A DNA stretch of 64,000 nt from Agrococcus jenensis (GTDB taxonomy: Bacteria > Actinomycetota > Actinomycetes > Actinomycetales > Microbacteriaceae). The stretch lies in NCBI RefSeq assembly GCF_003752465.1, contig NZ_RKHJ01000001.1, forward strand, positions 1,736,001-1,800,000, written 5' to 3'. The position numbers were made by a program, and so were the translations under genes. Within the stretch, counting starts at the first letter, position 1. Every line of letters begins with the position of its first letter. Shown one piece after another: positions 1 through 64,000 of this stretch. The notes under the pieces are model-generated. The model did not search any database. It was not told the origin of the DNA and saw only the letters and a list, made by a program, of their open reading frames with translations.

Positions 1-1
1 C

Positions 2-76
2 GACGACAACGGCGTGGACGACACCGTGCTCCCCGAGGGCACCGACAGCATCGTCGACGACACCGACTGGGAGTGA
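2..76 (+). CDS. C-terminal fragment of an unidentified protein
   Basis: Only the last 24 codons and a TGA stop (74-76) are inside the window, so this gene is truncated by the left edge. The visible tail is very acidic: ten Asp and two Glu among 24 residues, ending in Asp-Trp-Glu. No domain can be recognised from so short a piece. The reading frame is chosen because it is open from the edge, ends cleanly just before a strong hairpin (80-142), and has the codon bias expected for this genome. The function is unknown. Confidence 0.55.
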   Translation, partial: DDNGVDDTVLPEGTDSIVDDTDWE

Positions 77-79
77 TCG

Positions 80-142
80 CTCAACGTCGCCAGTGGTCGC
101 GCGACGCGCAGAGCGCCTCGTCCGACCACTGGCGACGTTGAG
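80..142. repeat. Intergenic hairpin, CTCAACG family, copy 1
   Basis: Two perfect 20-bp inverted arms (80-99 and 123-142) flank a 23-nt loop. The arms begin CTCAACGTCGCC and end GGCGACGTTGAG. The loop shares GCGCAGAGCGCCTCGT with the second copy at 5933-5999. It lies just after the stop of the truncated plus-strand gene and 33 bp before the end of the minus-strand tetR gene, a convergent position that suits a bidirectional terminator. There is no strong T-run on either side, so intrinsic termination is an inference. Confidence 0.8.
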
Positions 143-174
143 AGCGCTGGCCTGACCTCGCGCGGAGGCTCGAG

Positions 175-795
175 TCAGGCGCCTCGCTCCGTCACTGGGT
201 CGAGAGCCTCGCCGAGCTGTTGCAGGGCCAGCGGCATGAGCATCCGCACCGCCGCGTCGACGACTTCGTCCACCCGGTGCGGAGGCAGCCGGCCGGCGCA
301 CGCCATCGCGCTGATGCCCTCCGTCGTCGCCGCGAGCAAGAACGGCAGCGGGCCGAGCGCCTCTGGGTCCTGCTTGCCGAGGAGCTCCGATCCCAGCGCG
401 AAGAACCGCTCCGCCGAGGACTGCGCCGACGGGCCACGCTCGGGTCGCTCGCCGCCTGCGGACGCGAACATGAGTCGCATCAGGGCAGCGTGGCGCTGCG
501 CGAACCGCACGTGGCCGCGGACGTAGGCGGTGAAGCGCGCTTCGAAGTCCTCGGGGCCTCGAGCGGCCTCAAGCTGCGCCCGCAGCTCGTCGAAGCCGCT
601 CGCGGCGATCGCGTCGAGGAGCGCGTCTCGATCCGCGAAGTGGCGCAAGGGGGCACCGTGACTGACGCCGACGCGTCGGGCGAGCTCCCGCACGGTGACT
701 GCCTGCGGTCCCTGCTCCTCGAGGAGCGCACGACCTTCCCGGACGAGCTCCTCTCGGAGCGACCCATGGTGGTAGGAACGCGCCTGCTGAGCCAT
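175..795 (-). CDS. TetR/AcrR family transcriptional regulator
   Basis: A 206-residue TetR-type repressor. The N-terminal helix-turn-helix is visible around residues 20-60 (VRELARRVGVSHGAPLRHF followed by a D-R-D-A-L stretch). The rest is the usual helical ligand-binding and dimerisation domain, which does not reveal the ligand. It is divergent from the SDR gene at 849, and a perfect 7-1-7 palindrome (823-839) lies between them, so it probably represses both genes. I chose the ATG at 795; an in-frame GTG at 819 would add eight residues. Neither has a good Shine-Dalgarno sequence. The pairing suggests that an aldehyde, ketone or xenobiotic substrate of the SDR is the inducer, but this is inference. 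Confidence 0.85.
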   Translation of the reverse strand: MAQQARSYHHGSLREELVREGRALLEEQGPQAVTVRELARRVGVSHGAPLRHFADRDALLDAIAASGFDELRAQLEAARGPEDFEARFTAYVRGHVRFAQRHAALMRLMFASAGGERPERGPSAQSSAERFFALGSELLGKQDPEALGPLPFLLAATTEGISAMACAGRLPPHRVDEVVDAAVRMLMPLALQQLGEALDPVTERGA

Positions 796-812
796 GCGCT
801 CAGGGTAGACGG

Positions 813-841
813 TTGACACGCGTGTAGACAGTGTCTACATT
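813..841 (+). promoter_or_regulatory. Sigma70-type promoter of the SDR gene, leaderless
   Basis: A consensus -35 TTGACA (813-818) is followed after exactly 17 bp by TACATT (836-841). Transcription should start about 7 nt further on, at or next to the ATG at 849, so the mRNA is predicted to be leaderless. The spacer and -10 are covered by the palindromic operator at 823-839. Confidence 0.75.
823..839. promoter_or_regulatory. TetR operator between tetR and SDR
   Basis: TGTAGACAGTGTCTACA is a perfect palindrome around a central G (8+1+8). It lies in the divergent intergenic region and overlaps the -10 of the SDR promoter, the typical position for an autoregulating TetR repressor. Binding by the adjacent regulator is inferred from position. 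Confidence 0.8.
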
Positions 842-848
842 CGGCCTC

Positions 849-1727
849 ATGAACATCTCCGGCTCCGGCCACGCTCTGGCCGACGCGACCGTCATCATCA
901 CCGGCAGCTCGAGCGGCATCGGCCGGGCGACGGCGGTCGCGCTCGCCACGTCGGGGGCGCGCATCGTCCTCGCGGTCCGCGACGCCGAGAAGGGGCGTGT
1001 CGTCGCCTCGTCGCTCCCCGGCATCCCGGGCACCCACCGCGTGCGCACGCTCGACCTCGCTCGGCTGGAGTCGGTGGAGGCGTTCGTGAGCGGCATCGAT
1101 GAGCCGGTCGCGGTGCTCATCAACAACGCCGGAGTCGAGTCGAAGGACCTGCAGCGGACCGCGGATGGGCACGAGCTCCAGTTCGGGACGAATCACCTGG
1201 GGCACTTCCTGCTGACGACGCTGCTGCTGCGCCAGATCACCGACCGGGTCGTGTCTGTGGCCTCGCAGGCTGAGCGCATGGGCCGGCTCGATCTCGCCGA
1301 CCTCGACTGGCGCAGACGCCCGTACCGAGGTGGCCAGGCCTACGCCGACTCGAAGCTCGCCAACCTGCTCTTCACCGCCGAGCTGGACCGGCGACTGCGC
1401 GCGTCGGGGTCCTCCGTGCGCGCACTCGCGGCGCATCCGGGACTCGTCAGGACCGCGATCTACGACCGGCCCGCCGGGCAGCGCCCGAACCTCTGGGACC
1501 GGCTCGTCCCGGTCCTCGGCCAGTCGGCCGACGAGGGGGCGCTGCCGTCCCTGCTCGCCGCAACCGGCGATGTGCCCGGCGGCGCCTTCGTCGGGCCCGA
1601 GCGCATGCTGCACATGCGCGGCGGCGCCCAGCTCATCGGCCGATCGAGGCGGGCCGAGGATCCGGTGCTCGCGGCGGAGCTGTGGGCGGCCTCCGAGCAG
1701 ATGACGGCAGCGGTCCCACGCGAGTGA
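849..1727 (+). CDS. SDR family oxidoreductase (retinol/protochlorophyllide reductase-like)
   Basis: A 292-residue short-chain dehydrogenase/reductase. It has the Rossmann glycine motif TGSSSGIG near residue 19, the NNAG motif near residue 90, and the catalytic Tyr-x-x-x-Lys in YADSKLAN around residue 160. The region between NNAG and the active site (ELQFGTNHLGHFLLT) is typical of retinol-dehydrogenase or WW-domain-oxidoreductase-like SDRs. These use NAD(P)H on lipophilic carbonyls or alcohols; the substrate here is unknown. The ATG at 849 is preferred over the GTG at 831 because 831 lies inside the operator and because the promoter predicts an mRNA starting at 849. It is divergent from tetR, which probably represses it. 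Confidence 0.85.
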   Translation: MNISGSGHALADATVIITGSSSGIGRATAVALATSGARIVLAVRDAEKGRVVASSLPGIPGTHRVRTLDLARLESVEAFVSGIDEPVAVLINNAGVESKDLQRTADGHELQFGTNHLGHFLLTTLLLRQITDRVVSVASQAERMGRLDLADLDWRRRPYRGGQAYADSKLANLLFTAELDRRLRASGSSVRALAAHPGLVRTAIYDRPAGQRPNLWDRLVPVLGQSADEGALPSLLAATGDVPGGAFVGPERMLHMRGGAQLIGRSRRAEDPVLAAELWAASEQMTAAVPRE

Positions 1728-1817
1728 GCGTCGCCACGCGGCTCGGACGCCCGTCCCGCAGCAGCGCAGTCGTCGCCGTTCCCTCGTGGTCGCGCTCGCT
1801 GCGGCGGCCCGATCCCG

Positions 1818-2726
1818 TCAGTCGGAGCGGGGGTCGATGAGCAGGCCGACCTCCGCCCAGAGCCGCTCCGTCTCGCTGATCTGGCGGCGGGTGCGCTCGG
1901 GATCGAGGCGCGCGAGCGTCGCCATGATGCCCTGCTGCACCGCCATCGGCACGGTGAGCGAGGCGAAGAACGAGGAGCCCTCGGCGGGGATGAGCACCGC
2001 CTCGTCGACGACCTCCGCGAGCTGCGACGGCAGGTAGTCGGCGATCGCGACGATCCGCGCGCCGCGGTCGTGCGCCGCCACCGCGGCGCCGACGACCGTG
2101 CGGTAGTGGCGCCAGTAGCTGCAGACGACGAGCACGTCGCCGGGCCCGAGCGTCGCGACGGTGTTCGTGAGCAGCGCGTCCCGGTCGAGCAGCGCCTGGG
2201 TCGGGTAGCCGGCGATCAGCAGGTTGTGGCTCAGGGCGAGCCCGACCGCGGCGAAGCTGCCCATCGCGGTGACGTGGATGCGCGTGGCCCCGTGCAGGAG
2301 CTCTGCGACCCGTGCGATGGTGCGGTCGTCGAGCGAGGCGATGGTCTCGGCGAGCGAGACGGCGTCGCGCCGCAGCGAGCCCTGGAACGGCGGATCGGTC
2401 ACGCTGTGGATCTCGGCGACGTCGGCCATCGTGAGCTGCGCGAGGTACCGCGCGCGCAGCTCGTGCTGCAGGTGCGGCCATCCCTCGAAGCCGAGCTGCT
2501 GGGCGAGCCGCGTGATGCTCGAGACGCTCACGCCCACGGCGTCCGCCACATCCGCGGCCTTCGCGAAGCCCGCCTCGCCGACGTTCACGAGCAGGTAGTT
2601 GACGACCTTCTGCGCCGACGCGCCGATCTTCGCCTGCGGCAGCCGTGACCGGAGCCAGGCATCCGGGGTCAGCGGCTCGCGGTCGTCGCGGTCGTGGTGC
2701 GGCGCCGAGGCCGGCTGGGTCTCCAT
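1818..2726 (-). CDS. MurR/RpiR family transcriptional regulator
   Basis: A 302-residue regulator of the RpiR type. The N-terminal winged HTH (about residues 25-105) contains a characteristic 'VSVSSITRLAQQLGF' recognition stretch. It is followed by a SIS (sugar isomerase) domain at about 135-270, which normally senses a phosphosugar or a similar small metabolite. It is divergent from the MFS/GAF/amidohydrolase operon, and two identical-architecture palindromes lie between them, so it probably controls that operon and itself. The ATG at 2726 is chosen; an upstream ATG at 2780 would run through the operator region. A CAGAAT box 8 nt upstream of the start could serve as its own -10. The effector is not evident. 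Confidence 0.88.
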   Translation of the reverse strand: METQPASAPHHDRDDREPLTPDAWLRSRLPQAKIGASAQKVVNYLLVNVGEAGFAKAADVADAVGVSVSSITRLAQQLGFEGWPHLQHELRARYLAQLTMADVAEIHSVTDPPFQGSLRRDAVSLAETIASLDDRTIARVAELLHGATRIHVTAMGSFAAVGLALSHNLLIAGYPTQALLDRDALLTNTVATLGPGDVLVVCSYWRHYRTVVGAAVAAHDRGARIVAIADYLPSQLAEVVDEAVLIPAEGSSFFASLTVPMAVQQGIMATLARLDPERTRRQISETERLWAEVGLLIDPRSD

Positions 2727-2764
2727 GAGGCTCGATTCTGTCGGACGCGGTCGAGGGCCATGCT

Positions 2765-2780
2765 TGCAAAGGCTCTTGCA
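2765..2780. promoter_or_regulatory. MurR/RpiR-type operator, copy 1 (TGCAA-N6-TTGCA)
   Basis: TGCAAAGGCTCTTGCA is an inverted repeat of 5-bp arms separated by 6 bp. The same architecture recurs at 2794-2809, 29 bp downstream. Both copies lie between the divergent regulator gene and the MFS gene. Regulator binding is inferred. Confidence 0.65.
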
Positions 2781-2793
2781 TGTTGCGCGACTC

Positions 2794-2809
2794 TGCAATT
2801 ACTGTTGCA
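2794..2809. promoter_or_regulatory. MurR/RpiR-type operator, copy 2 (TGCAA-N6-TTGCA)
   Basis: TGCAATTACTGTTGCA has the same TGCAA-N6-TTGCA arms as copy 1, with a different spacer. Two operators 29 bp apart (about three helical turns) would place two regulator dimers on the same face of the DNA, 40-90 bp upstream of the MFS start codon. Confidence 0.65.
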
Positions 2810-2851
2810 CCACTTGCGCTGGACCGCCAGTGCGCCGACGAAGGAGTCCTC

Positions 2852-4243
2852 GTGTCCCTGAGCGCCAGACTCGACCGCCTGCCGATGAGTCGACCACACT
2901 TCGCCCTGCTCCTCATCGGCGGTCTGGGCTACACCTTCGACGGCATGGACAGCGCGATCGTCGCCTTCCTCATGCCGAGCGTCCGCGAGGTCTTCTCGCT
3001 CGAGGCGACGCAGCTCGGCATGGTCGGCTCCGCCTCGCCCTTCGGCTTCCTGTTCGGGGCGCTGCTCGCCGGTTACCTCGGCGACAAGATCGGCCGCAAG
3101 AAGGTCATGATGTGGGCGCTCGCGCTCTACGCGGTCGCATCGCTGGCGGCCGCCGTGTCGTGGAGCTTCGAGAGCTTCCTCACCTTCCGCATCATCGCCG
3201 GAGCCGGCGCGGGGGCCGAGAGCGCGATCATCGCGCCCTTCCTCGCGGAGTTCGTGCCGAAGCACCGGCGCGGGTGGTTCATCGGCGCGCTCGCCGGCTT
3301 CTTCTCGTTCGGCTTCGTGGCCGCCGCGCTCATCGGCCGCTTCGTGGTGCCGGAGATCGACGAGGGCTGGCGGTGGGCGCAGGTCATCACGTTCATCCCG
3401 ATCGTCATGCTGCTGTGGTGGCGGCGGGCGCTGCCGGAGTCGCCGCGATTCCTCGTGAGCGAGGGCAAGCACGACGAGGCGGAGCGGGTGGTCGCGACCT
3501 TCGAGGATCGCGTGCGCCGCGCGACCGGCGCCGAGCTGCCACCCGTCGACCCGAACGCCGCCGAGGAGGAGGCGCCGACGAAGTTCGGGTTCGCGAAGGC
3601 CGTGCGCTACCTGTGGAGCCGGGCCATGTGGCGGGTGACCGCGACGACGTGGCTCATCTGGTTCGTCATCACCTTCTCGTACTACGGGTTCTTCACCTGG
3701 ATCCCGACGCTGCTCGTCGACAAGGGCATCGACGTCACGACGAGCTTCACCTACTCGCTCTACATCTACCTCGCACAGATCCCCGGCTACTTCAGCGCCG
3801 CGTGGCTCAACGAGAAGCTCGACCGCAAGTTCACGATCGCCCTCTACCTCGTCGGCTCCGCGGGCTCCGCGTTCTTCATGAGCCAGGCGGAGGACCCGGT
3901 GCTCGTCACGATCGCGGGCATCATGCTGTCGTTCTTCCTCAACGGCACCTACGCGGGCGTCTACGCCTACACGCCCGAGGTGTTCCCGACCTGGCTGCGC
4001 GCCACGGGCGTCGGCATGAGCTCGTCGTTCGGCCGCATCGGCTCGATCTCGGCGCCGCTCATCATCGGCACGTTCGCCGCGCAGTGGGGCTTCATCGGCG
4101 TCTTCGGGCTCACGACCGCCGTGCTGGCGGTCGGCGTGGTCTGCACGCTGCTGTTCGCCGAGCGCACCGCCGGCCGATCGCTCGAGGACATCACCGGCGC
4201 GGTCGCCATCCGCCAGGCCGCGAAGGAGGCGAAGCGCTCATGA
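2852..4243 (+). CDS. MFS transporter (metabolite:proton symporter type)
   Basis: A 463-residue major facilitator superfamily permease with about 12 hydrophobic segments. Its loop 2-3 motif GYLGDKIGRKK near residue 70 is the MFS signature G-x-x-x-D-x-x-G-R. PESPRFL before the central loop resembles the sugar-porter/SV2-like and organic-acid branches. The GTG at 2852 is chosen because AAGGAG (2841-2846) sits 5 nt upstream; an earlier in-frame ATG at 2780 would overlap the operators. It ends with an ATGA overlap into the GAF gene. It presumably imports the substrate of the amidohydrolase two genes on. The substrate is unknown. Confidence 0.85.
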   Translation: MSLSARLDRLPMSRPHFALLLIGGLGYTFDGMDSAIVAFLMPSVREVFSLEATQLGMVGSASPFGFLFGALLAGYLGDKIGRKKVMMWALALYAVASLAAAVSWSFESFLTFRIIAGAGAGAESAIIAPFLAEFVPKHRRGWFIGALAGFFSFGFVAAALIGRFVVPEIDEGWRWAQVITFIPIVMLLWWRRALPESPRFLVSEGKHDEAERVVATFEDRVRRATGAELPPVDPNAAEEEAPTKFGFAKAVRYLWSRAMWRVTATTWLIWFVITFSYYGFFTWIPTLLVDKGIDVTTSFTYSLYIYLAQIPGYFSAAWLNEKLDRKFTIALYLVGSAGSAFFMSQAEDPVLVTIAGIMLSFFLNGTYAGVYAYTPEVFPTWLRATGVGMSSSFGRIGSISAPLIIGTFAAQWGFIGVFGLTTAVLAVGVVCTLLFAERTAGRSLEDITGAVAIRQAAKEAKRS

Positions 4244-4707
4244 CCGACCCCGCGATCGGCTGGTCCGAGCTGCACCGTCGCATCGAGCACGAGGTGGGCG
4301 TCATCCTCTTCACCGTGCTCGCGTTCACGCGCGGCGGCACCCGGATGGAGCGCATCTACTCGTCGCACCCGGCGGAGTACCCCGTCGGCGGGTGGAAGGA
4401 CGTCGCCACGGAGGTGAGTCCGGCGTGGATCGCCATCTCGCGCGACTCCGCCTCGACGTTCCTGGCGGCGACGCCGGCCGAGCTCGAGACGATCTTCGCC
4501 GACCACGGGCTGATCGCCTCGCTCGGCGTCGGCTCGATCCTGAACGTGCCGCTGCGGCGAGCGGACGGGTCCAACTGGGGGACCGTCAACCTGTGCGGCG
4601 CCGAGGGCACCTACACGCCGGAGCGCGTCGCGCTCGCGGAGCGGATCATCGACGAGCTGGCGCCGCCGGAACCCGTCACCACCGACAGCGAAGGAGCACC
4701 CGCATGA
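4240..4707 (+). CDS. GAF domain-containing protein
   Basis: A 155-residue single-domain protein that resembles small GAF proteins. It has an N-terminal helix, a RIYSSHPAEYPVGG segment, and a C-terminal 'GSILNVPLRRADGSNWGTVN' strand-loop-strand region. Such proteins bind small ligands or act as free GAF subunits beside amidohydrolase or peptidase genes; no catalytic role is established. It overlaps the MFS gene upstream and the amidohydrolase downstream by ATGA, so the three genes are translationally coupled. It could be a sensor or accessory factor for the amidohydrolase. The family call is fair; the function is not known. Confidence 0.7.
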   Translation: MTDPAIGWSELHRRIEHEVGVILFTVLAFTRGGTRMERIYSSHPAEYPVGGWKDVATEVSPAWIAISRDSASTFLAATPAELETIFADHGLIASLGVGSILNVPLRRADGSNWGTVNLCGAEGTYTPERVALAERIIDELAPPEPVTTDSEGAPA

Positions 4708-5924
4708 CCGCCGACCTCATCGTCCGCGACGCCACCTGGCTCGACGTCGCCGCAGGCACGTACCGCGAGGGCGACCTCACGATCCGCGACGGCCGCTTCG
4801 TCGACGTCGACGAGCGACCGGCGCGCGGCGACGTGCGGGAGGTGGACGCCGGGGGCCGCTTCGTGCTGCCGGGCCTCATCGACTGCCACGTGCACGTGAC
4901 GGCGCACACCGCGGCGCTCGGGAGCCTCGGCGCCGAGTCGCCCAACTACGTCGCGATGCAGGCGTCGCGGCTCATGGGTGACATGCTCGACCGCGGCTTC
5001 ACGACCGTGCGCGACGTCGCGGGCGCCGACTTCGGCTTGCACGACGCGCAGCGGGAGGGCCTGCTGCGCGGGCCCCGCCTCTTCTTCGGCGGCAAGGCGC
5101 TGTCGCAGACGGGTGGGCACGCGGACCCGCGCGAGCGAGGGGAGTCGCACGTGCAGGGCGACTACACGTGCTCGCACATCGGCCGCATCGCCGACGGCGT
5201 GGATGCCGTGCGGCACGCCGCGCGCGACGAGCTGCGGAAGGGCGCCCACCACGTGAAGATCATGGCCGGTGGCGGCGTCGCATCGCCGACCGACCGCATC
5301 GACTCGACCCAGTACTCGCTCGAGGAGATCGCGGCGGTCGTGGAGGAGGCCGAGGCGGCCAACCGCTACGTGACGGCGCACGCGTACACCGGCCGCTCCA
5401 TCAACCGAGCGCTCCGGGCGGGCGTCCGCGGCATCGAGCACGGCAACCTGCTCGACGACGAGTCGATCGAGCTGCTGCTCGAGCACGACGCGTTCCTCAC
5501 GATGAACCTGGTGACCTACCACTCGCTCAAGGAGGAGGGCCGCGAGTTCGGGCTCTCGCAGGAGAACTGGGAGAAGGTCGACGCGGTGCTCACGGGCGGC
5601 ATGGAGGCGCTCGAGAAGGCCCACCGCGGCGGCGTCAACCTCTGCTACGGCAGCGACCTGCTGGGCGGCATGCAGCGGCACCAGGCGCAGGAGTTCGCGG
5701 TGCGCGCCGACGTCGTCCCGACGCTCGACACCATCCGCAGCGCGACAACGACGGCCGCGCGGCTGCTGCAGCGCGAGGGCGAGCTGGGCGTCATCGCCCC
5801 TGGCGCGCACGGCGACCTCGTGATCCTCGACCGCGACCCGCTCGAGGACGTCGCCGCGCTCGCGGACGGCCGACCCGAGGTCGTGGTGCAGGGCGGCGCC
5901 GTCGTCATCGACCGCCGCTCCTAG
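4704..5924 (+). CDS. Metal-dependent amidohydrolase (Xaa-Pro/Xaa-Arg dipeptidase-like)
   Basis: A 406-residue amidohydrolase superfamily enzyme of the imidazolonepropionase/prolidase-like branch. Metal and catalytic residues are in place: His62-x-His64 (CHVHV), the Lys185 that is usually carboxylated (HHVKIMAGGG), His226 (AHAYTG), His246 (IEHGN) and Asp318 (YGSDLL). Members hydrolyse C-N bonds in dipeptides, N-acyl amino acids, hydantoin-like or imidazolone compounds; the substrate cannot be read from the sequence. It is the last gene of the MFS-GAF-amidohydrolase operon, which suggests uptake and hydrolysis of a small amide. No signal peptide, so it is cytoplasmic. Confidence 0.85.
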   Translation: MTADLIVRDATWLDVAAGTYREGDLTIRDGRFVDVDERPARGDVREVDAGGRFVLPGLIDCHVHVTAHTAALGSLGAESPNYVAMQASRLMGDMLDRGFTTVRDVAGADFGLHDAQREGLLRGPRLFFGGKALSQTGGHADPRERGESHVQGDYTCSHIGRIADGVDAVRHAARDELRKGAHHVKIMAGGGVASPTDRIDSTQYSLEEIAAVVEEAEAANRYVTAHAYTGRSINRALRAGVRGIEHGNLLDDESIELLLEHDAFLTMNLVTYHSLKEEGREFGLSQENWEKVDAVLTGGMEALEKAHRGGVNLCYGSDLLGGMQRHQAQEFAVRADVVPTLDTIRSATTTAARLLQREGELGVIAPGAHGDLVILDRDPLEDVAALADGRPEVVVQGGAVVIDRRS

Positions 5925-5932
5925 CCGCTGTC

Positions 5933-5999
5933 TTCTCAGCGTCGCCGGTGGTCACGCGTCGCGCAGAGCGCCTCGTGCGACCACCGGCGACGTTGAGAA
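5933..5999. repeat. Intergenic hairpin, CTCAACG family, copy 2
   Basis: Arms of 21 bp (5933-5953 and 5979-5999), perfect except for one G-U pair, enclose a 25-nt loop. Arm ends and loop match copy 1 at 80-142. It lies between the convergent ends of the amidohydrolase gene (stop 5924) and the fba gene (stop 6012), as expected for a bidirectional terminator or a transcription-collision barrier. Confidence 0.8.
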
Positions 6000-6011
6000 T
6001 CCGTGGGGGTG

Positions 6012-7037
<1,026 letters not shown>

Positions 7038-7148
7038 CCTTGGACTCCTGACTCGTCTGGTCGCGGGCCCGGGTGCCGGGCCGCGCGGGATCGGCATCAG
7101 TCTAGGTCGGGGGAGGTGCGAGTCCGAGGGCGGATGCGCGCGAGCGGG

Positions 7149-7177
7149 GTGACAGCGAACCCAACTTCCTATAGGAT
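7149..7177 (+). promoter_or_regulatory. Promoter with operator site 1 (TTCCTATAGGAT) of the tetrulose kinase operon
   Basis: TTCCTATAGGAT at 7166-7177 contains the perfect palindrome TCCTATAGGA (7167-7176). TAGGAT can serve as -10, with GTGACA (7149-7154) as -35 at a 17-bp spacing, so a bound repressor would block RNA polymerase. The same 12-mer occurs upstream of 11014 and 15370. A degenerate version, TTCCTATATGAGGA, lies at 7205-7218 just before the start codon. The likely ligand is the GntR protein encoded at 10180. Confidence 0.75.
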
Positions 7178-7225
7178 TTCCCGGAGTGCCCGCCCCGCAT
7201 GGGGTTCCTATATGAGGAGAGCGCA

Positions 7226-8953
7226 ATGACGCGGCTGTTCAACGATCCGTCCCAGTTCGCCGACGAGATGATCGAGGGCTTCGCTGCAGCAGCCTCGCGC
7301 TGGGTGCAGGCCGCCCCGGGCGGCGTGGTCCGCTCGACGAAGGCCGAGGAGCCCACCGTCGCGCTCGTGATCGGCGGCGGCAGCGGCCACTACCCGGCCT
7401 TCGGCGGCCTCGTCGGCCCCGGGCTCGCGCACGGCGCCGCGATGGGCAACCTCTTCGCCTCGCCGTCGGCCCAGCAGGTCTACGCGATCGCCAAGCAGGC
7501 CGACCAGGGCCTCGGCGTGCTGCTGAGCTACGGCAAGTACGCGGGCGACGTGCTGCACTTCGACCAGGCGCAGGAGCGCCTGCGCGCCGAGGGCATCGAC
7601 GTGCGCACGGTCACCGTCACCGACGACATCTGGAGCGCGCCCAAGGACCGGCTCGACGAGCGCCGCGGCATCGCGGGCGACCTCGCCGTCTTCAAGGTCG
7701 CGGGCGCCGCGGCCCAGGCGGGCTACGACATCGACGGTGTCGAGCGCGTCGCCCAGACCGCGAACGCGCGCACGCGCTCGTTCGGCGTCGCGTTCTCGGG
7801 CTGCACCCTGCCCGGCGCGACCGAGCCGCTCTTCTCGGTGCCCGAGGGCAAGATGGCCGTCGGCCTCGGCATCCACGGCGAGCCCGGCATCGACGAGGTC
7901 GACGTGCCGACCGCCGACGAGCTCGCCGAGCTCTTCGTCGAGAAGCTGCTCGACGAGGTGCCCGAGGGCGTCGAGGTCGAGGGCTCGCGCGTCGTGCCGC
8001 TGCTCAACGGCCTCGGCAGCGTGAAGTACGAGGAGATGTTCGTCGTCTACCGCCGGGTGCACGCGCTGCTCGAGGGGCGCGGGCTCACGATCGTCGAGCC
8101 CGAGGTGGGCGAGCTCTGCACGAGCTTCGACATGGCGGGCGTCTCGCTCACGCTCCTGTGGCTCGACGACGAGCTCGAGCGCCTGTGGTCGGCCCCCGCC
8201 GACAGCGCCGGGTTCCGCAAGGGCTCCGTCGCGCCGCAGCAGCAGGCCGACGCGGTCGAGGCGATCATCGCCACCCACGACGTGCCCGAGTCGACCGCCG
8301 AGTCGCGCGACGCCGCGCACCTCATCGCGGCTTCGCTCGCGGCGGTCGCCGACGCGATCGACGAGGCGGCCGAGGAGCTCGGCCACATGGACTCCGTCGC
8401 CGGCGACGGCGACCACGGCATCGGCATGCAGCGCGGCTCGCGCGCGGGCAGCGACGCGGCGACCGCGGCGTTCCGCGCCGGCGCCGGCGCGAAGACCACC
8501 CTCACGTGGGCGGCTGACGCGTGGAGCGACCGCGCGGGCGGCACCTCCGGCGCGATCTGGGGCGAGATGCTCCGCACCCTCGGCGAGCACGTGGGCGACG
8601 ACCGCCACGTCACCTCCCAGACGGTCGCCGACGGCATCGTCGCCGCGAAGGACGCCGTGATGGCGTTCGGCAAGGCGAAGGTCGGCGACAAGACGATGGT
8701 CGACGCGATCGTGCCGTTCTCCGACGACCTCTCCCGCCGCATCGCCGACGGCCAGCGCCTGCGCGACGCGTGGGGGCACTCCGCCGGCGTCGCCGACGAG
8801 GCCGCCCAGGAGACCGCGGCGCTCGCCGCGACGCTCGGGCGCGCGAAGTCGCACGGCGACAAGTCGATCGGCACGCCCGACCCGGGCGCCGTGTCGTTCG
8901 CGCTCATCTGCAGCACCATCTACGACGTCCTCACCACAGACAGGGAGCAGTGA
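7226..8953 (+). CDS. lerK: Dihydroxyacetone kinase family protein, probable L-erythrulose kinase
   Basis: A 575-residue single-chain DAK kinase with an N-terminal DhaK domain (about 1-330) and a C-terminal DhaL ATP-binding domain (about 370-570). His217 in GLGIHGEPG corresponds to the residue that binds the ketose covalently, and the Mg-ATP aspartates are in GDGDHG near residue 393. ATP-dependent DAKs phosphorylate dihydroxyacetone or L-erythrulose. Genes for RpiB-type and TIM-type isomerases follow directly, as in the Mycobacterium smegmatis tetritol cluster (LerK, DerI, LerI), so L-erythrulose 1-phosphate is the likely product. The ATG at 7226 has GAGGAGA 5 nt upstream; the ATG at 7199 lacks one. 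Dihydroxyacetone kinase activity remains possible. Confidence 0.85.
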
Positions 8954-8955
8954 CC

Positions 8956-9411
8956 ATGGCGATTCGCCTGATCGTCGGCAGCGACAAGGCCGGCTTCGAC
9001 TACAAGGAGATCCTCAAGCGCGACATGGAGGCGCACGAGCTCGTCGAGTCCGTCGTCGACGTGGGCGTCGACGACGCCGACGGCGCCACCTCCTACCCGA
9101 AGGTCGCGATCGAGGCCGCCGAGCGCATCGCGCGCGGCGAGGCCGACAGGGCGCTGCTCGTGTGCGGCACCGGCCTCGGCGTCGCGATCGCGGCGAACAA
9201 GGTCACGGGCATCCGCGCCGTCACCGCGCACGACTCGTTCTCGGTCGAGCGCGCGGTGCTCTCGAACGACGCGCAGGTGCTCTGCATGGGCCAGCGCGTG
9301 GTCGGCATCGAGCTCGCCCGCCGCCTCGCCAAGGAGTGGCTGACGTACACCTTCGACCCGTCGAGCCACTCGCAGGCGAACGTCGACGACATCTGCGCGT
9401 ACGAGGGCTGA
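8956..9411 (+). CDS. derI: RpiB-type isomerase, probable D-erythrulose 4-phosphate isomerase
   Basis: A 151-residue RpiB/LacA/LacB-family sugar-phosphate isomerase. The catalytic Cys70 lies in [15 protein letters not shown] and is followed by [16 protein letters not shown], the pattern of RpiB paralogues that act on tetrulose phosphates. In the tetritol pathway the enzyme converts D-erythrulose 4-phosphate to D-erythrose 4-phosphate, which enters the pentose phosphate pathway. It starts 2 bp after the kinase stop. A ribose 5-phosphate isomerase role is the alternative, but its position between a DAK kinase and a second triose-phosphate-isomerase-like gene favours the C4 role. Confidence 0.85.
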
Positions 9412-9415
9412 TCGC

Positions 9416-10183
9416 TTGTCCGGGATGCTGATCGGCTCGAGCCTGAAGATGTACTTCGGGCGCGCGCGCACGCTCGAGTGGACGCGCGCCGTCGCGGCCA
9501 TCTGCGCCGAGCACCCCGCGGTGCAGGGCGGTGTCGTCGAGCCGTTCGTCATCCCCACCTTCCCGTCCATCCCCGAGGTCGTCGCGATCGCGTCGGATGC
9601 GCGGATGCTCGTGGGCGCGCAGGACCTGCACTGGGAGGACTCCGGCGCCTTCACCGGCGAGGTGTCGGCACCCGAGCTCGCGGAGCACGGCGTCTCGCTC
9701 GCCGAGATCGGCCACGCCGAGCGCCGCGCGATGTTCGGCGAGAGCGACGCCACCGTCGCGCTCAAGGTCGCGGCCGCGCTCCGCAACGGCATCGCCCCGG
9801 TGCTGTGCATCGGCGAGACCGACGAGGGCGCGCCTGCCGCGGCGGCCGCCGCGTGCATCCGGCAGCTCGAGGCGTCGCTCGCGCTTGCCCGGGAGGCGGA
9901 CGCGATCGGCCGGCTCGTCGTCGCCTACGAGCCGGTGTGGGCGATCGGCGCCCCGCGACCGGCGGGGGACGACCACATCCGAGCGGTCGCGAGCGCGCTG
10001 CGCGAGCACCTCGCCGACGACCAGCTCGACGCGCAGGTCATCTACGGCGGCAGCGCCGGCCCCGGGCTGCTGCCGCGCATCGCCGACAGTGTCGACGGCA
10101 TGTTCCTCGGCCGCTTCGTGCACGACCCGGCGGCGTTCGGCACCATCCTCGACGAGGCGCTCGCGCTGCGGGGCGCGCGATGA
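9416..10183 (+). CDS. lerI: Triosephosphate isomerase-like protein, probable L-erythrulose 1-phosphate isomerase
   Basis: About 252-255 residues of a TIM-barrel isomerase. The catalytic trio of the family is visible: Lys in SLKMYF (instead of the usual NWKM), His in EIGHAERR, and Glu in VVAYEPVWAIG. The unusual N-terminal SLKMYF separates it from housekeeping TpiA and resembles the EryH/LerI group, which turns L-erythrulose 1-phosphate into D-erythrulose 4-phosphate. The first possible start is TTG 9416; ATG 9425, three codons on, is equally plausible. Its end overlaps gntR by ATGA. It supplies the step between the kinase and the RpiB-type isomerase. Confidence 0.83.
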   Translation: MSGMLIGSSLKMYFGRARTLEWTRAVAAICAEHPAVQGGVVEPFVIPTFPSIPEVVAIASDARMLVGAQDLHWEDSGAFTGEVSAPELAEHGVSLAEIGHAERRAMFGESDATVALKVAAALRNGIAPVLCIGETDEGAPAAAAAACIRQLEASLALAREADAIGRLVVAYEPVWAIGAPRPAGDDHIRAVASALREHLADDQLDAQVIYGGSAGPGLLPRIADSVDGMFLGRFVHDPAAFGTILDEALALRGAR

Positions 10184-10893
10184 CCGCGCAGCTGCCCCTG
10201 CGGGTGGGCGACCTCGAGCGGCGCGGCCTGCGCGACCGCGTCTACGAGCTCATCCTCGAGATGCTGCTCGAGGGCGACGTCGAGCCCGGCTCGCGGCTGT
10301 CGATCGACTCGCTCGCGAAGCAGCTCGACGTCTCGCCCACGCCGGTGCGGGAGGCGATGGTGCAGCTCGAGCGCACCGGCCTCGTCACCCGCGAGGCGCT
10401 CAAGGGCTACCGGGTGGCACCGCCGCTCGGGCGGGAGCAGCTCTCGGAGCTCTTCGACGCCCGCCTCATGCTCGAGCTCGAGGCCACGCGCCTCGCCGCC
10501 CCGCGCGCGCAGGCGGTGCTCGACGAGCTGCGCCTCGCGCACCGGCTGCACCAGGAGTGCGCGGACCGCGTCGTCGAGGCGATGGAGCGCGACGCCGACG
10601 TGCCCGTGCGGACGACGCAGGACTACTTCGAGGCCGACAGCGCGTTCCACCGGGCGATCTTCGCCGCCGCGGGCAACCGCTACCTCGTCGGCATGCACGA
10701 GGACCTCGGCGCCATGACCCACCGGCTCCGGCAGGCGGTGCTGCGAGGCACGAGCGACGTGCGCGAGGCGCACAGCGAGCACGAGCGCGTGCTCGAGGCG
10801 CTCGAGCGCGGCGACGCCGAGGCGGCGACCGCCGCGATGCGTGCGCACATCGAGGGCGTGCGCCTGCGCTCCGTGCGCGACGAGTCGGCGTAG
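10180..10893 (+). CDS. GntR family (FCD domain) transcriptional regulator
   Basis: A 237-residue GntR/FadR-type regulator. The winged HTH occupies about residues 12-80, with 'SIDSLAKQLDVSPTPVREAM' as the recognition region. The all-helical FCD domain (about 90-225) has candidate metal or ligand ligands in DSAFHRAI and SEHERVL. FCD domains usually bind a carboxylate or sugar-acid effector. It is the last gene of the kinase-isomerase operon and is the only regulator inside the 7.2-19.4 kb cluster, so it is the best candidate to bind TTCCTATAGGAT upstream of all three units. The site assignment is inference. Confidence 0.88.
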   Translation: MTAQLPLRVGDLERRGLRDRVYELILEMLLEGDVEPGSRLSIDSLAKQLDVSPTPVREAMVQLERTGLVTREALKGYRVAPPLGREQLSELFDARLMLELEATRLAAPRAQAVLDELRLAHRLHQECADRVVEAMERDADVPVRTTQDYFEADSAFHRAIFAAAGNRYLVGMHEDLGAMTHRLRQAVLRGTSDVREAHSEHERVLEALERGDAEAATAAMRAHIEGVRLRSVRDESA

Positions 10894-10957
10894 GGGAGCG
10901 GCGGCCGGCCCAGCGCCCACGCGACGGGGTTGCGCGCAGAGCGTTATCAGATTACCT

Positions 10958-10969
10958 TTCCTATAGGAT
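10958..10969. promoter_or_regulatory. Operator site 2 (TTCCTATAGGAT)
   Basis: Identical 12-mer to sites 1 and 3, centred on the palindrome TCCTATAGGA. It is 45 bp upstream of the start at 11014, in an otherwise very G+C-rich sequence. TAGGAT within it is a plausible -10; no convincing -35 is seen. Confidence 0.75.
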
Positions 10970-11013
10970 CTTTTCGAGGCCGAGCGGCCCACCGATGCAA
11001 CGGAGCAGACGAG

Positions 11014-11952
11014 ATGGCAGACCAGCACGCATTCACCGCAGAGACCTGGCCCATCGCCACGTGCCTGCACGGCATCCCGCCCGTGTCGCGCGACGGCGTC
11101 GCGCTCCACGACGCGACCCCTGAGGTCTGGGACGCGGCGTTCGCGCAGGTCGCGGACGTCGGCTTCTCGCTCGCGGAGCTCGCCGACAGCCACATCCGCC
11201 CCGCCGACCTCGAGCCCAGCCGCAAGGACGAGCTCTTCTCGATCCTGGACGCGCACGGCATCCGGTTCCCCTCGGTGCACCTGCAGCGCCAGAGCGTCAT
11301 CATGCCCGGTCACGAGGAGCGCAACCTCGCGTACGCGCACCGCACGATCGACGCGGCAGCCGAGTGGGGCATGGAGGTCTTCTCGACCGGCCTGCACGAG
11401 CCGTTCAGCGACGCGCAGCGCAAGGCGCTGTGGTTCTGGACCGCGCAGGGCCCCGTGAACGACCCGGACGACCCCGAGCTGTGGGCGGCCGCCGTCTCGC
11501 GCCTCCGCGAGCTCGGCACGCACGCCGCCGAGGTGGGCCTCAAGATGTCGCTCGAGATGTACGAGGACACCTTCCTCGGCACCGCCGACTCGGCCGTGCG
11601 CCTCGTCGAGGAGATCGGGCTCGACAACGTCGGCCTCAACCCCGACATCGCCAACCTCATCCGCCTCCACCGGCCGATCGAGGACTGGCGCGAGATGCAC
11701 GCGAAGACGCTGCCCTACGCGAACTACTGGCACGTCAAGAACTACACGCGCGACGAGGCCGCCGACGGCTCGTGGGCCACGAGCGTCCCGAGCTCCATGG
11801 AGGCCGGCCTCATCAACTACCGCCAGGTCGTGCGCGACGCGCTCGAGCTCGGCTTCGACGGCATCTTCCTCATGGAGCACTACGGGGGCGACAGCCTCGG
11901 CAACTGCTCCACCAACCAGCGCTACCTGCGCTCGCTCCTCCCGAAGGGCTGA
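11014..11952 (+). CDS. Sugar phosphate isomerase/epimerase-like TIM-barrel protein
   Basis: A 312-residue protein of the xylose-isomerase-like TIM barrel superfamily (AP endonuclease family 2 fold). Candidate metal ligands are Glu in MSLEMYEDT, Asp/Asn in GLNPDIAN, His in YWHVKNYTRDE and Glu in FLMEHYGGDS. Relatives include sugar isomerases, epimerases and 3-oxo-acid decarboxylases of the D-apionate pathway (OiaC group). It is the first gene of the second operon of the regulon and precedes two dehydrogenase genes, so decarboxylation or isomerisation of an oxidised sugar acid is a reasonable guess. The exact reaction cannot be assigned. Confidence 0.78.
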   Translation: MADQHAFTAETWPIATCLHGIPPVSRDGVALHDATPEVWDAAFAQVADVGFSLAELADSHIRPADLEPSRKDELFSILDAHGIRFPSVHLQRQSVIMPGHEERNLAYAHRTIDAAAEWGMEVFSTGLHEPFSDAQRKALWFWTAQGPVNDPDDPELWAAAVSRLRELGTHAAEVGLKMSLEMYEDTFLGTADSAVRLVEEIGLDNVGLNPDIANLIRLHRPIEDWREMHAKTLPYANYWHVKNYTRDEAADGSWATSVPSSMEAGLINYRQVVRDALELGFDGIFLMEHYGGDSLGNCSTNQRYLRSLLPKG

Positions 11953-11954
11953 AC

Positions 11955-12908
11955 ATGACCACGAAGACCATCGCCGTCGTCGGATCCGGCTACATGGGCG
12001 GCGGCATCGCCCAGGTGCTCGCGCTCGCCGGCTACGACGTGCAGATCGCCGACATCAGCGCCGAGATCGCGCAGCAGAACCGCGCGCGCCTGCTCGAGGA
12101 GGCGGCGCAGTTCGCCGCCGACGGCCTCTTCCCGGCCGACGCCGTCGAGCGCATCGAGGCCAAGCTGACCGCCGCGGAGTCGATCGAGTCGGCCGTCGCC
12201 GACGCCGACTTCATCGAGGAGGCCGTGCCCGAGAAGATCGAGATCAAGCACGCGACGCTCGCGCGCATCTCGGCCGCCGCTCGGCCCGACGCCATCATCG
12301 GCTCGAACACCTCGACGATCCTCATCGGCTCGCTCGCCGAGGCCGTCGAGCACCCCGAGCGCTTCCTCGGCGTGCACTTCTCGAACCCGGCGCCCTTCAT
12401 CCCGGGCGTCGAGCTCATCGCCCACGCGGGCACCGACGAGTCGGTGCTGCCCGTGGTCGAGGAGATCGTCGCAGCGACCGGCAAGGAGACGGCCCGCGTC
12501 GGCGACGCGACCGGCTTCGTGCTCAACCGGCTGCAGTACGCCCTCTTCCACGAGGCCACCCAGCTCGTGGAGGAGGGCGTCGCGACGCCCGACGACATCG
12601 ACACGATCGTGCGCACGACCTTCGGCTTCCGCCTGCCGGTCTTCGGGCCGTTCGCGATCGCCGACATGGCGGGCCTCGACGTGTACGCGTTCTGCTACGC
12701 ATCGCTGCAGACGCGCTGGCCCGAGCGCTTCGCGACGCCGGACTCCCTCAAGGAGCTCGTCGACGCCGGCAAGTTCGGCACGAAGACCGGCGCCGGCTAC
12801 CTCGACGTGCCCGCCGAGCGCACCGCCGAGCTGGTGGCTTACCGCAACAAGGCGTACGTGGCCATCAAGCAGCTCATGGACGAGCTCGGCCCGGCCCCCA
12901 TCCACTGA
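11955..12908 (+). CDS. 3-hydroxyacyl-CoA dehydrogenase-like NAD-dependent dehydrogenase (sugar-acid type)
   Basis: A 317-residue member of the 3-hydroxyacyl-CoA dehydrogenase superfamily. The NAD-binding motif GSGYMGGGIAQ is at residues 10-20. The catalytic His lies in GVHFSNPAPF, and the C-terminal domain begins around GFVLNRLQYALFHEA. In this context a fatty-acid role is unlikely: no thiolase or enoyl-CoA hydratase is near. Family members such as L-gulonate 3-dehydrogenase oxidise the C3 hydroxyl of sugar acids and yield 3-keto acids prone to decarboxylation. I infer such a role here. It starts 2 bp after the barrel gene. Confidence 0.82.
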   Translation: MTTKTIAVVGSGYMGGGIAQVLALAGYDVQIADISAEIAQQNRARLLEEAAQFAADGLFPADAVERIEAKLTAAESIESAVADADFIEEAVPEKIEIKHATLARISAAARPDAIIGSNTSTILIGSLAEAVEHPERFLGVHFSNPAPFIPGVELIAHAGTDESVLPVVEEIVAATGKETARVGDATGFVLNRLQYALFHEATQLVEEGVATPDDIDTIVRTTFGFRLPVFGPFAIADMAGLDVYAFCYASLQTRWPERFATPDSLKELVDAGKFGTKTGAGYLDVPAERTAELVAYRNKAYVAIKQLMDELGPAPIH

Positions 12909-12931
12909 TCCGCGAGAGGCATCCGCACACC

Positions 12932-13702
12932 ATGGCAACCGCTTTCCCCGAGTCCAAGACCGTCGTGCTGACCGGCGCGGCCTCCCCGCGCGGCATCGGC
13001 CGCGCATCCGCCCACCACCTGGCCGAGCTCGGCTGGAACGTCGGCATCATCGACCTCGACGCGGACGCGGCCAAGGCCGTCGCCGCCGAGATCGCCGAGC
13101 AGCACGGCGTGCAGGCCGCGGGCGCCGGCGCGAACGTCGCGGACGAGGCGCAGGTGCGCGCCGCCTTCGACGAGCTCGAGGCGGCGCTGCCGCAGGTCGT
13201 CGCGCTCGTCAACCTCGCGGGCGTCTCGAGCCCGGTGCCGTACCTCGAGGTCACGGCCGACGAGTGGAACCGCGTCATGGGCATCAACATGAACGGCGTG
13301 CACTACGCGACGCGGCGCGCCGTCGAGTCGATGGTGCAGCACGGCGTCGGCCGCGTCGTGAGCCTGTCGTCGGTCTCGGCGCAGCGCGGCGGCGGCACCT
13401 TCTCGAAGACCGTCTACTCGGCGGCCAAGGCCGGCGTGATCGGCTTCACCCGCTCGGTCGCCCGCGAGCTCGGCCCGCAGGGCGTGACGGTCAACGCCAT
13501 CTCGCCCGGCCCGATCGACACCGACATCATGGGCGGCACCCTCACCGAGGAGCGCAAGGCGGCCATGGCGGCCGACGGCGTGCTCCCGCGCATCGGCACG
13601 CCGCGCGACATCGCGGCGGCCATCGCCTACCTGATCTCCGAGGACGCCGGATTCGTGACGGGGCAGACCCTGAACGTCGACGGCGGCCTCTACATGCACT
13701 GA
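12932..13702 (+). CDS. SDR family NAD(P)-dependent oxidoreductase
   Basis: A 256-residue classical SDR. The cofactor motif is TGAASPRGIGRAS near residue 12; NLAGVS stands for NNAG; the catalytic Ser is in SLSSVSAQ and Tyr-Lys in YSAAKAG; the C-terminal GQTLNVDGG closes the fold. Classical SDRs of this length oxidise or reduce polyols, keto-sugars and hydroxy acids. It is the third gene of the second operon and lies between the HCDH-like dehydrogenase and a permease, so it probably handles the same sugar acid or an epimer of it. Substrate and cofactor preference are not evident. Confidence 0.87.
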   Translation: MATAFPESKTVVLTGAASPRGIGRASAHHLAELGWNVGIIDLDADAAKAVAAEIAEQHGVQAAGAGANVADEAQVRAAFDELEAALPQVVALVNLAGVSSPVPYLEVTADEWNRVMGINMNGVHYATRRAVESMVQHGVGRVVSLSSVSAQRGGGTFSKTVYSAAKAGVIGFTRSVARELGPQGVTVNAISPGPIDTDIMGGTLTEERKAAMAADGVLPRIGTPRDIAAAIAYLISEDAGFVTGQTLNVDGGLYMH

Positions 13703-13705
13703 GCC

Positions 13706-13801
13706 ATGCGGCACTGGTCGAAGTCCCGCATCCTGTTCCTCGCCCTCGGCATCGTGCTCGTCGGTGTGGGACTGTGGCTCCTGCTCCCATCCATCCTCTG
13801 A
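13706..13801 (+). CDS. Small membrane protein, 31 residues
   Basis: A short ORF starts with ATG 3 bp after the SDR stop and ends 34 bp before the permease start. It encodes a basic N-terminus (MRHWSKSR), a single hydrophobic helix of about 20 residues rich in Leu, Val and Gly, and a short C-terminal tail (LLPSIL). It keeps strand, spacing and codon use of the operon. Such single-span peptides can act as transporter accessory subunits or membrane anchors. No homologue is recognised; the evidence is position and composition only. Confidence 0.55.
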   Translation: MRHWSKSRILFLALGIVLVGVGLWLLLPSIL

Positions 13802-13835
13802 CGAACCACCCAACCCGCACTCAAAGGAGAGTTCT

Positions 13836-15209
13836 GTGTCCGACACGGCTCTGAGCGCGAAGTCCCCGGCGAACCCCGCCCTCGACTCCGCCATCAAGAA
13901 GGCCGCCAAGCATCTGATGCCGATGCTGGTGATCCTGTACTTCGTCGCCTTCCTCGACCGCACGAACGTCGGCTTCGCGGAGGACGCGCTGCAGATGGAT
14001 CGCGGCATCTCGGCGGGCGCCTTCGCGCTCGGCGCGGGCATCTTCTTCATCGGCTACGCGATCTTCGAGATCCCGTCGAACCTGCTGCTCAAGAAGTTCG
14101 GCGCCCGCTTCTGGCTCGCGCGCATCGCGATCACGTGGGGCATCGTCGCCGCCGCGTTCGCGTTCGTGACGGACGACACGTCGTTCATCGTCCTGCGCTT
14201 CCTGCTGGGCGTCACCGAGGCCGGCCTCTTCCCGGGTGTCATCCTCTTCCTCTCCGAGTGGTTCCCGAACAAGCACCGCGTGCAGATGTTCGCGATCTTC
14301 TACCTCGCGCAGCCGTTCTCGCAGATGCTCGGCGCGCCGCTCTCCGGTGGCCTCATCAGCTTCGGCGAGACGCTGACGCCGTGGGCAGGCTGGCAGGTCA
14401 TGTTCTTCGTCGAGGGCATGATGGCCGTCGTCGCGGGCATCGCCGCGATCTTCCTGCTCATCAACGGTCCGCAGGACGCCAAGTGGCTGAACGCGGACGA
14501 GAAGCGCGCGCTCATCGACGTGATGGCCAAGGAGGACACGGTCCGCGAGTCCGACGGCCCGACGGGCATCTGGCGCGCGATGGGCAACTGGAAGGTGTGG
14601 TACTTCACCATCATCTACTTCTGCCTGCAGATCGCGGTCTACGGCACGACGTTCTACCTGCCGCAGCAGGTCTCGAACCTCATCGGCCAGGAGGTCGGCT
14701 GGCAGGTCGGCCTCGTCGCAGCCATCCCGTGGCTCGTCGGCCTCTTCGCGTGCTACTTCTTCGGCAAGGCCGCGAACACGATCGTCCGCCGCCGCAACTG
14801 GGGCACGGCGTTCTACATCATCACCGGTGTCTCGATCCTCGCCTCGGCGTGGGCGGGCGCGAACGGCCAGCCGATCCTCGGCATCCTGTTCATCACCATC
14901 GCGGTGGCGAGCTTCCTCTCGGTGGGACCGATCACGTGGTCGTACCCGACGGCGTTCCTCACCGGCACGGCGGCGGCGGCGGGCATCGGCCTCATCAACT
15001 CGCTCGGCAACCTCGGCGGCTTCGTCGCGCCGCTCATGCGCACGGGCATCAACGAGGCCGTGCCGACCGACTCCGGCGCCTGGGGCGTCGTCTCGCTCGG
15101 CGTCTTCGCCTTCCTCGCGGCGGCGATGCTCTTCGGCACGAAGTTCTTCAGCGCCAAGGCCGACTCGCTGCTCGAGGAGGACGCCGAGACGGTGGCCCCC
15201 GGCCACTGA
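13836..15209 (+). CDS. MFS transporter, anion:cation symporter family
   Basis: A 457-residue permease with about 12 membrane spans. The N-terminal DRTNVGFA motif near residue 45 is diagnostic of the ACS family, which carries sugar acids such as galactonate and glucarate, tartrate, phthalate and similar carboxylates with protons. GPITWSYPTAFLTGTAAAAG near the C-terminal half is also typical. GTG 13836 is chosen because AAAGGAGAG precedes it by 4 nt. It is the last gene of the second operon and is followed by a strong terminator. The regulon thus has two carboxylate importers, this one and TctCBA. Confidence 0.9.
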   Translation: MSDTALSAKSPANPALDSAIKKAAKHLMPMLVILYFVAFLDRTNVGFAEDALQMDRGISAGAFALGAGIFFIGYAIFEIPSNLLLKKFGARFWLARIAITWGIVAAAFAFVTDDTSFIVLRFLLGVTEAGLFPGVILFLSEWFPNKHRVQMFAIFYLAQPFSQMLGAPLSGGLISFGETLTPWAGWQVMFFVEGMMAVVAGIAAIFLLINGPQDAKWLNADEKRALIDVMAKEDTVRESDGPTGIWRAMGNWKVWYFTIIYFCLQIAVYGTTFYLPQQVSNLIGQEVGWQVGLVAAIPWLVGLFACYFFGKAANTIVRRRNWGTAFYIITGVSILASAWAGANGQPILGILFITIAVASFLSVGPITWSYPTAFLTGTAAAAGIGLINSLGNLGGFVAPLMRTGINEAVPTDSGAWGVVSLGVFAFLAAAMLFGTKFFSAKADSLLEEDAETVAPGH

Positions 15210-15230
15210 TCGCGTCGCGCACGCACCCCT

Positions 15231-15264
15231 GGACGGGGCTGGGAGCTCGCTCCCGGCCCCGTCC
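15231..15264 (+). terminator. Rho-independent-type terminator hairpin after the MFS gene
   Basis: Two 15-nt arms (15231-15245 and 15250-15264), fully paired with one G-U, close a CTCG tetraloop. The downstream sequence TCGTCGTTA is only weakly T-rich. It ends the second operon 22 bp after the permease stop and separates it from the promoter/operator of pdxA2. Confidence 0.8.
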
Positions 15265-15313
15265 TCGTCGTTACCGGATCGATGCAGAGCGAAGTGTGGA
15301 TCCTCGCTGCTAT

Positions 15314-15325
15314 TTCCTATAGGAT
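15314..15325. promoter_or_regulatory. Operator site 3 (TTCCTATAGGAT)
   Basis: Third exact copy of the 12-mer, centred on TCCTATAGGA, 45 bp upstream of the ATG at 15370. The distance to the start codon is the same as for site 2. TAGGAT can act as -10; a weak -35 may lie near 15295-15302. Confidence 0.75.
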
Positions 15326-15369
15326 TCTCAGAACGCCACCGATCGGCGCCCTGGACACGACGGAGTGAC

Positions 15370-16380
15370 ATGACGCAGCAGACCTCGCGACCCCGCATCG
15401 CGCTCACCTTCGGCGACCCGGCCGGTGTCGGCCCGGAGCTCGTCGCACGCCAGCTCGCGCAGGCGTCGACGACCGAGGCCGCCGACATCCTGCTCATCGG
15501 CGACGAGCAGGAGCTCACGGACGCGATGGCGGATGCCGGCGTCGAGTTCTCCTGGACGCGCGAGGCCGGCACCGGCGTGCCGCAGCTCATCGACAACGGC
15601 GGCGAGCGCCCCGAGGGCGGCTTCGTGCGCCAGCAGGCCACCCGCGAGGGCGGGCAGTGGGCGATGGCGAGCCTCCGCACGGCGCTCGAGCTGTCGAAGG
15701 CCGGCGAGGTCGACGCCATCGTCTTCGCCCCGCTCAACAAGTCGTCGCTCCACCTCGCGGGCATGCAGGAGAACGACGAGATGTCGTGGTTCGAGACCGT
15801 GCTCGACGACGGCACCGCCGCGACCGAGCTCAACGTGCTCCCCGAGCTGGTCACGGCGCGCGTGACGAGCCACTGCTCGCTCGCCGAGGTCGCCGGCCTC
15901 ATCGACTTCGACCTCGTCGTCGAGCGCGGCGAGCTGCTCGAGCGCGTGCTGCGCGCCCGCGGCATCGAGGCGCCGCGCATCGGCGTCTGCGCGCTCAACC
16001 CGCACGCGGGGGAGTCGGGCAAGTTCGGCCGCGAGGAGATCGACATCATCGCCCCCGCCATCGAGGAGCTGCGCTCGCGCGGCGTCGACGCGAGCGGGCC
16101 CTTCCCGAGCGACACGATCTTCCTCAAGGCCCGCGACGGCGCCTTCGACGGCGTGCTGACGATGTACCACGACCAGGGCCAGATCGCCGTGAAGCTGCTC
16201 GGCTTCGACCGCGGCGTGACGATGGCCGGCGGCCTCAGCGTCGCGGTCACCACGCCCGCCCACGGCACGGCCTTCGACGTCGTCGGCCAGCGCGTCGCCT
16301 CCACCGGCGCCTACGAGCACGCCTTCAGCACCGCCGTCGGCGTCGGTGCGCAGCGCCGCGCGGCGCGCGAGCTCGCCTAG
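15370..16380 (+). CDS. pdxA2: PdxA-like 4-hydroxythreonine-4-phosphate dehydrogenase family protein
   Basis: A 336-residue PdxA-family oxidative decarboxylase. The three metal-binding histidines of the family are seen in VTSHCSLAEV, ALNPHAGESGKFG and MYHDQGQIAVK, and the N-terminal FGDPAGVGPE motif is intact. True PdxA serves vitamin B6 synthesis; PdxA2 paralogues oxidise and decarboxylate four-carbon sugar-acid 4-phosphates such as threonate 4-phosphate to dihydroxyacetone phosphate. The gene heads an operon with a TctCBA transporter and has the regulon operator upstream, so a catabolic PdxA2 role is favoured. The usual DUF1537 kinase partner is absent from the window, so the substrate may differ. 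Confidence 0.85.
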   Translation: MTQQTSRPRIALTFGDPAGVGPELVARQLAQASTTEAADILLIGDEQELTDAMADAGVEFSWTREAGTGVPQLIDNGGERPEGGFVRQQATREGGQWAMASLRTALELSKAGEVDAIVFAPLNKSSLHLAGMQENDEMSWFETVLDDGTAATELNVLPELVTARVTSHCSLAEVAGLIDFDLVVERGELLERVLRARGIEAPRIGVCALNPHAGESGKFGREEIDIIAPAIEELRSRGVDASGPFPSDTIFLKARDGAFDGVLTMYHDQGQIAVKLLGFDRGVTMAGGLSVAVTTPAHGTAFDVVGQRVASTGAYEHAFSTAVGVGAQRRAARELA

Positions 16381-16417
16381 ACCTCTCCCTCCCACCACCC
16401 ACAGCAAGGAACCGACA

Positions 16418-17383
16418 ATGAAGTCACGCACCACCACGGCCCTCATCGGCGCCGTCGCCGTCGCAGCCCTCGCCGGCTGCTCCAGCACCTCGGGCGCGCC
16501 CGCCGCAGACGGCGCGTTCGAGCCGCAGGACGTCCGCATGATCGTCCCGTTCTCGGCGGGCGGCGGCTCCGACGCCTCCGGCCGCGCGATCGCCTCGGGC
16601 CTCGAGACCGCGAGCGGCGCGACCGTCACGGTCGAGAACCGCGAGGGCGGCTCCGGCGCCGTCGGCTACTCGCACCTGTTCGCGCAGGAGGGCAACCCGA
16701 ACTACCTGCTCGCCTCGGAGACCACGCTGCTGTCGCTGCCGCTCACGACGGAGGTCGACTACAACTACGAGTCGTTCACCCCGATCATGAAGCTCGGCGA
16801 CGACTACACGCTCGTCGTCGTGCCGGCCGACAGCCCGTTCGAGACCTGCACCGACGTCGTCGACGCGGCCAAGTCCGACGGCGTGGTCGTCGCGGTCTCG
16901 GGCGCGATCAGCCTCGACGAGATCGTCTTCTCGCTCATCGAGCAGGACCAGGACGTCACCTTCGACCGCGTGCCCTACGAGAGCGGCAGCGAGGTCATCG
17001 CCGGCCTGCTCGGCGGCACCGTCCAGGTCGGCTCGCTCAACCCGGGCGAGGTGCTCGGCCAGCTCGAGTCCGGCGACCTGCGCGCGCTGTGCTCGCTCTC
17101 CGAGGAGCGCTACGAGTACGAGCAGATCGCCGAGGTCCCCACGGCGATCGAGCAGGGCATCGACGTGGCCTTCGCCCAGTGGCGCGGCTTCATCGCTCCG
17201 GGCGGCATCAGCGACGAGGCGCGCGACTACTGGATCGCCGCTGCGGAGGAGTACGCAGCGAGCGAGGAGTACACGACCTACATCGAGGAGAACCTCATGC
17301 AGCCGAACGCCATCTACGGCGACGAGTTCGTCGAGTACCTCGGCCAGAACTCGGCCGACCTCGAAGCGGCGCTGGCAGAGTGA
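16418..17383 (+). CDS. tctC: Tripartite tricarboxylate transporter substrate-binding protein
   Basis: A 321-residue Bug/TctC-type extracytoplasmic solute receptor. A lipoprotein signal is clear: a hydrophobic stretch followed by the lipobox LAGC with Cys21. The mature part begins with DVRMIVPFSAGGGSDASGRA, the family hallmark that binds the substrate carboxylate. It delivers a carboxylate to the TctBA membrane subunits encoded directly downstream. Its operon with pdxA2 and the shared operator suggest a sugar acid as ligand. AAGGAA lies about 8 nt before the ATG. Its stop overlaps the start of tctB. Confidence 0.9.
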   Translation: MKSRTTTALIGAVAVAALAGCSSTSGAPAADGAFEPQDVRMIVPFSAGGGSDASGRAIASGLETASGATVTVENREGGSGAVGYSHLFAQEGNPNYLLASETTLLSLPLTTEVDYNYESFTPIMKLGDDYTLVVVPADSPFETCTDVVDAAKSDGVVVAVSGAISLDEIVFSLIEQDQDVTFDRVPYESGSEVIAGLLGGTVQVGSLNPGEVLGQLESGDLRALCSLSEERYEYEQIAEVPTAIEQGIDVAFAQWRGFIAPGGISDEARDYWIAAAEEYAASEEYTTYIEENLMQPNAIYGDEFVEYLGQNSADLEAALAE

Positions 17384-17934
17384 CGCTCTCGCCCAGGATC
17401 GTCAGGGCCGCGTTCAGCGCGGCCCTGGCGCTCCTGGGCCTCGCTGCAGCCATCGGCGGATGGGGCTACGGCGTCGCCCAGGAGAACGGACAGATCGGCC
17501 CGGGGTTCCTGCCCGTCGCGCTCGGCATCATCATCGTCGTGCTCGCGGGCGTGGACACCGCCTCCATCCTGCTGCGGCGCGAGCCGGCCCACCCGGCGGA
17601 GCAGCTCACGGGCGTCGAGGCGGAGGCTGACGCCGCCGCGATCGACACGGTCGAGGAGTCGCCGGACATCGACGCGCTCGGCCGCACGCAACGCCAGCGC
17701 AACCGCATGCTCGTCGTCGTCGGCGGCATGCTGCTCGGCGCGCTGCTGCTCGTGCCCGTGCTCGGCCTGCTCATCTCGCTCGGCGTGCTCATGCTCACCA
17801 TCGCGATCGTCGTCGAGCGACGGCCGATCATCTCGTCGATCATCGTCAGCGTCGTCGCCGTCGGGATCGTCCACCTCATCTTCGGGGTGCTGCTCAACGT
17901 GCCCCTGCCCACCGGGCTGATCGGACTCATCTGA
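17380..17934 (+). CDS. tctB: Tripartite tricarboxylate transporter small membrane subunit
   Basis: A 184-residue TctB-family protein with four hydrophobic spans: one near the N-terminus, one around residue 45, and two in the C-terminal half that form the VVVGGMLLGALLLVPVLGLL and I-V-S-V-V-A-V-G segments. A hydrophilic acidic loop rich in Ala and Glu separates the halves. The GTG at 17380 overlaps the tctC stop by GTGA, and the stop overlaps the tctA start by TGATG, so the three subunits are translationally coupled. TctB is the poorly conserved small subunit, so the call rests partly on position. Confidence 0.85.
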   Translation: MTLSPRIVRAAFSAALALLGLAAAIGGWGYGVAQENGQIGPGFLPVALGIIIVVLAGVDTASILLRREPAHPAEQLTGVEAEADAAAIDTVEESPDIDALGRTQRQRNRMLVVVGGMLLGALLLVPVLGLLISLGVLMLTIAIVVERRPIISSIIVSVVAVGIVHLIFGVLLNVPLPTGLIGLI

Positions 17935-19442
17935 TGCTCGACAACCTCATCCTGGGCTTCCAGACCGCCCTCACGCTCGAGAACGTGCTCTGGTGCGCGG
18001 TCGGCGTCGTGCTCGGCACCGTCATCGGCCTGCTGCCGGGCCTCGGCTCGACCACCGGCGTCGCCGTGCTGCTGCCGCTCACCTTCGTCATGGAGCCCGT
18101 CACGGCGCTCATCATGCTCGCCGGCATCTACTACGGCGCGCAGTACGGCGGCACGATCACCTCGGTGCTCATCTCGACGCCCGGTGAGGCCGCGAGCGTC
18201 GTCACGACGCTCGACGGCTACCAGATGGCGAAGCGGGGGAGGGCGGGTGCCGCGCTGGCGATCAGCGCGATCGGCTCGTTCATCGCCGCGATCATCTCGC
18301 TCGCGCTGCTCATGGCGCTCGCGCCACCGCTCGCGAGCATCGCGCTGGAGTTCCAGCCGGTCGAGATGTTCGCGATCATGATCCTCGGCCTCGTGATCGT
18401 CGTCACGTTCCAGGGCGGCGCGCTCGTGCGCGGCGGGCTCATGGCGGCGCTCGGCCTGCTCGTCGCCACCGTCGGCATCTTCCCCGGCACCGGCAGCACC
18501 CAGCGCTTCACGTTCGACAACGTCAACCTGCTCTCGGGCATCCCCTTCGTCGAGGTGATGATCGGCATCTTCGCGCTCGGCGAGGTGCTGTACCAGATCC
18601 GCGTCGGGGCGGCGAAGCCCATCCGTGCCCGCTTCAAGGACATGGTGATCAAGCGCAAGGACATCACCGACTCCATGCCGGCGATCCTGCGCGGCTCGGG
18701 CATCGGCTTCCTGCTCGGCATGCTGCCGGGCGCCGGATCGACCCTCGCGTCGTTCATGTCCTACGGCATCGAGCGCCGCGTCAGCAAGAACAAGGCGAAC
18801 TTCGGCAAGGGCGCGATCGAGGGCGTCGCGAGCCCGGAGAGCGCGAACAACGCGGCCGCGAACGCCAACTTCGTGCCGACCCTCGCGCTCGGCATCCCCG
18901 GCGGCGCGACCACGGCCGTGCTGCTCGGAGCGTTCACGATCTTCGGCATCCAGCCGGGCCCGCAGCTGTTCGAGACGCAGCCCGAGCTCGTCTGGGGACT
19001 GCTCGTCTCGTTCTTCATCGGCAACGTGCTGCTGCTCGTGCTCAACCTGCCGCTCGCGCCGGTGTTCGCGCAGATGCTGCGGATCCCGTACGGCTACCTG
19101 TACCCGATCATCCTGCTGACGTCGCTCGTCGGTGCGTACTCGGTGGGCAACAACATGTTCAGCGTGTGGCTCGTGCTCATCTTCGGCGTGCTCGGCTACC
19201 TCATGAAGGAGCTCGACCTGCCGCTCGCGCCGTTCGTGCTCGGCCTCGTGCTCGGCCCGCTCTTCGAGAAGGCGCTCGTGCAGACGAGCGCGATCGGCCA
19301 GGGCGACCTCGGCGTCGTCTTCCAGAGCCCCATCGCCGTCGGCGTGCTGCTGCTCGCCGTCGTGATGGTGCTGCTGCCGAGGCTCGTCGGACTGGCCCGC
19401 GGCGCGCTCCGCCGCCGCAAGGAGCAGGCACTCGTCGGCTGA
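17934..19442 (+). CDS. tctA: Tripartite tricarboxylate transporter large permease subunit
   Basis: A 502-residue TctA-family permease with about 12 membrane spans. Family landmarks are GLLPGLGSTTGVAVLLPLTF near residue 40, YYGAQYGGTITSVLISTPGE near residue 65, and a second glycine-rich repeat, GMLPGAGSTLASF, near residue 265. It couples the ion gradient to carboxylate import with TctC and TctB. It closes the third operon of the TTCCTATAGGAT regulon, and a perfect hairpin terminator follows 50 bp later. Confidence 0.93.
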   Translation: MLDNLILGFQTALTLENVLWCAVGVVLGTVIGLLPGLGSTTGVAVLLPLTFVMEPVTALIMLAGIYYGAQYGGTITSVLISTPGEAASVVTTLDGYQMAKRGRAGAALAISAIGSFIAAIISLALLMALAPPLASIALEFQPVEMFAIMILGLVIVVTFQGGALVRGGLMAALGLLVATVGIFPGTGSTQRFTFDNVNLLSGIPFVEVMIGIFALGEVLYQIRVGAAKPIRARFKDMVIKRKDITDSMPAILRGSGIGFLLGMLPGAGSTLASFMSYGIERRVSKNKANFGKGAIEGVASPESANNAAANANFVPTLALGIPGGATTAVLLGAFTIFGIQPGPQLFETQPELVWGLLVSFFIGNVLLLVLNLPLAPVFAQMLRIPYGYLYPIILLTSLVGAYSVGNNMFSVWLVLIFGVLGYLMKELDLPLAPFVLGLVLGPLFEKALVQTSAIGQGDLGVVFQSPIAVGVLLLAVVMVLLPRLVGLARGALRRRKEQALVG

Positions 19443-19492
19443 CGGCGAGCAAGACCTGCATCCGCTGCCGGTGAGGAGCGGATGCGTGGACG

Positions 19493-19531
19493 AAGGCCGG
19501 ATCGGGACCCGCGACACCCCGATCCGGCCTT
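19493..19531 (+). terminator. Hairpin terminator after tctA
   Basis: Perfect 14-bp arms, 19493-19506 and 19518-19531, enclose an 11-nt loop. The left arm starts AAGGCC and the right arm ends GGCCTT followed by TCG. It separates the transporter operon from glpX. Confidence 0.82.
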
Positions 19532-19630
19532 TCGCGTCGGCGAAGGAACCGCGGGACTTTCGGCGCCCGGGTGGCGGGTCCGGCGCATCCCCTCACTACG
19601 CTCGAAGCAGGCTCACCGATGGAGGACACC

Positions 19631-20656
19631 GTGGCACCCGTGGCGCAGCAGCTCGACTCGCAGAAGGCCCCCGTCTTCGACAACCCCGACCGCAACCTCG
19701 CGATGGAACTCGTCCGCGCGACGGAGGCCGCGGCCATCCGTGCGGTGCCGTTCATCGGCCGCGGCGACAAGAACGCCGCCGACGGTGCGGCGGTGGATGC
19801 GATGCGCACGTTCCTCGCGACCGTCGCGTTCGACGGCGTCATCGTCATCGGCGAGGGCGAGAAGGACGAGGCGCCCATGCTGTTCAACGGCGAGCACGTC
19901 GGCAACGGCCGCGGCCCGTCCTGCGACATCGCCGTCGACCCGATCGACGGCACCTCGCTCACCGCCGCCGGTCGGCAGAACGCGCTCAGCGTCATCGCCG
20001 TCGCCGACCGCGGCACGATGTACGACCCGGTGGACGCGTTCTACATGGACAAGCTCGTCGCCGGGCCGGAGGCGATCGGCGTCATCTCGCTCGAGCAGTC
20101 GATCGGCGACAACATCCGCGAGCTGGCGAAGGCGAAGCGCCGCGACGTCGAGGAGATCGTCGTCGCCGTGCTCGACCGCCCGCGGCACGCCGAGCTCATC
20201 GAGGAGATCCGCGCGGCAGGCGCAGGCACGCGCCTCATGCGCGACGGCGACGTGGCCGGCGGCATCAACGCATCCCGCTGGGAGAGCCGCATCGACATGT
20301 GCGCCGGCGCGGGCGGCACGCCCGAGGGCGTCATCACCGCCTGCGCGATCAAGGCGCTCGGCGGCTTCATGGAGGGGCGCCTGTCGCCGCAGAGCGACGA
20401 GGAGCACCGCAAGGTCATCGCCGCGGGCCACGACCTCACCCGCGTGCTCGCGCTCGACGACCTCGTGTCGAGCGACAACACCTACTTCGTCGCCACGGGC
20501 GTCACCGACGGCCAGCTGCTCGACGGCGTGCGCCGCAAGGGTCCGCTGATCCGCACCGAGTCGCTCGTGCTGCGCTCCAAGACCGGCACGGCCCGCCGCG
20601 TCATCGCCGAGCACCGCGCCGAGAAGTGGCTCGAGAAGGACTCGCACCGCGACTGA
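19631..20656 (+). CDS. glpX: Class II fructose-1,6-bisphosphatase
   Basis: A 341-residue GlpX-type enzyme that hydrolyses fructose 1,6-bisphosphate in gluconeogenesis, the usual FBPase of actinobacteria. The metal and phosphate motifs are IGEGEKDEAPM near residue 75 and DPIDGTSLTAAG near residue 105. GTG 19631 is chosen because a perfect GGAGG (19621-19625) lies 5 nt upstream; an ATG at 19619 would add four residues but has no such signal. It is monocistronic, with a terminator upstream and a hairpin downstream. Gluconeogenic FBPase would be needed on C4 acids, hydroxybutyrate or pyrimidines, but no direct regulatory link is seen. Confidence 0.93.
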   Translation: MAPVAQQLDSQKAPVFDNPDRNLAMELVRATEAAAIRAVPFIGRGDKNAADGAAVDAMRTFLATVAFDGVIVIGEGEKDEAPMLFNGEHVGNGRGPSCDIAVDPIDGTSLTAAGRQNALSVIAVADRGTMYDPVDAFYMDKLVAGPEAIGVISLEQSIGDNIRELAKAKRRDVEEIVVAVLDRPRHAELIEEIRAAGAGTRLMRDGDVAGGINASRWESRIDMCAGAGGTPEGVITACAIKALGGFMEGRLSPQSDEEHRKVIAAGHDLTRVLALDDLVSSDNTYFVATGVTDGQLLDGVRRKGPLIRTESLVLRSKTGTARRVIAEHRAEKWLEKDSHRD

Positions 20657-20669
20657 CCCCCCGGTCCGC

Positions 20670-20726
20670 CGAACTTCCCTCTCCTGCGGGTTCTGCGCCG
20701 CGCAACCCGCCGTTCGGGGAAGCTCG
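20670..20726 (+). terminator. Nested hairpin after glpX
   Basis: An outer stem (20670-20679 with 20717-20726, one G-U/A-C type mismatch) encloses an inner perfect 7-bp stem GCGGGTT/AACCCGC (20686-20692 and 20704-20710). It lies 13 bp after the glpX stop and before the Shine-Dalgarno of the next gene. Termination is probable, attenuation possible. Confidence 0.55.
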
Positions 20727-20744
20727 ACGGTTCCGGAGGCGGCG

Positions 20745-21965
20745 ATGCGCGACCATGGACGGGTGAGCGGCTCCGCACGGTGGGTGGGCATCGACCTCGC
20801 GCGGCTCGTCGCCGTGGCCGGGATGATGGCCTCGCACACGCTCGCCTTCTCGGAGCCCGAGCCAGGGCCCGGCGTCGTCGCGCTCATCGACGGGCCGCCC
20901 TCGACCCTGTTCGCCGTGCTCGGCGGGGTCAGCGTCGCGCTCGCCGCGCGATCGCGGCTCCGGGTCGGGCAGCGGGCGGCGGCGGTGCGCGCGACCATCG
21001 CGCGCGGCCTCGTCGTGCTCGTGCTCGGGCTGCTGCTCGCGCCGATCGCCTCGGCCGTCTACGTCGTGCTCGCGCCGTTCGGGCTCGCGATCATGGCGGC
21101 ATCCGCGTTCCTGCTGCTGCCGACCTGGGCCGTCGCCGCCGTCGCGCTCGTGCTGGCGGGCTCGGCCGGCTGGCTCGTCGCCGTCGCGCGCGATCGGCTC
21201 GGCGTGCTCCCGGAGACGAGCTCGATCGTGACGCTCGTGGCGGACCCGCGCGGGACGCTGCAGGACATCGCGCTCACCGGCGTCTACCCCGCGCTCGTCT
21301 GGCTGGTCTACCTGCTCATCGGGATGCTCGTCGCGCGGGCACTGGCCACGGCGCGGTCCCGCGGCAGGGAGCGCCCGGCGCTCCTCACGCTCGCGGGCGT
21401 CGGCGCCGCCCTCGTCGCGCTCGGCGTCGTCGCGAGCGAGCTCGGGCTGCGGCTCATCGGGGCGCGGTACCCGGGCGGGCCGGAGCTCGCTCGCGACGAC
21501 CTGCTCGCGAACGGGTACGGCGCGGTCCCGGGCGTCGAGCCCGTCTGGCAGCTGCTCGCAGCGCCGCACACGGGCACGCCCGCCGACATCGCGCGCACCG
21601 TCGGCATCGCGCTCCTGGTGATCGCGCTGCTCTCGCTGCTCGCGTCAGCGCTGCCACAGGGCTCGGCTCGCGCGATCGAGCCGCTGCGCGCTGCCGGCGC
21701 GGCGCCGCTCTCGATCTACGTCGTGCACGTCACCCTGCTCTCGGCGCTCGTGCCGCTCGCACAGGGGCCGGCAGGCTGGCTCGCCGCGGGCTGGGTCGCG
21801 TGGGCGCTGCAGGTCGGCATCGCGATCGCGCTGGGAGCGGTGCTCGCGAGCGCCGGCGCGCGCGGGCCGCTCGAGACGGTCGTCGGCCGATGCGCGGACG
21901 CCGCAGCAGGCAGGGCGCGGGAGGCGCCGCCGTCAGCACCGATCGGCTCCGACGCGCGGGGTTGA
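20745..21965 (+). CDS. Heparan-alpha-glucosaminide N-acetyltransferase-like (DUF1624) membrane protein
   Basis: A 406-residue polytopic membrane protein with about 10 hydrophobic segments. The N-terminal RWVGIDLARLVAVAGMMASH segment, with an early Asp and a His at the end of the first helix, resembles the DUF1624/HGSNAT and acyltransferase-3 superfamily of membrane acetyltransferases. A C-terminal PLSIYVVHV motif is also typical. The natural acceptor is unknown; cell-envelope sugar modification is a general possibility. ATG 20745 has GGAGG 5 nt upstream. Its stop codon lies inside the -35 of the arsR promoter. Confidence 0.75.
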   Translation: MRDHGRVSGSARWVGIDLARLVAVAGMMASHTLAFSEPEPGPGVVALIDGPPSTLFAVLGGVSVALAARSRLRVGQRAAAVRATIARGLVVLVLGLLLAPIASAVYVVLAPFGLAIMAASAFLLLPTWAVAAVALVLAGSAGWLVAVARDRLGVLPETSSIVTLVADPRGTLQDIALTGVYPALVWLVYLLIGMLVARALATARSRGRERPALLTLAGVGAALVALGVVASELGLRLIGARYPGGPELARDDLLANGYGAVPGVEPVWQLLAAPHTGTPADIARTVGIALLVIALLSLLASALPQGSARAIEPLRAAGAAPLSIYVVHVTLLSALVPLAQGPAGWLAAGWVAWALQVGIAIALGAVLASAGARGPLETVVGRCADAAAGRAREAPPSAPIGSDARG

Positions 21966-21991
21966 CATCCGCGACGGCGTCGGCGTACATT
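21962..21991 (+). promoter_or_regulatory. Promoter and possible ArsR operator upstream of arsR
   Basis: TTGACA (21962-21967) and TACATT (21986-21991) are separated by 18 bp, a near-consensus sigma70 promoter predicting a start near 21998. The palindrome AACTAGTT (21995-22002) lies at that start and is A+T-rich in a G+C-rich setting, so it may be the ArsR operator. Confidence 0.65.
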
Positions 21992-22012
21992 GCCAACTAG
22001 TTATAGAACCAA

Positions 22013-22038
22013 GAGGTGATGGACAGAGGTGATGGACA
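22013..22038 (+). repeat. Tandem 13-bp duplication of the arsR ribosome binding site and start
   Basis: The unit GAGGTGATGGACA occurs twice head to tail (22013-22025 and 22026-22038). Each copy carries a GAGGTG Shine-Dalgarno-like sequence and an ATG, so the gene has two candidate initiation sites 13 nt apart and in different frames. Only the downstream one reads the ArsR protein. Confidence 0.85.
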
Positions 22039-22385
22039 TGGAGCTCGGGCTCGACGACGAGGCGCTCGACCGCATCTTCGCCGCGCTCTCCGACCGCACG
22101 CGCCGCCGCATCCTGCTGCGGCTGCGGTCGGGCCCCGCGACCGTCACCGAGCTCACCGCGCTCGCCGGGCTCAGCCAGCCGGCCGTCTCGAAGCACTGCA
22201 AGGTGCTCGAGGAGGCCGGGCTGATCCGCGCGGAGCGCGACGCGCAGCGCATCCACCGGATCATCGAGCTCGCGCCGCTCATCCGCGCTGCCGTCTTCGT
22301 CTCGCAGTTCGAAGTGGAGGTCGACGCCCGACTCGACCGCCTCGAGGCGCACCTCACGTCGGGGACCCAGAAGGAGCCATCATGA
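22032..22385 (+). CDS. ArsR family transcriptional regulator
   Basis: A 117-residue winged-helix repressor of the SdpR/ArsR type. It has ALSDRTRRRILLRL near residue 20 and the recognition helix region LAGLSQPAVSKHCKVLEEAGL around residues 45-65. There is no cysteine cluster for metal sensing. It overlaps by ATGA with an AHSA1/SRPBCC gene, a pairing common in actinobacteria where the repressor controls its small lipid-binding-fold partner. In-frame starts are GTG 22029, ATG 22032 and ATG 22038. Confidence 0.9.
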   Translation: MDMELGLDDEALDRIFAALSDRTRRRILLRLRSGPATVTELTALAGLSQPAVSKHCKVLEEAGLIRAERDAQRIHRIIELAPLIRAAVFVSQFEVEVDARLDRLEAHLTSGTQKEPS

Positions 22386-22870
22386 AGACCCAGTTCAGCA
22401 TGCCCGACGACACCTCGATCGCCTACGAGCGCACCTTCACCGCGCCGGCGTCCGAGGTCTGGCGGGCCTACACCGAACCCGAGATCGTCCGCACGTGGCT
22501 GCTCGGGCCCGACCCCGAGACCGAGTTCCCGGTGTGCGAGATGGACATGCGCACCGGCGGCACGTTCCGCTGGGTGTGGGTCGACGCACAGGGTGAGCTC
22601 GAGATCCACGGCGACATCCTCGAAGCGGACGAGCCGCACCGCCTCGTCAGCACCGAGCACATGGGCGGGTCCGCGATGGGCGGCATGGAGCTCCCGCCCA
22701 CGAACAACGTCGTCACCTTCGTCGAGGCGGATGGCGTGACCACGATGCGCACGGTCATCACCTACGCGTCGAAGGAGATGCGCGACGGCGCCTACGCGAG
22801 CGGCATGGCTGAGGGCATCGACGCCGGCTTCGACCGGCTCGACGACCGGTGGTCGGAGCTCGCCCGCTGA
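22382..22870 (+). CDS. SRPBCC (AHSA1/CalC-type) domain protein
   Basis: A 162-residue START/Bet v1-like protein of the AHSA1 group. It begins with a strand-helix pattern, FTAPASEVWRAYTEPEIVRTW, then GGTFRWVWVDAQGELEIHGDI, and closes with the long C-terminal helix DAGFDRLDDRWSELA. The fold makes a hydrophobic cavity; members bind lipids, polyketides or xenobiotics. It is translationally coupled to the ArsR gene. The molecular function is unknown. Confidence 0.85.
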   Translation: MKTQFSMPDDTSIAYERTFTAPASEVWRAYTEPEIVRTWLLGPDPETEFPVCEMDMRTGGTFRWVWVDAQGELEIHGDILEADEPHRLVSTEHMGGSAMGGMELPPTNNVVTFVEADGVTTMRTVITYASKEMRDGAYASGMAEGIDAGFDRLDDRWSELAR

Positions 22871-22885
22871 CGTCACGCAGCCGGT

Positions 22886-22943
22886 GGACCCGTTCCTGGC
22901 TCGTGGACCCGAGATCAGGGGTCCGCGAGCCGGGATCGGGTCC
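22886..22943. repeat. Intergenic hairpin, GGACCC family, copy 1
   Basis: Two 25-nt arms (22886-22910 and 22919-22943) pair at 22 positions plus two G-U pairs around an 8-nt loop. Loop and right arm share a long common sequence with the element at 34402-34459, including TCGTGGACCC and CCGGGATCGGGTCC. It starts 15 bp after the stop of the AHSA1 gene, so a terminator or mRNA-3'-end role is plausible. Confidence 0.78.
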
Positions 22944-23122
22944 CTCTCGCTGTTGCGGCTAGCGGGCCGCGCCCGCCGCGCCGCCCGGTGGCGCTGCCCG
23001 CGAGGGGTGGGCCAGCAGCCGCACCGCTCGCGGGCGCGCCCACCCGTCGCGAGCCCGGCCACCTGTCGCGGGGCTGCGCGCCGCCGGGATGGTCACGATC
23101 CGGTCACAGTGGCGGCGGCGGT

Positions 23123-23151
23123 TTGACACGCGGCGCGCCTCGTCGCATGCT
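23123..23151 (+). promoter_or_regulatory. Promoter of the liv/hydroxybutyrate operon
   Basis: TTGACA (23123-23128) is followed after 17 bp by CATGCT (23146-23151). The -35 is perfect and the -10 weak, as expected for a regulated promoter. The operator cluster begins 3 bp downstream. Confidence 0.55.
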
Positions 23152-23153
23152 GG

Positions 23154-23181
23154 ACCTGAAACCTGAACCACCTGTCAGGTT
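23154..23181. promoter_or_regulatory. Operator cluster with direct and inverted ACCTGA repeats
   Basis: Two tandem ACCTGAA units (23154-23160, 23161-23167) are followed by the palindrome ACCTGTCAGGT (23170-23180). AACCTGA (23160-23166) and TCAGGTT (23175-23181) also form a larger inverted repeat. The cluster covers the predicted transcription start of a twelve-gene operon. The TetR protein encoded at 29506 is the nearest candidate ligand. Confidence 0.65.
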
Positions 23182-23268
23182 ATGGTCACCGTGAAGCCGC
23201 ACGACGGAGTGCTCGCTCGCCCGCCGAGCATGCGCCAGCTGAGGCTCGCTCTGCTCGAAAGGCAACTC

Positions 23269-24477
23269 ATGCGCAGGACAACGAAGTTCGCCGGCGTGGG
23301 CATCGCCCTCGCTGCGCTCGCGCTCACGGCGTGCGCGCCCACCACCGCACCGGCCCCCTCCGCCGGGAGCAGCGACGGCGGCGAGGAGAGCGTCGCCGTC
23401 AACGTCGGCATGATCACGTCGATCACCGGCCCGCTCGCCGCCTACGGCGAGAGCTACCAGCAGGGCTTCGAGGCCGGCCTCGACTACGCCACCGAGGGCA
23501 CCGGCGAGATCGAGGGCATCGACCTCACGATCGAGTGGATCGACGACCAGGGCAACCCCGACACCGCCGTCACGCAGGCCAAGGACGTCATCGGCCAGGG
23601 CTTCCAGATCATCGGCGGCTCCGCGGCCTCCGGCGTCTCGCTCGCCGTCGCCGAGCAGGCGGCGCAGAACAACACCCTCTTCCTCTCCGGCCCGGCCGCC
23701 GCCGACGCGATCACGGGCGTCAACGACCAGACCTTCCGCTCCGGCAGGCAGACGCTGCAGGACGTCGCGACCGCCGCGACCTTCCTCGACAGCGTCGAGG
23801 GCTCGAACATCGTCGTGTTCGCCCAGGACAACGCGTTCGGCCAGGGCAACGTCGCCTCGGTGCAGGCCGTGCTCGGCGGCGAGGGCGCGACCGTCACGCC
23901 CATCCTGGTCGCCGAGGACGCCACCGAGTTCACGCCCTTCGCCCAGCAGATCTCGGCGGCCTCACCCGACCTCGTCTTCGTGGCGTGGGCCGGCGCGACG
24001 ACCGGCGCGATGTGGGAGGCGCTCGCGCAGCAGCAGGTGCTCGAGTCGACGACCGTCGTCACCGGCCTCGCCGACCGCGCGTCGTACCAGGCCTACGGCC
24101 CCGGCTCCGCCGACATCCAGTTCCTCAACCACTACTTCCCGGGTGCGACCGACACCGAGCCCGCGCAGGCGATGGACGCGTTCCTCGAGGAGGCTGGCCA
24201 GGAGGCCGACCTGTTCACGGTCGACGGCTTCGTGGGCGCGCAGATGCTGGTGCACGCGATCACCGAGGGCCGCGGCGACGTCGACGCGATGATCGCCGCC
24301 CTCGAGGGCTGGACCTTCGAGTCGGTCAAGGGCGAGCTCACGATCCGCGCCGAGGACCACGCGCTCATCCAGCCGATGTTCCAGGTGCGGCTCGTCGACG
24401 AGGGCGGCACGTGGGCCCCGGAGCTCGTGCAGGCGATCGACGCCGAGATGGTCGCGCCTCCGGTCGCGGGCCAGTGA
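23269..24477 (+). CDS. livK: Branched-chain amino acid-type ABC transporter substrate-binding lipoprotein
   Basis: A 402-residue LivK/LIVBP-type receptor. The signal peptide has a basic start (MRRTTK) and lipobox LTAC with Cys22. The mature domain starts with VNVGMITSITGPLAAYGES, the usual periplasmic-binding-fold entry of this family, followed by a D-D-Q-G-N-P segment. ATG 23269 has GAAAGG about 7 nt upstream. LivK relatives bind amino acids, amides, aromatic acids or short-chain organic acids, so the ligand is not certain. The operon context points to a hydroxy- or keto-acid or its ester rather than leucine. Confidence 0.9.
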   Translation: MRRTTKFAGVGIALAALALTACAPTTAPAPSAGSSDGGEESVAVNVGMITSITGPLAAYGESYQQGFEAGLDYATEGTGEIEGIDLTIEWIDDQGNPDTAVTQAKDVIGQGFQIIGGSAASGVSLAVAEQAAQNNTLFLSGPAAADAITGVNDQTFRSGRQTLQDVATAATFLDSVEGSNIVVFAQDNAFGQGNVASVQAVLGGEGATVTPILVAEDATEFTPFAQQISAASPDLVFVAWAGATTGAMWEALAQQQVLESTTVVTGLADRASYQAYGPGSADIQFLNHYFPGATDTEPAQAMDAFLEEAGQEADLFTVDGFVGAQMLVHAITEGRGDVDAMIAALEGWTFESVKGELTIRAEDHALIQPMFQVRLVDEGGTWAPELVQAIDAEMVAPPVAGQ

Positions 24478-25232
24478 GGGCCGACCGGCCCGCGCTCGAG
24501 CTGGACGCCGTCGGCCTGCAGATCGGCGGTGCGCGGATCCTGCGCGACGTCACGATGCAGGTCGCGACCGGCGAGATGGTGGGGGTCATCGGCCCCAACG
24601 GCGCGGGCAAGACCACGCTGTTCAACATCATCTCGGGCGTCGCCGTCCCGACGAGCGGCAGGGTGCTGCTCGGCGGGGACGACGTCACCGGTCAGCGGGT
24701 GCACCAGCGGGCGCGGGCCGGTCTCGGCCGCACGTTCCAGACCTCCAGCGTCTTCGCCGGCCTCACGGCGGGCGAGAACGTGCGCCTCGCCGCGCAGGCG
24801 AGGATCGGGGGAGCGACGAGCCCCTGGCGGTTCCCGCGCGCCGACGACGAGGCGAGCGGCGTCGCGCTGCGCTGCCTCCGGGAGGTGGGGCTCGACCACC
24901 ACCTCGGCACCACCGCCGGGGTGCTCTCGCACGGCGACAAGCGCAAGCTCGAGATCGCCATGCTCATCGCCACCGAGCCGCAGGTCGTGCTGCTCGACGA
25001 GCCGATGGCGGGCGTCGGCTCCGGCGACGTCGCCGGGCTCGTCGAGGTCATCCGCACGCTGCATCGCTCCGGCCGCACCGTGCTGATGGTCGAGCACCAC
25101 ATGGAGGTGCTGCTCGGCCTCGTCGACCGCGTCGCGGTCATGCACCACGGCGAGCTGCTCGTCATCGACACGCCCAAGGCCGTCATGGCCGACCCGGCCG
25201 TGCAGAAGGCCTACCTCGGGGAGTCGGTGTGA
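24474..25232 (+). CDS. livG: ABC transporter ATP-binding protein (LivG type)
   Basis: A 252-residue ATPase. Walker A is GPNGAGKTT near residue 40, the signature motif is the variant LSHGDKRKLEIA, Walker B is VVLLDEPMAGV, and the switch His is in VEHHME. A long insertion after the Q-loop is typical of LivG. The family signature is usually LSYGxQR; here Gly-Asp-Lys replaces part of it. GTG 24474 overlaps the livK stop by GTGA. It energises import with LivF through LivH and LivM. Confidence 0.9.
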   Translation: MRADRPALELDAVGLQIGGARILRDVTMQVATGEMVGVIGPNGAGKTTLFNIISGVAVPTSGRVLLGGDDVTGQRVHQRARAGLGRTFQTSSVFAGLTAGENVRLAAQARIGGATSPWRFPRADDEASGVALRCLREVGLDHHLGTTAGVLSHGDKRKLEIAMLIATEPQVVLLDEPMAGVGSGDVAGLVEVIRTLHRSGRTVLMVEHHMEVLLGLVDRVAVMHHGELLVIDTPKAVMADPAVQKAYLGESV

Positions 25233-25936
25233 GCGCCATCCTGACCGTCCGCGGACTCGACGCCCACATCGGCGGCCAGCAGGTCGTCGAGGACGTCTCG
25301 TTCGACGTCGCCGAGCACGGCGTCACCGCGCTGCTCGGCCGGAACGGCGTCGGGAAGTCGTCGACCATCAAGGCGCTCCTCGGCCTCACCGAGCGCACCG
25401 GCGAGGTGACGTTCGCCGGGCAGCGCATCGACGGGCTGCTCACGCACCGCATCGTGCAGCGCGGCATCGCCTACGTGCCCGAGGATCGCGAGGTCTTCGG
25501 CGGCCTCACGGTCGAGGAGAACCTGCGGCTCGCGGAGCGGGGCGGCGCCCCCAACCGGGCGATCGTCGCCGAGCTCTTCCCCGAGCTCATCGAGCGCGCC
25601 AAGCAGCAGGCGGGCACGCTCTCCGGCGGGCAGCAGCAGATGGTCTCGCTCTCGCGCGCGCTCATGAACGAGAACCGGCTGCTGCTCGTCGACGAGCCGA
25701 CGAAGGGGCTCGCGCCGCTCATCGTCGGCACCGTCACGACGGCGCTCGAGGCCGCCGCGGACCGCACGCCCATGCTGCTCGTCGAGCAGAACCTGCAGGT
25801 CGTGCGGGCGCTCGCGCACACCGTCGTCGTGCTCTCGGGCGGCCGCGTGGTGCACACCGGCCCGGCCGCCGAGTTCCTCGACTCCGACCTCGTGCACCGC
25901 CACCTCGGCGTCGCGACCGACCAGGAGGCCGCGTGA
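25229..25936 (+). CDS. livF: ABC transporter ATP-binding protein (LivF type)
   Basis: A 235-residue ATPase. Walker A is GRNGVGKSST near residue 35, the signature LSGGQQQMVSLSRAL near residue 130, Walker B LLLVDEPTKGLAP and the switch region LVEQNL. AYVPEDREVFGGLTVEENL is characteristic of LivF. The GTG start at 25229 overlaps the livG stop. It forms the heterodimeric ATPase with LivG. Confidence 0.92.
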   Translation: MSAILTVRGLDAHIGGQQVVEDVSFDVAEHGVTALLGRNGVGKSSTIKALLGLTERTGEVTFAGQRIDGLLTHRIVQRGIAYVPEDREVFGGLTVEENLRLAERGGAPNRAIVAELFPELIERAKQQAGTLSGGQQQMVSLSRALMNENRLLLVDEPTKGLAPLIVGTVTTALEAAADRTPMLLVEQNLQVVRALAHTVVVLSGGRVVHTGPAAEFLDSDLVHRHLGVATDQEAA

Positions 25937-26811
25937 CCACCGTCCTGCTCCTGCTCATCACCGGCGTCGGGCTCGGCGCCCTCTACTTCCTGGTGGCGAG
26001 CGGCCTCTCGCTCATCTACGGGCTCATGGGCGTGCTCAACTTCGCCCACGGCTCGTTCCTCACCCTCGCCGGGTTCCTCGGCTGGGAGGTCGGCCGCCGC
26101 GTGGGCGACGGCAGCTGGGGCGGCCTGCTCGTCGGCATGCTCGTCGGACTCGTGGTCGGCGCGCTCGTCGCCGCCATCACCGAGCTCGTCTTCATCCGCC
26201 CGCTCTACAACCGGCACATCGAGCAGGTGCTCGTCACCGTCGGGCTCGGGCTCGCGTCGGTCGCGCTCTTCGAGGGCATCTGGGGCACCGACCCGATCCA
26301 GATCCGGCTGCCGGAGTGGCTCGGCCAGACGACGAACGTGCTCGGCGCGAACATCCCGAACGACCGCTGGCTGCTCATCGGCTCCGCGGCGGTCGTGCTC
26401 GCGCTCATCGTGCTGTTCCTGCGGCGCACGAGCTACGGCCTCGTCATCCGCGCGGGCGTCGAGAACCGCACCATGGTGACCGCGCTCGGCATCGACGTGC
26501 GCCGCGCGTTCACGATCGTCTTCGCGATCGGCGGCGCCGCCGCGGGGCTCGGGGGCGTGCTCGCCTCGGTGTACTACGGCCAGGTCGGCGCGCACCAGGG
26601 CACGTCGCTGCTCATCTACGCCTTCATCGTGACGGTCATCGGCGGGCTCGGCTCGCTCTCGGGCGCCGCGATCGCCTCGGTGCTCGTCGCCGTCATCCAG
26701 CAGTTCGCGAACTTCTACCTCGGCGGCACCGGCGACCTCGCGGTCGTGCTCGCGCTCGCCGCGGTGCTGCTCGTCCGACCGACCGGCCTCATGGGCAAGG
26801 TCACGCACTAG
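25933..26811 (+). CDS. livH: Branched-chain amino acid-type ABC transporter permease (LivH type)
   Basis: A 292-residue membrane protein with about 8 spans. The N-terminal SGLSLIYGLMGVLNFAHGSF motif is diagnostic of LivH permeases, and GGLGSLSGAAIASVLVAV near the C-terminus is the cytoplasmic coupling region. GTG 25933 overlaps the livF stop. It makes the membrane channel together with LivM. Confidence 0.92.
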   Translation: MTTVLLLLITGVGLGALYFLVASGLSLIYGLMGVLNFAHGSFLTLAGFLGWEVGRRVGDGSWGGLLVGMLVGLVVGALVAAITELVFIRPLYNRHIEQVLVTVGLGLASVALFEGIWGTDPIQIRLPEWLGQTTNVLGANIPNDRWLLIGSAAVVLALIVLFLRRTSYGLVIRAGVENRTMVTALGIDVRRAFTIVFAIGGAAAGLGGVLASVYYGQVGAHQGTSLLIYAFIVTVIGGLGSLSGAAIASVLVAVIQQFANFYLGGTGDLAVVLALAAVLLVRPTGLMGKVTH

Positions 26812-26820
26812 GGGATGACG

Positions 26821-27951
26821 ATGCACACCTTCCTCGCCTCCGCCCGCCGCGGCCTCGCATCCCGGTGGGGCCGCATCGCGGCCGGCGCCGCCGCCATCGC
26901 GGTCGCGGCCATGCTGCCGCTGCTCGCGATCGACATCCCCGGCGTGCTGCCCGGCCCCACCTACACGCCCGGCACGCTCACGGTGCTCGCGTACGCGATG
27001 CTCATCGCCGCGCTCGCGCTCAGCTACCACCTGATCTTCGGGGTGGCGGGGATGCTGTCGTTCGGCCACGCGATGTTCTTCGCCGCCGGCGCGTACGGGC
27101 TCGGCATCGTCCTGCGGCTGCTCGCGCCCACCGGCATGCCGAGCGAGGCCGTCTTCCTGCTCGCGATCGTCATCACGCTGGTCGTCGCGCTCGTGCTCGG
27201 CAACCTCGTCGGTGCGCTCGCGCTGCGGGTGAGCGGCATCTCGTTCGCGATGGTGACCCTCGCGATCGCCCAGGCGATGAACGTGATGATCCGGCGCAAC
27301 GTCGGCGGGCTCACCGGCGGCGAGGAGGGCGTCACCCTCACGGTCGCCGTCGTGCCCGACTGGCTCGTCGGCGTCATCAACACCCGCAACCTCTACTGGC
27401 TCGCACTCGCGATCCTCGTGATCGTCTACCTGGCGTGCGTGTGGGTCGAGCGCTCGCGGCTCGGCCACGTCGTCGCGGCCGCCCGCGAGAACGAGCTGCG
27501 CGTGACGGTGCTGGGCCTGCGGCCCTACCTCGTGCGGCTGTTCCTCTTCTCGGCCGCCGCGGTGCTCGCCGCGGTCGCGGGGATGGGCTTCATGCTGCTG
27601 CAGTCGAGCGCGACGCCGCGCATCTCGACGAGCGACTTCACCCTCACCCTGCTCGTCATCGTCGTGCTCGGCGGCGTCGGCTACCGCTGGGGCGCGATCG
27701 TCGGCGGCATCGTCTACACGCTGCTCGACCAGCGGCTCGCGGCGCTCGCCTCGAGCGACGCGATCGCCGGGCTGCCCGACGTGCTGCGCATCCCGCTCTC
27801 CGAGCCGCTGTTCATCCTCGGGATGCTCTTCGTGCTCGTCGTGATGTTCGCGCCCGGCGGCATCGTCGGCATCGCCCACCGCGTCACGCGGCGGCGCGGC
27901 GGCCGGCGCGACGCGGAGGAGCCCGCGGTGCTGCAGGACATGGAAGCCTAG
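26821..27951 (+). CDS. livM: Branched-chain amino acid-type ABC transporter permease (LivM type)
   Basis: A 376-residue membrane protein (378 from the earlier ATG). It has the LivM landmarks LSYHLIFGVAGMLSFGHAMF near residue 65, GISFAMVTLAIAQAM near residue 140 and VVLGGVGYRWGAIVGG near residue 280. The ATG at 26821 is favoured because AGGGG (26810-26814) is 6 nt upstream; the ATG at 26815 would touch that sequence. The C-terminal 25 residues are hydrophilic and basic, then acidic. It pairs with LivH. Confidence 0.9.
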   Translation: MHTFLASARRGLASRWGRIAAGAAAIAVAAMLPLLAIDIPGVLPGPTYTPGTLTVLAYAMLIAALALSYHLIFGVAGMLSFGHAMFFAAGAYGLGIVLRLLAPTGMPSEAVFLLAIVITLVVALVLGNLVGALALRVSGISFAMVTLAIAQAMNVMIRRNVGGLTGGEEGVTLTVAVVPDWLVGVINTRNLYWLALAILVIVYLACVWVERSRLGHVVAAARENELRVTVLGLRPYLVRLFLFSAAAVLAAVAGMGFMLLQSSATPRISTSDFTLTLLVIVVLGGVGYRWGAIVGGIVYTLLDQRLAALASSDAIAGLPDVLRIPLSEPLFILGMLFVLVVMFAPGGIVGIAHRVTRRRGGRRDAEEPAVLQDMEA

Positions 27952-27955
27952 GCGC

Positions 27956-29509
27956 ATGGTCGACGACGCTCGCACGGACGGTCCGGGGACGCCGGGCCCG
28001 CTCACCCTGGGCCGGTGGACGACCGACCGCGCCGCGATCGAGCCCGCGCGGGCGGCGATCGTCGACCGCGGCGTCGTCGTCTCGTACGGCGAGCTCGAGG
28101 CGCGGGCCACCGCGCTCGCGCACGCACTCGGGGAGGCCGGGCACGGCCTGGGCGCCCGGATCGCGACGGTGACGGGCTCGACCGCCGACCAGGTCGTGCT
28201 GCTGTTCGCGTGCGCGAAGGCGGGCGCGGTGCTCGTCCCGCTCTCGTGGCGCCTGACCGCCGGCGAGCTCGCCGCGCAGCTGCGGATCGCCGACCCCTCG
28301 CTGCTCCTCGTCGAGGACGACCACCGGCCGGTCGCCGACGCCGCGCTCGAGCGGCTCGGCGACGCGGCCTCGACGCGCATCCCGACGACCGCGCTCGGCG
28401 CCGCCGGGGCGGAGTCGTCGGTGCCGGATGCGCTCCGCCCGGTCGCCGCCGCCGCGCCCCGGGACGACGACGCCCTGCTGATGCTCTTCACCTCCGGCAC
28501 CACGAGCGCGCCGAAGGCCGTCGTGCTCAGCCACGCGAACTGCGCGTGGGCCAACCTCTCGCTCTCGCGCGCGACACCGCTCACGCCCGACGACATCGTG
28601 CTGCAGGTGCTCCCGCAGCACCACGTCGCCGGCTGGAACGTGCAGCCGCTGCTCGCCTGGTGGGTCGGTGCGTGCGTCGTGCTCGAGCGCACCTTCGACG
28701 CCGGACGCGCCCTCGCCCTCATCGAGCGGCACCGCGTCACCGCGACGATGGGCGTGCCCACCACGTTCCGCGCGCTCATCCAGCACCCTGACTTCCAGGC
28801 GCGCGACCTGTCGAGCGTGCGCACGGCGGTGGTGGGCGGCGGCATGCTCGACCCGCGGGCCGCCGAGCAGCTGGCCCGCACGGGCATCGTCGTGCGGCAG
28901 GGCTACGGCCTCACCGAGGCGGCCCCGAACGTCGCGCTCACGCGGGACGAGAGCGATGCGGGCACCGTCGGGCGCCCCTACCCGCACGTCGACGTCGCGC
29001 TGCTCGTCGACGGCCGGGTCGAGCAGGGCGCCGGTACGGGGGAGCTGCTCGTCCGCGGGCCCGCGGTCTTCCAGGGCTACTTCCGCGATCCGGAGGCGAC
29101 CGCCGCGGCGAGCTTGGGACCGTGGCTGCGCACGGGCGACCTCGTGGCGCGCGACGCGAGCGGCCGCATCCGCATCGTCGACCGGGTGAAGGACATCGTG
29201 CGGTCGGGCGGCGAGTCGATCGCGCCGATCGAGGTCGAGCTCGCACTGCTCGAGCACCCGGCCGTGATCGACGCGGCCGTCGCGGGCGTGCCGAGCGAGC
29301 GCTGGGGCGAGGAGCTCGTCGCGTGGGTCGTGCTGGCCGAGCCCGCGGACGACGCGGCGCTGCATGCGCACCTCGACGGCAGGCTCGCCGACTTCAAGCA
29401 CCCCAAGCGCTTCCTGGTCGTCGACGGCATCCCGCGCACGACGAGCGGCAAGCCGCTGCGCCGGGCGCTCATCGCCGCCTTCGAGGCGGCCCGGGCGGAG
29501 GCGCGATGA
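27956..29509 (+). CDS. Acyl-CoA synthetase / AMP-dependent ligase
   Basis: A 517-residue ANL-superfamily enzyme that activates a carboxylic acid to its CoA thioester via an acyl-adenylate. Motifs in order: the P-loop LFTSGTTSAPKAVVLSH near residue 180, the aromatic motif YGLTEAAPN near residue 315, RTGDL near residue 390, the hinge region KDIVRSGGESIAPIEVE near residue 410, and the C-terminal catalytic Lys in TTSGKPLRR near residue 500. It lies 4 bp after livM and overlaps the tetR gene by ATGA. It probably activates the imported acid. Medium-chain, aromatic or short hydroxy acids are all possible. Confidence 0.88.
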   Translation: MVDDARTDGPGTPGPLTLGRWTTDRAAIEPARAAIVDRGVVVSYGELEARATALAHALGEAGHGLGARIATVTGSTADQVVLLFACAKAGAVLVPLSWRLTAGELAAQLRIADPSLLLVEDDHRPVADAALERLGDAASTRIPTTALGAAGAESSVPDALRPVAAAAPRDDDALLMLFTSGTTSAPKAVVLSHANCAWANLSLSRATPLTPDDIVLQVLPQHHVAGWNVQPLLAWWVGACVVLERTFDAGRALALIERHRVTATMGVPTTFRALIQHPDFQARDLSSVRTAVVGGGMLDPRAAEQLARTGIVVRQGYGLTEAAPNVALTRDESDAGTVGRPYPHVDVALLVDGRVEQGAGTGELLVRGPAVFQGYFRDPEATAAASLGPWLRTGDLVARDASGRIRIVDRVKDIVRSGGESIAPIEVELALLEHPAVIDAAVAGVPSERWGEELVAWVVLAEPADDAALHAHLDGRLADFKHPKRFLVVDGIPRTTSGKPLRRALIAAFEAARAEAR

Positions 29510-30225
29510 ACCAGCCGAGGACGAAGCGCGGCGAGCAGACGAAGGCGAAGCTGCTCGCGGCCGCGGAGGCGGTGTTCGCCGAGCAGGGCTACCAAGCGGC
29601 GTCGATCTCGCGCATCACCGAGCGCGCCCGGGTCGCGCAGGGCACCTTCTACCTGTACTTCTCGTCGAAGCTCGACCTGTTCGAGCAGCTCGTCGACGAC
29701 CTCAACCGGCGCGTGCGCAAGGCCATGAGCGACGGCGCCGCGCGCGGCGCCAACCGCGCCGAGGCGGAGCGCGAGGGCTTCCGCGAGTTCTTCGCCTTCA
29801 CGGCCGAGCACCCGGCGCTCTACCGCGTCGTGCGGGAGGCGGAGTACGTGTCGCCCGGCGCGATGCGCCGGCACTACGAACGCATCGTCGAGGGCTACCG
29901 CGATGGCCTCACGCGGGCCAGGGCGGCGGGCGAGATCGGCGACGTCGACCCGGAGGTCGCGGCGTGGGCACTCATGGGCGTCGGCGAGATGATCGGCATG
30001 CGCTACGTGCTCTGGCCGACCGGCGACGACGGCGCCTTCGGCTCGGGCGCGACGCCCGTGCCCGACGACGTCTTCGACGAGATGGTGGCCTTCGTGCAGC
30101 GCGCGCTCGGCACCGCCGCATCGACGGCCGCCGCCGCGACCGGCCAAGACCCCACGACCCAGCACAGCACCAGCCAGCACAGCACCACCGAGCGCGCCAC
30201 GGCGCACGTCAAGGAGGACTCATGA
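29506..30225 (+). CDS. TetR/AcrR family transcriptional regulator
   Basis: A 239-residue TetR regulator embedded in the catabolic operon. The HTH spans about residues 10-55 (AAEAVFAEQGYQAASISRI, then AQGTFYLYFSSK). The C-terminal domain has the FAFTAEHPALYRVVREAEYV segment seen in TetR_C_33/FadR-like regulators of acyl-CoA metabolism. A C-terminal tail of about 30 residues is low-complexity (Ser, Thr, His, Gln, Ala) and begins after a run of alanines. It probably senses the acyl-CoA product of the operon and binds the ACCTGA cluster upstream of livK; this is inferred. Confidence 0.87.
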   Translation: MNQPRTKRGEQTKAKLLAAAEAVFAEQGYQAASISRITERARVAQGTFYLYFSSKLDLFEQLVDDLNRRVRKAMSDGAARGANRAEAEREGFREFFAFTAEHPALYRVVREAEYVSPGAMRRHYERIVEGYRDGLTRARAAGEIGDVDPEVAAWALMGVGEMIGMRYVLWPTGDDGAFGSGATPVPDDVFDEMVAFVQRALGTAASTAAAATGQDPTTQHSTSQHSTTERATAHVKEDS

Positions 30226-30968
30226 GCACGCTCTCCGGCCGCAGGGCCGTCATCACCGGTGGCGCGGCGGGCATCGGCGCCGCCATCGCGCGCTCGTTCG
30301 CGGCCGAGGGCGCCTCCGTCGTCATCGCCGACCGCGACGGCGCGGCGGCCGACGCGCTCGCGCAGGAGCTCGGCGGCGAGTCGTGGGAGGTCGACCTGCT
30401 CGACGTCGCGTCGCTCGAGTCGCTGTCGCTCGAGGCCGACATCCTCGTCAACAACGCGGGCATCCAGCGGGTCGCCCCGATCCAGGAGTTCGAGCCCGAG
30501 ATGTGGCGACGCATCCACACCCTCATGCTCGAGTCGCCGTTCCTGCTCATCCGGGCGGCGCTGCCGGGCATGTACGAGCGCGGGTTCGGGCGCATCATCA
30601 ACCTCTCGAGCGTCCACGGCATCCGCGCCTCCGCCTTCAAGTCGGCCTATGTCGCCGCGAAGCACGGGCTCGAGGGGCTGTCGAAGGTCACGGCGCTCGA
30701 GGGCGGCCCGCACGGGGTGACGTCGAACTGCATCAACCCCGGCTACGTCAAGACGGCGCTCGTCGAGAGCCAGATCGCCGACCAGGCCAAGACGCACGGC
30801 ATCCCCGAGGATGAGGTGCTGCAGAAGGTCATGCTCACCGAGGCGGCGATCAAGCGCCTCGTCGAGCCCGAGGAGGTCGCGTCGCTCGCCACCTGGCTCG
30901 CCGGCCCGCACGCGGGCATGGTGACGGGCACGTCGTACGTCATGGACGGCGGGTGGAGCGCCCGATGA
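30222..30968 (+). CDS. bdhA: 3-hydroxybutyrate dehydrogenase
   Basis: A 248-residue SDR that oxidises (R)-3-hydroxybutyrate to acetoacetate with NAD. Motifs: TGGAAGIGAAI near residue 12, NNAG near residue 80, Ser in LSSVHGIRASAFKS, and YVAAKHG as the catalytic Tyr-x-x-x-Lys. The C-terminal stretch NPGYVKTALVESQIADQAK is strongly typical of hydroxybutyrate dehydrogenases. It overlaps the TetR gene by ATGA and the next hydrolase gene by ATGA. With the CoA-transferase genes downstream it forms the ketone-body route 3-hydroxybutyrate to acetoacetyl-CoA. Confidence 0.88.
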   Translation: MSTLSGRRAVITGGAAGIGAAIARSFAAEGASVVIADRDGAAADALAQELGGESWEVDLLDVASLESLSLEADILVNNAGIQRVAPIQEFEPEMWRRIHTLMLESPFLLIRAALPGMYERGFGRIINLSSVHGIRASAFKSAYVAAKHGLEGLSKVTALEGGPHGVTSNCINPGYVKTALVESQIADQAKTHGIPEDEVLQKVMLTEAAIKRLVEPEEVASLATWLAGPHAGMVTGTSYVMDGGWSAR

Positions 30969-31906
30969 GCGAGCAGCAGGCACAGCACGAGCAGCACGCC
31001 GATGCGCGGTCGCTGCGCGTCGCGGTCGACGGCGGCGAGCTCGTCGCGACGCTCTGGCGGCCGGATGCGTCCGGCACGCCCGTCGTCGCCATCCACGGGA
31101 TCACGGCCAACCACCGCTCCTTCGCGCACGTCGCCGACCGCCTGTCGGCACCGGTGCTGGCGATGGACCTGCGCGGTCGCGGCAGCTCCCGCGCGCTGCC
31201 TGGACCGTACGGGCTCGAGCAGCACGCCGAGGACGTCGCCGCGGCGATCGCCGCGGCCGGCTTCGACCGAGCGATCGTCGTCGGCCACTCGATGGGGGCG
31301 TACGTCGCCGTGCGGCTCGCCGCCGCGCACCCCGAGCTCGTCGAGGCGCTCGTGCTCATCGACGGCGGCGTGCCGCTGCGGCCCGCGGCCGACGACGTGA
31401 GCCCCGAGGACGTGCTGGGGCCCGCCATCGAGCGGCTGCGCCGCACCTTCCCGTCAGCGGAGGCGTACCGCGACTTCTGGCGGCAGCACCCGGCCTTCGG
31501 GCCCTACTGGAACGCCGCGATCGAGGAGTACGTCGACTACGACCTCGTCGACGTCGACGGTGCGCTCCGGCCGTCGGCCACGCCCGACGCGGTCATCGCC
31601 AACCTGGTCGAGCTCGACGGGCGCGGCGGCTACGCCGAGGCGCTGCAGGCGCTGCGCGTGCCCATGCGGCTGCTGCGCAGCCCGCGCGGCCTCTTCGACG
31701 AGACACCCGGCCTCTACGATGACGAGTGGCTCGCGACATGGACGTCGCGGCTGCCCGAGCTCGCGGTGCGCGACGTCGAGCACACGAACCACTACACGAT
31801 CCTGCTGGGCCGGGGGGCGGATGCCGTGCTCGACGCGGTCTCGCTCGTCGCGACCGGCGCGGGACCCGCTGCCTCCGTGGCTGCGGCGCACAGAGAGGGA
31901 CGCTGA
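30965..31906 (+). CDS. Alpha/beta hydrolase
   Basis: A 313-residue alpha/beta-hydrolase-fold enzyme. The oxyanion segment is AIHGITANHRSF near residue 45, the nucleophile Ser is in GHSMGAYVA near residue 105, and a C-terminal HTNHYTILL carries the likely catalytic His. No signal peptide, so the substrate must be imported first. It lies between hydroxybutyrate dehydrogenase and the CoA-transferase genes. Cleavage of a 3-hydroxybutyrate ester, dimer or related ester is a reasonable hypothesis. Confidence 0.82.
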   Translation: MSEQQAQHEQHADARSLRVAVDGGELVATLWRPDASGTPVVAIHGITANHRSFAHVADRLSAPVLAMDLRGRGSSRALPGPYGLEQHAEDVAAAIAAAGFDRAIVVGHSMGAYVAVRLAAAHPELVEALVLIDGGVPLRPAADDVSPEDVLGPAIERLRRTFPSAEAYRDFWRQHPAFGPYWNAAIEEYVDYDLVDVDGALRPSATPDAVIANLVELDGRGGYAEALQALRVPMRLLRSPRGLFDETPGLYDDEWLATWTSRLPELAVRDVEHTNHYTILLGRGADAVLDAVSLVATGAGPAASVAAAHREGR

Positions 31907-31909
31907 CCG

Positions 31910-32683
31910 ATGGCGATCGACAAGACCTACGGCTCCGCGGCGGAGGCCGTCGCCGACATCCAGGACGGCGCCACGCTCGCCGTCGGGGGCTTCGGCCTCT
32001 CGGGCAATCCGATGGCGCTCATCCGGGCGCTCGAGGAGCGCGGCGTGCGAGGCCTCAAGGTGGTCTCGAACAACTGCGGCGTCGACGACTGGGGCCTCGG
32101 GCTGCTGCTGCGCGCCGGCCAGATCGACAAGATGACGTCGTCGTACGTGGGCGAGAACAAGGAGTTCGAGCGCCGCTACCTGACTGGCGAGCTCGAGCTC
32201 GAGCTCACACCGCAGGGCACGCTCGCCGAGAAGCTGCGCGCCGGCGGGTCCGGCATCGCGGCGTTCTACACGCGCACGGGCGTCGGCACGCAGGTGCAGG
32301 AGGGCGGCCTCCCGCAGCGCTACAACGCCGACGGCACGGTCGCGAAGGCATCCGCGCCCAAGCCGACGGCGACGTTCGAGGTCGACGGGGAGCTGCGGGA
32401 GTTCGTGCTCGAGGAGGCGATCACGACCGACTTCGCGCTCGTGCACGCGCTCCGCGGCGACCGCCACGGCAACCTCGTCTTCAACAAGGCGGCGCGCCAG
32501 TTCTCGCCGCCCGCCGCGATGGCGGGCCGGATCTGCATCGCGCAGGTCGAGGAGCTCGTCGAGCCGGGTGAGATCGACCCGGATGCCGTGCACCTGCCGG
32601 GCGTGTTCGTGCACCGCATCGTCGAGGTGGGCACCGACATCGAGAAGCGCATCGAGCGCCGCACGGTTCGAGAGGAGAGCTGA
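31910..32683 (+). CDS. scoA: 3-oxoacid CoA-transferase subunit A
   Basis: A 257-residue alpha subunit of the succinyl-CoA:3-ketoacid CoA-transferase type. The N-terminal half has the [16 protein letters not shown] glycine motif of family I CoA-transferases, then [32 protein letters not shown] is also characteristic. It transfers CoA from succinyl-CoA to acetoacetate together with subunit B. It follows the hydrolase by 3 bp and subunit B starts 1 bp after its stop. Confidence 0.92.
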
Positions 32684-32684
32684 G

Positions 32685-33314
32685 ATGGCACTGACCAGGA
32701 ACGAGATGGCCGCGCGCGCGGCGCAGGAGCTCGAGGACGGCAACTACGTCAACCTCGGCATCGGCCTGCCGACGCTCGTGCCCAACTACGTGCCCGACGA
32801 CGTGACCGTCGTGCTGCAGAGCGAGAACGGCATCCTCGGCGTCGGCCCGTACCCGACCGAGGATGCGGTCGACCCCGACCTCATCAACGCCGGCAAGGAG
32901 ACCGTCACGACGCTGCCGGGCACGTCGTTCTTCGACTCGGCCACGTCGTTCGCGATGATCCGCGGCGGCAAGATCGACGCGGCCATCCTCGGCGCCATGC
33001 AGGTGTCGGCCTCCGGCGACATCGCCAACTGGATGATCCCCGGCAAGATGGTGAAGGGTCCCGGCGGCGCGATGGACCTCGTGCACGGCGCCGCGAAGGT
33101 CATCGTGCTCATGGAGCACGTGGCGAAGGACGGCTCGGCGAAGATCGTCGACGCGTGCTCGCTGCCGCTCACCGGCAAGGGCGTCGTCGACCGCATCATC
33201 ACCGACCTCGCCGTGCTCGACGTGACGCCCGAGGGCCTGCGGCTCGTCGAGCTCGCACCGGGCGTCACGCTCGAGGAGCTGCGGGAGCAGACCGAGCCGG
33301 AGATCCTCGCGTGA
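32685..33314 (+). CDS. scoB: 3-oxoacid CoA-transferase subunit B
   Basis: A 209-residue beta subunit. The catalytic Glu is in the [12 protein letters not shown] motif near residue 47, which forms the glutamyl-CoA thioester. [13 protein letters not shown] and [19 protein letters not shown] are further hallmarks. GAGGAGAGC lies just upstream of the ATG. With subunit A it converts acetoacetate to acetoacetyl-CoA at the expense of succinyl-CoA; the thiolase that would follow is not in the window. Confidence 0.93.
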
Positions 33315-34369
33315 GCACCATCCTCGCGGGCGTCGAGCACGCCTTCGTCGAGACCGACCGGCTCCGGGCATCCGTGCTCCGCGCGCCCGGCACCGATGCC
33401 GGCGCGCGCGACGCCACGCCGATCGTGCTCATCCACGGCAACGTGTCGTCGTCGCTCTTCTTCCAGCCGCTCATGCTCGCGCTCCCGCGCCCGAGCGTCG
33501 CGATCGACCTGCGCGGCTACGGCGACAGCGAGGCGCTCCCCGTCGACGCGACGCGCGGCCTCCGCGACCTCTCCGACGACGTGGCGTCGGTGCTCGACGC
33601 GCTCGGCCTCTCGGGGGTGCACGTCGTCGGCTGGTCGATGGGCGGCGGCGTCGTGCTGCAGCTGCTGCTCGACCGGCCGGAGCTCGTGCGGTCGATCACG
33701 CTGCAGGCGCCGGTGCCGCCGCACGGCTTCGGCTCGCGGCTCGACGGCACGCCGTGCACGCCCGACGCCGCCGGCACGGGCGGCCTGGGCGTCAACGCCG
33801 ACTTCATCGCCCGGCTCGAGGCGGGCGACACGTCGGCGGACGAGCCGACGAGCCCGCGCAGCGTCTTCCGCTCGAGCTACGTCGCGCCCGGCTTCTACGA
33901 CGGCCGCGAGGACCTCTGGGTCGAGTCGATGCTGTCGACGAGGACCGGACCCGACAACCAGCCGGGCGACGGCGTGGCCTCCGACTCGTGGCCCGGCTTC
34001 GCGGCCGGCGGGCGCGGCATCCTCAACGCGATGTCGGTCGCGCACCTCGACCTGACGGGCATCGTCGAGGCGTCCGTGAAGCCCACCATCCTGTGGATCC
34101 GCGGCGCGCACGACGCGATCGTCGCGGACGAGTCGTTCTTCGAGTTCAACACGCTCGGCAAGCACGGCATCGTGCCGGGCTGGCCGGGGGAGGAGGCGGC
34201 GCCGCCGCAGCCGATGATCGCGCAGACCCGCGCGGTCCTCGACGCGTACGCCGCGAGCGGCGGCGCCTACCGGGAGGTCGTCTTCGAGGGCGCTGGCCAC
34301 TCGCCGCACCTCGAGGACGAGGCGCGCTTCGCGGAGGAGCTGCTCGCGCACGTCGCGGCGAACGACTGA
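33311..34369 (+). CDS. Alpha/beta hydrolase
   Basis: A 352-residue alpha/beta hydrolase, unlike the one at 30965 in length and sequence. It has [14 protein letters not shown] near residue 45, nucleophile Ser in GWSMGGGVV near residue 112, an acid residue in [10 protein letters not shown], and His in [10 protein letters not shown] near residue 335. A cap insertion of about 100 residues lies between them. The GTG start overlaps the scoB stop by GTGA, so it is the last gene of the twelve-gene operon. No signal peptide. It may be an intracellular esterase or oligomer hydrolase; the substrate is unknown. Confidence 0.82.
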
Positions 34370-34401
34370 CGCAGGCGCGTCCACGCACCGGTCCGGCTCG
34401 C

Positions 34402-34459
34402 GGACCCGACTCCCGATCGTGGACCCCAGATCGCGGGTCCACCGTCCGGGATCGGGTCC
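34402..34459. repeat. Intergenic hairpin, GGACCC family, copy 2
   Basis: Arms 34402-34426 and 34435-34459 pair at about 20 of 25 positions around an 8-nt loop. It shares TCGTGGACCC-x-AGATC and CCGGGATCGGGTCC with copy 1 at 22886-22943. It lies between the convergent ends of the hydrolase gene and the exonuclease gene, a position suited to a two-way terminator. Confidence 0.75.
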
Positions 34460-34490
34460 ATGAGCGCGGCGGGCCGGTGCTGGGTGGCGG

Positions 34491-35129
34491 CTACTGCCAC
34501 CAGGGCCGCTCGCGCTGCGCGTTGCGGCGCGCCGCCTCGAGCTCGCGCAGCTCCTCGTGCCGCTCGCCGATCTCGTGGACGGCCGACATGCAGCGCGCGA
34601 CGAGGTCGCCGAGCTCGTCGAGCTCGTGGCGCTTCGCCGCACCGATGACGATCGCCGCGCACGCCTCGGCATCGCCGGCGGCGTCGTGGTGGCGGAAGTC
34701 GTCGAACCCGGCGGCCAGCGCCGCGACCGGCAGCCGGTACGACTCGAGCGCGAACGTCTTGCGGGCGATCCGCAGCGAGTCGGTCCAGCGCATGTCGGGC
34801 ACGGGCAGCCGGGCCGCCTTCGCGGCCGCGCGCATGACGCCGCGGTCGAAGCCGGCGTTGTGGGCGACGTAGACGTCGTCGCCGCCGAACTCGAGGATCT
34901 GCCGCTGCGTCTCGACCCAGTCGGGGGCGTCGAGCACCTGATGGGCGAAGATCCCGTGGATGCGGGTGTTCCACTCCCAGAACTCGTCGTAGGGCGCCGT
35001 GGGGCGGATGAGCGTCGAGAACCGGTCCACCACGAGGCCGTCGCGCACCTTCACGAGGCCGACCGCGCAGGCCGATGCGGCGTTGCCGTTGGCCGTCTCG
35101 AAGTCGATCGCGGTGAAGTCGAGGGCCAT
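34491..35129 (-). CDS. DnaQ-like 3'-5' exonuclease (DEDDh family)
   Basis: A 212-residue exonuclease of the epsilon/RNase T superfamily. Motif I is AIDFETANG (Asp and Glu at residues 8 and 10), motif II includes AHNAGFDRGVM near residue 88, and motif III is HHDAAGDAEACA near residue 145, with His and Asp as expected for the DEDDh class. It removes nucleotides from single-stranded 3' ends in repair or RNA turnover. The C-terminal 40 residues are helical and charged (HEIGERHEELRELEAARRN). ATG 35129 directly precedes the motif I strand. Confidence 0.88.
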   Translation of the reverse strand: MALDFTAIDFETANGNAASACAVGLVKVRDGLVVDRFSTLIRPTAPYDEFWEWNTRIHGIFAHQVLDAPDWVETQRQILEFGGDDVYVAHNAGFDRGVMRAAAKAARLPVPDMRWTDSLRIARKTFALESYRLPVAALAAGFDDFRHHDAAGDAEACAAIVIGAAKRHELDELGDLVARCMSAVHEIGERHEELRELEAARRNAQRERPWWQ

Positions 35130-35216
35130 GCGTCCAGTCTCCCAGAGCGCGCCCACACCACCCGCCGCGGCGCCCGCCGCGAGCACGCCCGTCATCACCT
35201 CTGGGAGGATCGCTGC

Positions 35217-35567
35217 ATGGAGAACCCGACGCTCGACGCCCTGCAGACGATCCCCGCCACCGACCACGTCGCCGCCTGGGCGGTCGTGCGCGAGGCGGAG
35301 CTCGTGGTGCCGGCGGTCGTCAGCGACCCGCGCGATCCGGCCTCCGGGCGGTTCCTCGTGCTGCCGCACAAGGGGATGCAGCTGGTCGTCGCGTTCACGT
35401 CGACGCAGCGCATCGGCGGCTTCGCCACGCGCACGAAGCGGCACCTGAAGGTCACGGGCGCCGAGCTCGCCGCGGCCATCCCGCCGGGCCACGCGATCGT
35501 GCTCGACCCCGGCCACGACGACGGGCGCGTGTTCCTGCCCGACGTGCTCGCGGAGGACGCGGCCTAG
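35217..35567 (+). CDS. SseB-family domain protein
   Basis: A 116-residue protein resembling the SseB N-terminal domain family. Landmarks are VREAELVVPAV near residue 25, FLVLPHKGMQLVVAFTSTQRI near residue 50, and a final GHAIVLDPG. Actinobacteria often have several such proteins beside ribosomal or housekeeping genes; the function is unclear, and the Salmonella name derives from a serine-sensitivity enhancer. GGGAGG lies 8 nt before the ATG. Its TAG stop is part of the palindrome CTAG that also supplies the stop codon of the opposite-strand DUF3515 gene. Confidence 0.75.
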   Translation: MENPTLDALQTIPATDHVAAWAVVREAELVVPAVVSDPRDPASGRFLVLPHKGMQLVVAFTSTQRIGGFATRTKRHLKVTGAELAAAIPPGHAIVLDPGHDDGRVFLPDVLAEDAA

Positions 35568-36022
35568 GTGCAGGCGCCCGTGCGGTCGGTGCGGGCGACG
35601 GCGCTCGAGACGCCCTCGAGCGCGGTCACGGCGCTGACGACATCCGTGTCGATGACGACCTCGGTCGCGGGGGAGCGGCCGTAGCTCACGAACGTCCAGA
35701 TGTTCTCCTCCGCCGCGACCTCGAGCCAGTCGACCTCGCCGATCGTGATGCAGCGGGCGGTGGACGGCGCGGGCTCTGGCATGCCGCAGCGCAGCGTGAC
35801 GGCGCTCGGGTCGCCGAACGCCGACGCGCCCTGCGCCGTCGTGGTGCGGCGCTCGAGCGGCTGCGGCAGGCTCTCGTCGCCCAGCGCCTCGGGGAGCGAG
35901 ACGACGAGCGCGGCGCAGCCGGGCGCGGAGGCCTCGTCGGCGGGCGGCAGGATGACGGCGGCAGCGCAGCCGGAGAGCGCGATCACGGCGGCCGCGACCG
36001 CGGCGAGGGGGAGGATGCGCAC
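35564..36022 (-). CDS. DUF3515 family lipoprotein
   Basis: A 152-residue exported lipoprotein. The hydrophobic signal ends in the lipobox LSGC near residue 19. The mature part contains two Cys in the GCAALVVSLP and LRCGMPEP segments and another in ARCITIG and GACT, so disulfides are possible. DUF3515 proteins typically sit next to thiL in actinobacteria, as here. The role is unknown. The start is GTG 36022, preceded by GAGGGG. Confidence 0.8.
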   Translation of the reverse strand: MRILPLAAVAAAVIALSGCAAAVILPPADEASAPGCAALVVSLPEALGDESLPQPLERRTTTAQGASAFGDPSAVTLRCGMPEPAPSTARCITIGEVDWLEVAAEENIWTFVSYGRSPATEVVIDTDVVSAVTALEGVSSAVARTDRTGACT

Positions 36023-36202
36023 CCCTCGAGACTATCGGCGGGGCCGGCGGCGCGAGCTCGATCGGGCGGAGCGCTGCACCGAGCGCCGGGCGGGGTCCGA
36101 GCGCGGCTCTGCCCGATCGAGCGCGCGGGGCGCGCGGCGCATCCGGTTCACGAGGGTGCCAGCAGGACATCCGGCGGCACGCGGCACGGACCGGACGCGG
36201 GC

Positions 36203-36208
36203 TACCGT
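36203..36208 (+). promoter_or_regulatory. -10 box of a leaderless thiL transcript
   Basis: TACCGT lies 6 nt before the ATG of thiL, too close to leave room for a ribosome binding site after the transcription start. The same layout is seen at recG (TACCCT 38363-38368), coaD (TACGCT 40598-40603) and cofC (TAGGCT 46244-46249). No clear -35 is visible. Confidence 0.55.
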
Positions 36209-36214
36209 TGCCCC

Positions 36215-37219
36215 ATGGACGACGCCACGCTGCACGAGGCCGGCGAGCTCGAGGCGCTGCGGCGCTTCCTGCCGCTGCTGCCCGAGGGCGACGCGACCGC
36301 GCTCGGCCCGGGCGACGACGCCGCGGTCGTCGCCGCACCCGACGGGCGCTTCGTGGTCACGACCGACACGATGCTCGAGGGCGCCGACTTCCGGCTCGGC
36401 TGGTCGCGCTGGCACGACCTCGGCTGGAAGGCCGTCGCGACCAACCTCATCGACGTCGCGGCGATGGGCGCGCGCCCGACCTCGCTCGTCGTCGCGCTCG
36501 CGGTGCCGCCGTCGACCCGCATCGCCGCGCTCGAGGAGCTGGCGCGCGGCCTCGCCGACGCGATCGCCGCGATGGCGCCGGGGGTCGGCGTCGTGGGCGG
36601 CGACCTCGGCACGGCCCGGCACGCGGTCATCGCGGTGACCGCCTTCGGCGACCTCGAGGGGCGTGCCCCGGTGCTGCGCTCCGGCGCGCGGCCGGGGGAT
36701 GCGGTCTGGGTCGTCGGCGACCTCGGCCTGGCGGCGACGGGGCTGCGCCACCTCTTCGTCGAAGCGGTCGACGAGGCGGCCGAGCCCGACCGGGACGCCG
36801 CCGAGCTGCTGCGCGCGGGTGCGCACGGCGCGTCCATCGCCGCACAGCTCGCCCCCGTCACCCCGATCGGGGCCGGCACGCTGCTCGCCGATCTCGGCGC
36901 CACCGCGATGCTCGACGTCTCCGATGGCCTCGCGCTCGACGCCGCCCGCGTCGCGCGCGCCTCCGGCGTGCGGATCGCGCTCGACGGGGCAGCCGTCGCC
37001 GCCGCGTCGCCGGACGCGGCGCTGCCCGCAGCGCTGCACGGCGGCGAGGACCACGCGCTGCTCGTCACGCTGCCGGCCGGCGTCGTGCCGCCCGCGGAGC
37101 TCGCCGGGCACCCGGTGCGGCGCATCGGCCTGGTCGAGCCCGCGGAAGTGCAGGGCGACGTCACGCTCGACGGGGAGCCGCTCGAGCCGCGCGGCTGGGA
37201 TCCCTACCGCGCGGGCTGA
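36215..37219 (+). CDS. thiL: Thiamine-monophosphate kinase
   Basis: A 334-residue PurM/ThiL-fold kinase that phosphorylates thiamine monophosphate to thiamine diphosphate. The Mg-ATP segment is ALGPGDDAAVV near residue 28, then TTDTMLEG near residue 50, and NLIDVAAMGARP near residue 78, with later GGDLG and LDVSDGLALD motifs. All are ThiL hallmarks. It is leaderless by its -10 position. Its last 16 nt overlap the convergent GNAT gene. Confidence 0.95.
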   Translation: MDDATLHEAGELEALRRFLPLLPEGDATALGPGDDAAVVAAPDGRFVVTTDTMLEGADFRLGWSRWHDLGWKAVATNLIDVAAMGARPTSLVVALAVPPSTRIAALEELARGLADAIAAMAPGVGVVGGDLGTARHAVIAVTAFGDLEGRAPVLRSGARPGDAVWVVGDLGLAATGLRHLFVEAVDEAAEPDRDAAELLRAGAHGASIAAQLAPVTPIGAGTLLADLGATAMLDVSDGLALDAARVARASGVRIALDGAAVAAASPDAALPAALHGGEDHALLVTLPAGVVPPAELAGHPVRRIGLVEPAEVQGDVTLDGEPLEPRGWDPYRAG

Positions 37220-37686
37220 TCCTCGAGCGAGCGCGTCATGAAGGTGCTGTTCGGGTCGGGCAGGTAGCTGCCGAACGGCGGGCACTCGACGAACCCGTGC
37301 TTCGCGTAGAGCGCTCGAGCGGGGGCGAAGAACGGCTGGCTGCCGGTCTCGAGCGAGATGCGGCCGACGCCGCGCGCGCGGGCGTCGCCGATCGCGTGGC
37401 GCAGCATCGTCGCGCCGATGCCCGCGCCGCGCCGCGCCGGATCCGTGCGCATGCTCTTGAGCTCCTCGTGGCCCGCCTCGACGGGCGCGAGGGCGACCGT
37501 GCCGACGACGGCCGCATCCGTCGACCGCGCCGTCCAAACGCGGATGCCCGGCCGCTGGAGGCCGGCGAGGTCGAGCGCATGCTGGCTGGTCGGCGGCGCG
37601 GTGGGGGCGAGGTCGTCGAGGTGCGCCTGCAGGAACGCGACGAGGGCCGGGTCGCCGAAGTCGGCGGGCTCGATCGTGACGGTCAC
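37204..37686 (-). CDS. GNAT family N-acetyltransferase
   Basis: A 160-residue GCN5-related acetyltransferase. The acetyl-CoA-binding motif A is visible in MRTDPARRGAGIGATMLRHA near residue 85, preceded by VVGTVALAPVE. The C-terminal ALYAKHGFVECPPF is the usual motif B. The acceptor is unknown. GTG 37686 overlaps the rsmD stop by GTGA, so it is co-translated with the rRNA methyltransferase. A ribosomal or antibiotic substrate is possible but unsupported. Confidence 0.87.
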   Translation of the reverse strand: MTVTIEPADFGDPALVAFLQAHLDDLAPTAPPTSQHALDLAGLQRPGIRVWTARSTDAAVVGTVALAPVEAGHEELKSMRTDPARRGAGIGATMLRHAIGDARARGVGRISLETGSQPFFAPARALYAKHGFVECPPFGSYLPDPNSTFMTRSLEDQPAR

Positions 37687-38303
37687 GCGTCCGCGTCCGC
37701 CTGCCCGGCCTCGGGATGCGCATCCGGCGGCACGACGTCGTTGGCCAGGCCGCTCGTCGTCAGGTAGTGCACCCGCGTGTCGCCGTAGTCCCGGCTCCGC
37801 TCGACCTCGAGGTCGCCCGGCAGGCTCAGGGGCTCGGCGCGCTTCGACTGCTCGACGACGACCATCGCGGGGTGCGCGAGCAGCGGCGCGAGGTCCGAGA
37901 GCACCGCCGAGATCTCGTGCGCCGGGAGCCGGTAGGGCGGATCCACGAAGACGAGGTCGAACTGCCGGCCGGAGCGCTGCAGGTACTGGTGCACCGCCAC
38001 CTGCTCCACGAGCGCTCGCACGGCACCGGCCTTCGCGACGATCTCGGCGTTGCGCTGCGCCACGTTCGCCGCGCCGCGCTCGCGCTCGACGAGCACGACC
38101 GACTCGGCGCCGCGGCTCGCGGCCTCGAGCCCGAGCGCGCCCGAGCCGCTGAAGAGGTCGAGCACGTGCGCGCCGTCGCACAGGCCGCGAGCGTCGAGCG
38201 CGTTGAAGATCGCCTCCCGCACCCGCTCGGAGGTGGGCCGAGTGCCCGGCCCCGGCACATGCAGTCTCGCCCCGCCCGCGAGGCCTCCGACGATCCGCGT
38301 CAT
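37683..38303 (-). CDS. rsmD: 16S rRNA (guanine(966)-N(2))-methyltransferase
   Basis: A 206-residue RsmD methyltransferase acting on G966 of 16S rRNA with S-adenosylmethionine. The N-terminal RIVGGLAGGARLHVP and RPTSERVREAIFNAL are family signatures; the SAM site is LDLFSGSGALGLEA near residue 48, and the catalytic motif FVDPPYRLP lies near residue 118. The C-terminal tail of about 20 residues is hydrophilic. In many actinobacteria it neighbours recG and coaD, as here. Confidence 0.95.
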   Translation of the reverse strand: MTRIVGGLAGGARLHVPGPGTRPTSERVREAIFNALDARGLCDGAHVLDLFSGSGALGLEAASRGAESVVLVERERGAANVAQRNAEIVAKAGAVRALVEQVAVHQYLQRSGRQFDLVFVDPPYRLPAHEISAVLSDLAPLLAHPAMVVVEQSKRAEPLSLPGDLEVERSRDYGDTRVHYLTTSGLANDVVPPDAHPEAGQADADA

Positions 38304-38374
38304 GCGGCCATCTTGGCAGGTGCGGACCGGCGGATGCGTCCGTGCCCGTCGGCGGCACGGCCTACCCTGGGCGG

Positions 38375-40561
38375 GTGGCGACGAAGAGGGCGGGCGGGGC
38401 GCTGCCCGACGGGTTCGAGCGTCCGCTCGAGCGCGTGCTGCCGAAGGCTGCCGCGACGAAGCTCGAGCGCGCGTTCGGCATGCAGACGCTCGGCGACCTC
38501 GTGTGGCACCTGCCGCGGCGCTACGCGAAGCGCGGCGAGCTCACCGAGCTCGCGAGCCTCGTGCCCGGCGAGCACGTCACCGTCGTGGCGAAGGTGCGCT
38601 CGGTCGAGAACCGCGACCTGCAGCGCGACGCGAAGGGCCGGCCGCGCACGCTCACGAGCATCACGATCACCGACGGCACGAGCGAGCTCGACCTCGCGTT
38701 CTTCAACCAGTCGTGGCGCAAGGACGACCTCCACCAGGGCGTGACCGCCCTGTTCTCGGGCACCGTCGGCGTCTACAAGGGCAAGCGCCAGCTCGCGCAC
38801 CCCGACTACGAGCTCTTCGACGAGGCGGAGGGCATCGACGCCGAGGAGTGGGCCAACCAGCCGGTGCCGATCTACCCGGCCACCGCCACGCTCGCCACGA
38901 CCAAGATCCAGGCGCTCGTGGCACAGGGCCTCGACGCGCTCGGCGACGTGCCCGACCCGGTGCCCGATGCCGTGCGGCGGGCGCAGAAGCTCATGCCGGT
39001 CGCCGACGCGCTGCGCCTCGCGCACCAGCCGAAGGTCGAGCAGGACGCCTATCGCGCGCGGCACACGCTCGCGTGGCACGAGGCGTTCCTGCTGCAGACC
39101 TACCTGCTCGCGACCCGCGACTGGTTCGACACGCTGCCGACCGCGCCGAGGCATCCGGGTCGGCTGCTCGAGCGCTTCGACGCGAGCCTGCCGTGGCGGC
39201 TCACCGACGACCAGCGGGCCACCGGCGACGAGATCCTCGCCGACCTCGCGAGCGGCACGGCGATGCACCGGCTCGTGCAGGGCGAGGTCGGCTCGGGCAA
39301 GACCGTCGTCGCGACGCGGGCGATGCTCGTCGTCGCCGAGTCTGGCGGCCAGTCGGCGCTGCTCGCGCCCACCGAGGTGCTCGCGGTGCAGCACCTGCGC
39401 TCGATCACCCGGGCGCTCGGGCCCGACCTCGCCGCCGAGCTGCAGCCGACGCTCCTCACCGGGCAGATGCCGGCCTCCGAGCGCAAGCGCGCGCTGCTGC
39501 GCATCGCCGCCGGCTCTGCCCGCATCGTCGTCGGCACGCACGCGCTGCTGAGCGAGCGCACGAGCTTCGCCGAGCTGGGGCTCGTCGTCATCGACGAGCA
39601 GCACCGCTTCGGCGTCGCGCAGCGCGAGTCGCTGCGCGCCAAGGGCGTCCACCCGCACACCCTCGTGCTCACGGCCACGCCCATCCCGCGCACGATCGCG
39701 ATGACGGCGTTCGGCGACCTCGACGTCTCGACGATCCGCTCGCTGCCCGCCGGGCGCAGCCCCATCAAGACCTTCGTCGTCGACCCGGCCGAGCAGCCGC
39801 AGCTCTTCGGGCGCATCTGGGAGCGGATGCGCGAGGAGCTCGCGGCCGGGCGGCAGGCGTTCGTCGTCTGCCCGGCGATCGCGCCCGGCAAGCTCGAGGG
39901 CATCGACCGCGACGAGGAGGCGCCGGAGGACGGCCGCCCGCAGCCGCCGGTCGACGACGTCACCACCACCCTCGAGCGCCTGCGCCAGGTGCCCGCGCTC
40001 GTCGGCCGGCAGATCGCGCCGCTCACCGGTGCCGACACGACCGAGCAGAAGGATGCGGTGATGCGCGCGTTCCGGGCGCGCGAGATCGACGTGCTCGTCG
40101 CGACCACCGTGATCGAGGTGGGCGTCGACGTGCCGAACGCGACGATGATGGTGGTGCTCTCGGCCGACCGCTTCGGCGTCTCGCAGCTGCACCAGCTGCG
40201 CGGACGCATCGGCCGCGGCGAGCACGCGGGCCTCTGCATGCTCGTGAGTGCGACCGATCCGCTCTCACCAGCACGCGAGCGGCTCGACGCCGTCGCGTCG
40301 ACCCTCGACGGCTTCGCGCTCGCCGAGGTCGACCTCGAGCAGCGGGGCGAGGGCGACGTGCTCGGCGCCGCGCAGTCGGGCGGCCGGAGCGGGCTGCGGG
40401 TGCTGCGGGTGGCGCGCGACGTGTCGATCATCGAGGCGGCGCGCGACGCCGCCCGCGCCGTGCTCGACGACGACGCGACGCTCGCCGAGCATCCGGCGCT
40501 GCGCCTCGCGGTGCACGCGCGGCTGGACCCGGATGCGCGGGCGGCGCTCGTGACGGCGTGA
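38375..40561 (+). CDS. recG: ATP-dependent DNA helicase RecG
   Basis: A 728-residue superfamily 2 helicase for fork reversal and Holliday junction processing. The N-terminal wedge domain includes [16 protein letters not shown] near residue 45. Walker A is [15 protein letters not shown] near residue 305, the DExH box reads [13 protein letters not shown] near residue 405, then [16 protein letters not shown] near residue 430, and [13 protein letters not shown] near residue 610. GTG 38375 is chosen for the TACCCT box 6 nt upstream; the in-frame GTG at 38342 lies further up without signals. Confidence 0.95.
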
Positions 40562-40610
40562 CGGCGCGGAGCGAGCGGCTTCCATAGCCACCACCGGTAC
40601 GCTTCTGCCC

Positions 40611-41093
40611 ATGCCCCGCATCGCCGTCGTGCCCGGTTCCTTCGACCCCGTGACCCTCGGGCACCTCGACGTGATCGGCCGCGCTGCGAGCATCTTCGAT
40701 GAGGTGCACGTCGTCGTGACGCACAACCCCGACAAGCAGGCGTTCCTGCCGGTGCCGGAGCGCGAGGCGCTCATCGAGCGCTCGATCGAGGAGGCGCGCA
40801 TCACGGGCGAGATCCGCATCGCGAACTGGTCGATGGGCCTGCTCGTCGACTACTGCCAGCAGGTGGGGGCGGAGGTGCTCGTGAAGGGCATCCGCTCGTC
40901 GACCGACCTCTCGTACGAGACGCCGATGTCGATCGTCAACCGCAACCTCGGCGGCGTCGAGACGATCTTCATGCTGCCGAACCCCGAGAACGCGCACGTC
41001 TCGTCGAGCCTCGTGCGCCAGGTGAGCGAGCTGGGCGGCGACATCAGCCCCTACGTGCCCCGCGCGGTCGCCACGTTCCTGCAGTCGCGATGA
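40611..41093 (+). CDS. coaD: Phosphopantetheine adenylyltransferase
   Basis: A 160-residue CoaD that adenylylates 4'-phosphopantetheine in coenzyme A synthesis. The nucleotidyltransferase motif is [18 protein letters not shown] near residue 8 (T-x-G-H), and the second motif [10 protein letters not shown] near residue 130. [13 protein letters not shown] is also conserved. A TACGCT -10 box ends 7 nt before the ATG, so the transcript is probably leaderless. It overlaps cofE by ATGA. Confidence 0.96.
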
Positions 41094-41890
41094 GCGACCC
41101 GGCGCCCACCGCCGACCTCGAGCTGCGCGCCGTGCGGGGGATCGGCGAGATCCGGCCCGGCGACGACCTGCCCGCCATCGTGGCCGACGCCGTCGCGCCG
41201 CTCGCGCCCGTCGATGGCGACATCGTCGTCGTCACGAGCAAGGTCGTCTCGAAGGCGGAGGGCCGCATCCGCCCGGCCGCCGAGCGCGAGCAGGCGATCA
41301 CCGAGGAGTCGGTGCGGCTCGTCGCCTCGCGCGCCTTCCCGGGCGGCATCACCCGCATCGTCGAGCACCGCACCGGGCTCGTGCTCGCCGCCGCGGGCGT
41401 CGACGCCTCGAACACCGATGACGGCACGATCCTGCTGCTCCCGCTCGACTCGGATGCGTCGGCCCGCGCGATCGCCGAGCGGCTGCGGTCGCGCTTCGGC
41501 GCCGCCATCGGCGTCATCGTGAGCGACACGCTCGGCCGCGCCTGGCGCATGGGCCAGACCGACGTCGCCATCGGGGCCGCGGGCATCCGCGTGCTCGAGC
41601 CGGTGAGCGCCGACGCGAACGGCCGGCCGCTGCTCGTCACCGCGCCGGCGATCGCCGACGAGATCGCCGGCGCCGCCGAGCTCGTCGCGGGCAAGGCCGA
41701 CGGGGTGCCGGTCGTGCTCGTGCGCGGCCTCGGCCGCCACGTCGCCGACCTCGACGAGCCGGGCGCGACCCGGCTCGTGCGTCGCGAGGGCGACATGTTC
41801 CACCTCGGCAGCGACGAGGCCTACCGGGCCGGTCGCGAGGCGGGCAGGATCGACGCACTGGCAGAGGCGGGAGCATCGCATGCAGGCTGA
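41090..41890 (+). CDS. cofE: Coenzyme F420-0:L-glutamate ligase
   Basis: A 266-residue CofE/FbiB-N-type ligase that adds glutamate residues to F420-0. Landmarks: [16 protein letters not shown] near residue 45, the metal motif [19 protein letters not shown] near residue 145, and [16 protein letters not shown] sequence near residue 205. It lacks the C-terminal nitroreductase-like domain of mycobacterial FbiB. It overlaps coaD upstream and the MoxR gene downstream (11 nt). Its partners cofC and cofD lie 4-6 kb further on, so the F420 genes are split by an unrelated operon. Confidence 0.92.
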
Positions 41891-42878
41891 GGACCCCCGC
41901 GCGGTCGTGAGCGCGCCGGCGCGGACGTCGTCGCCCGGCGAGCCCGTCGTCGAGACGCCGGGATCGCGCATCGAGCGCGCCGTCGCCTCCGTCATCTCCG
42001 GCAAGGCCGACGAGATCCGCACGGTGCTCACCGTGCTGCTCGCCGAGGGGCACGTGCTGCTCGAGGACGTGCCGGGGGTGGGCAAGACGCAGCTCGCGCG
42101 GGCGTTCGCAGCCGCCATCGGCGGCACCGTCCGGCGCATCCAGTGCACGCCCGACCTGCTGCCGAGCGACATCACCGGCATGTCGGTGCTCGACCAGACG
42201 ACCGGCGAGCTGCGCTTCCAGCCCGGGCCGGTCTTCGCGAACATCGTCATCGCCGACGAGATCAACCGGGCGAGCCCGAAGACGCAGGCGGCGCTGCTCG
42301 AGTGCATGGCGGAGGGGCAGGTGACCGTCGACGGCATCACGCACGTGCTGCCGACGCCGTTCCTCGTCGTCGCGACGCAGAACCCGATCGACATGGAGGG
42401 CACCTACGCGCTGCCCGAGGCGCAGCGCGACCGCTTCATGGCGCGGCTCGAGCTCGGCTACCCGGACCAGGATGCGGAGCTCGCGATGGTGCAGGCGCGC
42501 GAGGTCGCGCAGCCACTGGACGCCGTGCGCCCGGCGACGACCGAGCAGCAGTTCCGGGAGGAGATCGGCGTCGCCCGCTCGGTGCGCGCGCACGAGCTCG
42601 TCGAGCGCTACGCCGTGCGGCTCTCGCGCGCGACGCGCGATCACCACGAGGTGCGGCTGGGTGCGAGCCCGCGCGCCACGCTGCAGCTCGTGCGTGCCGC
42701 GAAGGCGCGCGCGCACCTGCTCGGGCGCGACTGGCTCTCGCCCGACGACGTCAAGGAGCTCGCGGTGCACGTGCTCCCGCACCACCTGGTGATGCACGAC
42801 CCGCACGCGCGGCACGACGACGCCCGGCGGGTGGTGGCGCACGCCCTCGCGACCACGGTCGCCCCCGTCATGCGCTGA
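41880..42878 (+). CDS. MoxR family AAA ATPase
   Basis: A 332-residue MoxR-type AAA+ ATPase. Walker A is [12 protein letters not shown] near residue 65, Walker [20 protein letters not shown] near residue 125, sensor 1 [14 protein letters not shown] near residue 165. MoxR ATPases are thought to be chaperones for VWA or DUF58 proteins and membrane complexes. It starts inside the end of cofE and is followed by DUF58 and transglutaminase genes, the standard three-gene MoxR module. The first 40 residues are a poorly conserved hydrophilic extension. Confidence 0.92.
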
Positions 42879-43969
42879 TGGCGCGCGATCGAGCCCGCGC
42901 CCGCCCGACGGCGCGGGGGATCGTGCTCGTGCTGCTGGGCGTCGCGCTCGCCGTCGCCGGCTACTGGGAGCGCCAGGCCGTGCTGCTCGTGCCGGCGGCG
43001 CTGTGCCTCGGCATCGTGCTGCTCGGCGCCTGGTGGGTGCTCGGCACGGCGACGCGCGTGCGCGTCACCGCACCCGGCGTGCTGGAGGAGGGGCAGCACG
43101 CGGCGCTGCGCATCGCCGCCGACCGCCGGCAGGCGGGCGACCGGTGGGCCACCTGGGCGCCGGGGCCCGAGCGCTACCTCCACCTCGAGGGGACGCTCGA
43201 CGACGACGGCGCCGCCGAGGTGCCGCTCGGCGACCAGCCGCGAGGCCGCTGGCGGCTCGCGCCGGTCGAGGTCACGTCGCTCGACCCGTTCCGCGTCATG
43301 CGCTCGACCCGTTCCGTCGATCCGCGCTCGAGCGTCGTCGTCGGCCCCGCGCTGCTGTCGGTGCCCTCGGCGTCGCTCCGCTCCAACCGCGAGGCGGGGC
43401 AGCAGTCGCAGACCCGCAATGCCGACGAGATCGACGCGATGGTGCGCGAGTGGCGACCCGGCGATCCCCAGCGGCGCGTGCACTGGCGGCAGTCGGCGAA
43501 GCGCGGTCAGCTCATGGTGCGGCAGGAGGCGAACCCCGCCACCGACGACCTGCTCGTGCTCGTCGACACGGCCGGCGCCGCGGGGCGCGGCCGCGACGCG
43601 GAGGACCGGCTCGCGCGCGCCGCCTGCTCGATCGTGCGCGCGCTCGCCGGACGCGACCGCATCGTGCAGGTGGCGGAGACCGGCGCGCCGAGCATCGCCA
43701 CGGCCGACTGGCGCGACCGCGACGCGGCGCTCGCGGCCTTCGCGACGCTCGCGGCGGTCGCCCGCGGCGAGCCGGCGCAGCGGGAGGGCGCCGCGGCGCA
43801 CGTCGTCGCGCTCGAGGAGGCCGCGCCTGAGCGATGGACGCTCGCGCCGGGCTCGACGCTCTGGCTCGTCGCCGACCTCGATGCCCCGCACACCCGGCTC
43901 ATGCCCGGGTCGCGCGTGCGCGTCCAGCGCTGGATCGACGGCGTCGGGCCGGCGAGGGAGCTCCGATGA
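42878..43969 (+). CDS. DUF58 domain-containing protein
   Basis: A 363-residue protein with two N-terminal membrane helices (about residues 12-55), then an extracellular or cytoplasmic beta-rich segment, then the DUF58 motif REWRPGDPQRRVHWRQSAKR near residue 195. The C-terminal part resembles a degenerate von Willebrand A domain, beginning with LLVLVDTAG. DUF58 proteins partner with MoxR ATPases. Its start overlaps the moxR stop by TGATG. The function is unknown, probably envelope-related. Confidence 0.88.
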   Translation: MARDRARARPTARGIVLVLLGVALAVAGYWERQAVLLVPAALCLGIVLLGAWWVLGTATRVRVTAPGVLEEGQHAALRIAADRRQAGDRWATWAPGPERYLHLEGTLDDDGAAEVPLGDQPRGRWRLAPVEVTSLDPFRVMRSTRSVDPRSSVVVGPALLSVPSASLRSNREAGQQSQTRNADEIDAMVREWRPGDPQRRVHWRQSAKRGQLMVRQEANPATDDLLVLVDTAGAAGRGRDAEDRLARAACSIVRALAGRDRIVQVAETGAPSIATADWRDRDAALAAFATLAAVARGEPAQREGAAAHVVALEEAAPERWTLAPGSTLWLVADLDAPHTRLMPGSRVRVQRWIDGVGPARELR

Positions 43970-46206
43970 CCGCCCCCGCCTTCACCGCCGCGCCCGAGCG
44001 ACCCGCGACCACCGCGGCCGCGCCGCGCGACCGCCGGCGCCCGCGCAGCCGCGCGGGGCTCGTCGAGACGCTCGCGCTCGCGGCGCTGCCGGTCGCGTGG
44101 CTGTGGTCGACGCAGTCGGTGCTCGGCACCGAGTGGCTGTGGCCCGTGCTGCTCGCCGTGGTGTCGATGGGGATCGCCGCGGCGCTCGCGCGGGCCGCGT
44201 GGTCGACGTTCGCCGGATCGGCCGCGGCCGCGATCGTCGGCGTCGGATGGACGACCGCGCTCACCGCCGCCGACGACGCGCTGATCGGCGTCATCCCGAC
44301 GCCCGCATCCGTCGAGGAGTCGCTGCGCGTGCTCACGGTCGGCGTGCAGGACGTCGCGTGGGCCATCGCCACCCCGATCGCGCTCGAGCCGCCGGTGCTC
44401 GCGGTCGTCGTGGTGGCCGCGGCGGTGCTGGCGGTGCACGTCGATCTCATCGGGCTCGCGCTGCGGGCGCCGGCGATCGCCATCCTCTTCGCCGCCGTGC
44501 CGCTGCTGCTGCCGATCGCGTTCCGCGTCGACGTGCCGTGGTGGCACGCGCTGCCGGGCGTCGCCGCCTCGGCGCTCGCGCTCGCCGCGCCCTCGATCGA
44601 CGAGCGGCTCGTGCTCGGACGCCCGTGGGCCGGACCGATCGGCCTCGTCGCCGTCGCCGCGCTCGTCGCGGTGGCCGTGCCGCTCGTCGCGCCGAGCCCG
44701 CGCGAGGTCGACGTCGACCTGCCCACCCTCGACGACCTGTTCCAGCCGTCGACGCCGATCCTCGACGCCTCGATCGACCTCGGCGACGAGCTGCGGCGGC
44801 CGGATCCGCGGTCGGTCTTCACCTACGCGACCACCGACGGCCAGCCGACCGTCACGCGCGTGACGACCCTCTCGCAGGCCGGGCCGAACGGCTTCGTCGA
44901 CGTCGAGCCGCAGGCCGCCGAGCCCGCGGTGCTCGTCGAGGGCGCCGACGCGGCACCGCTGCTGCAGATGACGGTCCGGATGAGCGACGTGCGAGCCGAG
45001 AGCCTGCCGATGCCGGAGCGCGCGCTCGACGTTGCGCCGCCGGACGGCGCCGGCTGGGACGACGCGAACGACGCGCTGCGCGTCGAGTCCGGCGTCGTCG
45101 AGTCCGGGCTGGAGTACACCGCGACGGGCAGCCGCTCGCCGCTGCTCGAGGTGCTGCCGGCCGGCACGGGCTCGACGGGCCACGACGCCTGGCTCGAGCT
45201 GCCGCCGGAGGCGCAGGCGATCGGCGCGCAGGGCGCGGCGCTCGTCGACGAGGGGATGTCGGCCGGCGGGCGCGTGCTCGCCGTGCACGGGTTCATGACG
45301 AGCGGCGTGTGGAACTACTCGGAGCAGCTCGACCTGCCGGGCTTCGCGGGCGGCGGCGGCACCGGCTGGGATGCGCTCGCCGGATTCCTCGAGACGCGCG
45401 CCGGCTACTGCGTGCACTACGCGAGCGCGACGGCGACGCTGCTGCGCGGGGCAGGGGTGCCGTCGCGCGTCGTGATCGGGTTCCTGCCGGGCGCCGAGAT
45501 CGCCGGCGGCCGATCGGTGACGACGAACGACTTCCACGCCTGGGCGGAGGCGTGGGTCGACGGCGCGGGCTGGGTGCGGGTCGAGACGACGCCCGGCGCC
45601 GGCACCGGCGTCGCGAGCCCCGAGGGCGACGAGACGACGCCCAGCCCGACGCCGAGCGCGACCTCCGCCGCGCCGACGCCGACGCTCACGCCCTCCGCCT
45701 CGCCGAGCCCGTCGGCCTCGCCGGGCGCATCCGCAGCGCCGGGTCAGCCCACCGCCGCCCCGGGGCCCGGCATCGCGATCGACTGGGCGGCGGTGCGCGG
45801 GTGGCTCATCGCGCTCGGCGTGCTGCTGCTGCTCGCGCTGCCGATGCTCGTGCGGGCCGCCCAGCGCGCCCTGCGGCTGCGGCGCGGGGCGCCCGGCGCG
45901 TGGCTCGAGCTGCGCGCGTCGCTCGCGGATGCGGGCGTGCGGCTGCCCGGCTCGGCGACGCCGGGCGAGGTGCAGGCGGCGATCGCCGCGCGCGCTCCGG
46001 CGGGCGCGGCCGCTGCCGACCGGGTGCGGCTCGCGGCGGAGCGCGCCGTCTTCGACGACGGCCCGCGCGAGCCTGGCGTGCTGGACGACGACGTGCGCCG
46101 GGGGAGGCGCGCGCTCGCCGACGCGCTGCCGCCGTGGCGGCGCGTGCTGAGCGCGCTGCTGCCGCCGAGCCTGTTCCGCGTCGTGCCGCCGCTCCACGAC
46201 GAGTAG
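43966..46206 (+). CDS. Transglutaminase-like membrane protein (TgpA type)
   Basis: A 746-residue protein. The first 250 residues hold about six membrane spans; an extracytoplasmic region follows, with a transglutaminase-like core near residues 465-545. The catalytic Cys is in AGYCVHYAS, His in NDFHAWAEAW; the third residue, normally Asp in W-x-x-x-D-x-T, reads Glu in WVRVETTPG. A Pro/Ser/Thr/Ala-rich linker of about 45 residues leads to one more membrane helix near residue 610 and a cytoplasmic DUF4129-like tail. It completes the MoxR-DUF58-TgpA module. The Glu variant may alter or weaken catalysis. Confidence 0.88.
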   Translation: MTAPAFTAAPERPATTAAAPRDRRRPRSRAGLVETLALAALPVAWLWSTQSVLGTEWLWPVLLAVVSMGIAAALARAAWSTFAGSAAAAIVGVGWTTALTAADDALIGVIPTPASVEESLRVLTVGVQDVAWAIATPIALEPPVLAVVVVAAAVLAVHVDLIGLALRAPAIAILFAAVPLLLPIAFRVDVPWWHALPGVAASALALAAPSIDERLVLGRPWAGPIGLVAVAALVAVAVPLVAPSPREVDVDLPTLDDLFQPSTPILDASIDLGDELRRPDPRSVFTYATTDGQPTVTRVTTLSQAGPNGFVDVEPQAAEPAVLVEGADAAPLLQMTVRMSDVRAESLPMPERALDVAPPDGAGWDDANDALRVESGVVESGLEYTATGSRSPLLEVLPAGTGSTGHDAWLELPPEAQAIGAQGAALVDEGMSAGGRVLAVHGFMTSGVWNYSEQLDLPGFAGGGGTGWDALAGFLETRAGYCVHYASATATLLRGAGVPSRVVIGFLPGAEIAGGRSVTTNDFHAWAEAWVDGAGWVRVETTPGAGTGVASPEGDETTPSPTPSATSAAPTPTLTPSASPSPSASPGASAAPGQPTAAPGPGIAIDWAAVRGWLIALGVLLLLALPMLVRAAQRALRLRRGAPGAWLELRASLADAGVRLPGSATPGEVQAAIAARAPAGAAAADRVRLAAERAVFDDGPREPGVLDDDVRRGRRALADALPPWRRVLSALLPPSLFRVVPPLHDE

Positions 46207-46256
46207 CGGAGCGGGTGCGTCGGGCAGCGCATCCGCGTCATCGTAGGCTTGGCGCC

Positions 46257-46862
46257 ATGGAGTGGGCGGTCGTCATCCCTGTGAAGGGCTCGATCGGCAA
46301 GTCGCGCCTCGATGCGGGCGACGCCCGCGCGGCCCTCGCGGTCGCGTTCGCCCGCGACGTCATCAGCGCCGCACGCGACGCCGGCTCGATCGGCCGCGTC
46401 GTCGTCGTCACCTGCGATCCGGCGGTGACCGAGGGGATCGACGGCATCGAGGTCGTCGACGACCCGAGCGCCGGCCTCCGCGCCGCCATCGCCACCGGCC
46501 TCGCGCAGCTCGAGCCGCAGCAGCCGGCCGCCGTCATCCTCGGCGACCTCCCCGCGCTCACGGCCGAGGTGCTCGATGCCGCCCTGCTCCTCGCGGAGCA
46601 CGAGGAGCGGTCGTACGTGCCCGACGCGGTCGCCACGGGCACGACGCTGCTCGCGGCGCGCCGCGCGGAGGCGCTGCGCCCCCGCTTCGGCCCGGGCTCG
46701 GCAGCGCTCCATCGGCGTGCCGGGCACGCGCCGCTGCCCATCGCGCCGGACTCGGGGCTGCGGATCGACGTCGACGAGCTCGCCGACCTGCACCTCGCGA
46801 TGGAGCTCGGCGTGGGGGAGCACACGCGCGCGGTGCTCGACGCGGCGTCGCTCTCGAGCTGA
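46257..46862 (+). CDS. cofC: 2-phospho-L-lactate/phosphoenolpyruvate guanylyltransferase
   Basis: A 201-residue CofC/FbiD-type nucleotidyltransferase that makes the GDP-activated C3 acid (lactyl- or enolpyruvyl-diphospho-guanosine) for F420 synthesis. The N-terminal VVIPVKGSIGKSRLD loop and the metal-site motif VILGDLPALTAE near residue 100 are family signatures, as is the GPGSAALHRRAG segment near residue 142. A TAGGCT box 7 nt before the ATG implies a leaderless transcript. It is convergent with cofD, only 15 bp apart. Confidence 0.92.
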   Translation: MEWAVVIPVKGSIGKSRLDAGDARAALAVAFARDVISAARDAGSIGRVVVVTCDPAVTEGIDGIEVVDDPSAGLRAAIATGLAQLEPQQPAAVILGDLPALTAEVLDAALLLAEHEERSYVPDAVATGTTLLAARRAEALRPRFGPGSAALHRRAGHAPLPIAPDSGLRIDVDELADLHLAMELGVGEHTRAVLDAASLSS

Positions 46863-46877
46863 CTGCGCGCCGGGTGC

Positions 46878-47846
46878 TCAGCCGGCGATCGACGCCGCGA
46901 GCTGCAGCGCGTCTCGCGCGACCTGCGCCGCCGGCGCGCCCGGCGTGAGCCACAGCGGGCGCACCGCCGCGCGGATGCCGAGCGCCTCGACCGTCGCGAG
47001 CGACGCCGCGTCCTCCTCAGCGAGCAGCCACCCGTCGAGCAGCCCGCCCGCTGACCGCGCGCCGTAGTGCGCGGCGATCGCGGCCGCATCCGCCTCGACG
47101 CCGATCGCCGCGAGGCACGCCTCCGCCATGCCGCGCACGGCCCGGCCGCCGATGATCGGCGCGACGCCGACGACGGGCGCCGTCGCCGTCTCGAGCGCGT
47201 CGCGCACGCCCGGGATGCCGATGATCGTGCCGATCGACACCACCGGGTTCGACGGCGCGAGCAGGATGACGTCGGCGTCCGCGATCGCCGTGCGCGCGGC
47301 CGGTGCGATCCGCGACCGCTCAACCCCGTGCTGGACGAACCGGTGCGCCGGCAGCTGCGCGCGCGTGCGCACCCACCACTCCTCGAAGTGCAGCACGCCC
47401 TCGTCGGTCACGACGTGCGTCGGCACCTCGTCGTCGGTGACGGGCAGCAGCGTCGCGCCGACCGGCCAGCGCGCCGCGAGCCGGGCGGTCGCCTCGGTGA
47501 GGGTCGCGCCGTCGCGCAGCATGGCCGTGCGGGCCAGGTGCGTGCCGAGGTCGAGGTCGCCGAGCGTGAACCACGGCCAGCCGACGCCGTAGGCGGTCAG
47601 CTCGGCGGCGACGCGCTCGCTCTCGCCCGCGCGCCCCCAGCCGCGCTCGGTGTCGCCGACCCCGGCGAGCGCGTAGAGCAGCGAGTCGAGGTCGGGGCAC
47701 ACCTTCACGCCCGCGAGCCACACGTCGTCGCCGACGTTCGTGACGATGCGGATGTCGGCGTCGCCGTGCAGCTCGCGCGCCGCGTCCCGCAGCCCGAGCG
47801 CGAAGCGCGCGCCGCCGACGCCGCCCGCGAGCACCGTGATCTTCAT
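46878..47846 (-). CDS. cofD: 2-phospho-L-lactate transferase (F420-0 synthase)
   Basis: A 322-residue CofD/FbiA transferase that joins the CofC product to the riboflavin-derived deazaflavin Fo, giving F420-0 or dehydro-F420-0. It opens with VLAGGVGGARFALGL and has NVGDDVWLAGVKVCPDLDS near residue 37, the Fo and nucleotide site. LAPSNPVVSIGTI near residue 195 is also conserved. It is the last gene of the putative F420-0 transporter operon, reached through two mini-ORFs. The Fo synthase gene (fbiC) is not in the window. Confidence 0.94.
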   Translation of the reverse strand: MKITVLAGGVGGARFALGLRDAARELHGDADIRIVTNVGDDVWLAGVKVCPDLDSLLYALAGVGDTERGWGRAGESERVAAELTAYGVGWPWFTLGDLDLGTHLARTAMLRDGATLTEATARLAARWPVGATLLPVTDDEVPTHVVTDEGVLHFEEWWVRTRAQLPAHRFVQHGVERSRIAPAARTAIADADVILLAPSNPVVSIGTIIGIPGVRDALETATAPVVGVAPIIGGRAVRGMAEACLAAIGVEADAAAIAAHYGARSAGGLLDGWLLAEEDAASLATVEALGIRAAVRPLWLTPGAPAAQVARDALQLAASIAG

Positions 47847-47876
47847 GCCGTGATCCTCATGCGGTGATCCTCATGC
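47835..47876 (-). repeat. Triplicated 14-bp start region with two five-codon mini-ORFs before cofD
   Basis: On the minus strand the unit GCATGA(G/A)GATCAC(C/G) occurs three times head to tail (47876-47863, 47862-47849, 47848-47835). Each unit contains an ATG. The first two ATGs encode Met-Arg-Ile-Thr-Ala and then stop in a TGA that overlaps the next ATG; the third ATG is the cofD start (Met-Lys-Ile-Thr-Val). The first ATG in turn overlaps the TGA of the ABC ATPase gene. The result is a chain of ATGA stop-restart junctions. Confidence 0.85.
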
Positions 47877-48677
47877 CGTCAGCCTCCGGTAGCGGATGGC
47901 GACGCCGTCCGGCGCCGCGTCGATCGTCGCCTCGACGCCGTACACCGAGCGGATGCGCTCGGCCGTCAGCACCGCGTCCGGGCTGCCCTCCGCGAGCACC
48001 CTGCCGCGGTCGACGAGCACGACCCGGTCGGCGTGGGTCGCGGCGAGCCCGAGGTCGTGCACCGTCATGACGACCGGCCGGTCGTCGGCGAGCCTGCGCA
48101 CGAGCGCGAGCAGCTCGAGCTGCCAGGCGACGTCGAGGTGGTTCGTCGGCTCGTCGAGCAGCAGCGCGCTCGGCTGACCGACCGCCGGGCGCTGCGCGAG
48201 GGCGCGCGCGAGGTGCACGCGCTGCAGCTCGCCGCCGGAGAGCTCGCCGAGCTGCCGCTCCGCGAGCCCCGTCGCCCCGGCATCCGCGAGCGCGGCCTCG
48301 ACGAGGCGCTCGTCGCCGAGCGAGAACCCGAGCATGCGGTGGTGCGGCGTGCGGCCCAGCCGCACCGCCTCCCGCGCCGTCAGCTGCGGCACGGCATCCG
48401 TCGACTGCTCGACGAGCGCGATGCGGCGCGCGCGCTCCCGGGCGGGCAAGCCGTCGAGCCGCGCGCCGTCGAGCAGCACGGCGCCGGCGCGCGTCGCGCG
48501 CTCGGGCAGCACCCCGGCGATCGCGCGCAGCATCGTCGACTTGCCGGCGCCGTTCGGGCCGACGAGCGCGGTGATCTGCCCGGCCGGCGCCGACCAGGAC
48601 GCGCCGTCGACGAGCGCGCGTCCGCGCACCGCGACCGAGAGCCGCTCGACCGCCAGGCCGTGGCGCGCCCCGCTCAT
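47871..48677 (-). CDS. ABC transporter ATP-binding protein, proposed F420-0 transporter
   Basis: A 268-residue FecE/BtuD-like ATPase. Walker A is GPNGAGKSTML near residue 40, the signature LSGGELQRVHLARAL near residue 150, Walker B LLLDEPTNHLD and the switch TVHDLGLA. Sequence alone would fit siderophore or cobalamin importers. Its position in a three-gene cassette immediately upstream of cofD matches the TIGRFAM-described actinobacterial cassette proposed to import F420-0. The start overlaps the permease stop by ATGA. Confidence 0.85.
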   Translation of the reverse strand: MSGARHGLAVERLSVAVRGRALVDGASWSAPAGQITALVGPNGAGKSTMLRAIAGVLPERATRAGAVLLDGARLDGLPARERARRIALVEQSTDAVPQLTAREAVRLGRTPHHRMLGFSLGDERLVEAALADAGATGLAERQLGELSGGELQRVHLARALAQRPAVGQPSALLLDEPTNHLDVAWQLELLALVRRLADDRPVVMTVHDLGLAATHADRVVLVDRGRVLAEGSPDAVLTAERIRSVYGVEATIDAAPDGVAIRYRRLTA

Positions 48678-49822
48678 GAGCGCACCCGACCAGTGAGCAT
48701 GAGCGCCGCGAAGACGGGTGCGCCGATGAGCGCCGTCACGATGCCGACCGGCAGCTCGCGCGGGTCGAACGCGGCGCGGGCGACGGTGTCGGCGACGAGC
48801 AGCACGATCGCGCCGGCAAGGCCGCTCGCGGGCAGCAGCAGCGCGTGCGACGCGCCCACGAGCAGCCGCACCGCGTGCGGCACGACGAGGCCGACGAAGC
48901 CGATCGCGCCCGAGACCGAGACGAGGGCGCCGGTGACGAGCGCGCACGCCACGAGCAGCACCCAGCGGGTGCGGCGCACGTCGACGCCGAGCGCACCCGC
49001 GGTGCTGTCGCCGAGGGCGAGCGCGTCGAGCAGCCGGCCGCTCGCGAGCAGCGGCAGCGCGAGCGCGGCCCCGACGAGCGCGATCGTGGCGCTCGACCAG
49101 GAGGACGCCGCGAGCGAGCCGAGCAGCCACGCGAGGATCTCGCGGAACGCGTCGCCGTCGGCGCGCCAGAAGATCACGAGGCTCACGACGGCGCTCGCGG
49201 CGGATGCGACGACGACGCCCGCGAGCACGGTCCGGGTGGGGGTCGCCCCGCCCGCGGCACCCGCGAGCCCGAGGGTCGCGACGAGCGCGAGCAGCGCGCC
49301 CGCGAACGCGGCGGCGGGCAGCACCGCACCGCCGAGCGCGCCGAGGCCGGCGCCGAGGCCGGTGACGAGCACGAGCACGGCTCCGACCGAGGCGCCGGAC
49401 GAGACGCCGAGCAGGTAGGGGTCGGCGAGGGGGTTGCGCACGAGCGCCTGCATCACCGCACCCACGATCGCGAGGCCCGCGCCGACGGCCGCGGCGGCGA
49501 GGATGCGCGGCAGCCGCAGATCGACGACGATCGCGTCGCCGACCGCGCCGAGCGGGCTCGCGCCCACGCCGAGCCTGGCGGCGATCGCCGCGAGCGCATC
49601 GGCGGGAGCGACGCCCGCGACCCCGATGCACGCCGCGGCGACGCCGAGCGCGAGCAGCAGCGCGCCGAGCGCCGGCAGCACCCACCGCCGACGGCGGCGG
49701 GCGGTGACGGGCGACCCGGCCGCTCGCTGCTCCGAGCCCGACCGAGCGGCGCTGGTCGCGGCAGCACTCGTCGAGGCCGCGCTCGTGGCGCCGGCGCTCG
49801 TGCCGTCGGCGATGCGGGTCAT
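48674..49822 (-). CDS. FecCD-type ABC permease, proposed F420-0 transporter
   Basis: A 382-residue permease with about 9-10 membrane spans. It has the FecCD landmarks DLRLPRILAAAAVGAGLAIVG near residue 108, MQALVRNPLADPYLLGVSSG, and the late GFVGLVVPHAVRLLVG. The first 50 residues are a low-complexity Ala/Ser/Thr-rich cytoplasmic tail, unusual for the family. ATG 49822 overlaps the binding-protein stop by ATGA. It forms the channel for the adjacent ATPase and lipoprotein. Confidence 0.87.
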   Translation of the reverse strand: MTRIADGTSAGATSAASTSAAATSAARSGSEQRAAGSPVTARRRRRWVLPALGALLLALGVAAACIGVAGVAPADALAAIAARLGVGASPLGAVGDAIVVDLRLPRILAAAAVGAGLAIVGAVMQALVRNPLADPYLLGVSSGASVGAVLVLVTGLGAGLGALGGAVLPAAAFAGALLALVATLGLAGAAGGATPTRTVLAGVVVASAASAVVSLVIFWRADGDAFREILAWLLGSLAASSWSSATIALVGAALALPLLASGRLLDALALGDSTAGALGVDVRRTRWVLLVACALVTGALVSVSGAIGFVGLVVPHAVRLLVGASHALLLPASGLAGAIVLLVADTVARAAFDPRELPVGIVTALIGAPVFAALMLTGRVRS

Positions 49823-50799
49823 CCCAGCGCCATCGCCCGCACGCCGTCGACGACGAGCCCGACCGCGTCGACCGAGCCGACGCCCGCCTCCGCCATCGGG
49901 AACGGCACGACGACGAACCTGCCTTCCCGCACCGCGTCGAGCTGCGCCGTCGCCGGGTTCGCCCGCAGCCGCTCGATCTTCGACTCGGCCGTGTGCCACG
50001 CGGCGTCGACGAGCACGATCACGTCGGGGTCGCTCGCGGCGAGCGCCTCCCACGACATCGTCGTCCACGGCTCGGCGACATCCGCGGCGACGTTCTCGAG
50101 CCCCGCCGACTCGAGCACGAGCTGCGGGGCGCCGGAGCCGCCGCCGACGTAGGGCGCGTCATCGCCCGACGAGTACCAGAGCGCGGTGGCCTCCGTGCCG
50201 TCGTCCCCGAGCGGCTCGATCGCGTCGAGCGCCGTCCGCTGCTCGTCGGCGAGCGCGGCGCCCGCGTCGGGCACGCCCAGCACGGTGCCGGCGTCCTCGA
50301 GCTCGCCGAGCAGCGCATCCCACGTGAGCGGCGCGACGTCGACCGACCGGCACGCGGCGGGGGAGACCCACGTCGTCACGCCGAGGTCGTGCAGCGCGGC
50401 GCGGTCGCCCGCAGCCTCGGGCGCGAACGCCGACTCCCAGCCCGCCACCACCGCATCCGGCTCGAGCGCGAGCACGGCCTCGCGCGACGGCATGCCCTCG
50501 ATCGTCGGCGGCGCCTCGGTGCCAGACATCTCGAGCGGACCGTCGAGGAAGGCGGTCGAGACGAGCGCGTCGCCGAGGCCGAGCGCGACGACGAGCTCCG
50601 CCGCGGTCGACTTCACGGCGAGGATGCGCTCGGCGGGCTCGGCGCGCGGCGCCACGTCGACGCCGCAGTCCTGCACCGCGGCCGCCGGCGCGGCGGCGCC
50701 AGCCGTCGGTTCAGCCGCGGGGCCGGTGGAGGCGCAGCCCGCGAGCACGAGCAGCGGCACGGCGGCGACGACGACGAGAGGACGAAGGCGGAAGGGCAT
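49819..50799 (-). CDS. ABC transporter substrate-binding lipoprotein, proposed F420-0 binding
   Basis: A 326-residue periplasmic-binding-protein-like lipoprotein of the helical-backbone (FecB/BtuF) type. The lipobox is LAGC with Cys22. AERILAVKSTAAELVVALGL near residue 60 and LEPDAVVAGWESAF near residue 115 match class III binding proteins that hold bulky cofactors. AGGAG lies 9 nt upstream of the ATG. It leads the operon binding protein, permease, ATPase, cofD. The ligand is inferred from context; a corrin or siderophore cannot be excluded. Confidence 0.85.
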   Translation of the reverse strand: MPFRLRPLVVVAAVPLLVLAGCASTGPAAEPTAGAAAPAAAVQDCGVDVAPRAEPAERILAVKSTAAELVVALGLGDALVSTAFLDGPLEMSGTEAPPTIEGMPSREAVLALEPDAVVAGWESAFAPEAAGDRAALHDLGVTTWVSPAACRSVDVAPLTWDALLGELEDAGTVLGVPDAGAALADEQRTALDAIEPLGDDGTEATALWYSSGDDAPYVGGGSGAPQLVLESAGLENVAADVAEPWTTMSWEALAASDPDVIVLVDAAWHTAESKIERLRANPATAQLDAVREGRFVVVPFPMAEAGVGSVDAVGLVVDGVRAMALG

Positions 50800-51084
50800 C
50801 GGCGGGGCTCCTGGGCAGGCTGGCGCGAACGGTCTGCGGTCCGCGCGCGGAGGTGATGCCCGGCGCACCACCATGCTACGCCCGCGGCGCGGCCGCATCC
50901 GTCCAGCGCCACGGACCGCCGCCTCCCACGGCCGCGGTCTCGAGCGAGACAGCAACCTTCGGGAAACACCCGCGAAACCGCGGGAATGCAGAGTCCTCTT
51001 GACGGTGGCGCCCAGTGGGCCGGAGAGTGCTCCTCACGGGGGCCAGCGTCGGCCGTCGTCCACGCGAGGAAGTCGAGGAAGAGC

Positions 51085-51933
51085 ATGACCACGGTTCGTG
51101 CAGCGATCACCCAGACCACCTGGACCGGCGACAAGGCATCGATGCTCGATCGCCACGAGGCGTTCATGCGGGAGGCCGCGGAGCAGGGCGCGCAGATCAT
51201 CTGCTTCCAGGAGCTCTTCTACGGCCCCTACTTCGGCATCACGCAGGACAAGCAGTACTACGCCTACGCGGAGCCGGCCGACGGCCCGATCGTGCAGCGG
51301 TTCGCGGCGCTCGCGAAGGAGCTCGGCATGGTCGCGATCCTCCCGATCTACGAGGAGGAGCAGACCGGCGTCTACTACAACTCCGCCGTCGTCGTGGATG
51401 CCGACGGCTCGATCCTCGGCACGTACCGCAAGCACCACCTGCCGCACCTCGACCGCTTCTGGGAGAAGTTCTACTTCCGTCCCGGCAACCTCGGCTACCC
51501 CGTCTTCGACACCGCCGTCGGCAAGGTGGGCGTCTACATCTGCTACGACCGGCACTTCCCCGAGGGCTGGCGCGAGCTCGGCCTCGCCGGCGCGCACATG
51601 GTCTTCAACCCGAACGCGACGAAGCCCGGGCTCTCGAACCGGCTGTGGGAGGTCGAGGGCCCAGCGGCCGCCGTCGCGAACGGCTACTTCGTGCTGCAGC
51701 CCAACCGGGTCGGGCGCGAGGACAACGAGTACGGCGAGCTCGCCGTCGACTTCTACGGCACGAGCCAGGTCATCGACCCGCGCGGCAACTTCGTCGGCGA
51801 CCGCGGCGCCGAGGGGCACGAGGAGCTGCTCGTGCGCGACCTGGACCTCGACGTCGTGCGGCAGATGCGCGACGACTGGCAGTTCTACCGGGACCGCCGC
51901 CCCGACTCCTACACGCGGATCGCGAAGCCGTAG
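51085..51933 (+). CDS. Nitrilase-superfamily hydrolase, probable beta-ureidopropionase
   Basis: A 282-residue carbon-nitrogen hydrolase. The Glu-Lys-Cys triad is visible: Glu in ICFQELFYGPYFG near residue 42, Lys in YRKHHLPHLDRFWEKFYF near residue 115, and Cys in YICYDRHFPEGW near residue 152. The HLPHLDRFWEK sequence resembles N-carbamoyl-beta-alanine amidohydrolases (PydC). It would release beta-alanine, ammonia and CO2 from N-carbamoyl-beta-alanine. GAGGAAGAG precedes the ATG. The dihydropyrimidinase gene follows by 10 bp. Confidence 0.87.
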   Translation: MTTVRAAITQTTWTGDKASMLDRHEAFMREAAEQGAQIICFQELFYGPYFGITQDKQYYAYAEPADGPIVQRFAALAKELGMVAILPIYEEEQTGVYYNSAVVVDADGSILGTYRKHHLPHLDRFWEKFYFRPGNLGYPVFDTAVGKVGVYICYDRHFPEGWRELGLAGAHMVFNPNATKPGLSNRLWEVEGPAAAVANGYFVLQPNRVGREDNEYGELAVDFYGTSQVIDPRGNFVGDRGAEGHEELLVRDLDLDVVRQMRDDWQFYRDRRPDSYTRIAKP

Positions 51934-51943
51934 GGGCGCCGCC

Positions 51944-53380
51944 ATGACCACCACGCTCATCCGCGGCGGCACCGTCGTGTCGGCCACCGGCAGCTCCCTC
52001 GCCGACGTGCTCGTCGACGGCGAGACGATCCGCGCTGTCCTCGCGCCCGGCAGCGAGCTGCTCGGCGTCGACCTCGCCCGCTCCGTCGACCGCGTCATCG
52101 ACGCCACCGGCAAGTACGTCATCCCCGGCGGCATCGACGCGCACACCCACATGGAGCTGCCGTTCGGCGGCACCGCCGCGAGCGACACCTTCGAGACGGG
52201 CACGCGCGCCGCCGCCTGGGGCGGCACGACCACGATCATCGACTTCGCGGTGCAGACGTACGGCCAGCGGATCGAGGACGGCCTCGCCGCGTGGCACGAG
52301 AAGGCGGCCGGGCAGTGCGCCATCGACTACGGCTTCCACCAGATCGTCGGCGACGTCAACGAGGCGTCGCTCACGGCGCTCCGCGGCCTCGCCGACGAGG
52401 GCATCTCGAGCTACAAGCTGTTCATGGCCTACCCGGGCGTCTTCTACTCCGACGACGCGCAGATCCTCAAGGCCATGCAGGTCGCGGCCGACACCGGACT
52501 CATGACGATGATGCACGCCGAGAACGGGCCGGCGATCGACGTGCTCGTGCAGCAGCTGCTCGCCCAGGGCAAGAGCGACCCCTACTTCCACGGCGTCGCG
52601 CGCGCCTGGCAGATGGAGGAGGAGGCCACGCACCGGGCGATCATGCTCGCGAACCTCACCGGCGCGCCGCTCTACGTCGTGCACGTGAGCGCGAAGCAGG
52701 CGGTCGCGCAGCTCGCCGCGGCCCGCGACGCCGGGCAGAACGTCTTCGGCGAGACGTGCCCGCAGTACCTCTACCTCTCGCTCGAGGAGCAGCTCGGCGC
52801 CCGCAGCGACGAGTGGGGCGACTTCGAGGGCGCGAAGTGGGTCTGCTCGACGCCGCTGCGCTCGAAGCACGAGCACCACCAGGACGAGCTGTGGAGCGCG
52901 CTGCGCACGAACGACATCCAGATGGTGTCGACCGACCACTGCCCCTTCTGCATGAAGGACCAGAAGGAGCTCGGCCGCGGCGACTTCTCGAAGATCCCGA
53001 ACGGCATCGGCTCGGTCGAGCACCGCATGGACCTGCTGTACCAGGGCGTCGTCGACGGCCACATCTCGCTCGAGCGCTGGGTCGAGATCACCGCGACGAC
53101 CCCCGCGCGCATGTTCGGCCTGTACGGGAAGAAGGGCGTCATCCAGCCCGGCGCCGACGCCGACATCGTCGTCTACGACCCGGCAGGCCACACGTCGATC
53201 GGCGTGGAGCAGACGCACCACATGAACATGGACTACTCCGCCTGGGAGGGGTTCGAGATCGACGGGCACGTCGACACCGTGCTGAGCCGCGGCCGCGTCG
53301 TCGTCGACGACCGGCAGTACCTCGGGCGAGCCGGCGACGGCTCGTTCGTGAAGCGCGGCCTGAGCCAGTACCTGCTGTGA
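51944..53380 (+). CDS. hydA: Dihydropyrimidinase / D-hydantoinase
   Basis: A 478-residue cyclic amidohydrolase that opens dihydrouracil, dihydrothymine or 5-substituted hydantoins. Metal ligands are His-x-His in DAHTHMELPFGG near residue 60, the carboxylated Lys in SSYKLFMAYPG near residue 150, and later His residues in MMHAENG and VVHVSAKQ, plus Asp in STDHCPF near residue 328. All are family-typical. It lies between the beta-ureidopropionase and the LLM oxidoreductase and is the second step of reductive pyrimidine breakdown. Confidence 0.93.
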   Translation: MTTTLIRGGTVVSATGSSLADVLVDGETIRAVLAPGSELLGVDLARSVDRVIDATGKYVIPGGIDAHTHMELPFGGTAASDTFETGTRAAAWGGTTTIIDFAVQTYGQRIEDGLAAWHEKAAGQCAIDYGFHQIVGDVNEASLTALRGLADEGISSYKLFMAYPGVFYSDDAQILKAMQVAADTGLMTMMHAENGPAIDVLVQQLLAQGKSDPYFHGVARAWQMEEEATHRAIMLANLTGAPLYVVHVSAKQAVAQLAAARDAGQNVFGETCPQYLYLSLEEQLGARSDEWGDFEGAKWVCSTPLRSKHEHHQDELWSALRTNDIQMVSTDHCPFCMKDQKELGRGDFSKIPNGIGSVEHRMDLLYQGVVDGHISLERWVEITATTPARMFGLYGKKGVIQPGADADIVVYDPAGHTSIGVEQTHHMNMDYSAWEGFEIDGHVDTVLSRGRVVVDDRQYLGRAGDGSFVKRGLSQYLL

Positions 53381-53420
53381 TGCGCATCCCTGCGGCCAGA
53401 CCCGCGCGACGACGAGGAGC

Positions 53421-54440
53421 ATGATGGAGTTCGGCGCCGTCTTCCAGACCAACCCGCCCGCGAGCCGCTTCGTGCAGCTCGCCCAGCTCGCCGAGGTGCA
53501 CGGCTTCAGCCACGTGTGGTCGTTCGACAGCCACGTGCTGTGGCAGGAGCCGTACGTGATCCTCTCGGCGGCGCTCGCGGCGACCCGTCGCGTGACCGTC
53601 GGGCCGTTCGTCACGAACCCCGCGACGCGCGACTGGAGCGTCACCGCCTCCACGTTCGCGACGCTCAACGAGATGTACGGCAACCGCACCATCTGCGGCA
53701 TCGGGCGCGGCGACTCCGCGGTGCGCGTCTCGGGCGGCGAGCCGACGACGCTCAAGGAGCTGCGGCAGGCCGTGCACGTCATCCGCGAGCTCGGCTCGAG
53801 CCGCGCCGTCGAGGTCGGCGGCGTGACGCTGCGGCTGCCCTGGTCGCACGGCTCGGAGCTGCCGGTGTGGGTCGCCGCCTATGGGCCGCTCGCGCTCAAG
53901 CTCGCGGGGGAGGTCGCCGACGGCTTCATCCTGCAGCTCGCCGACCCCGAGATCACGAAGTGGATGATCGAGCGGGTGCGGACCGCGGCGAGCGACGCGG
54001 GCCGCGACCCGATGTCGATCAGGATCTGCGTGGCCGGGCCCGCCTACGTCGGCGACGACCTCGACCACCAGCGCGAGCAGTCGCGCTGGTTCGGCGGCAT
54101 GGTCGGCAACCACGTCGCCGACATCGTGGCGAAGTACGGCAAGGGCAGCGCGATCCCCGAGGATCTGGCGAGTTACATCGAGTCGCGCACCGGCTACGAC
54201 TACAACACCCACGGCAAGGCCGACAACGACCACGTCGACTTCGTGCCGGATGCGATCGTCGACCGGTTCTGCGTGCTCGGCACCGCGGACGACCACATCG
54301 AGAAGCTCACCCGGCTGCGGGAGCTCGGCGTCGACCAGTTCGCGGCCTACGTCATGCACGACGACAAGGAGGAGACGCTCCGCCAGTACGGCGAGCGGAT
54401 CATCCCGGCGCTCCGCGAGACCGCCAAGGCGAGGTCGTGA
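53421..54440 (+). CDS. LLM class F420-dependent oxidoreductase (TIGR03842-like)
   Basis: A 339-residue luciferase-like monooxygenase-fold protein. The N-terminal FGAVFQTNPPASRFVQLAQL, VWSFDSHVLWQEPYV and GPFVTNPATRDWSV segments match the F420-dependent subgroup often encoded beside dihydropyrimidinase in actinobacteria. F420 genes are 3-12 kb away. No PreA/PreT-type dihydropyrimidine dehydrogenase is present here, so F420H2-dependent reduction of the pyrimidine ring is a candidate role. A RutA-like FMN oxygenase is the alternative, but it would make dihydropyrimidinase redundant. GAGGAG precedes ATG 53421 and ATG 53424. Confidence 0.83.
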   Translation: MMEFGAVFQTNPPASRFVQLAQLAEVHGFSHVWSFDSHVLWQEPYVILSAALAATRRVTVGPFVTNPATRDWSVTASTFATLNEMYGNRTICGIGRGDSAVRVSGGEPTTLKELRQAVHVIRELGSSRAVEVGGVTLRLPWSHGSELPVWVAAYGPLALKLAGEVADGFILQLADPEITKWMIERVRTAASDAGRDPMSIRICVAGPAYVGDDLDHQREQSRWFGGMVGNHVADIVAKYGKGSAIPEDLASYIESRTGYDYNTHGKADNDHVDFVPDAIVDRFCVLGTADDHIEKLTRLRELGVDQFAAYVMHDDKEETLRQYGERIIPALRETAKARS

Positions 54441-54444
54441 CCGC

Positions 54445-55314
54445 ATGAGGGCTCGGGGCGCGCGACCGCTGCTGCTCGGAGCCCTCGGCGCGCTCGGGCT
54501 CGCCGCGCTCTGGGAGCTCTACAAGGCGCTCGGGCCGGCGGAGGGCGTCGCGCTCGGCGGCACGGTGCTGCTGCCGCGCACGACCGACCTGGCGATGCCG
54601 CACGTGTGGGACTCCGTCGCCCGTGCCTTCCAGCCCGCGACCGGCGCGGCGGGCGAGCTGGTCGTCGTCGCCGTCGCCCGTGCCGCGGCGCAGACGCTCG
54701 GCACCGCCGCGATCGGGCTGCTGCTCGGCGCGGTCGTCGGCGTGCTGCTCGCGCTCGTGATGCAGCGCTTCCGGCTCGCCGACCGCGCGATGCTGCCGTG
54801 GCTCATCCTCAGCCAGACGGTGCCGCTCATCGCGCTCGCGCCGCTCGTCGTCGCGTGGGGCGGGCGGCTCGAGCTCGGCGCGCTGCAGTGGGAGCGGTGG
54901 ATGAGCGTGGCCGTGATCGCCTCGTACCTCGCGTTCTTCCCGATCGCGATCGGCACGCTGCGCGGGCTCCGCGCGCCCGAGCAGGAGCACCTCGACCTGT
55001 TCCGCGCGCAGGGGGTCGGCTGGTGGGGCACGCTGCGGTTCCTGCGGCTGCCCGCCGCCGTGCCGCAGCTGCTGTCGTCGCTGCGGCTGGGCGCCGCGAC
55101 CGCGATCATCGGCACCGTCGTCGCCGAGGTGTCCACGGGCGCGCGCGGCGGCATCGGCCGGCTCATCGTCGAGTACGCGCAGTCGGGCTCCTCGGATCCC
55201 GCGAAGGCCTGGGCGCCGATCGCGGGCGCCGTCGTCATGGGCCTCGTCGCGGCGGGCATCGTCGCGCTCGCGGGGCTCGCGCTCCGCGACTACCGGAGAG
55301 CGGAGGCGCGATGA
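54445..55314 (+). CDS. ABC transporter permease (NitT/TauT type)
   Basis: A 289-residue permease with about six membrane spans. The coupling motif sits in the APEQEHLDLFRAQGVGWWGTL stretch near residue 180, a variant of the binding-protein-dependent EAA loop. It starts 5 bp after the LLM gene and overlaps the ATPase gene by ATGA. Two different permease subunits (this one and 56123) flank the single ATPase gene, so the transporter is probably a heterodimer importing a pyrimidine or hydantoin-like compound. Confidence 0.88.
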   Translation: MRARGARPLLLGALGALGLAALWELYKALGPAEGVALGGTVLLPRTTDLAMPHVWDSVARAFQPATGAAGELVVVAVARAAAQTLGTAAIGLLLGAVVGVLLALVMQRFRLADRAMLPWLILSQTVPLIALAPLVVAWGGRLELGALQWERWMSVAVIASYLAFFPIAIGTLRGLRAPEQEHLDLFRAQGVGWWGTLRFLRLPAAVPQLLSSLRLGAATAIIGTVVAEVSTGARGGIGRLIVEYAQSGSSDPAKAWAPIAGAVVMGLVAAGIVALAGLALRDYRRAEAR

Positions 55315-56126
55315 GCGCGGTCGAGGTGGCGGACGTCACGAAGGTGTTCGAGACGAAGGCCGGCAGGGCGGCGAGCACCGTGCGCGCGCTCGACGCCGTG
55401 AGCCTCACGGTCGCCGAGGGCGAGTTCGTCGCCCTCATCGGGCCCTCCGGCTGCGGCAAGTCGACGCTCATGCGGCTCATCGCCGACCTCGACGAGCCGA
55501 GCGCCGGCGAGGTGCGCGTCTTCGGCATGCCGGCGCGCCAGGCGCGGCTCGAGCGCGCCTACGGCATCGCCTTCCAGCAGTCCGGCCTGCTGCCGTGGCG
55601 CACGGTGCGCGCCAATGTCGAGCTCCCGCTGCAGCTGCACGGCGCATCCGCCGCCGACCGCCGTGCCCGCGCCGACGAGCTCATCGAGCTCGTCGGGCTC
55701 GCGGAGTTCGCCGACCGGCACCCCGACCAGCTCTCCGGCGGCATGCAGCAGCGCGTCGCGATCGCCCGCGCGCTCGCCGAGCACCCGCGGCTGCTGCTCA
55801 TGGACGAGCCGTTCGGCGCGCTCGACGAGATGACGCGCGAGCGGCTGCAGGGCGAGCTGCTGCGCATCCGCGCCGAGACCGGCGCGGCCGTCGTCTTCGT
55901 GACCCACTCCATCCCCGAGGCCGTCTTCCTCGCCGACCGGGTGGTCGTGATGAGCCCGCGGCCCGGTCGCATCACCGACGTCGTCACGGTCGAGCGCGCG
56001 CCCGTCGCGAGCGCCGCCGACGACGCGGTGCGCGAGACGGAAGCGTTCTTCCGCTCGGTCACGTCCGTGCGGGAGGCGCTACACGGCCGGGAGGGCGCCG
56101 CGCCGCGCGGGGCGGAGGCGCGATGA
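55311..56126 (+). CDS. ABC transporter ATP-binding protein (NitT/TauT type)
   Basis: A 271-residue ATPase. Walker A is GPSGCGKSTLM near residue 43, the Q-loop FQQSGLLPWRTV, signature LSGGMQQRVAIARAL near residue 142, Walker B LLLMDEPFGALDEMTR and switch VTHSIPEA. The sequence is of the SsuB/TauB/ThiZ group that works with NMT1-like receptors. Overlaps with both permease genes show tight coupling. Confidence 0.93.
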   Translation: MSAVEVADVTKVFETKAGRAASTVRALDAVSLTVAEGEFVALIGPSGCGKSTLMRLIADLDEPSAGEVRVFGMPARQARLERAYGIAFQQSGLLPWRTVRANVELPLQLHGASAADRRARADELIELVGLAEFADRHPDQLSGGMQQRVAIARALAEHPRLLLMDEPFGALDEMTRERLQGELLRIRAETGAAVVFVTHSIPEAVFLADRVVVMSPRPGRITDVVTVERAPVASAADDAVRETEAFFRSVTSVREALHGREGAAPRGAEAR

Positions 56127-56908
56127 CCGGCGCGCACTGGACCGACCGCGGCTGGGTGCGGATCGCCGCACCCGCAGCGCTCGGCGTGGCCGCGCTCGCG
56201 CTCTGGGAGGTCGGCGTGCGAGCGCTCGAGATCCAGCCCTACCTGCTGCCCGCGCCGAGCGCGATCCTCGCCCAGCTGCAGGCGGCGATCGCCGGCGTCG
56301 CGCAGGCCGCGCTCGCGACCGGCAGGAACGCCCTCGTCGGGCTGCTGCTCGGCGCGGTCGTGGCGGTCGTGGTCGCCGCGCTCGCCGCGCGCGTGCGCTG
56401 GCTCGACCAGGTCGTCGCGCCGCTCGTCGCCGCGATCGCGGTCGTGCCGATCGTCGCGCTCGCGCCGGTGCTGCAGACGATGTACGGCGCGACGAGCGAG
56501 ATGCCGCGCATCATCGTCGTCGCGATCGCCTCGTTCGTGCCGGTCTTCATCACCACCCTGCGCGGGCTGCGCCAGGTGCGCCCCGTGCACCGCGACCTCA
56601 TGCGCGCCTACGGGGCGAGCGGCTGGCAGGCGACGCGGATGGTGACCATGCCCGGCGCCGTGCCCTTCGTGTTCGCCGGGCTCACGATCGCCTCGTCGGT
56701 CGCGGTGATCTCCGCGATCGTTGCCGAGTACTTCGGCGGCCTGCAGAACGGCCTCGGCAGCCGCATCGCGAGCGCCGCCGCCCAGTCCGGCTACGCCCGC
56801 GCCTGGGCGTACGTCGTCGCCGCGATCGCGCTCGGCCTCATCTTCTACACCGTCACGCTCCTGCTCGAGCGTCTCGCGAGCCGCTGGGCCCGCATCCCCG
56901 TCGGCTGA
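56123..56908 (+). CDS. ABC transporter permease (NitT/TauT type)
   Basis: A 261-residue permease with about six membrane spans and the EAA-type loop MRAYGASGWQATRMVTMPGA near residue 155. IQPYLLPAPSAILAQL after the first span is typical of the SsuC/ThiX branch. It overlaps the ATPase gene by ATGA and is followed, after 86 bp, by the substrate-binding protein gene. It forms the translocation pore with the permease at 54445. Confidence 0.9.
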   Translation: MTGAHWTDRGWVRIAAPAALGVAALALWEVGVRALEIQPYLLPAPSAILAQLQAAIAGVAQAALATGRNALVGLLLGAVVAVVVAALAARVRWLDQVVAPLVAAIAVVPIVALAPVLQTMYGATSEMPRIIVVAIASFVPVFITTLRGLRQVRPVHRDLMRAYGASGWQATRMVTMPGAVPFVFAGLTIASSVAVISAIVAEYFGGLQNGLGSRIASAAAQSGYARAWAYVVAAIALGLIFYTVTLLLERLASRWARIPVG

Positions 56909-56994
56909 CGCGCTCGCGCGCCCAGCCCGATCCGCACGGCCACATCCGCACCACCAGCACCTGCACCACCAGCACCCACCCCGAGGAGCCCACC

Positions 56995-58170
56995 ATGCAC
57001 CGTTCCGCACCGCCGTCCGCGTCGCGCAGCCGCCGCCGCGCCGTCCTCGCCGCCGCCGCAGCCGTCGCATCCGCCGTGCTCGTCGCCTGCTCCACCGGCG
57101 CCGCACCCACCGAGTCCGAGAGCGCCGGCGCCGACGGCGAGCTGACCCCCGTGACGCTGCAGCTGCAGTGGTTCGCGCAGGGCCAGTTCGCCGGCTACTA
57201 CGCGGCCGTCGACCAGGGCTTCTACGAGGCGGCCGGGCTCGACGTGACGATCACGGAGGGCGGTGCCGACATCGTGCCGCAGACCGTGCTCGCCGACGGG
57301 GGCGCCGACTTCGCGATCGCGTGGGTGCCGAAGGCGCTCGCGAGCCGCGAGCAGGGCGCCATGATCACCGACGTCGCGCAGATCTTCCAGCGCTCGGGCA
57401 CGCTGCAGGTCTCGTTCGCCGACGCCGGCATCGACTCGGTCGAGGACCTCGCCGGCAAGAACGTCGGCTCGTGGGGCTTCGGCAACGAGTTCGAGCTGTT
57501 CGCCGCGCTCACCGAGGCCGGCCTCGACCCGATGACCGACGTCACGCTCGTGCAGCAGGCGTTCGACATGTCGGGCCTGCTCGCCGGCGACATCGACGCC
57601 GCGCAGGCGATGACCTACAACGAGTACGCGCAGCTGCTCGAGAGCGTCGACCCCGAGACGGGCGAGCTCTACACGGCCGACGACTTCTCGGTGCTCGACT
57701 GGAACGACGTCGGCACCGCGATGCTGCAGGACGCCATCTGGGCATCGAGCGAGCGGCTCGAGGACCCGGAGTTCGAGGCCACCACGGTCGCGTTCATCAA
57801 GGCCTCGATCGAGGGCTGGCTCTACGCGCGCGACAACCCCGAGGAGGCGGCGCAGATCGTCGTCGACGCCGGCAGCCAGCTCGGCGCCTCGCACCAGCTG
57901 TGGATGGTGAACGAGACGAACAGCCTCATCTGGCCGTCCGAGGACGGCATCGGCATGATCGACGAGGATGCCTGGGAGCAGACGGTCGACATCGCCATGA
58001 GCACACGCAACCAGGACGGCGCGACGGTGCTCACCGCCGCGCCCGACGACGGCGCGTGGACGAATGAGTACGTCGAGCAGGCGCTCGAGCAGCTCGAGGC
58101 CGAGGGCGTCGACGTCACCGGCGAGGACTTCGCGCCGATCGAGGTCGAGCTGCAGGAGGGCGGCCAGTAG
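56995..58170 (+). CDS. ABC transporter substrate-binding lipoprotein (NMT1/THI5-like)
   Basis: A 391-residue receptor. The signal sequence has arginines (RSRRRAVL), a hydrophobic core and lipobox LVAC with Cys32. The mature domain begins TLQLQWFAQGQFAGYYAAVD, the NMT1/ThiY hallmark for pyrimidine or similar heterocycle binding, then DIVPQTVLADGGADFAIAW. CGAGGAG lies 8 nt before the ATG. The 86-bp gap upstream, with a tandem GCACCACCAGCACC repeat (56948-56977), is the only large gap in the operon. The ligand is probably a pyrimidine, dihydropyrimidine or hydantoin. Confidence 0.9.
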   Translation: MHRSAPPSASRSRRRAVLAAAAAVASAVLVACSTGAAPTESESAGADGELTPVTLQLQWFAQGQFAGYYAAVDQGFYEAAGLDVTITEGGADIVPQTVLADGGADFAIAWVPKALASREQGAMITDVAQIFQRSGTLQVSFADAGIDSVEDLAGKNVGSWGFGNEFELFAALTEAGLDPMTDVTLVQQAFDMSGLLAGDIDAAQAMTYNEYAQLLESVDPETGELYTADDFSVLDWNDVGTAMLQDAIWASSERLEDPEFEATTVAFIKASIEGWLYARDNPEEAAQIVVDAGSQLGASHQLWMVNETNSLIWPSEDGIGMIDEDAWEQTVDIAMSTRNQDGATVLTAAPDDGAWTNEYVEQALEQLEAEGVDVTGEDFAPIEVELQEGGQ

Positions 58171-58228
58171 CGCTCGGTAGAGTCCGGAGCGACCCGCGAC
58201 CCTACGACTGCGTGACCGAGGAGCGACC

Positions 58229-59533
58229 ATGACGAGTCCCGACCCCGACGGCGAGCGCGCCCGCGAGCTCGACCGGCTGATCCTGCACTCCTGGTCGAAG
58301 CACGGGACGACGAATCCGTTCACGGTCGCGCGCGGCGAGGGCGTGCGGCTGTGGGACTACGACGGGCGCGAGTACCTCGACTTCTCGAGCCAGCTCGTGA
58401 ACACGAACATCGGTCACGCGCACCCGCGGGTCGTCGAGGCCATCCAGCGGCAGGCGGCGGAGCTCGCGACCGTCGCCCCGGCCACGACGAACCTGCGGCG
58501 CGGGGAGGCGGCCGAGCGCATCCTGTCGACGATCGACGACATGGCCGCGGTGTTCTTCACGAACGGCGGTGCGGATGCCGTCGAGAACGCCATCCGGATG
58601 GCGCGCATCCACACCGGTCGCGCGAAGGTGCTCTCGCACTACCGCTCGTACCACGGCAACACCGGCGCGGCGGTGAACGCGACCGGCGACCACCGCCGGG
58701 TGGGCAACGAGTTCTCGACCGGCCACGTGCACTGCTTCGGCCCCTTCCTGTACCGCTCGGAGTTCTGGGCGGAGAGCGAGGAGCAGGAGTGCGAGCGGGC
58801 GCTGCAGCACGCGCGGCGCGTGATCGAGGCGGAGGGGCCGTCGACGTTCGCGGCGATCCTCGTCGAGTCGGTGCCGGGCACCGCGGGCATCCTGGTGCCG
58901 CCGGCCGGGTACCTGCAGGGGCTGCGCGAGCTCGCCGACCGGCATGGCATCGTGCTCATCCTCGACGAGGTGATGGCGGGCTTCGGCCGCACGGGCCGCT
59001 GGTTCGCGCACCAGCACGACGGCGTCCGCCCCGACCTCGTCACCTTCGCGAAGGGCGTGAACTCCGGCTACGTGCCTGTCGGCGGCGTCATCATGGCGGA
59101 GCACATCCTCGACACCTTCCGCGAGCGGGCCATCCCCGGCGGGCTCACCTACGCGGGCCACCCGCTCGCGGCGGCGTCGATCGTCGCGTCGATCGACGCG
59201 ATGCGCGAGGAGCGGATCGTCGAGCATGCCGCGCACCTCGGCGCCGACATCCTGGGGCCGGGGCTCGCGGCGCTCGCCGAGCGGCACGCCGTCATCGGCG
59301 AGGTCCGCGGCCGAGGCTGCTTCTGGGCGCTCGACCTGGTCGCCGACCGCGCCACGCGCGAGCCGGTCGACGCATCCGTCGTCGCGCAGCTCAAGGGGCT
59401 GCTGATGGAGCGCGGCTACGTGCCGTTCGCCGCCGACAACCGCCTGCACGTCGTGCCGCCGCTCGTGATGGGTGACGACGACGCCCGGGCGGGCCTCGCG
59501 ATCCTCGACGAGGCCTTCGCCGCCCTCTCGTGA
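58229..59533 (+). CDS. Class III aminotransferase, probable beta-alanine aminotransferase
   Basis: A 434-residue PLP-dependent fold-type I aminotransferase. The PLP-binding Lys is residue 275 in TFAKGVNSGYVP; upstream are FFTNGGADAVENAIRMAR near residue 110 and ILDEVMAGFGRTGRWF near residue 245. As the last gene of the pyrimidine operon it most likely transfers the amino group of beta-alanine to a keto acid, giving malonate semialdehyde. An omega-amino acid or gamma-aminobutyrate substrate is possible. AGGAG lies 7 nt before the ATG. Confidence 0.9.
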   Translation: MTSPDPDGERARELDRLILHSWSKHGTTNPFTVARGEGVRLWDYDGREYLDFSSQLVNTNIGHAHPRVVEAIQRQAAELATVAPATTNLRRGEAAERILSTIDDMAAVFFTNGGADAVENAIRMARIHTGRAKVLSHYRSYHGNTGAAVNATGDHRRVGNEFSTGHVHCFGPFLYRSEFWAESEEQECERALQHARRVIEAEGPSTFAAILVESVPGTAGILVPPAGYLQGLRELADRHGIVLILDEVMAGFGRTGRWFAHQHDGVRPDLVTFAKGVNSGYVPVGGVIMAEHILDTFRERAIPGGLTYAGHPLAAASIVASIDAMREERIVEHAAHLGADILGPGLAALAERHAVIGEVRGRGCFWALDLVADRATREPVDASVVAQLKGLLMERGYVPFAADNRLHVVPPLVMGDDDARAGLAILDEAFAALS

Positions 59534-59536
59534 ATC

Positions 59537-59599
59537 CTCAACGGAGCAGCTGGTGACGCGAGGGCACTATCCCCTCGTGCAGCCAGTCGCTCCGTTGAG
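59537..59599. repeat. Intergenic hairpin with CTCAACG arm tips, divergent copy
   Basis: Perfect 11-bp outer arms, 59537-59547 and 59589-59599, begin CTCAACGGAGC and end GCTCCGTTGAG. Inside, a second imperfect stem pairs CTGG...GCGAGGG with CCCCTCG...CCAG around an ACTAT loop. Arm tips match the CTCAACG family at 80-142 and 5933-5999, but the interior differs. It starts 3 bp after the aminotransferase stop, a terminator-like position. Confidence 0.72.
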
Positions 59600-59632
59600 A
59601 GTTCTCCGCGAGGGACTGGCAGACTCGGACGC

Positions 59633-60361
59633 ATGAGCATCCATCTGCTGGGCGGCGGCGACGCCGACGACGAGTCGCGCTGGACCGGCCGCTTCGTCGC
59701 CGAGGCCCGCGAGCGCGCCGAGGGCGCACCCGTGATCGTGGTCGTGCTGTGGGCCGCGGATGCGGCCGAGGGCGAGACCTGGCACGACGACTACCGCGCC
59801 GACCTCGTCAAGCTCGGCGCGGGGGAGGTGCGCATCGTGCAGCTCACCGCCGAGCGCACGCTGCTGCCCACGGACCTCGGCGGCGCCGACGGCATCTTCA
59901 TCGGCGGTGGGCTCACGCCCGGCTACCACGCGGCCGTCATGCCGGCCGCCGACACCATCCGCGGCCTCGTCTCGACCGGCGTGCCCTACGCCGGCTACTC
60001 CGCGGGCGCGATGATCGCCGGCGACGTCGCGCTGCTGGGCGGCTGGCGCATCGGCGGCGTGCCCGTCGTGGCACAGGCGAGCGCGGAGGGGCTCGACGAC
60101 GTCACGCTCGACGCGGGCCTCGGGCTCGTCGACCTCGTCGTCGACGTACACGCGGCGCAGTACGGCACCGTCTCGCGGGCGATCGCGATCGTCGCGGCGG
60201 GCCTCGCCGACCGGGTCGTCGCGATCGACGAGTGCACCTCCCTCATCGTCGGCGCCGGTGGCCTCGAGGTCGCGGGCGACGGCAGCGTCTGGACCGCCGA
60301 CCGCGCCGGCGACACCGACCGGGTCACGGTCGCCGTGCTCGCCGCAGCTCCCGCGGCATGA
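59633..60361 (+). CDS. Peptidase S51-like (type 1 glutamine amidotransferase fold) protein
   Basis: A 242-residue protein of the peptidase E/cyanophycinase-like group. The nucleophile Ser is in [11 protein letters not shown] near residue 122, preceded by [12 protein letters not shown], the oxyanion region. His and acid residues of the triad are not clear; DVHAAQYG may supply the His. Family members cleave Asp-X dipeptides or cyanophycin. A CAGACT box 7 nt before the ATG may give a leaderless transcript. It overlaps ung by ATGA. Confidence 0.8.
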
Positions 60362-61068
60362 CCGTCGCGCCGCTCCGCGAGCTCGTCGACGCAGGCTGGG
60401 CCGAGGCGCTCGCGCCCGTCGAGCCCGTCGTGCGCGAGCTGGGGGAGCGGCTGCGGCGCGAGACCGCGGAGGGCCGCCCCTACCTGCCTGCGGGCGACGC
60501 GGTGCTGCGCGCGTTCCGGCAGCCGCTCGACGCCGTCCGCGTGCTCATCGTCGGCCAGGACCCATACCCGACGCCCGGGCACCCGATCGGGCTGTCGTTC
60601 GCGGTCGAGCGGCACGTGCGGCCGCTGCCGCGCTCGCTGCAGAACATCTACCGCGAGCTGCAGGACGACGTGGGGATCGAGCCGGCGCCGCACGGCGACC
60701 TCTCCGCCTGGGCCGACCAGGGCGTGCTGCTGCTCAACCGGGTGCTCACGGTCGGCGCGGGCGTCAGCGACTCGCATCGCGGCTGGGGATGGGAGCAGGT
60801 GACCGAGGCGGCGATCCGAGCGCTCGTCGCGCGCCGAGGCTCGGACGGCGAGCCGCTCCCGCTCGTCGCGATCCTGTGGGGCGCGAAGGCGCAGCTGCTC
60901 GCGCCGCTGCTCGGGGAGACGCCCGTCATCGCCTCCGCCCACCCGTCGCCGCTGTCGGCGAGTCGCGGGTTCTTCGGCTCGCGGCCCTTCTCGCGCGCCA
61001 ACGCGGCGCTCGAGGCGCAGGGCCCGGCCCCGATCGACTGGCGCATCCCCGTCGAGCGCGAGGCCTGA
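60358..61068 (+). CDS. ung: Uracil-DNA glycosylase
   Basis: A 236-residue family 1 uracil-DNA glycosylase that removes uracil from DNA. The water-activating motif is [14 protein letters not shown] near residue 65 with the catalytic Asp, the uracil pocket LLLNRVLTV near residue 125, and the Leu-loop motif [19 protein letters not shown] near residue 190 with the catalytic His. The ATGA overlap links it to the S51 gene upstream; the GNAT gene follows 1 bp after its stop. Confidence 0.96.
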
Positions 61069-61069
61069 C

Positions 61070-61657
61070 GTGCTGCCCGAGGAGTACGAGCGCCGTCGCC
61101 GCCTGCCGGCGCACCTGCGCGAGCCCGAGCACCGCGAGCCCGACTTCGCGTTCACGATCCGGCCCGTCGCCGCGGCCGACCTGCCGGTCGTGCGCGACAT
61201 CTACCGCCACTACGTGCTGAACTCCACCGTCACGTTCGACGAGCGCCCGAAGACGCTCGGCCAGTGGCGGCGCAGCCTGCGCGAGGCGACCGAGCTGCAG
61301 CTGCCCTTCATCGTCGCCGAGAGCGCGACCGGCGCGATCCTCGGCTACGCGCTCGTGCAGCCCTGGAAGCAGCGCAGCGCCTACCGCTACACGGTGGAGT
61401 CGTCGGTGTACCTCTCGCCCGCCGCGACCGGCCGCGGCCTCGGGCGTGCGCTCATGGAGGCGCTCATCGAGGCGACCAAGGCGCGCGGCGTGCGCGAGAT
61501 GATCGCCGTGATCGCCGACCAGGGCGCCGACGCGTCGATCCGCCTGCACGAGCGGCTGGGGTTCGACGAGATCGGGCGGATGGGCCGGGTCGGCCAGAAG
61601 TTCGGGCGGGAGCTCGGGATCGTGCTGCTGCAGAAGTCGCTGCGCAAGAAGCGCTGA
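61070..61657 (+). CDS. GNAT family N-acetyltransferase (phosphinothricin acetyltransferase-like)
   Basis: A 195-residue acetyltransferase with an N-terminal extension of about 28 charged residues. The core opens with FTIRPVAAADLPVVRDIYRHYV and has STVTFDERPKTLGQW, the pattern of Pat/Bar-type enzymes that acetylate phosphinothricin or methionine sulfoximine. Motif A is LSPAATGRGLGRALMEALIE near residue 128. The C-terminus is very basic (KSLRKKR). The GTG start is 1 bp after the ung stop. The true substrate is unknown. Confidence 0.85.
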   Translation: MLPEEYERRRRLPAHLREPEHREPDFAFTIRPVAAADLPVVRDIYRHYVLNSTVTFDERPKTLGQWRRSLREATELQLPFIVAESATGAILGYALVQPWKQRSAYRYTVESSVYLSPAATGRGLGRALMEALIEATKARGVREMIAVIADQGADASIRLHERLGFDEIGRMGRVGQKFGRELGIVLLQKSLRKKR

Positions 61658-61754
61658 CGCACATCCGCGCTGCCGCGGACGCGGATTGCGGACGGCCGCC
61701 GCCCGGAGGATGCTGGGCCCAGCGGCGGTGCCGCGCCGTCGCGGGGAGGCATCC

Positions 61755-62159
61755 ATGACCGCCGTCCAGCACCGTGACCACGCCCATCGCGCGCACCCCG
61801 GCTTCGCGCTCGCCGTCGGCTGGGCGGCGGCGGTCGCCGTCGCCGTCGGCGTGGTGAGCGGCGCCCTGATCGCGCTCGCGGCCATCCCCGACCTGCAGGC
61901 GCTCGCGGTCGGCAGCGGCTACGGCCTGATCCCGGGCGTGCTCGCCGCGGTCGGCGTCGTCGTGGCTCGCCGGGAGCTGGCGCACGACGTGCCGTACTGG
62001 CGCGCGGTCTCGATCGTCGTGCTCGCGGTCGCCTGCGCGACCGGGCTGCTCTTCGCGCTCACGCAGATGGCCATCGAGCTCGCCCCGGTCGGGGTGCTGC
62101 TCGGCGCGTGGACGTCGCTCGTGGCCACCTGCATCGGCCTGCTGCGCTCGCGCCGCTGA
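61755..62159 (+). CDS. Hypothetical membrane protein
   Basis: A 134-residue protein with four predicted membrane spans (about residues 18-45, 52-72, 84-104 and 108-128) and a His-rich N-terminus (HRDHAHRAH). The ATG at 61755 follows GGGGAGG by 7 nt, a good ribosome binding site. It is not recognised as a known family; the compact four-helix layout is common among actinobacterial accessory membrane proteins. Neighbours give no clue to its role. Confidence 0.65.
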   Translation: MTAVQHRDHAHRAHPGFALAVGWAAAVAVAVGVVSGALIALAAIPDLQALAVGSGYGLIPGVLAAVGVVVARRELAHDVPYWRAVSIVVLAVACATGLLFALTQMAIELAPVGVLLGAWTSLVATCIGLLRSRR

Positions 62160-62212
62160 GGCCCACCGTCGCGCGCGTCGAGCGAGCAGCCGTCGTCCGG
62201 GAGGATGGGGGC

Positions 62213-63190
62213 ATGGATCGGGCGCGCGTGTGGCTCGCGGCGCTCGTGCTGGCGCTGCCGCCGTCGGTGATCGCCGCGACCTGGGTGGCGCTCGCGCCGC
62301 GGCTGCCGGCCTCGATCGCGACGCACTGGTCGGACACCGGCGTGGCCGACGGCATCTCGGCGACGGTGCCGACCGCGGTGACGCTGCTGTCGATCACAGG
62401 CGCGATGCTCGTCGCCGGGCTCGTGCTCGCAGCCGTGCGGCTGTCGAGCCGCACCCGGGCGACGCTGCTCTCGCTGCTCGCCGCCGTGTCAGGGATGCTC
62501 GCCGCGGCGTGGGTCGTCTCGGCGGTCACGACCGTCGAGGCGGGCAGCGCGCAGGAGGCGGTGCTCGGGCCGTGGCTCGCGCTGCTGCTCGGCGCGGTGC
62601 TGCTGCTGCTCGTGCCGTGGCTCATCCACCCGCGCGACGACCGGGTGCCGCACCTCGACGAGCCGGTGCTGCCGCTCGCCCCCACCGACGAGCGGTCGTG
62701 GCGGGGCGAGGCGCGCTCGACGCCGTTCCTGCTGCTCGGCATCGTCCTGGCCGTCAGCAGCGTGCTCGTCGCGGCCGTGCTGCCGGTCGCGGGCCCGTGG
62801 CTGTCGATCCTCGTCGCGGGCGTGCTCCTCGCCGGTGCGGCGATCACGCTCGCGCTCGCGCGCATCCGCGTCACGGTCGACGCCGAGGGGCTGCGGGTGC
62901 GCGGCGCGCTCTTGATGCTGCCACTGCGCACGATCCCGCTCGAGCGCATCCGCGTCGTGGAGGCGCACGAGATCGAGCCGCTCGGGTGGGGCGGATGGGG
63001 CTACCGCGGCCTGCCGGGGCACCTCGCGATCGTGCTGCGGCGTGGCCCGGGCATCGTCGTCACCACCCGCGAGGGGTCGAGGTTCGCGGTGACGGTCGAC
63101 GACGCGCAGCAGGGAGCGTCGACGCTCGCCGGCCTCGTCGCCCGCGCCCGGGACGCCGAGCGGGGCGTCGGCGGCGGCGCGCAGCGGTGA
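62213..63190 (+). CDS. DUF1648-type membrane protein
   Basis: A 325-residue membrane protein. The first span is followed by ALAPRLPASIATHWSDTGVADG, the DUF1648 hallmark (W-x-x-x-G after a predicted extracellular strand). Two spans follow, then a pair near residues 115-135 and two more near residues 175-220, and a C-terminal cytoplasmic PH-like region of about 100 residues with LRVRGALLMLPLRTIPLERI. The role is unknown; relatives occur near sporulation or envelope genes. GGGAGG is 7 nt upstream of the ATG. Confidence 0.78.
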   Translation: MDRARVWLAALVLALPPSVIAATWVALAPRLPASIATHWSDTGVADGISATVPTAVTLLSITGAMLVAGLVLAAVRLSSRTRATLLSLLAAVSGMLAAAWVVSAVTTVEAGSAQEAVLGPWLALLLGAVLLLLVPWLIHPRDDRVPHLDEPVLPLAPTDERSWRGEARSTPFLLLGIVLAVSSVLVAAVLPVAGPWLSILVAGVLLAGAAITLALARIRVTVDAEGLRVRGALLMLPLRTIPLERIRVVEAHEIEPLGWGGWGYRGLPGHLAIVLRRGPGIVVTTREGSRFAVTVDDAQQGASTLAGLVARARDAERGVGGGAQR

Positions 63191-63270
63191 TGCGCACGAT
63201 GACCGCGACGAGCCGCAGCGCGACGCGGTCGCCGGTCGCCCATGTCACCGCGCGGTGCCACGATGGCTCC

Positions 63271-63666
63271 GTGACCGAGTTCGAGGACTGGCGGAAGACG
63301 CGCGAGCACACCGACGCGCAGGTGGCGGCGGCCGCGAGCGACCCGAGCGCGACCGTGACCGACCTCGGCCCTGGGTTCTGGATGGTGTCGGTCGCGGGCG
63401 CGACGCGCGGCTTCATCGTGCAGCTTGAGGTGCGCGACGAGGTGCGGTTCGAGGCCCGCCTGCGGCACGTGAACCCCGGTCAGGGCACGCGCATCGGCGA
63501 GTACTGGGAGTTCGACAAGGCGATCGCGGCGATCATCGCCGAGCCGTCGCGCTTCGTCGGCCGCGATCCGTTCCGCGAGCTGACGAACTACGCCAGCCGC
63601 GACCAGATGCGCGAGCGCACCGAGCGCAAGCGGCTGCAGCGCCGGGCCGGCAGGTACTTCGGGTGA
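63271..63666 (+). CDS. Hypothetical protein
   Basis: A 131-residue hydrophilic protein, with TEFEDWRKTREHTDAQVAAA at the start, GFWMVSVAGATRGFIVQLEV in the middle, and a basic C-terminus (RERTERKRLQRRAGRYFG). No family is recognised. The GTG at 63271 is preferred because the 27 residues from the earlier ATG 63190 look non-protein-like, and because CACGAT 6 nt before the GTG could be a leaderless -10. The ATG at 63190, overlapping the previous stop by TGATG, remains possible. It overlaps the last gene by GTGA. Confidence 0.65.
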   Translation: MTEFEDWRKTREHTDAQVAAAASDPSATVTDLGPGFWMVSVAGATRGFIVQLEVRDEVRFEARLRHVNPGQGTRIGEYWEFDKAIAAIIAEPSRFVGRDPFRELTNYASRDQMRERTERKRLQRRAGRYFG

Positions 63667-64000
63667 CCGCGGGGGCACGCGCCGCGGCGCCGTTCCGCTG
63701 GCGGCTGTGGCAGGTGGCGCTCTGGGCGGTCGGCATCGCGGCGGTGCTCGCCGAGGCGGTCGTGCTCGCCGCCGCCGTCGAGTCCGCCGCCGGCACCGAC
63801 GTCGTGCTGTGGATCTCGATCGCCCTCTGGTCGCTCCTGCTGGGCGTCGTGCTCGGTGCGGTGATGGCGATGCTCGCGCTCATCCTGCGCGCCCTCGCCG
63901 GCAGCGCGCCGGTGGCGCTGCTGCGCTGGCTGCTGGGCATCGCCGGCGGGCTCGCGACGAGCGCTGCCCTCGTGTGGGCGACGAGCGCGGCCGGGCAGCC
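63663..64000 (+). CDS. Hypothetical membrane protein, 3' end outside the window
   Basis: 112 codons are visible from a GTG that overlaps the preceding stop by GTGA. After a short basic N-terminus (RAAAPFRWRLW) there are three hydrophobic segments, about residues 17-40, 50-75 and 85-108. The gene is cut by the right edge. No family can be named. Confidence 0.6.
   Translation, partial: MTAGARAAAPFRWRLWQVALWAVGIAAVLAEAVVLAAAVESAAGTDVVLWISIALWSLLLGVVLGAVMAMLALILRALAGSAPVALLRWLLGIAGGLATSAALVWATSAAGQ

Follow-up and report, generated by a model that had tools for sequence, protein, structure and literature searches.

Twelve genes arranged in three operons of Agrococcus jenensis would, in the reading that we somewhat favour, form a GntR-controlled regulon for the catabolism of free L-pentonates via a 3-oxo acid, L-erythrulose and erythrose 4-phosphate. 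At the level of sequence this reading is supported by gene content, an operator common to the three operons, further copies of the trunk enzymes elsewhere in the genome, the near-exclusive pairing of two dehydrogenases (HCDH and PdxA) with a common barrel protein (AP2), the loss of a phosphate pocket and the families of the importers; what we infer is that the substrate is an L-pentonate, that it is oxidized at C3 and that AP2 decarboxylates the product, as well as which tetruloses occur on the way.

In the proposed scheme the MFS importer and the SDR serve the HCDH branch, and TctCBA serves the PdxA-like branch. On either branch an NAD-dependent dehydrogenase, HCDH or PdxA-like, would oxidize the acid at its C3 hydroxyl, and the metal-dependent barrel AP2, shared by both branches, would convert the resulting 3-oxo acid to L-erythrulose and CO2. 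DAK would then form L-erythrulose 1-phosphate, TIM would turn this into D-erythrulose 4-phosphate, and RpiB would give D-erythrose 4-phosphate, which enters the pentose phosphate pathway. Oxidation at C3 followed by decarboxylation to L-erythrulose, already suggested in a sequence-only reading of this DNA, is the most economical chemistry.

Gene Content and Operator

The window analysed is a stretch of 64,000 nucleotides, in which the features are the following, with the evidence in brackets.

7166..7177, unstranded: operator-like palindrome TTCCTATAGGAT, ahead of operon 1 (motif search, genome and relatives)
7226..8953, +: DAK-type kinase, proposed L-erythrulose 1-kinase (Pfam Dak1 and Dak2)
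8956..9411, +: RpiB-type isomerase, proposed D-erythrulose-4-phosphate isomerase (Pfam LacAB_rpiB, PDB ranking; NCBIfam mixed)
9425..10183, +: TIM-type isomerase, proposed L-erythrulose-1-phosphate isomerase (Pfam TIM, PDB scores)
10180..10893, +: GntR-type regulator, proposed ligand-responsive control of three operons (NCBIfam, operator conservation)
10958..10969, unstranded: operator-like palindrome TTCCTATAGGAT, ahead of operon 2 (motif search)
11014..11952, +: AP2, xylose-isomerase-like barrel, proposed 3-oxo-L-pentonate decarboxylase and hub enzyme (Pfam AP_endonuc_2, 5tnv, tree, metal-site residues, model)
11955..12908, +: HCDH-like dehydrogenase, proposed L-pentonate (L-arabinonate-type) 3-dehydrogenase (Pfam 3HCDH_N and 3HCDH, partner statistics, motifs)
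12932..13702, +: SDR, proposed sugar or sugar-acid dehydrogenase acting before HCDH (Pfam)
13706..13801, +: ORF for a 31-residue single-helix microprotein, between SDR and MFS (similar ORFs in other loci)
13836..15209, +: MFS importer, nearest the D-galactonate transporter family (Pfam, NCBIfam)
15314..15325, unstranded: operator-like palindrome TTCCTATAGGAT, ahead of operon 3 (motif search)
15370..16380, +: PdxA-like dehydrogenase of non-phosphate type, proposed L-pentonate (L-lyxonate-type) 3-dehydrogenase (Pfam, residue comparison)
16418..17383, +: TctC solute-binding protein with lipoprotein-like signal (Pfam, translation)
17383..17934, +: TctB (Pfam)
17934..19442, +: TctA permease (Pfam)

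Operon 1 thus holds DAK, RpiB, TIM and GntR; operon 2 holds AP2 (AP_endonuc_2), HCDH, SDR and MFS; and operon 3 holds PdxA-like, TctC, TctB and TctA. Pfam and NCBIfam profile scans of the genes in 7226–19442 recovered every component that the sequence-only reading had named, and its range runs exactly from the start of DAK to the stop of TctA. As to the components that it had excluded, neither an ABC transporter nor a RuBisCO-like domain was found among the scanned genes of 7226–19442, and the DUF1537 sugar-acid kinase is absent from the three operons, but the genome carries two such kinases, both outside the cluster. For the 31-residue ORF the Pfam scan gave no match; a similar ORF is present in 50 of the 51 other loci that have adjacent SDR and MFS genes.

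Exact copies of TTCCTATAGGAT lie at 7166, 10958 and 15314, one ahead of each operon. When up to two mismatches are allowed, the window holds eight matches against 0.23 expected, and these correspond to four places counted on both strands: the three exact ones and a degenerate one at 7205. In the whole 2.96 Mb genome, at no more than one mismatch, TTCCTATAGGAT occurs only at the three exact places before the operons; the reversed control pattern gave one forward and one reverse match in the same search. Among 161 operator sites found across 113 actinobacterial loci, 145 lie no more than 300 nt upstream of DAK, AP2, PdxA or GntR; five shuffles gave 0–2. The earlier claim that the three operons make up one regulon is supported by this pattern, with GntR, whose NCBIfam matches are PhnR-, NanR- and CsiR-type regulators, as the proposed controller.

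The best NCBIfam match of the MFS protein is TIGR00893, the D-galactonate transporter family (260 bits, under the cut-off of 395). The importer families are of sugar-acid type, and the imported substrate is likely to be a sugar acid, as had been proposed.

A Probable Trunk from Erythrulose to Erythrose 4-Phosphate

A DAK-type kinase, a TIM-type and an RpiB-type isomerase stand together in a single operon, and further members of the two isomerase families (at C1:2436637 and C1:2121856) and a separate Dak1 protein (C1:2315701), which look like housekeeping copies, are encoded elsewhere in the genome. The three proteins probably form a trunk from erythrulose to erythrose 4-phosphate, in agreement with the earlier assignment. 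TIM scores 140 bits against PDB 11ef, "L-erythrulose-1-phosphate isomerase", and 121 bits against 9quu, the best plain triosephosphate isomerase chain among the 60 matches listed; its highest match, at 149 bits, is however 3s6d, which bears the name "putative triosephosphate isomerase". RpiB matches TIGR02133 (ribose-5-phosphate isomerase) with 207 bits, above the cut-off of 168, and NF051858 (DerI) with 140 bits, under the cut-off of 240. Of 24 genomes from the genus, 15 carry both the trunk TIM and AP2 and 9 carry neither, when hits weaker than E 1e-5 are ignored; two of these nine genomes are less than 90% complete.

Consider instead a C4-acid pathway, where HCDH or PdxA acts on threonate or erythronate to give dihydroxyacetone, and DAK and TIM lead on to glyceraldehyde 3-phosphate. 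The names of DAK and TIM fit such a scheme, as does the name of 3s6d, "putative triosephosphate isomerase". PdxA2 enzymes perform an oxidation of this kind on phosphorylated tetronates, and in one locus (L132) two genes follow module A, one for a DUF1537-like kinase and one resembling L-threonate dehydrogenase, with look-alikes, judged by eye, adjoining module A in L135. However, RpiB, a member of the trunk operon, is then left without a job, TIM scores 11ef above any plain triosephosphate isomerase among the 60 matches listed, and the genome has a further TIM-family gene, a Dak1 gene, an RpiB and two DUF1537 kinases elsewhere. We regard the C4-acid pathway as improbable.

HCDH and PdxA as Alternative Partners of AP2

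When the neighbourhood within 10 kb of AP2 is surveyed in 118 loci, HCDH is the partner in 74, PdxA in 26, both in 2 and neither in 16, the last count depending on our own match thresholds; some loci with neither carry other dehydrogenases or transporters (L041, L137, L144). On an AP2 tree of 119 rows, 11 changes are needed to account for the PdxA label and 17 for the HCDH label; at least 9 and 13 of these, respectively, are forced. Judged from these sequences, AP2 is a fixed hub, beside which HCDH and PdxA have been swapped repeatedly. Given their near exclusiveness and the many swaps, the two appear to be interchangeable dehydrogenases that supply a single AP2 step, and probably not successive steps in a linear path, which is a change from the sequence-only reading.

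In 54 of the 74 HCDH loci both SDR and MFS lie no more than 10 kb from AP2. HCDH itself displays the motifs GVHFSNP and VELI, and it matches a probable 3-hydroxybutyryl-CoA dehydrogenase with 175 bits. L-gulonate 3-dehydrogenase/lambda-crystallin (3ado, 3f3s), which oxidizes an aldonate at C3, shares the HCDH fold but is a weaker match, at 102–108 bits.

The PdxA-like protein (15370–16380) scores 251 bits with TIGR00557, under the cut-off of 290. Its type has lost the set H136, T137, N283 and R292 (E. coli numbering), which we take to be the phosphate-pocket residues of PdxA: in 13 of 13 sequences, 11 of which share a locus with AP2, H136 is replaced by E, N283 by T and R292 by V, I or L, whereas H136, N283 and R292 are kept in all three phosphate-type sequences. 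The zinc histidines 166, 211 and 266 and K274 are present in all 18 PdxA-family sequences. With the pocket gone and the metal histidines kept, the substrate is probably a free, non-phosphorylated acid. TphB, the terephthalate cis-dihydrodiol dehydrogenase (4aty), likewise uses the PdxA fold on a non-phosphorylated acid, and the two TphB-like plasmid proteins compared also retain the zinc histidines, but their pocket residues are Y/P/A/F in place of the E/(M,L,I,H)/T/(V,I,L) seen here.

As to the acid on the HCDH branch, one locus has the gene order kinase-AraD-AraA-AP2-HCDH-GH51-ALO (L099) and another (L138) has AP2-DAK-RpiB-HCDH-GH51, where an ALO-like oxidase is encoded on the other strand. 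The GH51 and araBDA neighbours hint at L-arabinonate for HCDH, but GH51 or GH39 occurs in only 8 of the 74 HCDH loci, and of the five loci with GH51, three (L036, L099, L117) lack both a DAK within 10 kb and an operator site near these genes. The same cell-wall enzymes speak for a D-apionate-type route, in which HCDH or PdxA makes 3-oxo-isoapionate or a precursor from a branched acid and AP2 is the OiaC decarboxylase; OiaC (3-oxo-isoapionate decarboxylase) and L-erythrulose reportedly feature in the D-apiose work of Carter et al. 2018. This route seems to us quite unlikely: C3 of D-apionate is tertiary, so that neither HCDH nor PdxA could oxidize it, L099 is an L-arabinose gene set, and the scanned operon genes include no RuBisCO-like domain, although not every apionate branch needs one.

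For linear pentonates, the two dehydrogenases may converge. To exemplify, L-arabinonate has a C3 hydroxyl that points left, L-lyxonate is its C3 epimer, and oxidation would erase this centre; HCDH acting on the former and PdxA-like on the latter would then yield the same 3-oxo acid for one AP2 decarboxylase. This convergence, which we put forward tentatively and with some doubt, would explain why unrelated dehydrogenases swap freely beside a single AP2, and why both are kept with one AP2 in this genome.

The AP2 Barrel

The barrel had been listed earlier as a component without a role; it is placed here after the dehydrogenases, as the step common to both, which is probably decarboxylation. The compact loci L141 and L143 (TIM-RpiB-DAK-GntR, then AP2-HCDH-GntP) offer no alternative decarboxylase candidate among their importer, dehydrogenase and trunk genes. 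The closest structure to AP2 is PDB 5tnv, an M. smegmatis xylose-isomerase-like barrel. The title of the 5tnv entry states no function.

A rather unlikely alternative is that AP2 is a tetrulose 3-epimerase, akin to D-tagatose/L-ribulose 3-epimerases or EryC, which supplies the trunk with L-erythrulose from D-erythrulose; upstream, HCDH or PdxA would oxidize a D-pentonate, and the 3-oxo acid would lose CO2 spontaneously or on PdxA. The closest profile to AP2 and many of its closest folds after 5tnv are ketose 3-epimerases, the nearest named ones being these and IolE-like proteins, not decarboxylases, and one match, 5h1w, is an L-ketose 3-epimerase solved with L-erythrulose bound, which would suit an epimerase role. 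All four metal-ligand positions, assigned on our assumption by analogy with D-tagatose 3-epimerase, are kept in a comparison of 119 sequences (E181 and D211 in all 119, H240 in 117 with Q in two, E288 in 118 with one gap). Moreover, CO2 is lost within the reaction of known PdxA enzymes, which would make an AP2 decarboxylase superfluous on the PdxA branch. On the other hand, a kinase could make D-erythrulose 4-phosphate from D-erythrulose in one step, which would leave both TIM and an epimerase superfluous. In 15 of the 74 HCDH loci, moreover, AP2 stays with HCDH although no DAK lies within 10 kb (three of these 15, L077, L080 and L098, end early at a locus or contig edge), so that AP2 appears to belong with the acid step and not with the trunk. 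Finally, R217, K242 and R246, invariant in 119 of 119 sequences, suit an acid better than a neutral ketose, though one of them has a counterpart in epimerases.

Relation to Known Pathways

The proposed L-pentonate regulon has no exact fit among the known tetritol, threonate/erythronate and apionate layouts, as the sequence-only reading also stated. According to PMC12780249, the tetritol pathway of M. smegmatis takes erythrulose to D-erythrose 4-phosphate with a DAK-type kinase and TIM-type and RpiB-type isomerases. These are the types found in operon 1, but here entry would be from an acid, via HCDH or PdxA and AP2, and there is no polyol ABC transporter. The M. smegmatis genes are, we assume, those named LerK, LerI and DerI. 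The D-threonate/D-erythronate pathway, which consists of a DUF1537 kinase and PdxA2, likewise employs a PdxA-family dehydrogenase on a sugar acid; in the present case no kinase precedes PdxA, the phosphate-pocket residues are lost (13/13), and the four-carbon product would be phosphorylated afterwards. One branch of the D-apionate oxidative pathways of Carter et al. 2018 is said to decarboxylate an acid to L-erythrulose and then phosphorylate it, as proposed here, but here the RuBisCO-like protein is missing, the dehydrogenases are HCDH or PdxA, and the acid would be a linear pentonate.

Pentonate breakdown is known via dehydration in Weimberg/Dahms-type routes, and we found no description of this pentonate route into erythrose 4-phosphate. 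If the proposal is true, it adds a CO2-releasing pentonate branch with late phosphorylation, requires re-annotation of genes named PdxA and dihydroxyacetone kinase, and links some TctC importers, as well as structure 5tnv, to a class of substrates. It would also be a clean case of one enzymatic step repeatedly replaced by an unrelated enzyme.

The genes of the proposed pathway were found in many members of the Micrococcales, in Bifidobacterium, and on plasmids of rhizobia. Bifidobacterium mizhiense (L116) has the compact set DAK-AP2-PdxA-GntP-RpiB-TIM, and single records of Sinorhizobium, Shinella and Pararhizobium show the order PdxA-TctCBA-AP2-DAK. AP2 hits lie on plasmids of S. meliloti, S. 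medicae and S. fredii, with the full order in one S. meliloti record.

Gene content and distribution

The observation at 7226-19442 is real, and the enzymes and importers that the sequence-only reading had listed there were all confirmed by Pfam and NCBIfam scans, with gene starts refined from the translations. The genes are arranged in three operons, which are given here with their flanks and an unannotated reading frame.

Operon 1: DAK-RpiB-TIM-GntR
Operon 2: AP2-HCDH-SDR-(31-aa ORF)-MFS
Operon 3: PdxA-TctCBA
13706-13801, plus strand: unannotated 31-aa single-helix ORF, between SDR and MFS
6012-7040, minus strand: class II fructose-bisphosphate aldolase, flank
about 19610-20656: GlpX-type bisphosphatase, flank

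DAK, TIM and RpiB constitute the trunk, proposed to convert L-erythrulose to D-erythrose 4-phosphate, and AP2, a xylose-isomerase-like barrel, is the proposed hub decarboxylase. The aldolase and GlpX-type genes look like housekeeping genes, and among the related loci compared (L numbers) they also border loci that lack module B (L018 and L019, for example). The 31-aa ORF, which reads W-S-K-S-R followed by a membrane helix, has a counterpart at this position in 50 of the 51 other loci where SDR and MFS are adjacent (only L035 lacks it); it gave zero matches in a Pfam scan, and it may act as a small partner protein for the MFS importer.

The genome has 2,962,035 bases. Its nearest named relatives are Agrococcus, two contigs of which carry an AP2 with 97% and 94% identity. 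Of 394 genomes sampled from the class, 19 carry AP2, the present genome counted; so do 94 plasmid records, among them 84 from Sinorhizobium or Ensifer. No paper listed in searches of the open-licence literature joins pentonate catabolism with erythrulose, and subscription journals may contain one that does.

A common operator

The operator-like palindrome TTCCTATAGGAT starts 60, 56 and 56 nt 5' of the first start codons of operons 1, 2 and 3, respectively. When one mismatch is allowed, it has no further place in the whole genome beyond these operons; the reversed pattern, used as a control, gave one match per strand. In a survey of 113 actinobacterial loci, with visible duplicates removed and up to two mismatches allowed, there were 161 sites. 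Of these, 145, spread over 89 loci, lay no more than 300 nt upstream of DAK, AP2, PdxA or GntR; five shuffles gave 15-23 sites each, 0-2 of them so placed. These sites support a single regulon that comprises the DAK, AP2 and PdxA operons. The 24 loci without an operator so placed include both Bifidobacteriaceae loci and the GH51-containing loci L036, L099, L117 and L138, the last four being presumably under other control. Among five proteobacterial loci the operator stood beside the operon in none, with one unrelated match in L127. A degenerate second operator copy, TTCCTATATGAG, at 7205-7216 overlaps the DAK ribosome-binding site.

Two dehydrogenases as probable alternative partners of AP2

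The partners of AP2 were counted within 10 kb in 118 other loci, after removal of eight visible duplicates and at identity thresholds of 45% and 42%. HCDH was found in 74 loci, PdxA in 26, both in two and neither in 16, and the window itself is a third case with both. A TctC gene was found within 10 kb in 20 of the 26 PdxA loci and never among the 74 HCDH loci, 54 of which have SDR and MFS together. On an AP2 tree of 119 rows, whose bootstrap was not fully settled and some joins of which are unsure owing to long branches, the PdxA label requires 11 changes, at least nine forced by well-supported branches, and the HCDH label 17, at least 13 so forced. These numbers are below those of all 500 shuffles, yet far above one. 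The repeated swaps beside a conserved AP2, together with the loci where a single AP2 has both dehydrogenases, suggest that both enzymes supply AP2 with one and the same product. HCDH and PdxA are thus probably alternatives and not successive steps. The sequence-only reading had proposed a linear pathway, in which a pentonate is oxidised, decarboxylated to L-erythrulose, phosphorylated and isomerised; its chemistry remains plausible and is now better anchored, but because of these partner data its linear order looks wrong.

Candidate substrates

Oxidation of L-arabinonate at C3 with loss of CO2 would give, in Fischer projections, L-erythrulose directly, and this is the enantiomer required by the trunk. 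L-gulonate 3-dehydrogenase acts on a left-pointing C3 hydroxyl, an orientation shared by L-arabinonate, while in PdxA substrates the C3 hydroxyl points right, as in L-lyxonate. From this stereochemistry it would follow that L-arabinonate, through HCDH, and L-lyxonate, through PdxA, converge on an identical 3-oxo acid.

GH51 or GH39 genes occur in 8 of 74 HCDH loci against 0 of 26 PdxA loci, small numbers in both cases. The gene order in L099 is FGGY kinase-AraD-AraA-AP2-HCDH-GH51-ALO; L138 has AP2-DAK-RpiB-HCDH-GH51 and, on the other strand, an ALO-like oxidase, and its GH51 protein scores above the NCBI cut-off for the arabinosylfuranosidase ArfA (726 vs 625). DAK is not nearby in L036, L099 and L117. 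The importers encoded near AP2 comprise TctCBA, GntP gluconate-type permeases (L052, L116, L119, L141, L143 and L145; Pfam-checked in L116 and L141) and an MFS protein nearest the D-galactonate family, below the cut-off of that model. In Paracoccus, AP2-DAK-PdxA-TctCBA adjoins L-idonate 5-dehydrogenase and gluconokinase.

The PdxA-like protein scores 251 bits against the NCBI model TIGR00557, where the cut-off is 290. E. coli PdxA, a DUF1537-linked PdxA and a Pantoea D-threonate-4-phosphate dehydrogenase all have H136, T137, N283 and R292, at the positions that bind the substrate's phosphate end. In the present type, position 136 is E, 283 is T and 292 is V, I or L in all 13 enzymes, and position 137 is M, L, I or H. 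Eleven of them come from loci with AP2, and two are plasmid relatives, from Phaeobacter and Pantoea, without an annotated AP2 within the stretch fetched. A TphB-like pair has Y, P, A and F at the four positions, and histidines 166, 211 and 266 and K274 are kept in all 18 PdxA-family sequences compared. Judged from these residues, the substrate of the PdxA branch is probably a free acid.

Trunk enzymes

Elsewhere in the genome there are one more TIM-family gene, a second RpiB and one more Dak1 gene, as well as two DUF1537 kinases. Since there are further TIM-family, RpiB and Dak1 genes, those of operon 1 are probably dedicated enzymes. Against PDB chains, TIM scores 149 bits with 3s6d ('putative triosephosphate isomerase'), 140 bits with 11ef (L-erythrulose-1-phosphate isomerase) and, among the matches listed, no more than 121 bits with any chain whose name is simply triosephosphate isomerase. 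The best matches of RpiB are the putative ribose-5-phosphate isomerases 3qd5 and 3sdw (188-189 bits), followed by 5ifz (104); the protein lies above the NCBI cut-off for actinobacterial ribose-5-phosphate isomerase and below that for DerI, the D-erythrulose-4-phosphate isomerase. Within the genus, 15 of 24 genomes have the second TIM together with AP2 and nine lack both, when AP2 matches weaker than E 1e-5 are disregarded and with two of the nine, G002 and G015, being 78% and 86% complete. Among the carriers, the AP2 of G011 is of a divergent 45% type.

Variant loci

Locus L041 (9679-13914), from the same genus, has a trunk that is 72-96% identical and an AP2 that is only 44% identical, accompanied by a Zn-type alcohol dehydrogenase, a second xylose-isomerase-like barrel (251 aa) and an NRAMP-like transporter, all named by eye; its gene content points to a third entry type. 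In L137 (6115-16470), where genes were named by eye and neither HCDH nor PdxA was seen, AP2-DAK-RpiB adjoins a BMP-type ABC transporter, an adenosine-deaminase-like protein and a class-III aminotransferase, and L144 resembles it, also by eye, in its ABC set and aminotransferase.

DUF1537-like kinase and L-threonate-dehydrogenase-like genes adjoin the HCDH module in L132 (14051-16457; both scanned and below NCBI cut-offs) and L135 (14448-16900; named by eye), hinting that ascorbate-derived acids are co-used. Several PdxA-type loci are accompanied by a sugar-lactonase-like Amidohydro_2 protein and a PF04199 cyclase (L025:16058-17703, L029:3591-4514 and L085:7056-8540).
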